NCBI GenBank assembly: GCA_944390145.1
Contig: CALXOY010000022.1
Span: 1-38,298, forward strand
DNA length: 38,298 nucleotides
Reading direction: 5' to 3'
DNA from: an uncultured Duodenibacillus sp.
Lineage (GTDB): Bacteria > Pseudomonadota > Gammaproteobacteria > Burkholderiales > Burkholderiaceae_F
The position numbers and the translations under genes were made by a program. Shown piece after piece: positions 1 through 38,298 of the stretch (the first letter of the stretch is position 1; the number at the start of each line of letters is the position of its first letter). A model generated the notes under the pieces. That model was given only the letters and a program-made list of their open reading frames with translations, searched no databases and was not told the DNA's origin.

Positions 1-1
1 T

Positions 2-1132
2 TTTGATGCGGGCGAGGAACTCACCGAGCTCGTGCGCTCGGACAACCTCGAGCCCGTGGGCTTGATTCAGGCAAGGCGCGAAAAGCCCGATCCGGCCACC
101 TATCTCGGCAGCGGCAAGATCGAGGAGATTGGCCAGCTTGCCAAGGGCGCGCGGGCCGACTGCATCGTCTTTGATGCGGCGCTTTCTGCCGCGCAGGAGC
201 GCAACATCGCCGACGCCGTCGGCCTTCCCGTGCTCGACCGCACCGAGCTCATCCTTGAAATCTTTCGCCGGCGCGCCAAAAGCAAGGAGGGGCGGCTGCA
301 GGTCGAGCTTGCGCGGCTTGAGCACCTTTCCACGCGCCTTGTGCGCGGCTGGACGCACCTTGAGCGCCAGAGAGGCGGCCTCGGCAAAACGGGCGGGCCC
401 GGCGAAAAGCAGATTGAGCTTGACCGCCGCATGATCGGCGCGCGCGTGAAGATGCTGCGCGAGCAGCTCAAAAAGCTTGCGCGCCAGCGCAACACCCAGC
501 GCCGCAGCCGCTTGAAGGGCGACACGCCCACCGTGAGCCTTGTGGGCTACACCAATGCGGGAAAGTCCACGCTCTTTAACCGCCTGGTGCGCGAAAAGGC
601 CTATGCCGCCGACCAGCTCTTTGCAACGCTTGACACGACGGCGCGCCGCTGCTGGGTGAGCGACGAGGAAACCGTGGTGCTCTCCGACACCGTGGGCTTT
701 ATCCGCGGCCTGCCGCACCAGCTCGTCGAAGCCTTCAAGTCGACGCTTGACGAAACGGTGCACGCCGACATCCTCCTGCATGTGGTGGATTCGGCAAGCC
801 CCGTGCGCGAAGAGCAGATGGCGTCCGTCGCCGAGGTCTTAAAGCAGATCGGCGCCGACGAAATCACGCAGATCGTGGTCTACAACAAGTGCGACCTCTC
901 GGGGCTCGAGCCCGCCGTTCAGCGCCGGCCCGACGGCTCGGTGCGCTCGGTGACGATCAGCGCGGCCACGGGCGCGGGCGTTGATTCTCTTCGCAGCGTT
1001 CTTGCCGAAGCCGCGCACCGCGTGCGCGAGGAAAACGCAAGCGTGCCGCGCGAGCCCGAATTCTGGGAGGAGGAGCGGCGCGAGACGGCAAGCGACGAAG
1101 AGGCCCTCAAAGCCCTGGAAAGCCTCCTTTAA
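2..1132 (+). CDS. hflX: GTPase HflX (5' end outside window)
   Basis: Ribosome-associated GTPase of the HflX family, which splits or rescues stalled ribosomes, often under stress. The frame is open from base 2, so the true start lies upstream. Seen: the N-terminal HflX domain (YLGSGKIEEI, LSAAQERN), the linker motif RLVRGWTHLERQRGG, then the G domain with G1 GYTNAGKST, G3 DTVGF and G4 NKCD. The C-terminal tail after the G domain is short compared with E. coli HflX, ending in an acidic EEE/DEEALKALESLL segment. In many betaproteobacteria hflX follows hfq and precedes hflK-hflC, and hflK does follow here after a gap of about 200 bases. That gap holds a possible -10 (TAAACT near 1227) but no clear terminator. 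Family assignment is very secure; only the extent of the N-terminus is unknown. Confidence 0.96.
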   Translation, partial: FDAGEELTELVRSDNLEPVGLIQARREKPDPATYLGSGKIEEIGQLAKGARADCIVFDAALSAAQERNIADAVGLPVLDRTELILEIFRRRAKSKEGRLQVELARLEHLSTRLVRGWTHLERQRGGLGKTGGPGEKQIELDRRMIGARVKMLREQLKKLARQRNTQRRSRLKGDTPTVSLVGYTNAGKSTLFNRLVREKAYAADQLFATLDTTARRCWVSDEETVVLSDTVGFIRGLPHQLVEAFKSTLDETVHADILLHVVDSASPVREEQMASVAEVLKQIGADEITQIVVYNKCDLSGLEPAVQRRPDGSVRSVTISAATGAGVDSLRSVLAEAAHRVREENASVPREPEFWEEERRETASDEEALKALESLL

Positions 1133-1330
1133 TCGAAGTGCGCGCGGAACATTCGCTTGCAATTTCGCGGGTTTTCGCAGGGCTTGCCGGGCCGCGCAAA
1201 CCGCGGGGCGCCGCGGCCGCGAATGCTAAACTGCGGCAATGCGCCTGGATGCGGTGTGCGAAACGGCACGCCGCGCAGAACCTCCGGGCTGATTTGACAA
1301 GAATTCAATAGTAAACAAGGGAAAACCTAG

Positions 1331-2797
1331 ATGTCATTTAATGACCCGCAATGGGGCCGTTCAGCTGGCTCAAACAAGCCGAGCAATGACGAAAAGGATG
1401 AAAAGGACGCGGGCGCAAAGAGCGACCCAGGGCGCGAGGACGACCGCCGCGACGGGGACGAAGCGTCTGCCGGCAGCAGCGGGGACCGCGGCAATTCCGG
1501 CCGCCGCAGCGCACAGAACGGGGGCAGCGACCTCGATCAGCTCTGGAACGACTTCAACCGTATGATCAACTCCATTCTCGGGGGCGGCCGCACCAACGAC
1601 CGCAATCGTCGCCGGACAAACGACTGGCAGGGCAGCCGCAATGACGATGAGAACGACGCCAACGGCTGGCGGAACGAGGCGGGCGACAATCCGCCGCCGC
1701 CTCCGGCCGCACCGCGCCGCTCCGTGCGCCGCGGCTTCGGGCGCGACCCGGTCGGGTTCTCCGCGCGCGGCATCGCGGGGCTGGTGGGCATTGCCGTGCT
1801 CGCGTGGCTTGCAAGCGGCATCTACATCGTTCCCGAAGGCCAGGTCGGCGTGGTGACCACCTTCGGCAAGTACACGCAGGACAGCGCGGCCGGTATCAAC
1901 TGGCGCCTGCCCTGGCCCGTCCAGGACGTGGAGATCGTCGACGTCTCGAGCGTGCGCAAGGCCGAAATCGGCATGCGCGGCACGACGCAGCGCTTGAAGG
2001 AGGCGCTGATGCTCACCGACGATGAAAACATCGTCGACGTGATGTTCAACGTCCAGTACCGCATCAAGCCGCATGCCGCCAAGGACTATCTCTTCCGCAG
2101 CCGTGATCCGGACAGAAGCGTCTTTGACGCCGCCGAGTCGGCCATGCGTGAAGTCGTGGGCCGCAAGACCATGGACTCCGTGCTTTTTGAAAGCAAGCAG
2201 GAGATTGCCTCGGCCGTGCAGGCCGCCATGCAGGCGATGCTCGACCGCTATCAGACCGGCATCGAGGTGATGAGCGTTGCCATTCAAAACGCCCAGCCGC
2301 CGCAGCCCGTGCAGGCCGCCTTCAACGACGCCGTGAAGGCCGGACAGGACCGCGAGCGCCAGATCAACGAAGGCCAGGCATACGCCAACGCCGTGGTGCC
2401 GGTGGCCCGCGGCATGGCGGCCCGCCTGCAGCAGGAGGCCGAAGCCTACAAGGCGCGCGTGGTGCAGACCGCCATCGGCGACGCGGCGCGCTTTACCCAG
2501 GTGCTCTCCGAGTACGAGAAGGCCCCGCAGGTGACGCGCGACCGCCTCTATGTGGACGCGATGCGCGACATCTACAGCAGCACCAAGAAGGTGCTCGTGC
2601 AGACCCAGGGCGCAAGCAACCTGCTTTATCTGCCCTTTGACAAGCTCTTGGAGCAAAGCGCAGCCGCGGCAAAGGCGCAGCCCCAGTCGCTGGTGCAGCC
2701 GCAGGCGGCCGCTTCAGGCGCAGCCGCCTCCACGGACGCGGCAGGCCAGGGATCAACGGCGCAGGACGCCTCGCGCGCCCTTTTGCGCGAGCGTTGA
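1331..2797 (+). CDS. hflK: FtsH protease modulator HflK
   Basis: SPFH/band-7 membrane protein that forms the HflKC complex with HflC and controls the FtsH protease at the inner membrane. Residues 1-145 are a hydrophilic, Gly/Asp/Asn/Arg-rich cytoplasmic extension, longer than in E. coli HflK. One membrane segment follows at about 146-167 (GIAGLVGIAVLAWLASGIYIV), then the band-7 domain (PEGQVGVVTTFGKY), a long Ala/Glu-rich coiled region (AAMQAMLDRYQTGI, RLQQEAEAYKARVV) and a low-complexity Ala/Gln tail. The ATG at 1331 follows an AAGGG about 10 bases upstream. hflC starts 73 bases after the stop, so the two are almost surely co-transcribed. At 488 residues it is longer than the roughly 420 usual for enterobacterial HflK, because of both ends. 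Confidence 0.95.
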   Translation: MSFNDPQWGRSAGSNKPSNDEKDEKDAGAKSDPGREDDRRDGDEASAGSSGDRGNSGRRSAQNGGSDLDQLWNDFNRMINSILGGGRTNDRNRRRTNDWQGSRNDDENDANGWRNEAGDNPPPPPAAPRRSVRRGFGRDPVGFSARGIAGLVGIAVLAWLASGIYIVPEGQVGVVTTFGKYTQDSAAGINWRLPWPVQDVEIVDVSSVRKAEIGMRGTTQRLKEALMLTDDENIVDVMFNVQYRIKPHAAKDYLFRSRDPDRSVFDAAESAMREVVGRKTMDSVLFESKQEIASAVQAAMQAMLDRYQTGIEVMSVAIQNAQPPQPVQAAFNDAVKAGQDRERQINEGQAYANAVVPVARGMAARLQQEAEAYKARVVQTAIGDAARFTQVLSEYEKAPQVTRDRLYVDAMRDIYSSTKKVLVQTQGASNLLYLPFDKLLEQSAAAAKAQPQSLVQPQAAASGAAASTDAAGQGSTAQDASRALLRER

Positions 2798-2870
2798 TCA
2801 TTAAAGACCGGACATATTGCAGGAATTTGAATAGGAGTAGGGGAGCTGCCTTGCAGCCGCCCGCTGATGT

Positions 2871-3743
2871 ATGAAAAAACTGACGTCTCTTCTTGTGGCC
2901 GCCGTGGTCGCTGTGGGCGCCGCCGAGCTCTGCCTGTATACGGTGGGCGAGCGCGAGTACGCGCTGGTCTTTGCCCTGGGCGAGCTGCGCGAAGTCAAAA
3001 GCGAACCCGGGCTTTATGTGAAGCTGCCCGCACCGCTGCAAAACATCGTGTACCTTGACAAGCGCATCCTGACGCTTGACGCCCCCAATGCAGATCTTGT
3101 GCAGACAAGCGAAAAGAAGAACCTTCTGATCGACAGCTTCGTGCGCTGGCGCATTGCCGATCCGCGCAAGTACTGGGTGTCCTTCATCGGCAATGAACGC
3201 GCCGCCGAGGACCGCGTGGCCGCCCTGCTGCGCGACGTCTTGAACCAGACCGTCAACCGCAGGACCGTCAACGAAATCACCTCGCGCGAACGCGACAAGG
3301 CGATGGAGGAGATTCAAAAGGGCCTGCAGGCGCGCGTGCATGACATCGGCATCGACATCGTCGACGTGCGCTTGAAGCGTGTGGACTTCACGCCGGAAAT
3401 CTCCGAATCCGTCTACCGCCGCATGGAGGCCGAGCGCAAGCGCGTGGCTAGCGAAGAGCGCAGCAAGGGCGCGGCCGCAGCCGAACGCATCCGCGCCGAA
3501 GCCGACCGCGAGCGCACCGTGATTCTTGCGGAAGCCTACCGCAACGCACAGGAACTCAAGGGCGAGGGCGATGCCCAGGCCAACGCCATCTACGCCAAGG
3601 CTTTCGGCAAGGATCCCGAGTTTGCGAAGTTCTACCGCAACATTGAGGCCTATAAGCAGAGCTTTGGCAAGGACAGCGACATGATCGTCCTTGACGGCTC
3701 GGGCGAATTCTTCGAATTCATGAAGGACTCGCAGGCAAAATAA
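2871..3743 (+). CDS. hflC: FtsH protease modulator HflC
   Basis: Second subunit of the HflKC complex. Short N-terminus with a single membrane anchor at about residues 4-24 (LTSLLVAAVVAVGAAELCLY), then a band-7 domain (VGEREYALVFALGELREV, RWRIADPRKY) and a coiled-coil stretch rich in Ala, Glu and Arg (RRMEAERKRVASEERSKG). The length of 290 residues is normal for the family. The start at 2871 is chosen because MKKL begins the hydrophobic anchor; another ATG four bases earlier is out of frame. It lies between hflK and a DUF2065 gene 12 bases downstream, the usual betaproteobacterial order. Confidence 0.95.
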   Translation: MKKLTSLLVAAVVAVGAAELCLYTVGEREYALVFALGELREVKSEPGLYVKLPAPLQNIVYLDKRILTLDAPNADLVQTSEKKNLLIDSFVRWRIADPRKYWVSFIGNERAAEDRVAALLRDVLNQTVNRRTVNEITSRERDKAMEEIQKGLQARVHDIGIDIVDVRLKRVDFTPEISESVYRRMEAERKRVASEERSKGAAAAERIRAEADRERTVILAEAYRNAQELKGEGDAQANAIYAKAFGKDPEFAKFYRNIEAYKQSFGKDSDMIVLDGSGEFFEFMKDSQAK

Positions 3744-3755
3744 AGGGCCACCGGC

Positions 3756-3950
3756 GTGAAGACCATCGTTCTGGCGCTTTGCTTTATGGCCGTCTTTGAG
3801 GGCATCATGCCGCTGGTTGCGCCCGGCAAGTGGAAGGAGGCCGTTCGCACGGCCTGCAGTCTGCCCGATGCCGTGCTTGTGCGCATCGGCGCGGCGCTTG
3901 TTGCAGGAGGCCTTGCGGCCGTCTGGCTGATCACCATTTTTTGGAAGTAA
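3756..3950 (+). CDS. DUF2065 (YjeT-like) small membrane protein
   Basis: A 64-residue protein with two hydrophobic segments, about 2-20 and 43-62, separated by a short amphipathic stretch (PGKWKEAVRTACSLPDAVL). This matches the DUF2065/YjeT family, small inner-membrane proteins of unknown function usually encoded between hflC and hisZ or purA in proteobacteria. GTG start at 3756, 12 bases after hflC; hisZ starts 8 bases after its stop, so translation is probably coupled. Family call rests on size, two-helix layout and position. The function is unknown, though the position suggests a link to the HflKC/FtsH complex. Confidence 0.85.
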   Translation: MKTIVLALCFMAVFEGIMPLVAPGKWKEAVRTACSLPDAVLVRIGAALVAGGLAAVWLITIFWK

Positions 3951-3958
3951 GGGACGAA

Positions 3959-5113
3959 ATGAGCATTTGGTTGATTCCGGAGCATTTTGCCGACATCCTG
4001 CCGCGTGAAGCGCGCGCGCTTGAGTCGCTCAGGCGCAAGTGCCTGGATCTATTCATCGTGCACGGCTATGAAATCGTGCAGCCGCCTCTGGTGGAGTATG
4101 TGGAGTCGCTTTTGACCGGCAGCGGCAGCGACCTTGACAACAGCACCTTCAAGTTCATGGATCCGGGCACCGGCAAAACGGTCGGCATCCGCGCCGACAT
4201 GACGCCGCAGTGCGCCCGCATCGATGCGCATATTCTGGGCCGCAAGGGGGTGAGCCGCCTCTGCTACGCCGGCAGCTGCATCCATGCCCGTCCGATGCAT
4301 CCGCTTGCAAGCCGCGAGCCCGTCGTCGCAGGCGTCGAGCTTTTCGGCGCAAGCGGCCAGCAGGCCGACGCTGAAATCATGACGCTGGCGGTGAAGACGC
4401 TGCGTAAGCTCGGCATTGATTTCGTGCACATCGACATCGGCCACACGGGGATTCTGCGTGCGCTTTTAGGCGAGCGCATCACCGATGAGAACGTGCACGC
4501 CGTGGTGCGCGCCCTGCGCATGAAGGATCCGGTGGCGCTCAAGACGGCGGCCGCGGGCTTTGACGAAGAGGTGCAGGAGGCGCTGCAGCTTCTGGTGAGC
4601 ACCTTCGGCGACATCGCGGTGCTCGACGAGCTCGAGCGCAAGCTGCCGCAAAAGCCCGAGATTCTGGCTGCATTAAAGGAAGTGCGCGAACTCGCGGGCC
4701 TGTGCGGCGCCGACGAGGTGAGCGTGGACTTCTGCGACGTGCACGGCTATCAGTACCTCACCGGCATCACTTTCTCGGTGAACATACCGAATTATGCTCA
4801 GGCGGTTTTGCGGGGCGGGCGCTATGATGGAGTCGGCCTTGCGTTCGGCCGCTCGCGTCCTGCCTGCGGCTTTACGGTCTATCTGCGTGCGCTTGCCGGC
4901 CTGCAGGCGGCGCAGTCGCACCGGCCCGAGGCCATCGTGGTGCGCGAGCCCTTTGCCCGAGACCTCGAAGAAAAAATTGAAGCGCTGCGCGGCGAGGGAA
5001 GGATCGTGGTGCGGCTGCTGCCCGGTGAGCGTACGGAAGACGTTTCCGAGCAGTTTATGGTCACAAAAGAATTGGTTAGAACCTCAGCGGGCTTTGAACT
5101 CAAGGCCCTTTGA
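3959..5113 (+). CDS. hisZ: ATP phosphoribosyltransferase regulatory subunit HisZ
   Basis: Class II aminoacyl-tRNA synthetase paralogue related to HisRS that has no synthetase role. It pairs with short-form HisG to make active, histidine-inhibitable ATP phosphoribosyltransferase, the first step of histidine synthesis. Seen: motif 2-like GIRADMTPQCARIDA, the HisRS-like segment RLCYAGSCIHARP, and motif 3-like LRGGRYDGVGLAFGR. At 384 residues it lacks the full HisRS anticodon-binding domain. The ATG at 3959 is chosen over upstream in-frame starts because MSIWLIPEHFADILP matches the family N-terminus and follows a GGGACG. The gene lies between DUF2065 and purA as in other betaproteobacteria. hisG is not in the window. 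Confidence 0.93.
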   Translation: MSIWLIPEHFADILPREARALESLRRKCLDLFIVHGYEIVQPPLVEYVESLLTGSGSDLDNSTFKFMDPGTGKTVGIRADMTPQCARIDAHILGRKGVSRLCYAGSCIHARPMHPLASREPVVAGVELFGASGQQADAEIMTLAVKTLRKLGIDFVHIDIGHTGILRALLGERITDENVHAVVRALRMKDPVALKTAAAGFDEEVQEALQLLVSTFGDIAVLDELERKLPQKPEILAALKEVRELAGLCGADEVSVDFCDVHGYQYLTGITFSVNIPNYAQAVLRGGRYDGVGLAFGRSRPACGFTVYLRALAGLQAAQSHRPEAIVVREPFARDLEEKIEALRGEGRIVVRLLPGERTEDVSEQFMVTKELVRTSAGFELKAL

Positions 5114-5140
5114 ATTCCGGATGTTTTGCAAGGAGTCCAA

Positions 5141-6433
5141 ATGTCAAAAAATGTCGTGGTTGTCGGTGCCCAGTGGGGTGACGAAGGCAAGGGCAAGATT
5201 GTCGACTGGCTGACTGAACGCGTTGACGGCGTGGTGCGCTTCAACGGCGGACACAATGCCGGCCATACGCTCGTCATCAACGGAGCAAAGACAATTCTGC
5301 GCCTGATTCCCTCGGGCATCATGCATCCGGATTCTCGCTGCTACATCGGCAACGGCGTCGTGTTTTCGCCGGAGGCCTTCTTCGCCGAAATCGATGAGTT
5401 GAAGAGCCACGGCGTGGAGGCCGAAAGCCGCATCCGCGTCTCCGGCAACGCCCCGCTGATCATGCCGTATCACATTGCGCTCGATCATGCGCGCGAAGCG
5501 GCCCTGGGCGACAAGAAGATCGGCACCACGGGTCGCGGCATCGGTCCGGCCTACGAAGACAAGGTCGCCCGCCGCTCGGTGCGCGTCGCCGACCTCTTTG
5601 ACCCCGAGCGCTTTGCCGAGCGCGTGCGCAGCGTGATGGATCTGCACAACTTCATCCTCAAGAACTATCTGCACGCAGAACCCCTTGATCCCGAGGAGGT
5701 CATCCAAAAGACCCTGGGCTACGCCGAACGCCTGCGCCCGATGGTGGCCGACATCAGCGCGGAATTAAACGAGCAGATGGATCAGGGCAAGCAGTTCCTC
5801 TTTGAGGGCGCGCAGGGCTCGATGCTTGACATCGACCACGGCACGTATCCGTTTGTGACGTCGTCAAACGTCGTCGCGGGTTCGGCCTGCGCCGGCGCCG
5901 GCGTCGGTCCCGGCCGCCTGAACTACGTTCTCGGCATCACCAAGGCCTACTGCACCCGCGTGGGCTCGGGCCCCTTCCCGACGGAATTGAACGACGAAAC
6001 GGGCGAGGAGCTGCGCCGCAGGGGCAACGAATTCGGCGCCGTGACGGGCCGTCCGCGCCGCTGCGGCTGGTTTGACGGCGCTGCGCTGCGCCGTGCGGTT
6101 CAGATCAACGGCCTCACCGGTCTGGCGATCATGAAGCTCGATGTGCTCGACGGCATGAAGACCGTGAAGCTCGGCGTGGGCTACAAGGTCGACGGCAAGT
6201 CCGTGAACCTCATGCCCTACGGCGCTGATGCGGCCGCAAAGTGCGAAGCGGTCTACGAAGAGTTTGAGGGCTGGAACGAGAGCACCTTCGGCGTCACCCG
6301 CTGGGAGGATCTGCCCGAGTCCGCCCGCCGCTATCTGCAGCGCCTCTCTGAAGTCGCCGGCTGCCCAATCGCGCTCGTCTCCACCGGTCCCGACCGCAAC
6401 CAGACGATTCTTCTGAACGACCCGTTTGCTTAA
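5141..6433 (+). CDS. purA: Adenylosuccinate synthetase
   Basis: Condenses IMP with aspartate using GTP to give adenylosuccinate, the committed step to AMP, in the cytosol. Seen: the N-terminal P-loop [15 protein letters not shown] with catalytic Asp, the NGGHNAGHT motif with catalytic His, [14 protein letters not shown], the switch loop, and the C-terminal GTP-base motif ([10 protein letters not shown]). 430 residues is the standard length. Start set at the ATG at 5141, ten bases after an AAGGAG; an in-frame TTG at 5126 has no such support. It follows hisZ by 27 bases. A hairpin with a T-run lies 58 bases downstream. Confidence 0.98.
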
Positions 6434-6490
6434 AGCGCAAGCGCAACAAGGCGCTCTGCGTTAAAATCAGCGGCTGTAAGCAAGTGAGAC

Positions 6491-6524
6491 AAAGGCGGTT
6501 TCCGCAAGGAATCCGCCTTTTGCC
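6491..6524 (+). terminator. Hairpin after purA
   Basis: AAAGGCGG (6491-6498) pairs with CCGCCTTT (6513-6520). Inside it, across a T-T mismatch, TTCC pairs with GGAA around a GCAA tetraloop, and the stem runs into a short T-run. It fits a Rho-independent terminator or attenuator between purA and the phosphoribosyltransferase. A TTAAAAT about 30 bases upstream could be a -10 for a separate transcript crossing the hairpin. Confidence 0.65.
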
Positions 6525-6558
6525 ATACCCGAATTCCCTCAACGTCAAGACAGAAGCC

Positions 6559-7092
6559 ATGGCTGAAACCACCCACGCCTACTACGATTGGAATACCTAC
6601 ATTGAGCTTTGCGAGCGTCTTGTGGCGCGCGTTGCCAAAAGCGGCTGGAAGTTTGATTCGCTTTTGTGCCTTGCGCGCGGCGGCATGCGTCCGGGCGACT
6701 TCTTCAGCCGCATCTACGGCAAGCCCCTGGCGCTCATGACCACGAGCTCCTACCGCGAAGCCGCAGGCACCGTGCAGGGCGACCTCGACATCGCCAAGTA
6801 CATCACGGGCGTTTCCGAGTTAAAGGGCAAGCTGCTTCTCGTTGACGACCTCTGCGACTCGGGCGTGACGATTCAGCGCGTGGTCGAGCATCTGCGCAAG
6901 TGCTATCCGGAGGTGACCGAAATCCGCGTGGCCGTCCTCTGGGTGAAGGCGAGTTCGATCTTTACGCCCGACTACAGCGTGATCACCTTCAAGGACAGCC
7001 CTTGGATCCACCAGCCCTTTGAGTGCTACGACGATCTCGGAGAGGACGTGCACTTGAAGCGCTGCCTGGAAAAGTACGGCGAAAACCTCTGA
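6559..7092 (+). CDS. Phosphoribosyltransferase (COG2236-like)
   Basis: Type I phosphoribosyltransferase of 177 residues, probably using hypoxanthine, guanine or xanthine with PRPP in purine salvage. Seen: LLCLARGGMRPGDF near the N-terminus (the pyrophosphate-binding cis-peptide loop of PRTases), the PRPP loop LLLVDDLCDSGVTIQRV at about residues 93-109, and a C-terminal PWIHQPFE hood segment. The ATG at 6559 precedes MAETTHAYYDW, while in-frame upstream codons run through the hairpin and are unlikely to be translated. In betaproteobacteria such a gene commonly follows purA, which fits salvage feeding IMP/AMP balance. The exact base preference cannot be read from sequence. Confidence 0.88.
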   Translation: MAETTHAYYDWNTYIELCERLVARVAKSGWKFDSLLCLARGGMRPGDFFSRIYGKPLALMTTSSYREAAGTVQGDLDIAKYITGVSELKGKLLLVDDLCDSGVTIQRVVEHLRKCYPEVTEIRVAVLWVKASSIFTPDYSVITFKDSPWIHQPFECYDDLGEDVHLKRCLEKYGENL

Positions 7093-7095
7093 CGC

Positions 7096-8772
7096 TCAGC
7101 CGCGCAGGGCTTTGGCAAAAGCGGTCTGCGCGATCAGCTGCAACAGCCCCCGGTTGAGTGCGCCCGCCTCTTTGACCAGCACATGATTTTCGACAGCGGC
7201 CTTGTTGTCGATGCCGATCGACAGCAAGGCCGCTTCAATGCCGCGGCTTTTCATTTTTTCGTTGAGCGAGGCGGCGAGCTGCGGGTTGAAGCGCCCGTCG
7301 GTGATCACCACCAGAAGCTTGTTTCTCGCCCGCGAGTGCGCAAAGGAGTCGATCGCCCAGAGCATGGACTCCTGAATGGGCGTGGAGCCGAAGGCGTCGA
7401 TCAGGGGGAGCTTGCGCTCAAAGGCGTGCAGCGAATCCCGCACCTCCTTGGCAACGGCCACATCGTCGTCGTTTAAGCCCGGGAAAAGCGCCACGCGCGA
7501 CCGGGTTCCCTTGACGCGCGCAAGCGCCGCCACCAGCGCGTTGACCGCAACCTTGGCAAGCGTCATGGTGGCTACGCCCATGGAGCCCGAGCGGTCAAGC
7601 AGCACGCAGACTTCCGCGCTCACGGAGCGTCCCGCGAAAGCCTTTTCAAAGAGCCTCGCATCGGTGCGGGCCATGGCGTCGATCCAGTCGTCCCGAAGCT
7701 CTGCGCCTTCGCGCGCATGCGTAAGGCCCGAGTATGCGTCGCGCGTCATGAAAAGCCGCAGAAAGCGCTTGGTGAGCTGCGGCAGCCCTTTTCTGACGCG
7801 CGCATACTGCGCCTTGAATTCTTCGTGCAGCATGCCGCCTTTCTTTTCATCGTCCTCCGGCCACGCGCCGGCGCGGTAGGCTTCGCGCGGCTTTTCACCG
7901 TTTTCCGGCGTCTGCCGGGCAAGTTCGGCCTGCTGCGCTTCCCAGGCCTTGCGCGCCTTGGCGTACGCGCGGACTTTCTGCTGGTGGATTTTCTTTGCCT
8001 CCACGAAAAGCTGCACGAAAAAGCCTTCGCGTGCGGCAGGTTCGGCCGGCTCCGCTTCAAGCGAGAGCTTCTGCTGTTGAACGCCGGCCTTGTCGGCGTC
8101 CGCCCGTTTTTGCATCTCGGCGCGGCACTCGTTGACAAGCAGCTTGCGCATGGCATTGGCCAGCTCCAGGCATTCCGCGGTGGAGCGGGCGGTGAGCGCC
8201 GCCAGGCCCTTTTTCAGAAACTCGCGCCTGCCGCGCGCCGACATCGAGCCGCAGCGGTTGCGGGTGGCCGACAAAAGGCGCAGTGCCGGTTCAAATCCCA
8301 TGCGCGCCAAAAGCTCGCAGTGCAGCCACCCGAGAAGCCGCTCCAGGCAGGACTCGTCGCGGCCGAGAAGACCGGTCCAGGCGCCGCCCGTCGATTCGAA
8401 AAACACCGCGAGGCGCTCGCGCCAGAGACGGTAGCCCGGATAAGTCCGTTCGCCGATCGATTCGATGCGCACGTCTTCAAGAATGTTGAGAAGCCTGTGG
8501 GTGAGGGGCTCAAGCCCGCGGACCTTCGAAAAGTCGGTGTGGGCCACATGCATCATCTCGTGGATGCCGTGACCGAGCGTGCAGGTCTCAAAGGAGGGGG
8601 AGGGAAGGATGCTTTGGCCGAGCCAGACGCTCTTGCCGTCGGTGCAGGGAATCCGGTCAAAGAAGAAATCGACGCGGCTTTCGGCCGACAGGGTGCGCAG
8701 AAAGGTGACGGCGGCCTGCTGGCGCGCCGCAGGGCTGTAGCGCCCGGTGAGGGAAAAAATCTCGCAACTCAT
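7096..8772 (-). CDS. CobT-like vWA domain protein with HExxH motif
   Basis: 558-residue cytosolic protein resembling the CobT subunit of cobaltochelatase and phage or plasmid CobT-like proteins. Seen: HEMMH at about residues 71-75, followed by the AHTD and LLNILEDVRIE motifs typical of the CobT N-terminal region. The middle is charged and Glu/Lys/Ala-rich (about 230-310). The C-terminal vWA domain (about 388-545) has MIDAS motif DRSGSMG at 393, then a later VITDGRF. No CobS/MoxR AAA+ partner, CobN or other cobalamin gene is nearby, so a role in cobalamin synthesis is not supported. Start chosen at ATG 8772 behind GAGAGA; the upstream extension is Arg-rich and probably untranslated. It stands alone, convergent with the phosphoribosyltransferase (3-base gap). 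Confidence 0.8.
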   Translation of the reverse strand: MSCEIFSLTGRYSPAARQQAAVTFLRTLSAESRVDFFFDRIPCTDGKSVWLGQSILPSPSFETCTLGHGIHEMMHVAHTDFSKVRGLEPLTHRLLNILEDVRIESIGERTYPGYRLWRERLAVFFESTGGAWTGLLGRDESCLERLLGWLHCELLARMGFEPALRLLSATRNRCGSMSARGRREFLKKGLAALTARSTAECLELANAMRKLLVNECRAEMQKRADADKAGVQQQKLSLEAEPAEPAAREGFFVQLFVEAKKIHQQKVRAYAKARKAWEAQQAELARQTPENGEKPREAYRAGAWPEDDEKKGGMLHEEFKAQYARVRKGLPQLTKRFLRLFMTRDAYSGLTHAREGAELRDDWIDAMARTDARLFEKAFAGRSVSAEVCVLLDRSGSMGVATMTLAKVAVNALVAALARVKGTRSRVALFPGLNDDDVAVAKEVRDSLHAFERKLPLIDAFGSTPIQESMLWAIDSFAHSRARNKLLVVITDGRFNPQLAASLNEKMKSRGIEAALLSIGIDNKAAVENHVLVKEAGALNRGLLQLIAQTAFAKALRG

Positions 8773-8865
8773 AACAGTCTCTCGAACAAAAGTGTGTCTC
8801 TCGAATGCGGCGCAAGGCGACCCGCGCCGCGTGCGGTGGATCTTAGCAGAGGAAAAGGAGGAACC

Positions 8866-8964
8866 ATGAGCCGGTTGACGGCTTTTTTGGAAAGGCAAAT
8901 GGGACTCTGTTTTATCGGACTACAAAAGAACCTTTATTTTTCACGCGAAACACCGAAGGAATGA
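8866..8964 (+). CDS. Possible 32-residue small protein
   Basis: Short ORF with ATG at 8866 placed four bases after a perfect AAGGAGG (8855-8861), ending TGA at 8962-8964. The product is basic with a central hydrophobic patch (MGLCFIGLQ) and has no family I recognise. It lies between the divergent CobT-like gene and the AT-rich patch before higBA. The strong ribosome site is the only real support; the sequence is too short to judge coding potential, and the upstream frame stays open as a shadow of the opposite-strand gene. Confidence 0.35.
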   Translation: MSRLTAFLERQMGLCFIGLQKNLYFSRETPKE

Positions 8965-9261
8965 ACGGACAGTGACCGGAACCACGGTCTTCACGGCCCG
9001 TTGAAAATGTGGTTTGAATGCTGATGAGGTAATATAAAAAGTTGTATTCAACCTTTTAAAAAGACTCTGACAAACGCGCTTTTCTTTGCGGCTCTTTACC
9101 GGCGGGGCGCGCGATTGATTTTCCCGGGGCGATATAGAAGCCAATCGGATAAGATGAAACTTTCAGGATCAACAGGAAAATGTTGAGGATGCGTGCGGCT
9201 TTGCTTTTTCTGCGATGCTTTTGGCGGGCGACGCAGAGGATCCGGCCGCCTGCCGCCTTAA
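8965..9261. other. AT-rich intergenic stretch before higBA
   Basis: Clearly lower in GC than the flanking genes, with A/T tracts around 9025-9060 (for example GTAATATAAAAAGTTG). No full gene seen on either strand. The part near 9154-9260 lies in the same frame as the higB remnant but contains stops, and does not resemble a HigB N-terminus convincingly. It may hold a promoter for the toxin-antitoxin locus; I could not fix -35/-10 boxes with confidence. Confidence 0.4.
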
Positions 9262-9453
9262 CTGTCATTGCAGCTGTTTGCTTTGGATCGGGCAATTAGT
9301 GTTGATGAACTCAATGTCCCCGGTTGGTACTTGCATTCCTTGAAAGGCGACTGAGAGGACTTATGGTCAATTAAGGTCAATGCCAACTGGCGATTAACTT
9401 TTAAATTTGAAAATGGCAATGTTTTCATCCTCAACGATCAGGGCCACCACTAA
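9262..9453 (+). pseudogene. higB: Decayed HigB-type toxin (C-terminal part)
   Basis: Reading from 9262 gives LSLQLFALDRA, ISVDELNVPGWYLHSLKGD, then TGA (9352-9354), then LWSIKVNANWRLTFKFENG and a closing DQGHH. This is the diagnostic second half of the RelE/HigB RNase fold (family pattern: ALD-A-x-D, LHxLKGD, W-S-I-x-V-N-x-NWR-L-T-F). A TAA (9259-9261) stops the frame upstream. Around the internal stop the bases spell the family's KGD-LRGLWS if one base is restored before CTGAGAGGACTT and one A is removed after it, so a compensated pair of indels explains the lesion. The N-terminus is not recognisable. The remnant ends TAA directly abutting the higA ATG, the normal higB-higA order. Translated HigB cleaves ribosome-bound mRNA; this copy should be inactive. 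Confidence 0.8.
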
Positions 9454-9768
9454 ATGACGGAAATGAAAAATCCTCCTTTTGCTGGACTGTTGGTGAAAGA
9501 TGTAATGCAATCGCAACATTTATCCGCAGCGGAAGTTGCCAGGACGATTCATGTTTCGCCTTCCTCCATGAGTCGAATCCTGACCGGGCAGTCGGTGATT
9601 ACTTCTGAAATGGCTATCCGGCTTGAAAAGGCTTTGCACATCAGTTTGAGATTGCTGTTGGATATGCAGACGGCCTGTTGCCTCGCGCAGGCACGCAAAA
9701 CGGTCTGCACGGATCAAATTGCAGACTTGATTGCCGCCAAACAAAATCATCAGACTGCCCACGGCTAA
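9454..9768 (+). CDS. higA: HigA-family antitoxin (HTH)
   Basis: 104-residue XRE-type DNA-binding protein matching HigA antitoxins. It opens with a short HigA-like leader (NPPFAGLLVKDVM), followed by the helix-turn-helix LSAAEVARTIHVSPSSMSRIL and the typical SEMAIRLEKALHIS and LLLDMQT segments. HigA normally binds HigB and represses the operon through an operator at the promoter. The ATG directly follows the stop of the higB remnant. The frame is intact although the toxin is broken, so this is an orphan antitoxin that may still repress or neutralise related toxins elsewhere. Its stop overlaps, in convergent orientation, the end of the doubtful ORF on the other strand. Confidence 0.85.
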   Translation: MTEMKNPPFAGLLVKDVMQSQHLSAAEVARTIHVSPSSMSRILTGQSVITSEMAIRLEKALHISLRLLLDMQTACCLAQARKTVCTDQIADLIAAKQNHQTAHG

Positions 9769-10214
9769 TTTCCCTTGTTCAAAAACCTGCGGATCGTCTC
9801 GGCATTGAGCCGGGCAATCGTTTCTTCAGGAGTTTCATCGGAAGGCACATAAGTGGAGCTGCCGGGCTTGGAGACGTTGGGCGGGTAGGATGAGCGAGGT
9901 GCAGACTGTGCCGGGGTGCCCGTCGAAGCCCCCGCTGCAGCCGCGAACCCGGACGCAAGGTGCTCGAACGTGCGCGAGGAGCCCGACGGAGTCGATGAAG
10001 GGCCTTCAAACATCGAGCGTGTGGCACCCGCATGGGTTGCCGGGCCCGGCGCTTGGCTTCTTCGAGCCATATGGTGCTTGTCTGAGCCTGACTCGGCGCG
10101 GAGCCGGGACTCATTACGTCGTTTGTGGAATGCGCAGAGGCAGGCTGAGAGGCGTGTTGCAGGCAAAGCGACCGGTGCCGGAAGGAAGGCGCAAAAGCCT
10201 GATGCGGCGGACAA
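9765..10214 (-). CDS. Doubtful Ser/Pro/Thr-rich hypothetical ORF
   Basis: Open frame of up to 149 codons between higA and lplT; a shorter form could start at ATG 10070 (101 residues). The C-terminus looks protein-like: a low-complexity Ser/Pro/Thr/Ala stretch leads into an acidic amphipathic helix (DETPEETIARLNAETIRRF). The N-terminal half is Cys/Arg-rich and looks like non-coding translation. No Shine-Dalgarno found at either start. I recognise no family. The 9769-10313 interval holds nothing else I can support: the + strand ORFs here are Arg/Pro-rich and look like shadows. Confidence 0.3.
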   Translation of the reverse strand: MSAASGFCAFLPAPVALPATRLSACLCAFHKRRNESRLRAESGSDKHHMARRSQAPGPATHAGATRSMFEGPSSTPSGSSRTFEHLASGFAAAAGASTGTPAQSAPRSSYPPNVSKPGSSTYVPSDETPEETIARLNAETIRRFLNKGN

Positions 10215-10313
10215 AAGAGGACAAGCGGCCTCGTGCAGGCCGTCACGGCATCAAGCAGCGTCGGTGAAGAGAGTGTGCGTCAAACCGGTCCGCCCGGCGT
10301 CGGGAAGTGCGGA

Positions 10314-11648
10314 CTACGACTTGTCGATGTGATGCGTGTGGCGGACTTCCTCGCCGATCAGATGCAGGCTGTCGCCCTTTTTCTGATTGGAGCGGTGGCG
10401 CATGATCACGGCGAACATGCTCAACGCCACGAAGATGCCGAAGAGCACCATCGTCGCCTGCACGGAGAAGTCCAGGTGAATGAGCAGCGAGTAGATGCCG
10501 AGCATCGTGAGAATCGAGAGGTTCTCGTTGAAGTTCTGCACGGCGATGGAGCGTCCGGCACTCATCAGGACGTGCCCGCGGTGCTGCAGCAGGGCGTTCA
10601 TCGGCACCACGAAAAAGCCCGCGAGAACGCCGACGGCAATCATGATGACGCAGGCCCCGAGCACGGCCGTGCGCATGTGCAGGCCCATGAATTCAATGGT
10701 TCCGGGGAAGACGGACTGATCGTAAAAGCTTGCCGCCCCCACAAGCAGCCCCATGGCTACGCCCATCGGCAGCACCACAAGCGATTTTTTCAGTGGCACG
10801 AAGACCGCCGCGCCCACGGCGCCAATGGCAATGCCGATCGAGACCACGGCCTGCAAAATGGCGCCGTCGGAGAGATGCATGCCAAGGGCCTGCTCGGCCC
10901 ATTTGAGCACCAGAAACTGCAGCACGGCGCCGGCGCCCCAAAAGAGCGTGGTGACGGAAAGCGAAATCTGGCCCAGCTTGTCGTGCCAGAGCAGCGAGCA
11001 GGACTCGATGAAGTTTTTCACCGAGGCGACCGGCTCGAAATCCGGCCTTGCGTAGCGCGCCCCCGTATCGGGAATCGTGAGGTTGACAAGGGCCGCAAGC
11101 GCATAGACAAAGCCCACGACGACAAGCGCGGCTTCCGGATCGGAGTCAAGGCCGATGGCAGGCAGATGCAGCGTCTGCAGAATGTAGGCGGCGACATCCG
11201 GCTTGATCAGCACGCCGCCCAACACAACGCCCAGAATGATCGAGACCACCGTGAGGCCTTCCATCCAGCCGTTGGCAATCACCAGTTTTTCCGGGGGGAG
11301 CAGTTCGGTGAGAATGCCGTATTTGGCAGGCGAATAGGCCGCCGCGCCAATGCCCACGACGGCGTAGGAAAGAAGCGGATGCGAGCCGAAAAGCATCAAG
11401 AGGCAGCCGGCCACCTTGACGGCGTTGGTGATGAACATCACCCGGCCCTTGGGCATGAGGTCGGCGAAGATGCCGACCCAGGCGGCAAGGCAGACGTAGC
11501 TCAGCACAAAGAAGAGCTTGAGAAGCGGCGTCATCCAGTCGGGGGCCTGAATGCTCGCCAGAAGCGCAATGGCGGCAATCAGCAGGGCGTTGTCGGCCAG
11601 ACTGGACAAAAATTGTGCCGCAAGAATGTTGTAAAACCCGCGCTTCAT
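10314..11648 (-). CDS. lplT: Lysophospholipid transporter LplT (MFS)
   Basis: 444-residue major facilitator protein with about 12 membrane helices. It matches LplT, which flips lyso-phospholipids across the inner membrane for re-acylation by Aas. Seen: the N-terminus MKRGFYNILAAQFLSSLADN, the loop YSPAKYGILTELLP typical of LplT, and the tail motif VPMNALLQHRG. Start chosen at ATG 11648 behind AAAGAAG; the ORF extends upstream without a ribosome site. No aas gene is next to it. It is divergent from alr with a 197-base gap, the common lplT/alr-radA neighbourhood of Burkholderiales. An MFS exporter of another substrate is the alternative, but the sequence motifs favour LplT. Confidence 0.88.
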   Translation of the reverse strand: MKRGFYNILAAQFLSSLADNALLIAAIALLASIQAPDWMTPLLKLFFVLSYVCLAAWVGIFADLMPKGRVMFITNAVKVAGCLLMLFGSHPLLSYAVVGIGAAAYSPAKYGILTELLPPEKLVIANGWMEGLTVVSIILGVVLGGVLIKPDVAAYILQTLHLPAIGLDSDPEAALVVVGFVYALAALVNLTIPDTGARYARPDFEPVASVKNFIESCSLLWHDKLGQISLSVTTLFWGAGAVLQFLVLKWAEQALGMHLSDGAILQAVVSIGIAIGAVGAAVFVPLKKSLVVLPMGVAMGLLVGAASFYDQSVFPGTIEFMGLHMRTAVLGACVIMIAVGVLAGFFVVPMNALLQHRGHVLMSAGRSIAVQNFNENLSILTMLGIYSLLIHLDFSVQATMVLFGIFVALSMFAVIMRHRSNQKKGDSLHLIGEEVRHTHHIDKS

Positions 11649-11845
11649 AAAAAGTGACTTCTTTGCCGCCGGCAAAACCGGCCTGGCCGGATGACAGAAC
11701 GCCCGCAGTTTAGCATTAGCGTCATGAGCCGTGGCTTGCACCAAAAGGCGATTTTTCAGGCTGCCGCCCGCAGGAGAGGTCGTGACGGCGGCGGGCCTTT
11801 CGAGTAGGATTCGAGGCTGTTCATCATTCTTTGTCCGAGAGGAAA

Positions 11846-12922
11846 ATGTCAAGACCCATTTCGGCGAAAATTCATCTCAAGGCGCTCGAGCACAATCTCG
11901 CCCGGCTGCGCGAGGCGGCGCACGGGCGCACGCTCTGGGCCGTCGTCAAGGCCAACGCCTACGGCCATGGACTCGAAAACGCAGTCAAGGGCTTTCGCGA
12001 CGCCGACGGCCTGGCGCTCATTGAAGTGCGCGAGGCCCGGCGCGCCCGTGAGATGGGCTGGAAAAAGCGCATTCTGCTGCTTGAAGGCTTTTTTGACGCC
12101 TCCGACATTGCCGAACTGCAGGCGCTTGACATTGAACCGGTCGTGCATTCGCGCTGGCAGATCGAGCTTCTCAAAAAGGCGCATCTGACGCAGCTCAAAG
12201 TCCACATCAAGGTCAATTCGGGCATGAACCGCCTGGGATTCCAGCCCGCGGAGGTTGAAGAAGCCGCCCGCGAACTGCGCTCGATTGCCGGCATCAAGGT
12301 GCTCGATGCGGTCACGCACTTTGCCAATGCCGAAAAGGCTTTTGACGCTGAGGGGCCTGCTTCTGTTGCAAGGCAGCTCGAGCGCATGCAGCCGCTGCTG
12401 GACAGGGGCGAAGCCTGCATGGCCAATTCGGCCGCGGCCCTTTTGCACAGTCAGGTGCAGGGCAACGGCGTTCGCGCCGGCATCGTGCTCTACGGCATCA
12501 GTCCCGATGCGTCGATTTCCTCGGCCGAGCTCGGACTCATTCCAGCCATGACGCTCACCGCCCGCATCATCGCCGTGCGCGAGGTGGCGGCGGGCGAAGC
12601 CGTGGGCTACGGCAGCCGCTGGCGTGCCCAACGCCCGAGCCGCATCGCCGTGGTGGCCTGCGGCTACGCCGACGGCTATCCGCGCGCCATGCCCGACGGC
12701 GCCCCCACATGGGTGGCCGGAGGCTTTGCCCCGCTGGCGGGCGCCGTGTCCATGGACATGATCACAATCGATGTCACGGATCTGCCGCAGGCCGGCGTTG
12801 GCAGCGACGTGGAGCTTTGGGGCGAACATGTGTGCGTCAACGACCTTGCCGCACGCTGCGGCACGATCGGCTATGAACTGCTTTGCGCGGTCGCGAGCCG
12901 CGTTCCCGTCTCCTCCGATTAA
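11846..12922 (+). CDS. alr: Alanine racemase
   Basis: PLP enzyme interconverting L- and D-alanine for peptidoglycan; cytosolic. Seen: the PLP-lysine motif AVVKANAYGHG with Lys at about residue 35, the barrel motifs HIKVNSGMNRLGF and AGIVLYGISP, and the C-terminal domain with GYADGYPRAMPDGAP, thought to carry the second catalytic base (Tyr), and VSMDMITIDVTD. 358 residues is normal. ATG at 11846 is preceded by GAGAGGA; an in-frame TTG upstream is less likely. It is followed 13 bases later by radA, so the two are probably one transcript. Supplies D-Ala to the same wall pathway as murB at 33.3 kb. Confidence 0.96.
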   Translation: MSRPISAKIHLKALEHNLARLREAAHGRTLWAVVKANAYGHGLENAVKGFRDADGLALIEVREARRAREMGWKKRILLLEGFFDASDIAELQALDIEPVVHSRWQIELLKKAHLTQLKVHIKVNSGMNRLGFQPAEVEEAARELRSIAGIKVLDAVTHFANAEKAFDAEGPASVARQLERMQPLLDRGEACMANSAAALLHSQVQGNGVRAGIVLYGISPDASISSAELGLIPAMTLTARIIAVREVAAGEAVGYGSRWRAQRPSRIAVVACGYADGYPRAMPDGAPTWVAGGFAPLAGAVSMDMITIDVTDLPQAGVGSDVELWGEHVCVNDLAARCGTIGYELLCAVASRVPVSSD

Positions 12923-12935
12923 GGAATAAGCGTCC

Positions 12936-14312
12936 ATGGCCAAGGCGAGGATTCATTACGTCTGCTCCGAATGCGGCGGCTCGACCGTCAAATGGCAGGG
13001 CAAGTGCCCGCACTGCGGCGCCTGGAACACCATGCGCGAATTCCGGGAGCCGACGGCCTCCCAGGCGCGCTTTAGCGCCTCGCGCAGGCAGACGTCGCTT
13101 GCTGACAGCGCCGGCGTCGTGGATCTTGCCGAGGTGCAGGCCTGCGAGGTGCCGCGGCTGCTCACCGGCATCGGCGAATTCGACCGCGTCATGGGCGGCG
13201 GCCTGGTGCCGGGCGGCGTAGGCTTGATCGGCGGCGACCCCGGCATCGGCAAGTCGACGCTGCTGCTGCAGGTGCTCTACCGCATGGTGCGGCAGGGCAG
13301 CACGGCGCTTTACGTGTCCGGCGAAGAGTCGGCCGCGCAGGTCGCGCTTCGCGCGCAGCGCATCGGGCTTGATCCCGCGGGCATGCGGCTGATGAGCGAA
13401 ATCGAACTCGAGCGCATCGAAGCGGAAATTTCCGCCTCCAAGCCGCAGTTCATTGTGATCGACTCGATTCAGACGCTCTTTAGTTCGGCGCTGGATTCCG
13501 CCCCGGGCAGCGTGACGCAGGTCAGGGAATGCTCGGCGCGCCTCACGCGGCTGGCAAAGACCACCGGCGCGGCGCTCATCTTTGTGGGGCACGTCACCAA
13601 GGACGGCGCCCTTGCCGGTCCCCGCGTGCTCGAGCACATCGTCGACACGGTGCTTTACTTTGAAGGCGACACGCACAGCAACTTCCGGCTCATCCGCGCC
13701 TTTAAAAACCGCTTCGGCGCGGTCAACGAACTGGGCGTCTTTGCCATGACCGACCGCGGTCTGCGCGCCGTCTCCAACCCCTCGGCGATTTTTCTTTCCG
13801 AGCACCGCAACGATGTCGCAGGCAGCGTCGTCATGGTGACGCAGGAGGGCTCAAGGCCGCTTCTGGTGGAAATCCAGGCGCTTGCAGACGACTCGCATTC
13901 ACCCGCGCCAAGGCGTCTTTGCGTGGGCCTTGACGGGCAGCGCCTTTCGATGCTGCTCGCTGTGCTGCACCGCCATGCCGGCATCTCCTGCTTTGAAAAG
14001 GACGTGTTTGTCAACGCCGTGGGCGGCGTGAAGATCACCGAGCCCGCCAGCGACCTCGCGGTGCTGATGGCGGTGGTGAGTTCGCTCACCGACCACCCGC
14101 TGCCGCCCGGAGCCGTGATTTTCGGGGAGGTGGGCCTCACCGGGGAAATCCGGCCGATTCCGCGCGGTCAGGATCGCTTGAAGGAAGCCGCCAAGCTGGG
14201 CTTTTCAATGGCCATCATCCCGAAGGCCAATGCGCCGAAAACGCCGATTGAAGGCCTGACGGTGAAGGCCGTGGACCGGCTGACAGACGCGCTTTCGGTG
14301 ATCCTCGGTTGA
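12936..14312 (+). CDS. radA: DNA repair protein RadA
   Basis: RecA-like ATPase that promotes branch migration of recombination intermediates. Seen in order: an N-terminal four-cysteine zinc finger (CSECGG...CPHCGAW, residues 10-28), Walker A GGDPGIGKSTLL at about 99-110, the RadA-specific KNRFG motif, and a C-terminal Lon-protease-like domain (DLAVLMAVVSS, FGEVGLTGEIRPI, AIIPKANAPK). 458 residues is the usual length. Starts 13 bases after alr. Just after the stop, GC-rich inverted bases (CCGC...GCGG) precede a T-poor stretch, so termination is uncertain. Confidence 0.97.
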   Translation: MAKARIHYVCSECGGSTVKWQGKCPHCGAWNTMREFREPTASQARFSASRRQTSLADSAGVVDLAEVQACEVPRLLTGIGEFDRVMGGGLVPGGVGLIGGDPGIGKSTLLLQVLYRMVRQGSTALYVSGEESAAQVALRAQRIGLDPAGMRLMSEIELERIEAEISASKPQFIVIDSIQTLFSSALDSAPGSVTQVRECSARLTRLAKTTGAALIFVGHVTKDGALAGPRVLEHIVDTVLYFEGDTHSNFRLIRAFKNRFGAVNELGVFAMTDRGLRAVSNPSAIFLSEHRNDVAGSVVMVTQEGSRPLLVEIQALADDSHSPAPRRLCVGLDGQRLSMLLAVLHRHAGISCFEKDVFVNAVGGVKITEPASDLAVLMAVVSSLTDHPLPPGAVIFGEVGLTGEIRPIPRGQDRLKEAAKLGFSMAIIPKANAPKTPIEGLTVKAVDRLTDALSVILG

Positions 14313-14446
14313 AAAACCCGCCGCAGCAAGCGGTTTGTCCTGCAAGGTCGGGAATGCTGATAGACTGTGCGGCACATCAAAGGCGCCGGGCCCGTCCCGA
14401 CTGTTTGCGCCTTGTTTTTGACGAATTCTTGTGAGATTTCCTAAAA

Positions 14447-15292
14447 ATGCGCATTACGAAGCTTCTTTCGCTTGACAGCGAACCCGCAAAGCCGATTCTT
14501 GACCGTGCCAAGCCGATCAGTCTGACGTTTATCGAGCGTCATCAGCTTCCCGCCGCCTTTGTGGTGGACGGCGAGTCGATCGAAAACGCCCTCGGAGAGG
14601 TGCGTCCCCTCGAAGTGGGCGACGTGCTTGTCGACGAAAAGGGCGGCTTCTACAAGATTGAAGCTCCGGTCGAACAGATTTTCAAGGTGACGGGCGACCT
14701 CAACCTCATGCAGGAGGCCGTGTATGCCCTGACCGCACGCGGCGTGCGCGTGGCTCAGACCGAAGACGGCTTTGCCGTGGCGGGCATCGAGCAGTACAAG
14801 GCCATGCTCGAGAGCGTCGGCCTGACGGTGACTGCCGCCGACGAACCCTTCATCCCCGTTCCGCTGCCCCGTCCGCATCACGGCGGCTGCGGTTGCGGCT
14901 GCGGAGGCCATCACCATCACCACCACCACCATCACCATGGCGATGGGGAATGCGGCTGTGGCTGCGGCGGACATCATCACCATGATGATGACGAATGCTG
15001 CTGCGGCGGCGAGGGCCATCATCACCACGAAGAAGGCGAATGCTGCTGCGGCGGCGAAGGTCATCATCACCACGGTGAAGGCGAATGCTGCTGCGGCGGC
15101 GAGGGCCACCATCACCATGATGAAGGTGAGTGCTGCTGCGGAGGCGAGGGCCATCATCATCACGAAGAAGGCGAATGCTGCTGTGGCGGCGAAGGCCATC
15201 ATCACCACGGTGAGGGCGAGTGCTGCTGCGGAGGCGAAGGCCATCATCACCACGGTGAAGGCGAGTGCTGCTGCGGCAAGGACAAGAAGTAA
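14447..15292 (+). CDS. UreE-like metallochaperone with His/Cys-repeat tail
   Basis: Residues 1-145 follow the UreE two-domain layout: an N-terminal part (ISLTFIERHQLPAAF, EVGDVLVDEKGG, KIEAPVEQIFKV) and a ferredoxin-like part (LNLMQEAVYALTARGVRV, IEQYKAMLESVGLTV, ending DEPFIPVP). UreE hands nickel to urease. Here the conserved GNRH, whose His binds Ni at the dimer interface, reads ARGVRV, so that ligand is missing. The tail (about 146-281) is one long metal-binding stretch: CGCGCGG, a run of ten His, a second CGCGCGG, then seven 15-residue units of the form HHHH-x3-E-CCC-GG-EG. No urease, hydrogenase or nickel-transport gene lies in the window, and it stands alone after radA, possibly from its own promoter (TAGACT near 14361). 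Likely role: storing or delivering Ni(II), Zn(II) or Cu(I). Fold call is good; function is inference. Confidence 0.8.
   Translation: MRITKLLSLDSEPAKPILDRAKPISLTFIERHQLPAAFVVDGESIENALGEVRPLEVGDVLVDEKGGFYKIEAPVEQIFKVTGDLNLMQEAVYALTARGVRVAQTEDGFAVAGIEQYKAMLESVGLTVTAADEPFIPVPLPRPHHGGCGCGCGGHHHHHHHHHHGDGECGCGCGGHHHHDDDECCCGGEGHHHHEEGECCCGGEGHHHHGEGECCCGGEGHHHHDEGECCCGGEGHHHHEEGECCCGGEGHHHHGEGECCCGGEGHHHHGEGECCCGKDKK
14972..15277 (+). repeat. Seven tandem 45-bp coding repeats (His4/Cys3 units)
   Basis: Units begin at 14972, 15017, 15062, 15107, 15152, 15197 and 15242, each exactly 45 bases. Each encodes four His, three variable residues (DDD, EEG, GEG or DEG), Glu, three Cys, Gly-Gly and Glu-Gly; the last is cut short by GKDKK and the stop. 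Codons differ between units at third positions (for example GGCGGCGAG versus GGAGGCGAG), so the array is not freshly copied, but repeat number could vary by slippage. Confidence 0.95.
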
Positions 15293-15323
15293 GCTGACTT
15301 CACCGGGCGCGCTTTTCTTTGGG

Positions 15324-15329
15324 TAAAAT
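15324..15329 (+). promoter_or_regulatory. Probable -10 box for tRNA-Leu
   Basis: TAAAAT lies 11 bases before the mature tRNA 5' end. The bases between are G/C-rich (GCGCGCTCCCT), as in discriminators of growth-controlled stable-RNA promoters. No good -35 at 16-18 bases; TTCACC at 19 is the nearest. Confidence 0.5.
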
Positions 15330-15340
15330 GCGCGCTCCCT

Positions 15341-15425
15341 GCGGACGTGGCGAAATTGGTAGACGCACCAGATTTAGGTTCTGACGCTTTAATGCGTGTC
15401 GGTTCGAGTCCGACCGTCCGCACCA
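15341..15425 (+). tRNA. tRNA-Leu (anticodon UAG)
   Basis: 85 bases including encoded CCA. Acceptor stem GCGGACG/CGTCCGC, D-arm GCGAAATTGGTAGACGC, anticodon loop TTTAGGT with TAG, a class II variable arm (CGC-TTTAAT-GCG), and T-arm GTCGG-TTCGAGT-CCGAC. The long variable arm and UAG make it leucine for CUA-type codons. The anticodon stem CCAGA/TCTGA has a C27-A43 mismatch where E. coli has C-G. It marks the left edge of a small accessory island. Confidence 0.97.
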
Positions 15426-15537
15426 TCTGGCAATAACACAGCGGATCATAAAAGACCGCAAACAGCTTGGAAGGGGGTGTTGCAAAAGTCGCCTTTTGGT
15501 GACGACGGCAACGTCCCCGTTTTATTAGGGATTGCCC

Positions 15538-15575
15538 TAAAAAGCCGGTCCAGGGAATCGAACTTGGGTCCGGCT
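15538..15575 (-). terminator. Minus-strand terminator-like hairpin
   Basis: On the minus strand AGCCGG and CCGGCT enclose an inner stem (CC-A...TGG) capped by the T-loop-like TTCGATT, and run straight into TTTTTAGGG. It lies about 75 bases beyond the stop of the minus-strand gene ending at 15649, so it fits that gene's terminator. A second hairpin lies between (15576-15607). The T-loop-like cap makes it look like a tRNA minihelix; see findings. Confidence 0.45.
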
Positions 15576-15648
15576 AGTAAGACGGACTTGTCAGGAGTCC
15601 ACTTACTACGCCGAACTTTGCCATCAAACAAGGTAATCTCTTCTATTG

Positions 15649-16173
15649 CTACACAGGTTTAGCATCACTGATAAAAAATTTCACGATATTGCCGTCTTTG
15701 TCCAACTGGCTTTTGGCTGTGAATGAGATTGGAGAATCTGACGAAAACGCAACAATGTATATGTTGTTCTTTTCCAGCCTGAAGCTCGGATCAAGGATTT
15801 CCGCCGCCGTCCGTGGGGAGTCATCGTCGTCATCGAGAAGGCTGATTTTGCAGGTTCCGGCTATCTTGTCAAGCTCCGTGATGGTACCCGTATAGGTGCC
15901 CGACTCCTCGATCGACGGAGTTTCCTGCGAAACCAGGTAGCTCTTAAGCTCCTTGTCTGCAGTAACAAAAGGCTGGCTTTCACCAGGCTTGAAAAGTGAA
16001 ATTTTTCCACAACTTCTGCCAATCGGTGACATGGCCTCAATGCTGGCCTTCGTCAGGCCATCTGACATTTTTTCGATTGTTTTAAGGAGCGATTCGGAAA
16101 TTTTTTGCGAGTTCTCCATCAGCTCCTTGTTTTGAGACAGGGTTTGCTCAAGGGCTTTTGCGAGATGTTCCAT
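15649..16173 (-). CDS. Unrecognised protein, coiled-coil N-terminus
   Basis: 174 residues, possibly N-terminally truncated. Seen: a Gln/Glu/Lys/Ser-rich helix (about 1-45: LAKALEQTLSQNKELMEN, ISESLLKTIEKMSDGLTKA), a central SPIGRSCGKISLF segment, then a beta-rich C-terminal half (SGTYTGTITELDKIAGTC, a DDDDD run, AAEILDPSFRLEKNN, and KSQLDKDGNIVKFFISD) that looks like a small barrel. No signal peptide or membrane helix. Lower GC and different codon use than its neighbours suggest transfer. The ATG at 16173 has its AAGGA only one or two bases away, and the frame stays open upstream to the transposon end at 16194, so the true N-terminus may have been cut off by that insertion. I do not recognise a function. 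Confidence 0.6.
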   Translation of the reverse strand: MEHLAKALEQTLSQNKELMENSQKISESLLKTIEKMSDGLTKASIEAMSPIGRSCGKISLFKPGESQPFVTADKELKSYLVSQETPSIEESGTYTGTITELDKIAGTCKISLLDDDDDSPRTAAEILDPSFRLEKNNIYIVAFSSDSPISFTAKSQLDKDGNIVKFFISDAKPV

Positions 16174-16193
16174 TTCCTTCTTGTCCTTTCGGG

Positions 16194-16330
16194 TGACAGC
16201 TCCCCGTCCGAATTCTGAGGAATTCGGGCGAGGCTTCTCGCTTCATCGAGGACTGCTTCGATGTCTCGAAGACTTACACCCTCTCGACGAGCTACGCGGG
16301 CAAAACCCGCTTCAAGACGGTCTGCCCAGC
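16194..16330 (-). ncRNA. Possible omega-RNA/right-end region of the TnpB remnant
   Basis: In TnpB elements the guide RNA is made from the 3' end of tnpB through the right-end hairpin into flanking DNA. This stretch has the expected layout: the tnpB tail, GC-rich inverted bases and the 8-bp right-end hairpin. Its start is a guess. With tnpB broken it could only act with a TnpB supplied from elsewhere. Confidence 0.3.
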
Positions 16331-16696
16331 CGCCTTCATCATTCGAATGCCTTCCGCCCGAACGTTCTTCGAGGCATTTCGATCGCGGTCATGCCGGGCA
16401 CCGCACTTCGGGCAAGCCCATTCCCGCGTCGCCAAATCCAGCTTGTCGAGCTTGTGCCCGCGGGCCGAACAAGTCTTCGAACTCGGAAAGAACGTGTCGA
16501 TGCACACGAATCGCTTTCCGGCTCTCTTCGCTCTGTAGGCAAGCATTCGGTAGAGTTCGCCCCAGGCGGCGTCGGCAATGGCCTTCGCCAGGTGCGGATT
16601 CTGCATCATGTTTTTGATTTTCAGGCTCTCCGCGCAGACCGCTTGGTTCTCGTCAATCAAACGCTTTGAAAGCTTCTTCATTTCACCGCCCATCAT
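16292..16696 (-). pseudogene. tnpB: TnpB, C-terminal fragment
   Basis: About 134 residues matching the end of IS605-type TnpB, an RNA-guided nuclease encoded by transposons. Seen: LSKRLIDENQAVCAESL (RuvC-II Glu), HLAKAIADAAWGEL, the zinc-ribbon region FFPSSKTCSARGHK and ACPKCGARHDRDRNAS (RuvC-III Asp). The RuvC-I domain with its Asp and the whole N-terminal half are missing; homology begins at about 16684, and the open frame further upstream (to 16885) is unrelated. The first zinc knuckle reads CSARG instead of CxxC, so a ligand is lost as well. Inactive. Confidence 0.85.
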
Positions 16697-17196
16697 AGCC
16701 TTTACAGAACATGCAAGATGCCCTAGGAGCGGTGTTGAACACCCGAAATATAGCGAATTTTTGGCATAAGCCGGCCTATTTGTGATGCAAAGCCGACTGT
16801 AGGCTGGCAGTTTTACAGCGGCCTGCCTATCGCAGCATTTGCTTTCCTCTATGCGAAAGAGAAACGGCCGCCTTTTGGCATACAATGAGCCGCGAAAAGG
16901 ATTTCGGCTTGCAGCCTGCAGACGTCCGGATATGCTTCGGGCGCGCAGCGCAATGAGCTGCTTTTCATGTCCGGCGGCTTTGCCTGTAAGTCCGCCGGAG
17001 GCTTGCGCCTTTCGTTGAAAAGGCCTTGTCAGAGGCGGCGTCCTGTGCGAAAAGGAAGATTCTCACAGGTGCGTTTTACGGTCTGCCTGCGGCGAAAGCC
17101 GGCGGGAGGTCCGTCACCCCGAACAAATTGTTTTTGAATATAGGAGGCTGCGCCCGGCTCCTGACGCACGTTCCGGAGTCTTTGCGCTGATGAGAT
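16697..17196. other. Non-coding stretch between TnpB remnant and rubrerythrin
   Basis: About 500 bases with no gene I can support. It contains a good hairpin, GCCGGCCTA (16770-16778) against TAGGCTGGC (16800-16808), followed by AGTTTT, which may be a weak terminator. A TACAAT at about 16881 could be a -10, and further short G/C-rich inverted repeats lie around 16890-17000. The rubrerythrin leader (17000-17196) has only a GGAG (about 17175), far from the ATG. Confidence 0.4.
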
Positions 17197-17874
17197 ATGA
17201 AGAAGTTCCGTTGTAAGGTTTGCGGCTACATTTATGAAGGCGATGAACTGCCGGCCGATTTCGTCTGCCCGCTCTGCCACAAGGGCGCCGAGTACTTCGA
17301 AGAAGTCAAGGATGCTCCCGCTGAAGCAGCCGCCGGCGACAAGCGCCTGACCGGCACCAAGACCGCCGAAAACCTCGCCACTGCGTTTGCCGGCGAATCC
17401 CAGGCCCGCAACAAGTACACGTACTTTGCCGAAGTGGCCCGCCGCGAGGGCTATGAACAGCTCGCGGAGATCTTCCTGACGACCGCCCGCAACGAACAGG
17501 AGCATGCCCGTCTGTGGTTTGATCTCCTCGGCGGCATCGGCGACACGGCTGCCAACCTGAAGGCCGCTGCTGAAGGCGAAAACTACGAGTGGACCGACAT
17601 GTACGCCGGCTTTGCCAAGACCGCTGAAGAAGAGGGCTTCCCGGAAATCGCCGCGAAGTTCCGTCTGGTCGCCGCCATTGAAAAGACCCACGAGGAACGC
17701 TATCGCAAGCTGCTCAACAACGTGCAGATGAAGCAGGTCTTCGAAAAGGGCGAGATGACGATGTGGGAATGCCGCATCTGCGGCCACATCGTGGTCGGCA
17801 CCGCCGCTCCCGAAGTCTGCCCGGTCTGCCACTACTCCCGCAGCTTCTTTGAAGTCCGCAAGACGAACTACTAA
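17197..17874 (+). CDS. rbr: Rubrerythrin with rubredoxin domains at both ends
   Basis: Diiron peroxidase that reduces H2O2 to water in the cytosol, typical of anaerobes and microaerophiles. Three parts in 225 residues: an N-terminal rubredoxin ([17 protein letters not shown] then CPLC, about 6-30), a ferritin-like four-helix bundle (about 50-180) with the ligand motifs [17 protein letters not shown] and [12 protein letters not shown], and a C-terminal rubredoxin-like knuckle (CRICGH and CPVCHY). Classic rubrerythrin has only the C-terminal one, and reverse rubrerythrin only the N-terminal one; here both flank the diiron domain, which may let one chain take electrons from different donors. It stands alone, with a strong terminator after it. 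Start at ATG 17197 is set by [11 protein letters not shown]. Confidence 0.95.
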
Positions 17875-17916
17875 TCAAGCGCCCGCCGCCCGTTGACGGC
17901 GGCCCGCTCATGCATC

Positions 17917-17953
17917 AAACGCGCCGGAAGCCCGCTTTCCCGGCGCGTTTTTT
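17917..17953 (+). terminator. Strong terminator after rubrerythrin
   Basis: AAACGCGCCGG (17917-17927) pairs with CCGGCGCGTTT (17940-17950), 11 bp, followed by a T-run. The A-run on the 5' side lets it serve the convergent LysR gene too, whose stop is at 17956. A smaller GCCGCC/GGCGGC hairpin precedes it. Confidence 0.85.
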
Positions 17954-17955
17954 CT

Positions 17956-18864
17956 TCATAGCAGCTCGGCGAGGTGGCTGCGCAGCGTCGCCACAATCTT
18001 GCGCAGCACGGGGTCTTTTTCCGCGGATCGCCGGAAACCCAGTTCAACCGGATAGACCGGGTAGGCGATCGGACACTCGTGATATTCGAGCGAGGTGAGC
18101 GCCGCAATGCTTTTTGCCGCATGCCGCGGCATGGTGATGACGGAGTCGGTGCCCTTGAGCAGAAAAGGCGAGGCCGCAAAGTGCGAGGTCGACACGCGGA
18201 TGAAGCGCTTGGCCCCGCGCTTTCCGAGCACTTCATCGACCACGCCGAAGAAGCCGCCGAAACTCACGAGGATGTGCTCGTGCGAGATGTAGCTCTCATA
18301 GCCGAAGGGCGCCTGAAAGGCCTCGGGGTCGATGAGGCACCCGTAGGTGCCCGAGCCCACGGACTCGTGCTGCAGTAGTTCATTGTTAATGCCGCCCGCG
18401 GTAATCGATAGGTCGATGTCGCGGTTGATGAGCATTTCGCTCACAAAAAGCGAATTTGTCTGCCGGAAGCGCAGGCGCCCGCCCGGCACAAGCTCCCGGG
18501 CCATCTCCACCATTTTGGATCCGAGCGCGATTTCAAAGTCGTCGGACATCCCCACCGTGATCGTTCTTCCCTCAAAAAGCCCCTTGCGCCCGGCGTAGAG
18601 CTCAAACGTTTTCTTGGCTTGATTGAGCGAATCCGCCACAAAGGGGTAGATCTGCTGGCAAAAGAGCGTGGGCTTGAGGCCGCGGCCGGTGCGCACGAAC
18701 AAAGGATCGTTGTAGGCGCTTCTCAATTGCGCGAGCCCCGCTGAAACGGCTGATTGCGTAATGTTCAGCCGGATCGCCGCGCGCGAGGCGCTGCCCTCCT
18801 CAAACACGGCTCCGAGAACCCGGAGCGTGTTGAGGTTGAAATTCGCCATATTAGAGGTGCTCAT
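17956..18864 (-). CDS. LysR-family transcriptional regulator
   Basis: 302 residues. N-terminal winged HTH (LNTLRVLGAVFEEGSASRAAIRLNITQSAVSAGL, residues 9-42) with the family's ASRAA...SQSAVS pattern, then the YNDPLFVRTGRGLKPT wing and a periplasmic-binding-like effector domain (about 95-300). It is divergent from the nitrilase-permease operon with a 98-base gap, the standard LysR layout, so it most likely controls that operon and itself. The effector would be the nitrile, the acid or a related metabolite (inference). A palindrome with LysR spacing lies in the gap. Confidence 0.93.
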   Translation of the reverse strand: MSTSNMANFNLNTLRVLGAVFEEGSASRAAIRLNITQSAVSAGLAQLRSAYNDPLFVRTGRGLKPTLFCQQIYPFVADSLNQAKKTFELYAGRKGLFEGRTITVGMSDDFEIALGSKMVEMARELVPGGRLRFRQTNSLFVSEMLINRDIDLSITAGGINNELLQHESVGSGTYGCLIDPEAFQAPFGYESYISHEHILVSFGGFFGVVDEVLGKRGAKRFIRVSTSHFAASPFLLKGTDSVITMPRHAAKSIAALTSLEYHECPIAYPVYPVELGFRRSAEKDPVLRKIVATLRSHLAELL

Positions 18865-18883
18865 ATCAGATTCCCGAAAATGG

Positions 18884-18904
18884 TTGAATTCGCAAGAGTT
18901 TCAA
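18884..18904. promoter_or_regulatory. Candidate LysR operator (TTGAA-N11-TTCAA)
   Basis: TTGAA (18884-18888) and its inverse TTCAA (18900-18904) are separated by exactly 11 bases, the interrupted-dyad spacing of LysR recognition sites. It sits between the divergent LysR gene and the nitrilase, 59 bases before the nitrilase ATG, with an AT-rich stretch (AATATTAGACC) after it that may include the -10. Confidence 0.6.
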
Positions 18905-18962
18905 TAGTCGAATATTAGACCTGTTAATCATGCCGGATGTGCCGGCCAGAAGGAGATTTGAT

Positions 18963-19910
18963 ATGAGCAAGCATGTTGTTGCAGCACTGCAATTGGGATC
19001 CGATCCGCGCGGCAAGCAGGCCACGCTGGAAAAGATTCTGTCCTACGAAGACCAGATCAAGGCCAGCGGCGTTGAACTCGTCGTGCTGCCTGAGGCTCTT
19101 CTCGGCTCCTATCCGAAGGGAGAGATCTTCGGAACCTATCTGGGCTATCGTCTTGACGCCGGCCGCGACAAGTTCTGCAATTACTTCAAGAACGCCATCA
19201 CCGACAACGGTCCAGAAAGCCAGGAACTCGCCGGCCTTTCCGCCCGCACCGGCGCCTCCCTCGTTGTGGGCTGCATCGAGCAGACCCAGCATGCGCTCTA
19301 CTGCGCCGCCTTCTTCTTTGACCCGGAAAAGGGCTTTGTCGCCAAGCACCGCAAGCTCATGCCGACGGCTTCCGAACGCTTGATCTGGGGCCAGGGCGAC
19401 GGCTCGTACATGCCGGTGGTTCAAACCAAGGCCGGCCGTGCCGGCGCCGTCATCTGCTGGGAAAACTACATGCCGCTTTTCCGCGCCTACATGTATGACC
19501 AGGATCTCGAAATCTACTGCGCCCCAACCGTTGCCGTGACCGACATCTGGCAGCACTCCATGTGCCATATCGCCCACGAAGGCCGCTGCTTCGTCGTTTC
19601 CGCCGTCCAGTACCTGCCGCCGCCCGAAGTGCTCGGCATTGAAGTGCCGCACTGGGATCCGAAGGAGGAACTCATGCGCGGCGGCTCCGTGATCATCGGA
19701 CCGCAGGGCAACATCCTCGCCGGCCCCTTCTATCACGAAGAGGGGCTGCTCACCGCCGAAATCGAAACCGACGACATCCTGCGCGCCCGCTATGACCTCG
19801 ACGTGTCCGGCCACTATGCCCGTCCGGACGTCTTCAAGCTCGTCGTCGACACCCGCCGCAAGCTCAACGTGGAAAAAGTGACGGAAGACTGCTGCTGTCA
19901 AGGCAAATAG
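18963..19910 (+). CDS. Nitrilase (carbon-nitrogen hydrolase)
   Basis: 315-residue member of the nitrilase branch, which converts nitriles to carboxylic acid and ammonia. Catalytic triad visible: Glu in [14 protein letters not shown], Lys in [13 protein letters not shown] and Cys in [17 protein letters not shown]. The CWENYMPL and WGQGDGS motifs favour true aliphatic/aromatic nitrilases over amidases or cyanide dihydratase, but substrate cannot be fixed. The ATG at 18963 follows AAGGAGA with good spacing; the in-frame upstream ATG at 18930 lacks one. The C-terminus ends in CCCQGK, an unusual Cys cluster. The permease gene follows 11 bases later, and a LysR gene is divergent, so this looks like a regulated uptake-and-hydrolysis operon. 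Confidence 0.93.
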
Positions 19911-19921
19911 GAGGATGAGCC

Positions 19922-21211
19922 ATGGAAATGCATTTAATCATTGCGCAGCTCATCATCGCGGCCACGCTGATTCTGATGATCATCGGCAAAACGCCCCTCT
20001 TCATGACAGCCATGTTCGGGGCGACCATTGCTGCACTTGTGGGCGGCATTCCGCTGACTGCCGCGCAGGGCGTCTCCATCAAGTCGCTTCTGATCGGCGG
20101 CCTTAACCCGGTGCTCGTTGACATGGCAGGCATTCTGCTGTTCATCGGCATCATGAAGACCTCGGGGTTCCTCTCGGTCATCATTAAGGAAGTCATCAAG
20201 TTCGGCAACTATGTGGGCGGCGGCCCGGGCATCATCACGGCTGCAGCATTCGTGGCCGGCGTGATCGGCATGTTCGTGGGCTACACGCAGGCTGCCATTA
20301 CGGGCGTGATTGCTGGTCCCGCGGCCATCAAGCTCGGCGTCAAGCCCAATGAGGCCGCAGGCGCCCTGCAGCACGCCAACAACCTCGGCTGCGGCGCAGG
20401 CTTCGCGCACCCGACTGAATTGAGCATTCTCGCGTTGACGGGCCTCACCTTCGGCATGTTCAACATCTGGATGGCCATCTCCGCCTTCGCCATCATGGGC
20501 GCCGGCTGGTGGCGCATGAGAAGCCGCATCGTCGCCGAAGGCGGCCAGGTCTCAAAGTTCTCCAAGGAACAGATCAAGGCGATTCTGGACGGCTTTGACA
20601 AGACCGACCACATCAACCCGGTGAAGGCCTTCATTCCGTTCATCGTCCTGCTCGTGTTCGCCTCCAGCGGCATCCCGGTCTTCGTGGTCTGCTTCGTTGC
20701 AGCGCTGCTCGCGATCCTGCTTTCCGGCAGAAACATCATGCAGAGCGAGACCGACATGGTCGAGGGCGTCAAGATGCTGTCGGTTCCGTTCACGGCCATC
20801 ATCATCTTCCTGTTCCTTTCGGGCGTCATCAACAACGTCGGCGTGATCGACACGCTCAAGAACTTCTTTGAGCCGATCCTCAACACGGCTCCGATCGCCC
20901 TGATGTTCGTGGTGTCCATGATCGCGGGCGTTGTGACCCAGTCCTACACGGGCGCGGCCGCCATCATCCTGCCGTTTGTCACGCTGGTGATGGGCACGGG
21001 CGCTGATCCGATGGCCACCGCCGTGGCGGCTGCCTCGGGCGGCAACATCGGCCAGTACTACCTGACCGGCGGCCCGGTGTCCGGCCTGAACACCGTGACG
21101 CCTGTGGTTCCGGGTTCCGACCTGCGCGGCGCCAATCTCTTCCAGCGTCCGAACCACATCGTGGGCGCCATCGTGGCGGCTATCATCACGGCTGGTCTCG
21201 CACTGGTCTAG
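19922..21211 (+). CDS. Ion-transporter superfamily permease (GntP/CitM-like)
   Basis: 429-residue inner-membrane protein with about 11-12 hydrophobic segments. Two repeat-like halves, each with a re-entrant-type Gly/Thr/Gln-rich motif: FVGYTQAAITGVIAGPAA in the first and TQSYTGAAAIILPF in the second, as in the ion-transporter superfamily of organic-anion carriers (GntP, CitM, NhaC and relatives). A soluble loop lies near 205-230. Start ATG 19922, 11 bases after the nitrilase with GGAGGATG in between, so tightly coupled. It probably imports the nitrilase substrate or moves its acid product. Exact family and substrate are uncertain. Confidence 0.75.
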   Translation: MEMHLIIAQLIIAATLILMIIGKTPLFMTAMFGATIAALVGGIPLTAAQGVSIKSLLIGGLNPVLVDMAGILLFIGIMKTSGFLSVIIKEVIKFGNYVGGGPGIITAAAFVAGVIGMFVGYTQAAITGVIAGPAAIKLGVKPNEAAGALQHANNLGCGAGFAHPTELSILALTGLTFGMFNIWMAISAFAIMGAGWWRMRSRIVAEGGQVSKFSKEQIKAILDGFDKTDHINPVKAFIPFIVLLVFASSGIPVFVVCFVAALLAILLSGRNIMQSETDMVEGVKMLSVPFTAIIIFLFLSGVINNVGVIDTLKNFFEPILNTAPIALMFVVSMIAGVVTQSYTGAAAIILPFVTLVMGTGADPMATAVAAASGGNIGQYYLTGGPVSGLNTVTPVVPGSDLRGANLFQRPNHIVGAIVAAIITAGLALV

Positions 21212-21254
21212 CAGCAAAAAGTTAATTCCATCATCGACATCTCGTCGTCTTGAA

Positions 21255-21293
21255 AGCCCGGTTGCTCCCATGCGTCACCCGGGCTCTTTTTTG
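21255..21293 (+). terminator. Terminator of the nitrilase-permease operon
   Basis: AGCCCGG (21255-21261) pairs with CCGGGCT (21279-21285) and is followed by CTTTTTT. It lies 44 bases after the permease stop and closes the two-gene operon. Confidence 0.85.
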
Positions 21294-21479
21294 CGTTCGA
21301 CAGGCTCAAGCGGCTGCCGGCGGCGCCGTTTTCAAAAAAAGAAGGCGCCGTGCCGGATTCACGCCTGAAAGTCCGGTATTCTCCGGAACCGGCTGCCGTC
21401 GGCCTTGAACCGGCCCGGCGGTCGAAAAAGGCCTGAGGGGTGTTTCCGGCCGGTTTTTCCCTTGCTTTGGAGAAGCGCT

Positions 21480-22217
21480 TTGAAAAAATTGAGAATTGCC
21501 GTTACTGCCGACACGATGCTGGAAACAACGGACATCATCGGGCAGGTCCGGGCTCCGTTTGCTCCCCGGGAGTTCGTGGAGATCATTGCAGAACTCGGCG
21601 CCGTCCCGGTCATTCTCCCTGATGTGGAGGGCGCCTGCGGCGAAGACTATGTCGACCTCTTCGACGGTCTGATCCTGCCGGGCGGCCCCGACATCGATCC
21701 GCGCCTTTTCGGCGAGCAGCCCGTCTGGGCGCTCGGCCGCACCAACTACAAGCGCGACGTCTTTGAAATCGAGCTCGTGCGGGCGGCGCACCGTGCGGCA
21801 AAACCGGTGTTGGGCATCTGCAGGGGCTGCCAGCTCATCAACGTGGCCTTTGGCGGCACGCTCTACCAGGATCTGCCGTCGCAGTGCACTGGGGCCTACA
21901 TTCAGCATTCGCAAAAAGCGCCCGGCGCCTATCCGGTCCATGAGGTGCGCATGCTCGAAGGCTCCTCGCTTTACGAGACCTTTGGCGGCACGGCGCAGGT
22001 CAACTCGCGCCACCATCAGGCCGTCCGAGCGCCCGGCAGGGGACTCAAGGCCACGGCCTTTGCGCCCGACGGCGTTATCGAAGGCATTGAGGGCACCGAA
22101 GGCGCTTCGATTGTTGCGGTGCAGTGGCACCCGGAAAACATGCTGCGCGAGCACGGGGAGATGAAGCGCTTTTTTGCAGACTTCCTTGAACGCGTACGAC
22201 AAAGTCTGACGGCCTGA
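21480..22217 (+). CDS. Gamma-glutamyl-GABA hydrolase-like (peptidase C26)
   Basis: 245-residue class I glutamine-amidotransferase-like hydrolase of the PuuD group, which cleaves gamma-glutamyl amides such as gamma-glutamyl-GABA. Seen: LILPGGPDIDPRLF, the nucleophile elbow LGICRGCQLINVAFGG (catalytic Cys), HHQAVRAPG, and the His-Glu pair in VQWHPEN. Start assigned to TTG 21480, five bases after GGAGAAG; it begins the beta-strand LRIAVTADTM, while the upstream in-frame extension is Pro/Arg-rich non-coding. No other polyamine genes are adjacent, so the substrate is open. Confidence 0.88.
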   Translation: MKKLRIAVTADTMLETTDIIGQVRAPFAPREFVEIIAELGAVPVILPDVEGACGEDYVDLFDGLILPGGPDIDPRLFGEQPVWALGRTNYKRDVFEIELVRAAHRAAKPVLGICRGCQLINVAFGGTLYQDLPSQCTGAYIQHSQKAPGAYPVHEVRMLEGSSLYETFGGTAQVNSRHHQAVRAPGRGLKATAFAPDGVIEGIEGTEGASIVAVQWHPENMLREHGEMKRFFADFLERVRQSLTA

Positions 22218-22352
22218 GAGCCCCGGACCGTCCTGTACCGTTCGTGGTTTTTATTCCCGATATCCAAAGGTAAAAAAGTTTGAATCCCGCGCCGCTTTCG
22301 TCCGCCGCCCATACAATCAAGGCAGGAAGGAAAAAACACGGGAAAAACGCAT

Positions 22353-23288
22353 TTGCCGACAGGATTTTTCACGCACGACTTGTGTCTGAGCTATCAGCAG
22401 GGGCCGGATTCGCCCGAGTCGCCCGAACGCATTGAGGCCATTGAGGACCGCATGCTTGCGATGGGGCTGCAGCGGGCGGTGACGGCGCTGCCAAGCAGCC
22501 CCGCGTCGCTCACGGACGTTTTGCGCGCCCACGATGAAGCCTATGTGCGAAAGCTTGCCGAGGTTAGCCGCCGGGCGCAGACCTGCGGCGGCGAGCAGAT
22601 ATCGGAGGACACCTTCATTAATGCCCAAAGCTTTGAAGCGGCCCTTAAAAGCGCCGGGGCGGCCATTGAGGCGGTGCGGCAGGTGTGTGCCGGCACCCTG
22701 CGCAACGCCTTTGCCTGCGTGAGGCCCCCGGGGCACCACGCCGGACGCAGCTTTGCGCACGGGTTCTGCCTCATCAATTCCGCTGCCTGCGCCGCGCTGC
22801 ACGCGCTCGACGTGATGGGACTCAAACGCGTTGCCATTGTCGACATCGACGTACACCGCGCCGACGGCACCGAGGACATCGTGCAAAACGACGGGCGCAT
22901 CATGCTTTTCAGCCTCTTTCAGGAAAGCGCCTTTCCCTACGGGCTTGCGCCCGCGCAAGCGGGCAACATCGTCAACGCCCCGATGCCCGAGGGCAGCGAC
23001 GGCATGGACGTGCTCAGGGTTGTAAACGAAGTCTGGGTGCCGAAGCTTCTTGCCTTCAAGCCCGAACTCATCTTGATGAGCGCGGGGTTTGATGCGCACC
23101 GCGACGACAAGCAGGCGCTTTTCAAGCTCACCGAGTTCGACTACTCCATCATCACGCTCGGGCTCATGCGGGTTGCGCGAAAGGTTGCCGGCGGGCGTCT
23201 GGTGAGCATTCTGGAAGGCGGCTACGACATCCGCAGCCTGGCCCGCAGCGCCGTGGCGCACCTGGCTACGCTCATCCGCAATGCATAA
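22353..23288 (+). CDS. Histone deacetylase-family protein
   Basis: 311-residue zinc-dependent amidohydrolase of the HDAC/acetylpolyamine deacetylase superfamily. Seen: TGFFTHDLCLSYQ at the N-terminus, RPPGHHAGRS (charge-relay His pair), the zinc motif VDIDVHRADGTED (Asp and His ligands), SAGFDAHRDD (third ligand Asp) and EGGYD (active-site Tyr). In most relatives the zinc motif reads DVHHGNGT; here it is DVHRADGT. Start at TTG 22353 fits the protein N-terminus; no ATG is available, and a CGGGAAA lies upstream. Likely acts on acetylated small molecules (polyamine, acetoin-like) or on acetyl-lysine. It is followed by a strong terminator. Confidence 0.9.
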   Translation: MPTGFFTHDLCLSYQQGPDSPESPERIEAIEDRMLAMGLQRAVTALPSSPASLTDVLRAHDEAYVRKLAEVSRRAQTCGGEQISEDTFINAQSFEAALKSAGAAIEAVRQVCAGTLRNAFACVRPPGHHAGRSFAHGFCLINSAACAALHALDVMGLKRVAIVDIDVHRADGTEDIVQNDGRIMLFSLFQESAFPYGLAPAQAGNIVNAPMPEGSDGMDVLRVVNEVWVPKLLAFKPELILMSAGFDAHRDDKQALFKLTEFDYSIITLGLMRVARKVAGGRLVSILEGGYDIRSLARSAVAHLATLIRNA

Positions 23289-23294
23289 AGAAAG

Positions 23295-23333
23295 AACCGG
23301 CGGCGCGGCGAATTTGAACCCGCGGCCGGTTTT
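23295..23333 (+). terminator. Terminator after HDAC-family gene
   Basis: AACCGGC (23295-23301) pairs with GCCGGTT (23325-23331), with an inner CGCGG/CCGCG stem, followed by TTTTA. It starts seven bases after the stop. Confidence 0.75.
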
Positions 23334-23389
23334 AGGCACGCTGGTGCTGTAATATCTCCGTCATTGTGAGTCTGATGGAAGAGAGCTGC

Positions 23390-23839
23390 ATGCGCAGAAA
23401 ACTTCTTTTATTCCTGCCTCTTTTACCGCTTGTGCTGAGCGGGTGCCACCACATGGCCGCCAGTCCCTACGAGTATCAATTCTCGGACAACGCCCTGCCG
23501 GAGGTCTGCGTGAAGGTCTCGCCGCGCAGCAACGAGTCCCTGCGCCTCACAATCAACCAGACGCTGCGCGAGCAGGGCTTTGAGGTGCGTGAAGTGCGCG
23601 CCTTTGACGACGACTGCCAGCGGTGCCTGCACTTTTCCTTCAAGTTTGCGGGCTGGAACAATCAGATTTCCGAGGGCAGCCTCACCTACACGCGCGTGGT
23701 GCACGGCAACCGCTACGAGGCAAGGGCCGAGGAGAAGCTGCCGGACGCCGCCTTCGGCACGCCCGGCGACGATGAAGACGTAATCATCCGGTCTCTTTTG
23801 AGCCGCATCTTCCCGCAGCCCGTTCCCTGGCGCGAGTAG
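23390..23839 (+). CDS. Small lipoprotein of unknown function
   Basis: 149 residues with a clear lipoprotein signal: MRRKLLLFLPLLPLVLSGC, lipobox VLSGC, with Cys at residue 19. The mature part is a mixed alpha/beta domain (VCVKVSPRSNESLRLTINQ, LREQGFEVREV, LHFSFKFAGWNN) ending in an acidic stretch, resembling small outer-membrane or periplasmic lipoproteins of the Sbal_3080 type; that resemblance is tentative. ATG 23390 follows GAAGAGAG. TAATAT at 23351 may be its -10. It is convergent with gluQ with a one-base gap. Confidence 0.8.
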   Translation: MRRKLLLFLPLLPLVLSGCHHMAASPYEYQFSDNALPEVCVKVSPRSNESLRLTINQTLREQGFEVREVRAFDDDCQRCLHFSFKFAGWNNQISEGSLTYTRVVHGNRYEARAEEKLPDAAFGTPGDDEDVIIRSLLSRIFPQPVPWRE

Positions 23840-23840
23840 C

Positions 23841-24707
23841 TCAAAGCCCGTACTTTTCCGCCCAGATTTCCTGCGCCGCAGCATAAAAAGCCTGCGGCGT
23901 TTTTGCGCCGATTTCCCCGAGCCCCAGGTGCAGAGCCGCCGCCCGCAGGACCGCGGCGGGGTCCTCCGTGGAAACCGCAGGCGCCCCGGTCTGCTTGGAA
24001 AGCTTCACGCCCCCGCCGTCCACGGCAAGCGCAATGTGCAGGTACCGCGGCACAGGCAGCCCGAGCATTCGCTGCACGTAGATCTGCCGCGGCGTGTTGT
24101 CCAGAAGGTCTGCGCCGCGCACCACGTCGGTGATGCCCTGCGCGGCGTCGTCCACAACCACTGCCAGCTGGTAGGCCCACAGGCCGTCGGCGCGCCGCAC
24201 GATGAAGTCGCCCGCATCGCGCTCGAGGTTTTCGGCAAACCACCCGCAGCGCCTGTCCGTAAAGCCCTGGATGGCGTTTTCCACCCGCAGCCGCAGGGCG
24301 CGCGCGGGCCTGCCGTGGGTGCCGCTGCGGCAGGTGCCGGGGTAGACGTGGGCGGCAAGCCCCAGGCGCTGCTGCGCGGCCGCAATGTCGCGCCGCGAAC
24401 AGGCGCAGCCGTAGATGAGGCCCTTTTGCTGCAGTTCGCCGAGCGCTTTTTCATAGAGCGCAGAGCGCTTGCTTTGATAGAGAACGGGTTCGTCGGAAAC
24501 CATCCCGAAGCGCGCCAGCGTTTGCAGGATTTCCTGATCGGCGCCTGGAATGTCGCGCAGTGAATCGATGTCCTCGATGCGGATCACCCAGAGGCCGCCG
24601 TGAGCACGGGCGTCCAGATAGGAGGCAAGTGCACAGACAAGACTGCCGAAATGCAGCGGACCGGTGGGGGAGGGGGCGAAGCGTCCGCGATAGGAACTCG
24701 TGAGCAT
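23841..24707 (-). CDS. gluQ: Glutamyl-Q tRNA(Asp) synthetase
   Basis: Truncated GluRS paralogue (288 residues, no anticodon-binding domain) that attaches glutamate to queuosine-34 of tRNA-Asp. Seen: [17 protein letters not shown] (HIGH-like, residues 7-23), [14 protein letters not shown], zinc ligands in [10 protein letters not shown] and the later YPGTC, and the KMSKS-like [12 protein letters not shown] 24707 is preferred to the TTG one codon earlier. It stands alone; its 5' side faces the tRNA cluster. Confidence 0.95.
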
Positions 24708-24817
24708 CAAGAAAACCGGGAAAAGACAAACAAGGCCGATTGTCCCACGATTTCACCGCAAGCGCACACGCGCAAAAAGGCCGTGAGCCCTGACAATCAA
24801 ACAATGGGAAAAAACTT

Positions 24818-24893
24818 TGGAGCGGGAGACGAGTCTCGAACTCGCGACCTCAACCTTGGCAAGGTTGCGCTCTACCAACTGAGCTACTCCCGC
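24818..24893 (-). tRNA. tRNA-Gly (anticodon GCC), copy 1
   Basis: 76 bases with encoded CCA: GCGGGAG acceptor, D-arm GCTCAGTTGGTAGAGC, anticodon stem-loop around TTGCCAA, T-arm GCGAG-TTCGAGA-CTCGT. Identical in sequence to the copy at 25035-25110. Confidence 0.97.
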
Positions 24894-24925
24894 ATCCAAA
24901 GATGCGCCTACTTCAAGAGAATGCT

Positions 24926-24999
24926 TGGAGGCGCGAAGCGGAATCGAACCGCTGTAGACGGATTTGCAATCCGTTGCATAACCACTTTGCTATCGCGCC
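24926..24999 (-). tRNA. tRNA-Cys (anticodon GCA)
   Basis: 74 bases with encoded CCA: GGCGCGA acceptor, D-arm AGCAAAGTGGTTATGC, anticodon loop TTGCAAA, T-arm GCGGT-TCGATTC-CGC. Lies between two identical tRNA-Gly genes, spaced 32 and 35 bases. Confidence 0.97.
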
Positions 25000-25034
25000 A
25001 TCCGTCTGCGCGCCTGTCGCCAGGCCGTTTCGTT

Positions 25035-25110
25035 TGGAGCGGGAGACGAGTCTCGAACTCGCGACCTCAACCTTGGCAAGGTTGCGCTCTACCAACTGAG
25101 CTACTCCCGC
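25035..25110 (-). tRNA. tRNA-Gly (anticodon GCC), copy 2
   Basis: First in transcription order of the Gly-Cys-Gly cluster; identical to the copy at 24818-24893. The cluster's promoter must lie above 25110. AT-rich bases TTTTCTTTGGCG-like on the minus strand are present, but boxes are not clear. Confidence 0.97.
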
Positions 25111-25446
25111 GTTCTCTCGAAGAGAATGCGCATTTTACAGGTGCTGACGATGTTGTCAAGCGTCTTTCGCGAAATTTTTCCTGCACAGCGAAAAAAGCCA
25201 GTGCCTGCGTGAGGAAATTTTCAATTAACGGCTTGTTTTTGACGGCTGTCAAGAAAAAGGCGAGGCTTAACACAACGCATTTTGTTGTCTGCTTTACATT
25301 GAATAAGCGGTTTTGCCTAGGTAATCCCCATGAGGGGGCCCGGGCAGGACGCTGAAAAATCCGCTGCCGGGGCCTGTGTTTGCGACCAAAAGCGCAGGCC
25401 GCTGCAGCGATGAATTTGTAAATCTACTTTTGGAGAGAGAAACAAA
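25111..25446. other. Divergent leader between tRNA cluster and ansB
   Basis: 336 bases without a gene. Should contain the minus-strand promoter for the tRNA cluster and the plus-strand promoter for ansB. A TTTACATTGAATAA run near 25292-25305 is the most promoter-like part. A short perfect hairpin TTGAC-GGCT-GTCAA lies near 25239-25252. No FNR or CRP site that I would stand behind. Confidence 0.35.
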
Positions 25447-26499
25447 ATGCGCATGGTTAAGAAGTCCCTGATCGCTGCCGCCATCGCCGCCACCTGCGGC
25501 GCCGCCATGGCTGCATCGCTTCCGGCCATTGAAGTGCTCGCCACGGGCGGTACGATTGCCGGCGCTGGCAATTCCGCCACGGGTTCGGCCTACACGGCCG
25601 GCAAGGTGAGCGTCAACCATCTGGTGGCAGCCGTGCCGCAGCTCGCCGACATCGCCGAAGTCACGCCCAAGCAGGTCGTTCAGATCGGCTCGCAGGACAT
25701 GACCGACGACGTGTGGCTCAAACTGGCCAAGACGATCAACGCCGACTGCAAGAAGGTTGACGGCTTTGTGATCACGCACGGCACCGACACGATGGAAGAG
25801 ACGGCCTACTTCCTGAACCTCACCGTGAAGTGCAAGAAGCCCGTGGTGCTCGTGGGCGCCATGCTTCCGTCCACCGGCCTCGGCGCTGACGGCCCGCGCA
25901 ATCTCTACAACGCCGTTTTGACGGCTGCGACCAAGGAAACGGCCAAGCAGGGCGTGGTGGTTGCCATGAACAACATCGTTGTCGGCGCCCGCGACCTGAT
26001 GAAGTCCAACACGGTTCAGCCCGACACGTTCGTGGCTGCCAACTTCGGCAAGGTCGGCACGATCTTCAACAACAAGGTGACGTACGAAGCCACCTCGCTG
26101 CGTCCGCACACCTACAAGACGCCCTTTGACGTCTCCAAGATCGAGAAGCTGCCCAAGGTCGGCATCGTCTACAACCACGGCGGCGTGGAAGGCATCCAGG
26201 CCCAGGCTCTGGTTGATGCCGGCTACGAAGGCATCGTGAACGCCGGCGTCGGCAACGGCAACATCCACAAGAACATCTTCCCGATCCTTGAGAAGGCCGC
26301 CAAGAACGGCATCGCCGTGGTCCGCAGCTCCCGCGTTCCGACCGGCGCCACCACCAAGGACGCTGAAGTCGACGACGCCAAGTACGGGTTCCTGTCCTCT
26401 GGCACGCTCAATCCCCAGAAGGCCCGCATCCTTCTGCAGCTCGGCCTCACCAAGACCCACGACGTGAAGAAGCTCCAGGAATACTTCGACACGTACTAA
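25447..26499 (+). CDS. ansB: Periplasmic L-asparaginase (type II)
   Basis: Hydrolyses L-asparagine to aspartate and ammonia in the periplasm. Residues 1-22 are a Sec signal peptide (MRMVKKSLIAAAIAATC then AAMA/AS cleavage). Catalytic motifs: LATGGTIAGAG (first Thr) and ITHGTDTMEETAYFL (second Thr with Asp, plus a downstream Lys region). ADGPRNLYNAV and VYNHGGVEG also match. 350 residues is the family's usual length. ATG 25447 follows GGAGAGA. Aspartate made here can feed fumarate respiration in anaerobes (known for AnsB; inferred here). Codon use is strongly biased to C-ending codons, suggesting high expression. Confidence 0.96.
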   Translation: MRMVKKSLIAAAIAATCGAAMAASLPAIEVLATGGTIAGAGNSATGSAYTAGKVSVNHLVAAVPQLADIAEVTPKQVVQIGSQDMTDDVWLKLAKTINADCKKVDGFVITHGTDTMEETAYFLNLTVKCKKPVVLVGAMLPSTGLGADGPRNLYNAVLTAATKETAKQGVVVAMNNIVVGARDLMKSNTVQPDTFVAANFGKVGTIFNNKVTYEATSLRPHTYKTPFDVSKIEKLPKVGIVYNHGGVEGIQAQALVDAGYEGIVNAGVGNGNIHKNIFPILEKAAKNGIAVVRSSRVPTGATTKDAEVDDAKYGFLSSGTLNPQKARILLQLGLTKTHDVKKLQEYFDTY

Positions 26500-26548
26500 T
26501 CACTCGGCTTCACCCGCAGGGCGTTTGTCCTGCGGAGGGCTGACATGA

Positions 26549-26594
26549 AAAAAGCGCACGCTCACTTCCTTTTCGGAAAAAGCGTGCGCTTTTT
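26549..26594. terminator. Bidirectional terminator between ansB and MFS gene
   Basis: AAAAAGCGCACGCT (26549-26562) pairs with AGCGTGCGCTTTTT (26581-26594), 14 bp, with A-run and T-run on opposite sides so it works in both directions. An additional CCGCAGG/CCTGCGG hairpin lies upstream at about 26515-26536, between it and the ansB stop. Confidence 0.9.
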
Positions 26595-26618
26595 GCTGGC
26601 GAGGCGCAGGCTGGTTTT

Positions 26619-27860
26619 TTATGGCTTTGCATGGTTGGAATGATCCAGCCGCATGTTCATCGCAAGCACCCAGAGCACGATGGTGATGACGCCAAAGCCC
26701 GCAATGCACAGGTCGTAGAGCGCGCCGTTGCCGTAGAGAAGCGGCACGATCACCGCCGAGCAGAGCGCAAAGAAAATCGTCTGCACAAAGCTTTGCATGG
26801 AGGCGGCAAGGCCCCGGGCCTGCGGCAGGTAGTCCATTGAAATCAGCGCCATGCCCGGGCGCACGATGCCGATGCCGATGGTGTAGAGCGTAAGCGGCGA
26901 GACGGCCCAGAAAACACCCGAGGGCAGCCACCCGGCCATGGTGCACAGGGCTAGAAGACCCGCGGCAAACATTACGCCGAAGCCTGCGCGGATGCTGCCC
27001 TGCGTGCCGAGCCTGCGGGCAAAGCGCGCGGCAATCCAGCTGCCGATGACGGTGCCGGAGACCATCGGCAAAAAGAGCTTCCAGAATTCGCTCGGCGCCA
27101 GATGCATCACCTCCACGCACCAGTCGGCAGCGCCCGCAATGAAGACGCCCTGCCCGAGAAAGGCCAGGGCAAGCGCCGTGTTGGCGGTCATGAAGGGCGC
27201 GTTGTGGCTTGCGTGAAAGTAGCCCGTGATGAGAACGCCCAGGCGCGGCGCCGTGCGCTTGTCCTTGGCAAGGGTCTCGGGCAGCAGCACCAGGCACAGA
27301 ACCGCCAGGACCGCGCTGATGGCCGTGAGGATGAAGAAGTGGCTTTGCCAGGGAAGGTGCGTGGCCACCCAGCCGCCGATCACGGGCGCCAGCGCCGGCC
27401 CGAACCCAAAGACCATCGAGATGTAGGCCATCAGCATCTGCGCCTTGGTTCCGCCGTAGAGGTCGCGGATGACGGCCATGCCGATCACCATGCCGCAGCC
27501 CGCAAAAAGCCCCTGCAGGAGGCGGCAGGCGATGAGAACTTCGAGCGAGGGCGAAAAGGCCGCGGCAAGGCTGGAAATCGAAAAGAGAACGAAGCCCGCC
27601 ACCATCGTGATCTTGCGCCCGAGCACGTCGGAGATCGTGCCGTAGAAAAGCGTCATGACGGCAAAGCCGATGAGGTAGGCCGAAAGCGTCATCTGCACGC
27701 CTTCGAGGTCCGTGCCGAACGCCTGCGCCATCTGATGAAAGCTCGGCAGGTACATGTCGGTGGCAAAGGGGCCGATCATCGAGCACGCGGCAAGCAGCCA
27801 CGTGAGCATGTGCGTGTTGACGGAATCGGGGTTTTCAACCGGTTGAAAAGAAATGGCCAT
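26619..27860 (-). CDS. Bcr/CflA-family multidrug efflux MFS transporter
   Basis: About 413 residues, 12 membrane helices. Seen: the family N-terminus ATDMYLPSFHQMAQ, motif A in GTISDVLGRKITM, RLLQGLFAGCGMVIGMAVIRDLY (motif C-like region) and the central soluble loop LPETLAKDKRT. Members export drugs or sulfonamides/bicyclomycin by proton antiport; the substrate here is unknown. Start: ATG 27860 is placed very close to GAAGGAC, while ATG 27893 (11 residues longer) has no ribosome site, so the start is uncertain by 33 bases. It is convergent with ansB over a shared terminator. Confidence 0.9.
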   Translation of the reverse strand: MAISFQPVENPDSVNTHMLTWLLAACSMIGPFATDMYLPSFHQMAQAFGTDLEGVQMTLSAYLIGFAVMTLFYGTISDVLGRKITMVAGFVLFSISSLAAAFSPSLEVLIACRLLQGLFAGCGMVIGMAVIRDLYGGTKAQMLMAYISMVFGFGPALAPVIGGWVATHLPWQSHFFILTAISAVLAVLCLVLLPETLAKDKRTAPRLGVLITGYFHASHNAPFMTANTALALAFLGQGVFIAGAADWCVEVMHLAPSEFWKLFLPMVSGTVIGSWIAARFARRLGTQGSIRAGFGVMFAAGLLALCTMAGWLPSGVFWAVSPLTLYTIGIGIVRPGMALISMDYLPQARGLAASMQSFVQTIFFALCSAVIVPLLYGNGALYDLCIAGFGVITIVLWVLAMNMRLDHSNHAKP

Positions 27861-28079
27861 GTCCTTCAAATCCTGAAAATGTGCGCGACGCATTGTATCG
27901 CCGGTTTTTCAGGACTTTGCCGCACAGCCCGGGAGGAGGACTTTGAGCGCGGAACCGCCGTGGATCGTCGCCTGAGGCGGACGGCTCAATCGGTCGTCTT
28001 CACGCCGAAGTAGCGCCGTGAAGTTGAAGCCCGCCGCGATGTTGCGCGCGTCATCTACAACACGTGCCTCGGCCGGCTT

Positions 28080-29429
28080 TTGAAGCGCTGGCGCGGCGTG
28101 CAGAGCGTGCCTGAATGGCGTTCAGCTTTGAGACGCGTTCAGGAGATCAACCGCAAGGCGGAGAGCACTTCAGCGGAGGCCAAAGAGAAAGCCGAGCTTC
28201 AGAAAGAAATGAAGCAGATCGAGAAGCGATTCGAGCTGACGGAATACCACCTTCACGCCTTCGTCAAGGATGTGAATCGGCACTTCAACCGCCGCATCTC
28301 CATCAATGAAGCGCAAGTCACGGCGACGCGGGCTTTCCGAACCTTCGAGAAGTACCGGTATGCAAAGAGCAAAAAGGTTCGCTTTCTGCCGAAAGGTGCG
28401 GAAATCACCGTCGAAAACAAATCCAACGACTTCGGGCTTCGCGTCGTCGGTCAGGAGTTGGTTTGGAAAGATCTGCGGGCGCCGCTCATCGTCAAAAAAG
28501 ACGACCGCTACGCCGAAGACACTTTTCTCAATCGAACGAAGTACGTTCGGCTTCTCTCGCGCGACTTGCGCGGACGCAGACGCTACTTCGTGCAGATTGT
28601 GAAGGAAGGGACGCCGCCTCGGAAAAATCGTCTGTTCGGCTCAGCGGATTCTGCCGTCGGCATCGACATCGGGCCGAGCGCCGCAGCGTTCTATTCATCG
28701 GGCGAAAAGAAGGCTGGAATCGAACTGCTTGCGTCGGGCGCCGCCAACGAGACGATGGAGCGCAAGATAGGAAGGCTTCAGCGCTGCATGGCCCGATCGC
28801 TTGAAGCTTGCAATCCGGATGCCAAAGACGAAAACGGCCGCTGGAAGAAGGGCGTGAAGCTGAAGAAATCGAAGCGCTGGCAGAAAAATCAGGTGAAGCT
28901 GAAGAACCTGAAGCGGTTGCTCGCCGTCAATCGAAAGCAGGATCATGAGAAGACCGCCAACCGGATCATTGCAATGGGAACGGACATTCGAGTGGAAGAC
29001 ACGCCGATCACAAGCTGGACGAAACGTGCAAAAGAGACGACTGTCCGGCGCAAAGACGGCAAAATCTGCAAGAAGAAGCGCTTCGGTAAATCGGTCGGCC
29101 GCCATGCGCCGGGGATGCTGCTGAACTGCATCGACCGCAAGCTCGGCTACGTGGGCAGAAAACTGCAGCGAGTCAACAGCCGCAAGGTTCGGGCGTCGCA
29201 GCTCAATCACGCCGACGGCAGCTATCGAAAGAAGGCGCTTTCTGAGCGATGGTTCGAAGTGAGCGGACATCGGGTGCAGAGAGACCTCTATTCCTCATGG
29301 CTGCTCTCACACGTCAAAGAGAACGGCGAAGAAGTAGACCTTGAAGCATGTCGGGAAGATTGGCCGCACTTTCTTAAGGCGCAGGCGGAAGCACTTTCAA
29401 GAGCGCCGAAGGGACTTGGGATTCTTTAA
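28080..29429 (+). CDS. tnpB: TnpB-like RNA-guided nuclease without zinc ribbon
   Basis: 449 codons from TTG 28080. Seen: an N-terminal helical part (LTEYHLHAFVKDVNRHFN) and a WED-like basic region (KKVRFLPKGAEITVENKS). The RuvC triad is complete: Asp196 in AVGIDIGPSAA, Glu306 in DIRVEDTPI and Asp402 in GHRVQRDLYSSWL. The usual CxxC...CxxC ribbon is absent: SQLNHADGSYRKKALSERW occupies its place with no Cys. Upstream in frame the sequence stays TnpB-like (QSVVFTPK, then RREVEARRDVARVIYNTCLG) but is split by TAG at 28011-28013, so the native start was probably GTG 27960. The product is either N-terminally truncated by about 40 residues or made only by readthrough. Known TnpB proteins cut DNA guided by RNA from the element's right end. 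Confidence 0.85.
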   Translation: MKRWRGVQSVPEWRSALRRVQEINRKAESTSAEAKEKAELQKEMKQIEKRFELTEYHLHAFVKDVNRHFNRRISINEAQVTATRAFRTFEKYRYAKSKKVRFLPKGAEITVENKSNDFGLRVVGQELVWKDLRAPLIVKKDDRYAEDTFLNRTKYVRLLSRDLRGRRRYFVQIVKEGTPPRKNRLFGSADSAVGIDIGPSAAAFYSSGEKKAGIELLASGAANETMERKIGRLQRCMARSLEACNPDAKDENGRWKKGVKLKKSKRWQKNQVKLKNLKRLLAVNRKQDHEKTANRIIAMGTDIRVEDTPITSWTKRAKETTVRRKDGKICKKKRFGKSVGRHAPGMLLNCIDRKLGYVGRKLQRVNSRKVRASQLNHADGSYRKKALSERWFEVSGHRVQRDLYSSWLLSHVKENGEEVDLEACREDWPHFLKAQAEALSRAPKGLGIL

Positions 29430-29738
29430 CAAATAAAGCGCAGGCGGCGCGCAGCAAGCCGTCCTCCGTCTGCGGGTTGACAGTCCGCGAGACGAAAAAC
29501 TAATGACAGGCGGCGCGGAAGCGTACGGCAGGTCGTCCCGAAGGCAACAACGGGCAGCGGCCGGGCCGAAGCGCAGGTCTCCGGGAAGGAAGATGCAGCG
29601 CCGCTGAAGTTCGAAAACTGCGTCAGTGCTCTGCGGCAGACTCCGGATTCGTTCGGATAAGGTCTCAGTGAGAAGCGCAGGTTGACGCGGAAGCGTCAAT
29701 GCAAAGAACCCCATGGCTTCAGCCATTGGAAGCTGTCA
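29430..29738 (+). ncRNA. Candidate omega-RNA of the TnpB element
   Basis: About 309 bases between the tnpB stop and the element's right end with no coding support, unusually long for an intergenic gap here. It holds several inverted repeats: TTGACGC-GGAA-GCGTCAA (29682-29699), a perfect 7-bp stem with a GNRA loop, and the right-end hairpin at 29709-29729. In TnpB elements this region is transcribed as the guide RNA scaffold; the guide would be read from 29739 onward (GTCTCTGCAGAACTCC...). Start of the RNA is not fixed. Confidence 0.5.
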
Positions 29739-29807
29739 GTCTCTGCAGAACTCCGGATCTTGCAGCGATTCGTTGAGCATGTCGCGCCAGGTTTTCGTTG
29801 CTTTCAT
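29739..29807 (-). pseudogene. N-terminal stump of an XRE-type antitoxin
   Basis: ATG at 29807, eight bases after an AAGGA, encodes MKATKTWRDMLNES, LQDPEFCRD and then TGA. This N-terminus (K-T-W-R-D/E-M-L-x-E-S-L-x-D-P-E-F) is typical of XRE antitoxins paired with RelE/HigB-like toxins, in which an HTH domain should follow after about 20 residues. The frame is cut at 29739 exactly where the transposon ends, and the stop codon (29736-29738) comes from the transposon's terminal TCA. The rest of the gene is not found left of the element either, so sequence was lost. The toxin expected upstream (29808-30050, minus strand) is not recognisable. Confidence 0.6.
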
Positions 29808-30097
29808 TTTTCACTTCCTTCTTGCCGCGCAGAGCAGTCTGAGTATGGCAAATGATTTCCCGGAACGGAAGCCGGCTGCAGAAACGGTGGTCTGTCCGTT
29901 TTGTCTCTCGGAAGACAGTCTTCTGCCGTCTGACGCCGGATCGCCGGGACTGTTGTCCGGAGCCGGCCGCAATCCTCCTTTGCAGCTCGATGGCGATCCA
30001 GCGCACAAAGGCTTTTTCGCCGCTTGCGATACAATCAAGCCATTCTGACGGCCGGCACGATTGCCGGCGGTTTTGTTATTCGTACATTTACAAGCTA

Positions 30098-30373
30098 ATG
30101 GATAAAAAAGCAACCGGCGGCTGCGGCGAGTCCTGCGGCCTGATCAAATCCACGACGGACAACGCCCCCACCCCGACGTTTGAGGAGGCCATGGCCGAGC
30201 TCGAAGTCCTCATCAACAAATTGGAGGACGGAAAGCTGCCCTTGGAAGAGACCATTGAGGCCTACACCCGCGGAACCCATCTCGTGCGGCTGTGCCGCGC
30301 CAAGATTGAAGACGCCGAGGCGCGCGTCAGAAGACTTGAGGAAGACACGGCTGATTCTTCATCCGGGCAGTAG
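30098..30373 (+). CDS. xseB: Exodeoxyribonuclease VII small subunit
   Basis: 91-residue helical protein that binds XseA to form exonuclease VII, a single-strand DNA exonuclease. Seen: TFEEAMAELEVLINKLEDGKLPLEETIEAYTRGTHLVRLCRAKIEDAEARV, the whole conserved helical hairpin (about residues 27-76), after a Cys/Gly-rich leader. ATG at 30098 chosen because MDKKATGG starts the protein; an open frame further upstream is not conserved-looking. It heads the xseB-ispA-dxs operon, 17 bases before ispA. A GCCGGC-acgatt-GCCGGC inverted repeat lies just upstream (about 30049-30070). Confidence 0.95.
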   Translation: MDKKATGGCGESCGLIKSTTDNAPTPTFEEAMAELEVLINKLEDGKLPLEETIEAYTRGTHLVRLCRAKIEDAEARVRRLEEDTADSSSGQ

Positions 30374-30390
30374 TAAAAGAGGAAAGCGTC

Positions 30391-31314
30391 ATGCAGAAGT
30401 TTGACAAGGCTGGCTTTGACCGCTGGGCTGCAGACAAGCGCAGTCATTTTGAAGCGGCCGCTGATGCGGCGCTTGACGCCCGCACGGGGTCACTGGCGGT
30501 TTTGACCGAGGCGATGCGCTATGCGGTGCTGGGCGGCGGCAAGCGCATGCGTGCGCTTTTTGTGTATGCCGCAGGCGAACTCACCCGCGCCCGCGCCGGC
30601 GACCTTGATGAACTTGCCATGGCCGTGGAGTTTGTGCACGGCTACTCGCTTGTGCACGACGACATGCCCGCCATGGACAACGACGTGCTGCGCCGCGGCA
30701 AGCCAACGGCCCACGTCAAGTTCGGCGAAGCGGTGGCGATGCTTGCGGGCGACGCCCTTCAGCCGGAGGCGATTCTGCGCATTGCGCGCACGCAGGTTCC
30801 CGCTGACGTCAAGGTTCGCTTGATGACTGAACTGGCGCTTGCGAGCGGCCGCGACGGCATGTGCGGCGGCCAGGCGGTTGACCTCTTAAACGTCGGCAAG
30901 CATCTTGACGAAGCGGCGCTGCGCCGCATGCACAGCCTCAAAACGGGGGCGCTGATTTCCGCGAGCGTCCGCCTCGGGGCTCTGGCGGGCGCCCCGGCCC
31001 TTTTTGAAGCCGCGCACGGCGAGCTTGAACGCTATTCGGCCGCGCTCGGGCTTGCCTTTCAGGTGATCGACGACATTCTCGACGTCACCGCCGACACGGC
31101 GACGCTCGGCAAGACCACCGGCAAGGACGACGCAAGCGACAAGCCCACCTTTGTCTCGCTCATGGGGCTTGAGGCGGCGCGCAGCCTCGCAGGCAGCCTG
31201 CGCGAAGAGGCGCAGGCGGCGCTTGATGCGCTTTCGGCAAAGGGCTTGTTTGACAGGGAGGCTTTGGAGTGCCTGGCAGGGGCGGCCGCGCTTGTGACCG
31301 AGAGGAGCTATTGA
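30391..31314 (+). CDS. ispA: Farnesyl diphosphate synthase
   Basis: Trans-prenyltransferase that builds farnesyl diphosphate from IPP and DMAPP; cytosolic. Seen: LGGGKRMRALF, the first Asp-rich motif DDMPAMDND, GDALQPEA, GGQAVDLL and the second Asp-rich motif FQVIDDILDVT followed by TLGKTTGKDD. 307 residues matches the family. Start at ATG 30391. Its TGA overlaps the dxs ATG by one base (TGATG), giving translational coupling of the two isoprenoid genes. Two small residues before the first Asp-rich motif fit a short-chain (C15) product. Confidence 0.96.
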   Translation: MQKFDKAGFDRWAADKRSHFEAAADAALDARTGSLAVLTEAMRYAVLGGGKRMRALFVYAAGELTRARAGDLDELAMAVEFVHGYSLVHDDMPAMDNDVLRRGKPTAHVKFGEAVAMLAGDALQPEAILRIARTQVPADVKVRLMTELALASGRDGMCGGQAVDLLNVGKHLDEAALRRMHSLKTGALISASVRLGALAGAPALFEAAHGELERYSAALGLAFQVIDDILDVTADTATLGKTTGKDDASDKPTFVSLMGLEAARSLAGSLREEAQAALDALSAKGLFDREALECLAGAAALVTERSY

Positions 31315-33257
31315 TGGATCGACCAGAGGAAACCCCCGCGGTGGTGAGAATGCCGACGCCGGCTGAGCGCCGCAAGCTGCTTGAATCCATCAATTCGCCC
31401 GCAGACCTGCGCAAGCTCTCCGTCGAACAGCTGCCGGTGCTTGCCCGCGCCCTGCGCGAATTCATGATCGAGAGCGTGAGCAAAACCGGAGGGCATCTCT
31501 CAAGCTCGCTCGGCGCAACCGATCTTGCGATTGCGCTGCACTATGTCTTCAACACGCCCGAAGACGCCATCGTCTGGGACGTGGGGCATCAAGCCTATGC
31601 GCACAAGATTCTCACCGGACGGCGCGAAGCCATGGCAACGCTGCGTCAGACGGGCGGCATCTCGGGCTTTCCCAAGCGTAGCGAGAGCCCGTACGACGCC
31701 TTCGGCACGGCGCACTCTTCGACCTCGATTTCTGCTGCGCTCGGCATGGCCGTGGCCGACAGCATTAACGGGCACAAGGACCGCTGGCACATCGCCGTGA
31801 TCGGCGACGGGGCGCTTACGGGCGGCATGGCCGTTGAAGCACTCAATCACGCGGGCGTCTACAAAAAGGATCTGAAGCTGCTCATCATCCTCAACGACAA
31901 CGACCATTCCATTTCGCCGCCCGCAGGCGCCCTTTCGGGGCATCTGGCAAAACTCGTGAGCACGGCTCCGGTCTGGAAGGCGCGCGAAATTTCCAAGTCG
32001 ATTCTCAAGCCCGTGCCGCTGCTCTGGGATCTGGCAAAGCGCGTTGAAAAGCAGACGGTGAACTTTCTCTCGCCCCCGTCGTCGCTTTTTTCGAGCTTTG
32101 ACATCAACTACTTCGGTCCCGTCGACGGCCACGACCTGCCGCGGCTTGTGAGCTTTCTGCGCAATCTCAAGGCCCTTGACGGCCCGATCGTGCTGCACGT
32201 CAAGACGAAAAAAGGCAAGGGCTACAAGCCCGCCGAGGACGATCCGACGCTCTACCACGGCGTGGGGCGGTTCGATCCGGCAGTGGGCGTGCTGCCCAAG
32301 AAAAAGGGCGGCAAGAAGACCTACACGCAGCTTTTCTCCGACTGGATCTGCGACACTGCCGCGCGCGACAAGACGCTTTACGCCATTACGCCTGCGATGC
32401 GCGAGGGCTCGGGGCTCGTGGAGTTTGAAAAGCGCTTTCCCGAGCGCTACCGCGACGTGGCGATTGCCGAACAGCACGCCGTCACCTTTGCCGCGGGGCT
32501 GGCCTGCGCGGGCATGCATCCGGTGGTGGCGATCTATTCGACCTTTGCGCAGCGCGCCTACGATCAGATCGTGCACGATGTGGCCATCCAGAACCTGCCG
32601 GTGCTCTTTGCCATTGACCGCGCGGGACTGGTGGGCGCCGACGGCAGGACGCACCACGGGCTTTTTGACATCGTCTTCATGCGGTCGCTGCCGAACATGA
32701 CGGTGATGGCGCCAAGCGACGAAAATGAAATGCGGCTGCTTTTAAACACCGCCTGGACCCTTAAAACCCCGGTTGCGGTGCGCTATCCGCGCGGCACGGG
32801 GCCGGGGGCGGAGGTGACGGCGGATACGGAGACCGTTCCCATCGGCAAAAGCCGCACGCTGCGCACTTCGGGCGCCCCCGAAGGCAGCCGCGCGGCGATT
32901 CTCGCCTTCGGCTCGATGGCCTGGCGCCTGCGCGAGAGCGCCGAGGAGCTTGACGCCACGTTGATCGACATGCGCTTTGTGAAGCCCCTGGACCGCGATG
33001 CGGTGCTCGAAGCCGCCCGCACGCACGACCTCGTGGTGACGGCCGAAGAGGGCGTCATGGCGGGCGGCGCGGGAGCGGCCGTCCTCGAAGAGCTGAGCCG
33101 CGAGGGCATCACCGTGCCCACGCTGGTGCTGGGCGTTCCTGACGTCTTTGTCGATCACGGCGACACCGAGGCGCTTTTTGAGCAATGCGGGCTGGATGCC
33201 GCGCATGTGACCGGGCGCATCCGCGCCAAGCTTGCCCGCAAGGCGCAGGCCATATAA
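31314..33257 (+). CDS. dxs: 1-deoxy-D-xylulose-5-phosphate synthase
   Basis: TPP enzyme joining pyruvate and glyceraldehyde-3-phosphate, the entry step of the MEP isoprenoid pathway. Seen: GGHLSSSLGATDLAIALHY, VWDVGHQAYAHKILTGR, the TPP motif IGDGALTGGMAVEALNHAG, and in the second half VAIAEQHAVTFAAGLAC (catalytic Glu) and DRAGLVGADGRTHHGLFD. 647 residues from ATG 31314, overlapping the ispA stop. A longer frame from 31269 overlaps ispA and is unlikely. The middle segment is slightly longer in basic residues (KKKGGKKTYTQ). Operon partner of xseB and ispA. Confidence 0.97.
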   Translation: MDRPEETPAVVRMPTPAERRKLLESINSPADLRKLSVEQLPVLARALREFMIESVSKTGGHLSSSLGATDLAIALHYVFNTPEDAIVWDVGHQAYAHKILTGRREAMATLRQTGGISGFPKRSESPYDAFGTAHSSTSISAALGMAVADSINGHKDRWHIAVIGDGALTGGMAVEALNHAGVYKKDLKLLIILNDNDHSISPPAGALSGHLAKLVSTAPVWKAREISKSILKPVPLLWDLAKRVEKQTVNFLSPPSSLFSSFDINYFGPVDGHDLPRLVSFLRNLKALDGPIVLHVKTKKGKGYKPAEDDPTLYHGVGRFDPAVGVLPKKKGGKKTYTQLFSDWICDTAARDKTLYAITPAMREGSGLVEFEKRFPERYRDVAIAEQHAVTFAAGLACAGMHPVVAIYSTFAQRAYDQIVHDVAIQNLPVLFAIDRAGLVGADGRTHHGLFDIVFMRSLPNMTVMAPSDENEMRLLLNTAWTLKTPVAVRYPRGTGPGAEVTADTETVPIGKSRTLRTSGAPEGSRAAILAFGSMAWRLRESAEELDATLIDMRFVKPLDRDAVLEAARTHDLVVTAEEGVMAGGAGAAVLEELSREGITVPTLVLGVPDVFVDHGDTEALFEQCGLDAAHVTGRIRAKLARKAQAI

Positions 33258-33309
33258 TCGGTGAAAGGCGGTTTTTTGCATCCGCCGGTTTTCATGGAGC
33301 CTCACGCTC

Positions 33310-34320
33310 ATGCCTGTTGTTGAACAAAATGTCAGCCTGCGCCCGTACAACACGTTTGCCGTCGAGGCGCTCGCCCGTTATTTCGTCCCCGTCGAGACCG
33401 CTGAGGACATCCGTTCGGTGTTGGCCGACCCTCGCTACGGGAGTCTGCCGCGCTTTGTTCTGGGCGGCGGCTCCAACACGCTTTTCACTCGCGATTTTGA
33501 CGGCCTTGTCCTGCACATGACGGGCGGCAGCGTCGAGCTTGTCGACGAAAACGACGGCTTTTACTTCGTGCGGGCCTCGGCGGGCGTCGTCTGGGACGAC
33601 TTTGTCCGCAAGGCATTGGACAACGGCTGGTACGGCCTTGAAAACCTCACCGCCATTCCGGGCACGGTCGGGGGCGCGGCCGTGCAGAACATCGGCGCCT
33701 ACGGCGTGGAGGCGGCCGAGCGCATCGTCGAAGTCGAGTGCTTTGATCCGGACAGGCGCGTCGTGCGCGTGCTATCACTTGCCGACTGCGACTACGGCTA
33801 CCGCACAAGCATCTTCAAGACGGCTGAAAAGGACCTCATCGTCACGTCGGTTCTTTTCGCCCTCCCCAAGGTCTTTGAGCCGGTGTGCAGCTACAAGGAG
33901 CTCGAGGCGGTCTTCGGCGATAAAAAGCCCGCCACGGCGCGTGAACTCGAAGAAGCCGTGCGTGCGGTGCGCGCGCGCAAGCTGCCCGATCCGGCGGTGC
34001 TGCCCAACGCCGGCAGCTTCTTTAAGAATCCCGTGGTCACCCGCGTCAAGATGCAGCGGCTTCTGGAGGAGACGCCCTCTCTGGTGAGCTACCCCCTGGG
34101 AGGCGCCCGCACCAAGCTTGCCGCGGGGTGGCTTATTGAAGCCTGCGGCTTGAAGGGAAAGCGCAGGGGCGCGGCAGGCGTCTACGAGCGCCAGGCGCTG
34201 GTGCTCGTGAACCACGGCGGCGCCACCGGTGCGCAGATCAAGGAGCTTGCCGATGAGGTCGCAGGCGCCGTGCGCGGGCGCTTTGGCGTGCAGCTTGAGC
34301 CCGAACCTGTGATTCTTTAA
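33310..34320 (+). CDS. murB: UDP-N-acetylenolpyruvoylglucosamine reductase
   Basis: FAD enzyme that uses NADPH to make UDP-N-acetylmuramate for peptidoglycan. Seen: NVSLRPYNTFAVEA at the N-terminus, FVLGGGSNTLF (FAD-binding), GLENLTAIPGTVGGAAVQNIGAYG, CDYGYRTSIFK (type I Tyr loop), and the catalytic Ser in NAGSFFKNPVV. 336 residues and the Tyr-loop place it in type I (E. coli-like). ATG 33310 is 52 bases after dxs; a GGCGG/CCGCC hairpin with T-runs (about 33268-33292) lies between, so read-through or a separate promoter is possible. 176 bases follow before the next gene, with no clear signal. Confidence 0.96.
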   Translation: MPVVEQNVSLRPYNTFAVEALARYFVPVETAEDIRSVLADPRYGSLPRFVLGGGSNTLFTRDFDGLVLHMTGGSVELVDENDGFYFVRASAGVVWDDFVRKALDNGWYGLENLTAIPGTVGGAAVQNIGAYGVEAAERIVEVECFDPDRRVVRVLSLADCDYGYRTSIFKTAEKDLIVTSVLFALPKVFEPVCSYKELEAVFGDKKPATARELEEAVRAVRARKLPDPAVLPNAGSFFKNPVVTRVKMQRLLEETPSLVSYPLGGARTKLAAGWLIEACGLKGKRRGAAGVYERQALVLVNHGGATGAQIKELADEVAGAVRGRFGVQLEPEPVIL

Positions 34321-34495
34321 GGCAGGGCTGCGGGCGCGCGCGGCAGACGAAAAGATTCGTTACAGACTGAGCGCATGCGAATCATTTTCCGTCATATTTC
34401 GTTCCTATGATGGGGGCCTGAAGGCAGGATACGGGATTGATCCGCAAGCCTGCCTGATGCGTTTGTAAAACACTTTTTGATTCAGGTCTTTTTTC

Positions 34496-35179
34496 GTGTC
34501 CATCAAGGCCATGTTGTCCCGCCCGGCAGGAGCTGCCGCGTACTCCGTGGGCGAGGAAATCGCCAACGCCGTCACGCATGGCGTTGCCGCGCTGATGTCT
34601 GTTGCAGGTCTTGCCGTTCTCGTTGCCTTTGCCGTGCTGTATTCCGGCTCGGCCAAGGTCGTGGCGGCCGTGAGCATTTTTGGAGCGAGCATGGTGTTTC
34701 TCTACACCGCCTCCACGCTCTATCACAGCATTCCCAACCCGCGCGCCAAAAAGGTGCTGCAGTACCTGGACCACTCGATGATCTACGTGCTGATTGCGGG
34801 CTCCTACACGCCTTTCTGCCTCATCACGCTCAAGGGCTACACGGGCATTGCGCTTTTGTGCGCGGTCTGGCTCATTGCCGCGGCCGGCATCTCGCTGCAG
34901 GCCGTGCTCCTTAAAAAGGCCGATTGGATCAACTGCCTTCTGTACCTCTCGATGGGGTGGCTTGCGGTCTTTGTGATCGATCCGCTTGTGTCCACGCTCG
35001 ACTCGCGGGGGCTTGCGCTCCTTGTGGCCGGCGGCCTTGCCTACACCATCGGCGTCATCTTCTACATCTTCGAGCGCATTCCCTATTCGCACGCAATCTG
35101 GCACACTTTCGTTTTTGCGGGAACAACGCTGCAGTTTTTCAGCGTTCTTCTTTTCGTCATTCCGGGAGTCAATGTTTGA
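34496..35179 (+). CDS. HlyIII/PAQR-family membrane protein (YqfA-like)
   Basis: 227 residues, seven predicted membrane helices. Seen: the family pattern EEIANAVTHGVAAL, STLYHSIPNPRAKKVLQYLDHSMIY (Ser/His/Asp cluster) and SHAIWHTFVFAG near the C-terminus, whose His pair with the earlier His and Asp would form the PAQR zinc site. Named hemolysin III after a Bacillus member, but most are likely membrane-lipid (ceramidase-like) enzymes. GTG start at 34496; ribosome site weak. The stop overlaps the TTG start of the GNAT gene. Confidence 0.9.
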   Translation: MSIKAMLSRPAGAAAYSVGEEIANAVTHGVAALMSVAGLAVLVAFAVLYSGSAKVVAAVSIFGASMVFLYTASTLYHSIPNPRAKKVLQYLDHSMIYVLIAGSYTPFCLITLKGYTGIALLCAVWLIAAAGISLQAVLLKKADWINCLLYLSMGWLAVFVIDPLVSTLDSRGLALLVAGGLAYTIGVIFYIFERIPYSHAIWHTFVFAGTTLQFFSVLLFVIPGVNV

Positions 35180-35820
35180 GTGCCACGATCTGCGCCTGGC
35201 AGGATGACTGCTTTCAAGGCGTCTCAGACCTTTTTGATGAATTATGGGGCTGGGAGCTTGAAGGCAGCGACGCCGAAAAGCGCGACATCGCCGATTTGTA
35301 CATCGCTGAAACGCTGCTTGCCTGCAACCGCCTGCGCGTCATCAAGGAGGCAGGGACGGTTGCGGCCTTTCTGGGCGCGGTGTTTTATGAAAATCCGCCC
35401 GAAGGCGAGGGGCTGGAGAATCCGCAGGCCATGCGCTGCGCAGCGCTTGCCTTTGAAAGCCGCTTGAAGCAAACCGCCTACGGGCGCGCCTCGATTGCCT
35501 TTAACGACCAGATTACGGCCGCCAACCGGCAGCTCAAGGCCGACATGCTGGGCGCGGGCCTTGCCTGGGGCGCGGAGTTGAAGCTCTTGATGACGTCTTC
35601 ACGGTTTCAGGGCAGGGGACTTGCCCGCAGCCTCATTGACGACGCATTCGAAGACATGCGGCGCCGCGGCATCGACTCGGTCATTCTCTACACCGACACG
35701 CACTGCAGCTGGCGCTACTACGAAAAAACCGGCTGGCGGCTTGCCGCAAGCCGCGTCTGGAGCCACGAGGGCGACCCTATCCGCGCCTTTGCCTATCACA
35801 AGCACATTCAGCCGGTGTAG
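35176..35820 (+). CDS. GNAT-family N-acetyltransferase
   Basis: 214 residues. C-terminal half carries the GNAT signature: beta-4 LKLLMTSSRFQGRGLARSLIDDAF with the acetyl-CoA loop RFQGRG-L-A, then RRRGIDSVILYTDTHCSWRYYEKTGW. The N-terminal half (about 1-110) is longer than in minimal GNATs and lacks family landmarks. Start assigned to TTG 35176, whose bases overlap the TGA of the HlyIII gene (TTGA), so translation is likely coupled; no ATG begins a better frame. Substrate unknown. Confidence 0.8.
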   Translation: MSATICAWQDDCFQGVSDLFDELWGWELEGSDAEKRDIADLYIAETLLACNRLRVIKEAGTVAAFLGAVFYENPPEGEGLENPQAMRCAALAFESRLKQTAYGRASIAFNDQITAANRQLKADMLGAGLAWGAELKLLMTSSRFQGRGLARSLIDDAFEDMRRRGIDSVILYTDTHCSWRYYEKTGWRLAASRVWSHEGDPIRAFAYHKHIQPV

Positions 35821-35835
35821 CCGACGCGGCGCGCT

Positions 35836-36402
35836 TTATTGTCCGGCGCGCATCTCCAGATAGGCCGGTCCCAGAATCTGCGCGTAGCTTTCCACCGTAA
35901 AGGCGAGCTTGTCTTCGCTTTGAATGTACTGCAGGGGGTCGGTGGCGAGATTGCCGTCGTAGGCAAGCTGCAGGAAGGGCGCTTCGCGCGTGGCCTTCAC
36001 GCCGTCGCTCCAGATGTAGTCGTTGTACTGCGGCCCGACCGTAAAGCCCTTGCCGTCGGCGTTGACGATGAATTCAGCGCGGTAGCGGATGTCGTCGAAC
36101 TCAAAGAGTCCGCGCATCTTCGCAATCGTGCGGGACTTTTCCAAAATGACGTTGTTGAGGTCGAGCAGGTCCTGGGCCGAGCATTCAAACTGCACGACCG
36201 GGCTGCCGTCCTCGCGGCGGATTTCCGTCCACTTCTGCGACCCCTTGCGGCAGGCGCCCCAGACGTCGAGCACGTCGCCCATATTGGCGGCGGGACTGTA
36301 TTCGACGAGCACGGAGTCGTGCACAAGACGGGTGTTGACGGAGGTGCAGGCGGCAAGCGCAAAGGCTGCGGCGGCAAGTGTAAGGGTGCAAAGTACGCGC
36401 AT
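35836..36402 (-). CDS. Predicted lipoprotein of unknown function
   Basis: 188 residues. Signal peptide MRVLCTLTLAAAAFALAAC with lipobox ALAAC (Cys19). Mature part: VLVEYSPAANMGDVLDVWG, a RREDGSPVVQFECSAQDLLDLNN stretch, SRTIAKMRGLFEFDDIRYRAEF (beta-rich) and VGPQYNDYIW. I do not recognise a family. Starts 13 bases after the stop of the upstream 97-residue gene, so the two probably form an operon. Convergent with the GNAT gene. Confidence 0.75.
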   Translation of the reverse strand: MRVLCTLTLAAAAFALAACTSVNTRLVHDSVLVEYSPAANMGDVLDVWGACRKGSQKWTEIRREDGSPVVQFECSAQDLLDLNNVILEKSRTIAKMRGLFEFDDIRYRAEFIVNADGKGFTVGPQYNDYIWSDGVKATREAPFLQLAYDGNLATDPLQYIQSEDKLAFTVESYAQILGPAYLEMRAGQ

Positions 36403-36414
36403 GGATGTCTCGGC

Positions 36415-36708
36415 TTATGGTTCATTAGTGGCGCCGTCGTCTTCAAGCGCCCCGCGGCCAAAGGGCATGCACGCGGGCCAGGCGACAAGCGCATTGTCGT
36501 CGTCGGCCGCCTCAAGCGCAGCCGGTCCGTCGTAGGCGGTGTTCACGGCATAGTTGAGCTTGGCATAGGTCTGCATGACCTCATGCTCGAGCACGCCCTG
36601 CGCCTTGCGGGGATTTTCCTGGATCAGACGCACGGCCTCCTCGAGCGAGGCAAGGGCGTCTTCAAGCGTGGCGGCAAACCATTCGGTCTGTATGCGGCGC
36701 TCAGTCAT
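36415..36708 (-). CDS. Small hypothetical protein (97 aa)
   Basis: ATG 36708 follows GAGGAG (AGGAGCCCGTCG spacing), making MTERRIQTEWFAATL the N-terminus. The first two thirds are amphipathic helices (EDALASLEEAVRLIQENPRKAQGVLEHEVMQTYAKLNYAVNTA), the last part an acidic low-complexity tail (AADDDN, EDDGATNEP). No membrane or signal segment. No family recognised. Encoded upstream of the lipoprotein in a two-gene set, divergent from the aldo/keto reductase. Confidence 0.7.
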   Translation of the reverse strand: MTERRIQTEWFAATLEDALASLEEAVRLIQENPRKAQGVLEHEVMQTYAKLNYAVNTAYDGPAALEAADDDNALVAWPACMPFGRGALEDDGATNEP

Positions 36709-36896
36709 CGACGGGCTCCTCAAGAAAAAAGAATTTGCATTGAAACGGCGAGTCTACAGCGTTCCGGCGCTGCGCGCTTTCTGGCGCTCCTCCGAACTTT
36801 GCCGCAATCGGGCAGGATTTTGGGAATTTTGAAGGATCCCGCGGACGGGCTTTTTCCTAGACTTTTTGCACCATCAACCGATGTTGGGAGAACATC

Positions 36897-37886
36897 ATGG
36901 AATACAAAAAGCTCGGCCGCACGGGACTTTATGTGAGCCGCCTGTGCCTTGGCACAATGAACTTCGGCGACTGCACCGACAAGGCGTCGGCCTTTGACAT
37001 CATGGACCGCGCCTGGGGGCTTGGCATCAACTTCATCGACACCGCGGACGTCTACGGCGGCCCGCAGCGTCCGGACATTCCGCTCGGCTACGGCATTTCC
37101 GAAGAGATCGTGGGCGAGTGGCTGCAAAAAAGCGGCAAGCGCAACGAGGTGGTGCTTGCCACCAAGCTCTACCAGCCGATGATCGACGGCCCTAACGGCA
37201 GGCGCCTTTCGGCCTATCACATCCGTCAGGCCTGCGAAGACAGCCTGAGAAGGCTCAAGACCGACCATATCGACCTCTACCAGTTCCATCACATCGACCG
37301 TGAAACGCTCTGGGAGGAAATCTGGCAGGCCATGGAAGTGCTGGTGCAGCAGGGCAAGGTGCTTTATGTTGGCAGCTGCAACTTCCCGGCCTGGGGCATT
37401 GCCGCCGCGCAGGGCGAAGCCAGACTGCGCCGCTTCATGGGCCTGGTGAGCGAACAGAGCCGCTACAGCCTTGCTTGCCGCACGATCGAGCTGGAAGTCA
37501 TTCCCGCCTGCCGTCATCTCGGCCTAGGGCTGATGACCTACAGCCCGCTTGACGGCGGACTTCTGGCCGGGGCGCTTAAAAAGGCCGCCGCCGGAACGCG
37601 CCGCAGCAAGCCGTCGCTGCCGGTGCGCGACCCGAAGTTCTACGAGCGGGTGGCCGCCTACGAAGCCTTCTGCGAAGAGAGGGGATATGCGCCCGCGGAT
37701 GTCGCCATGGCCTGGGTGCTTGCCAACCCCGTCGTGACCAGTCCGATTGCGGGGCCCCGCACGCTTGAGCAGCTGGAGGGCTCGTGCCGTGCGCTCGAGC
37801 TCAAGCTCACCGACGAGGACATGAAGGCGCTGGACGCCATCTTCCCGGGCCCGGGCGGCGAAGCGCCCGAAGCCTACGCCTGGTGA
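36897..37886 (+). CDS. Aldo/keto reductase
   Basis: 329-residue (beta/alpha)8 NADPH-dependent oxidoreductase. Catalytic tetrad visible: Asp and Tyr in FIDTADVYGG, Lys in VVLATKLYQPM and His in YQFHHIDRET. Cofactor part SPIAGPRTLEQLEG near the C-terminus matches the AKR11/YghZ-like groups. ATG 36897 follows TTGGGAGAAC. Substrate unknown; enzymes of this kind reduce small aldehydes such as methylglyoxal. Divergent from the small-protein pair. Confidence 0.93.
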   Translation: MEYKKLGRTGLYVSRLCLGTMNFGDCTDKASAFDIMDRAWGLGINFIDTADVYGGPQRPDIPLGYGISEEIVGEWLQKSGKRNEVVLATKLYQPMIDGPNGRRLSAYHIRQACEDSLRRLKTDHIDLYQFHHIDRETLWEEIWQAMEVLVQQGKVLYVGSCNFPAWGIAAAQGEARLRRFMGLVSEQSRYSLACRTIELEVIPACRHLGLGLMTYSPLDGGLLAGALKKAAAGTRRSKPSLPVRDPKFYERVAAYEAFCEERGYAPADVAMAWVLANPVVTSPIAGPRTLEQLEGSCRALELKLTDEDMKALDAIFPGPGGEAPEAYAW

Positions 37887-37944
37887 TGCATCAACGGCGC
37901 CGTCTTAAGATGCGGTGAGGTTTTCGTTTTTTTGGAAAATGCAG

Positions 37945-38298
37945 ATGAAGCAATCGTTTAAAACCATCCTGCAGGTCGGGCTTTTCGCGGCCGCTGCAGT
38001 GGTCTCGGCCGGCGTCTTCGCCGCCCGTTATCCGGCACCCTCCACGGTGAGTCCGGAGATGGCGGCCATGGTGAACGCGCCCGCGCAGTTTTTCTGGGCA
38101 AAGCAGTTTGACACTGCGGCCCAGGTCTCGGCCCTGGCAAAGGACTACGCCAAAAACGCCGGGGTGAACGCCCGCGCGTTTGCCCGCGCGCTCAACGTCA
38201 CGGTTGAGGAGGAAAAGCTCGCCGGCGTTCCGGTTTACCGCTTGACGCCGCAAAGCGTTCCTGCGGCAGAGGCCGGCAAGGTGATTCTTTATCTGCAC
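37945..38298 (+). CDS. Alpha/beta hydrolase, N-terminal part (cut by window end)
   Basis: 118 codons open to the last base. N-terminus has a basic start and hydrophobic signal/anchor (MKQSFKTILQVGLFAAAAVVSAGVF is read in two parts: MKQSFKT then ILQVGLFAAAAVV). Then a helical cap-like segment (AQFFWAKQFDTAAQ, LAKDYAKNAGVNARAF) and GVPVYRLTPQSVPAAEAG, leading to KVILYLH, the strand just before the oxyanion HGG motif of the hormone-sensitive-lipase type. ATG 37945 lies 6 bases after GGAAA; another ATG at 37939 is in frame. The catalytic Ser would be beyond the window. Likely a periplasmic or membrane-anchored esterase. Confidence 0.7.
   Translation, partial: MKQSFKTILQVGLFAAAAVVSAGVFAARYPAPSTVSPEMAAMVNAPAQFFWAKQFDTAAQVSALAKDYAKNAGVNARAFARALNVTVEEEKLAGVPVYRLTPQSVPAAEAGKVILYLH

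Follow-up and report, generated by a model that had tools for sequence, protein, structure and literature searches.

The gene described here encodes a protein in which a UreE-like domain that, judged from its alignment, is without the known metal site of UreE is joined to a long tail of repeated His and Cys blocks, and it is a conserved gene of four genera, not an oddity of one genome. It lies at positions 14447..15292 (+ strand) of a stretch of 38,298 nucleotides from an uncultured Duodenibacillus sp. (contig CALXOY010000022.1), hereafter the window, and was delimited from its translation (281 aa, ATG start) and its orthologues. Our preferred explanation, to which we assign a probability of roughly 45%, is that a UreE has been repurposed as a nickel, or perhaps general metal, store and as a donor for hydrogenase maturation; nickel would most likely be the physiological metal. 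A role in metal storage or delivery had been proposed in an earlier note on this DNA, and as a reading it is supported by the composition of the tail. Each ingredient of the protein is known, and their combination is new: the literature on UreE, on UreE-like and orphan proteins, and on hydrogenase and nickel in Duodenibacillus and Sutterella yielded no description of it, within a scope that left out the majority of subscription papers and preprints.

Architecture and conservation of the His/Cys tail

Profile and alignment comparisons place the UreE-like domain at approximately residues 1-138 (14447..14860, + strand), a region devoid of the GNRH His and of any well conserved His/Cys column. The metal tail begins, in translation, with CGCGCGG, a run of ten His, GDGE and a second CGCGCGG (14873..14971, + strand), and continues as seven 45-bp units of the form HHHHxxxECCCG(GEG) (14972..15289, + strand), which were delineated with TRF and a unit search. 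The HHHHxxxECCCG unit starts were located at 14972, 15017, 15062, 15107, 15152, 15197 and 15242, a spacing of exactly 15 residues, and the full form HHHHxxxECCCGGEG was complete in six of the seven, the final unit ending in GKDKK. The His run, both CGCGCGG motifs and the seven 15-residue units were therefore present as first described, the count of seven being that of the assembly, a draft genome of 98 contigs listed as 88% complete. TRF recovered both a 45-bp array of 7.8 copies (score 459) and a higher-order period of 135 bp (score 522), the latter being the stronger, so that the tail grew by the copying of units and of triplets of units, in agreement with the duplication of a 45-bp unit that had been suggested. 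When the tail's own residues were shuffled 2000 times, no more than one unit arose. Across the seven-unit array pS was 0.51, compared with a pN of 0.088, and a His or Cys residue was kept at 49 of 49 codons, several of which differ synonymously. A search of plasmids with the whole protein returned no match, and the best hit in a PDB search with the tail alone had an E-value of 0.43.

An antisense open reading frame of 270 aa (14441-15253, - strand) arises from the biased codon usage of the repeats in the tail. In many relatives, similar antisense frames score higher than the sense frame, and mis-annotation is possible there. Because antisense frames score highly in the tail, gene calling by codon score misses most orthologues, and such calls were used for neighbours only.

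A tail is present in each of the 28 orthologues (of 33) that lie clear of a contig end; it measures 91-219 residues and contains 26-61 His and 14-38 Cys, the combined His and Cys fraction being 42-54% in every case; the other five, G094 among them, run off their contigs inside the tail. For instance, the tail of G097 spans 116 residues, and relatives assembled as single contigs have tails of 216 (G033), 187 (G090) and 103 residues (G095). Repeat number, for which a comparison between strains had been proposed, was found to vary between species, as does the sequence of the unit itself (HHHHGEGECCCGGEG, HHHHHDDEECGCGCGG, HHHHDEDGDECCCG and others), but the composition stays and no complete orthologue has lost its tail. 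In five close species pairs, dN/dS ranged from 0 to 0.083 in the core, and from 0.009 to 0.059 in the tail of four pairs, the fifth tail pair being saturated. On this sequence evidence, the tail is, like the domain, under protein-level selection, by which it is kept as a metal-ligand polymer.

Relationship to UreE and the search for urease

The NCBIfam UreE models matched all 19 aligned members of the family, with the window member falling below every curated cut-off, and an hhalign comparison with 11 ordinary UreEs gave a probability of 98.9 (E = 2.6e-17) over 128 columns. Searches of the PDB with the profile recovered the UreE entries 1gmu (E = 4e-8) and 1ear (E = 5e-5), given in PMC13044922 as those of K. 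aerogenes and S. pasteurii UreE. Pfam matches were weak, with UreE_C detected in 9 of the 19 members, UreE_N in two, and neither in the window member. Judged from these comparisons, the domain is homologous to UreE across its N- and C-domains, and the relationship recognised in the earlier note was borne out. The missing nickel-binding His that it had pointed out proved to be general, in that the GNRH His position is occupied by 'RG' (Gly) in 19 of 19 aligned orthologues, whereas NRH is present in all 11 ordinary UreEs of the same family. In known UreEs, this His is described as lying at the dimer interface and being used for nickel (PMC13044922). Given the replacement by Gly, and as neither His nor Cys exceeds 7 of the 19 rows in any column of the domain alignment, the domain has lost its known metal ligand. 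Apart from the homologous domain, the protein resembles UreE in having a metal-rich C-terminal tail of variable length. The tail of UreE is however a short His tail, with eight His reported for P. mirabilis (PMC13044922), whilst that of the present family extends over 91-219 aa and contains Cys blocks.

A further departure from UreE is that neither a full urease nor UreG was found to accompany the gene. Searches of 21 genomes from the four genera, 19 of them bearers of the gene, yielded no full urease, and 18 of the 21 were without any urease alpha match. The short, partial alpha matches in G003 (24.1 bits), G005 (25.8 bits) and G008 (20.5 bits), the first two of which are nominally over the 23-bit cut-off, compare with 150-200 bits for the ureases of other genomes and are probably other amidohydrolases. 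UreG was over its cut-off in none of the 21 genomes, and no second, ordinary UreE was detected at an E-value of 0.001 in any of the 33 bearers. A urease operon elsewhere in the window's genome (listed as 88% complete) with its own ureE, which the earlier note had named as a finding that would speak against its proposal, was likewise not found, there being neither a urease alpha match nor a second UreE.

Distribution and gene neighbourhood

Searches with a profile of 19 orthologues (E <= 1e-50) returned one match each in 33 of the 67 genomes of the family searched, and none of the 33 contained an in-frame stop. The bearers were confined to four genera, namely g1, the window's own genus Duodenibacillus (8 of 10 genomes), g9 (8/9), g2 (5/5) and g11 (12/12), and the view of the protein as an oddity of one genome is not sustained by this distribution. 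The three genomes of these genera in which no orthologue was found are 80-87% complete. A search among close relatives had located three loci (in G009, G006 and G004), all of genus g1 and placed by NCBI in the family Sutterellaceae. Weak profile matches (7e-7 to 2.5e-13) were obtained in ten further genomes of the family; in these ten and in G032, NRH was present in 11 of 11 and ureG or urease matches lay on the same contigs, which identifies the 11 as ordinary UreEs. When 369 genomes sampled across the class, which may or may not include other members of the four genera, were searched with up to ten candidates scored per genome, only the window's own protein reached 1e-14.

Another UreE-like protein, His-rich at both ends and without NRH, was observed at L157:5677-6249 in G051, a genome of a different family in which urease is present. 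Its gene adjoins an aminopeptidase N-like gene (assigned by eye), and it represents a second case of a stray UreE.

The conserved upstream neighbour is radA (12936..14312, + strand, in the window), identified by eye and by the domains it encodes, which immediately precedes the gene on the same strand in 30 of the 33 orthologues. As to the exceptions, only 142 bases remain to the contig end in G006, radA is nearby and convergent in G009, and none was found upstream in G033. Downstream in the window is a tRNA-Leu (15341..15425, + strand), about 0.9 kb beyond which lies an ORF with a Cas12f1-like TNB domain (16292-16885, - strand), by eye a TnpB-type transposon remnant; a 174-aa ORF with DUF7946/DUF7947 matches is located at 15649-16173 (- strand). 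Inspection by eye of nine loci revealed no hyd or hyp genes and no genes for nickel transport beside the orthologue. The upstream stretches of the 33 orthologues were also searched for GTATGA-N16-TCATAC, which we take to be a NikR-like box, and none was found with up to two mismatches. In G027, a putative Znu-type metal ABC transporter cluster was read by eye, rather than by family search, downstream of the gene (L076:11089-13571, reversed-strand coordinates), and proteins similar to those of this cluster also occur in G089.

Hydrogenase, nickel handling and candidate functions

The earlier note had seen no urease or hydrogenase in the window, and none was seen in the part examined; elsewhere in the genome, however, hydrogenase and hyp genes do occur. 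These comprise a [NiFe]-hydrogenase large subunit (C1:15336-16931), the small subunit, HypA and HypB, together with ORFs alongside that were assigned by eye to HypF, HypC and HypD. The large subunit was matched at 1e-30 in 30 of the 33 bearers, the exceptions being G007, G095 and G096, which had no hydrogenase match at this threshold and no HypB over cut-off. G007 gave a weak match to the hydrogenase model (2.3e-4) close to the end of a contig, in an ORF resembling the one that adjoins hypA in its relatives, and it may therefore be incomplete. The G096 assembly is a draft of 89% completeness, and G095 is a single contig, listed as 85% complete, which has kept its tail with 26 His and 22 Cys. 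On account of these three bearers, hydrogenase cannot be shown as the only client.

HypB of the bearers starts with MCxxCGCG and carries 6-34 His ahead of the P-loop in all 18 cases examined (of 33). A similarly His-rich HypB (20 His, MCxxCGCG start) is encoded by G005, where the orthologue was not found, and His-rich HypBs without the gene were observed in 11 of 11 cases from seven other genera. In the genera g5, g6 and g14, which are without the gene, HypB is bare, having no CxxC and no His-rich N-terminus in six of six genomes (L083, L084, L152, L153, L155 and L156), and that of g16 is intermediate between the two forms; the bare HypBs may possibly mean that a related clade has lost nickel storage. 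Hydrogenase is present and the orthologue absent in g6 and g14 (genomes 99-100% complete), and the g5 genome (80% complete) encodes HypA and HypB with no hydrogenase match at 1e-30. In the HypB tree, the 18 bearers and G005 form one side of a branch (93/82), such that the co-occurrence amounts to one evolutionary event and not many. A Fisher test of the gene against hydrogenase gave p = 0.03, which carries no weight because the bearers are one clade.

NicO nickel permeases were found in none of 36 genomes of the four genera. The SlyD/FKBP-like candidates, which were the best matches of the SlyD model with none over its cut-off (G003 gave no match), had no Cys and at most two His in their last 45 residues in 25 of 25 cases (18 bearers and 7 genomes in which the gene was not found). 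The candidate of the window's genome had no Pfam match at 1e-5, and a true SlyD may have been missed among the candidates. The possibility that the orthologue replaces a missing SlyD tail is weakened, as tail-less candidates occur in bearers and non-bearers alike.

Under the preferred explanation, a UreE freed from its urease role would have become a cytoplasmic metal store and donor. The UreE-derived domain would probably dimerise and serve for scaffolding and docking, and the long tail, in which blocks of His alternate with blocks of Cys, would, given its composition, bind many divalent metal ions and could hand nickel to the HypA/HypB pathway that matures [NiFe]-hydrogenase, thereby filling the place held elsewhere by His/Cys tails on SlyD, HspA or HypB. 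A Duodenibacillus is described as a strong rumen H2 oxidiser that expresses a NiFe group 1d hydrogenase (PMC12613782). The SlyD proteins of E. coli and H. pylori possess a comparable unstructured tail of His, Cys and acidic residues, which is believed to hold a nickel store for [NiFe]-hydrogenase and is reported as important for nickel release from HypB (PMC7055735). That tail is carried on a prolyl isomerase, whereas the one described here is longer, built of tandem units and attached to a UreE domain; of the SlyD-type features the His/Cys-rich tail is shared and the FKBP domain is not, the FKBP family being absent from the Pfam matches. HspA of H. pylori, a folded protein of unrelated origin, likewise ends in a C-terminal extension rich in His and Cys; to HspA, nickel sequestration and a role as hydrogenase chaperone are ascribed (PMC4671568), and Hpn, Hpn-2 and His-rich HypB have been proposed as nickel stores of hydrogenase or urease bacteria (PMC7055735, PMC4671568). 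When a His stretch was added to H. pylori UreE, HypB was no longer needed in urease maturation (as told in PMC2770081). Hpn differs from the present protein in being small and His-rich without a UreE domain, and His-rich HypB in that its His stretch is N-terminal and on a GTPase. HspA differs in being a GroES homologue, and its tail is presumably shorter than the tail here.

Several observations count against nickel supply to hydrogenase, namely the three bearers without hydrogenase or HypB, the lack of nickel genes beside the orthologue, the loss of the nickel-transfer His of UreE, the hydrogenases of g6 and g14 without the gene, the absence of NicO (0/36) and the His-rich HypBs of other genera without the gene; the Cys-rich blocks would also suit Zn, Cu or Cd. 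Nearly as likely is that the protein is a general metal buffer or detoxifier, similar to a metallothionein, whose tail would bind soft and borderline metals, Zn, Cu and Ni among them, without selectivity, with the UreE domain as an inherited scaffold only. Metallothioneins also bind several metals, through clusters of Cys, but have no folded UreE-like domain, and His runs are not typical of them. Non-selective buffering is consistent with G095, where gene and tail persist without hydrogenase or HypB matches, with the mixed His/Cys ligands, with the nine loci at which no nickel gene was recognised and with the putative Znu-type cluster near the gene in G027. It accords less well with a scaffold homologous to a nickel chaperone, with a nickel enzyme in 30 of 33 bearers and with the metal-binding HypB N-termini in 18 of 18 bearers examined.

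It is unlikely that the protein serves as a donor for a different metal enzyme, whether another nickel, a cobalt or a zinc enzyme; this would explain its retention in G095, G096 and G007, but no such enzyme was identified, the nickel enzymes searched being urease and hydrogenase. A relic in decay, left over from a urease operon since lost and bearing a functionless tail expanded by slippage, would fit the variable repeat number and the fact that no full urease was found, but is highly improbable given dN/dS values far below 1 in core and tail (five pairs, one tail pair saturated), 42-54% His and Cys in 28 of 28 complete tails and no stops in 33 matches. Least probable is an assembly artefact in the repeat, which might be suspected from the 98-contig draft and from the five of 33 orthologues that break within the tail, since tails of 216, 187 and 103 residues are present in G033, G090 and G095, respectively, each of which is assembled as a single contig; relic and artefact were both rejected on the selection and conservation data.

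Returning to a nickel store and donor, a fuller version can be offered tentatively, in which the protein would be a new nickel-storage protein whose UreE fold, without its known metal site, provides the scaffold for a fast-turning-over but composition-locked His/Cys tail. Such a protein would supply hydrogenase in H2-oxidising gut and rumen bacteria with metal-tail-less SlyD-like proteins, sharing the load with HypB. A urease chaperone has here been kept for another use where no urease was found, its metal binding having apparently been transferred from the folded domain to a tail of repeats, and the name 'urease accessory protein UreE' borne by the matching NCBIfam models would mislead in organisms without urease. 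If the protein does feed hydrogenase, it is relevant to the way in which bacteria of the Duodenibacillus type satisfy their need for nickel whilst scavenging H2, an activity for which a part in reducing rumen methane has been proposed (PMC12613782).
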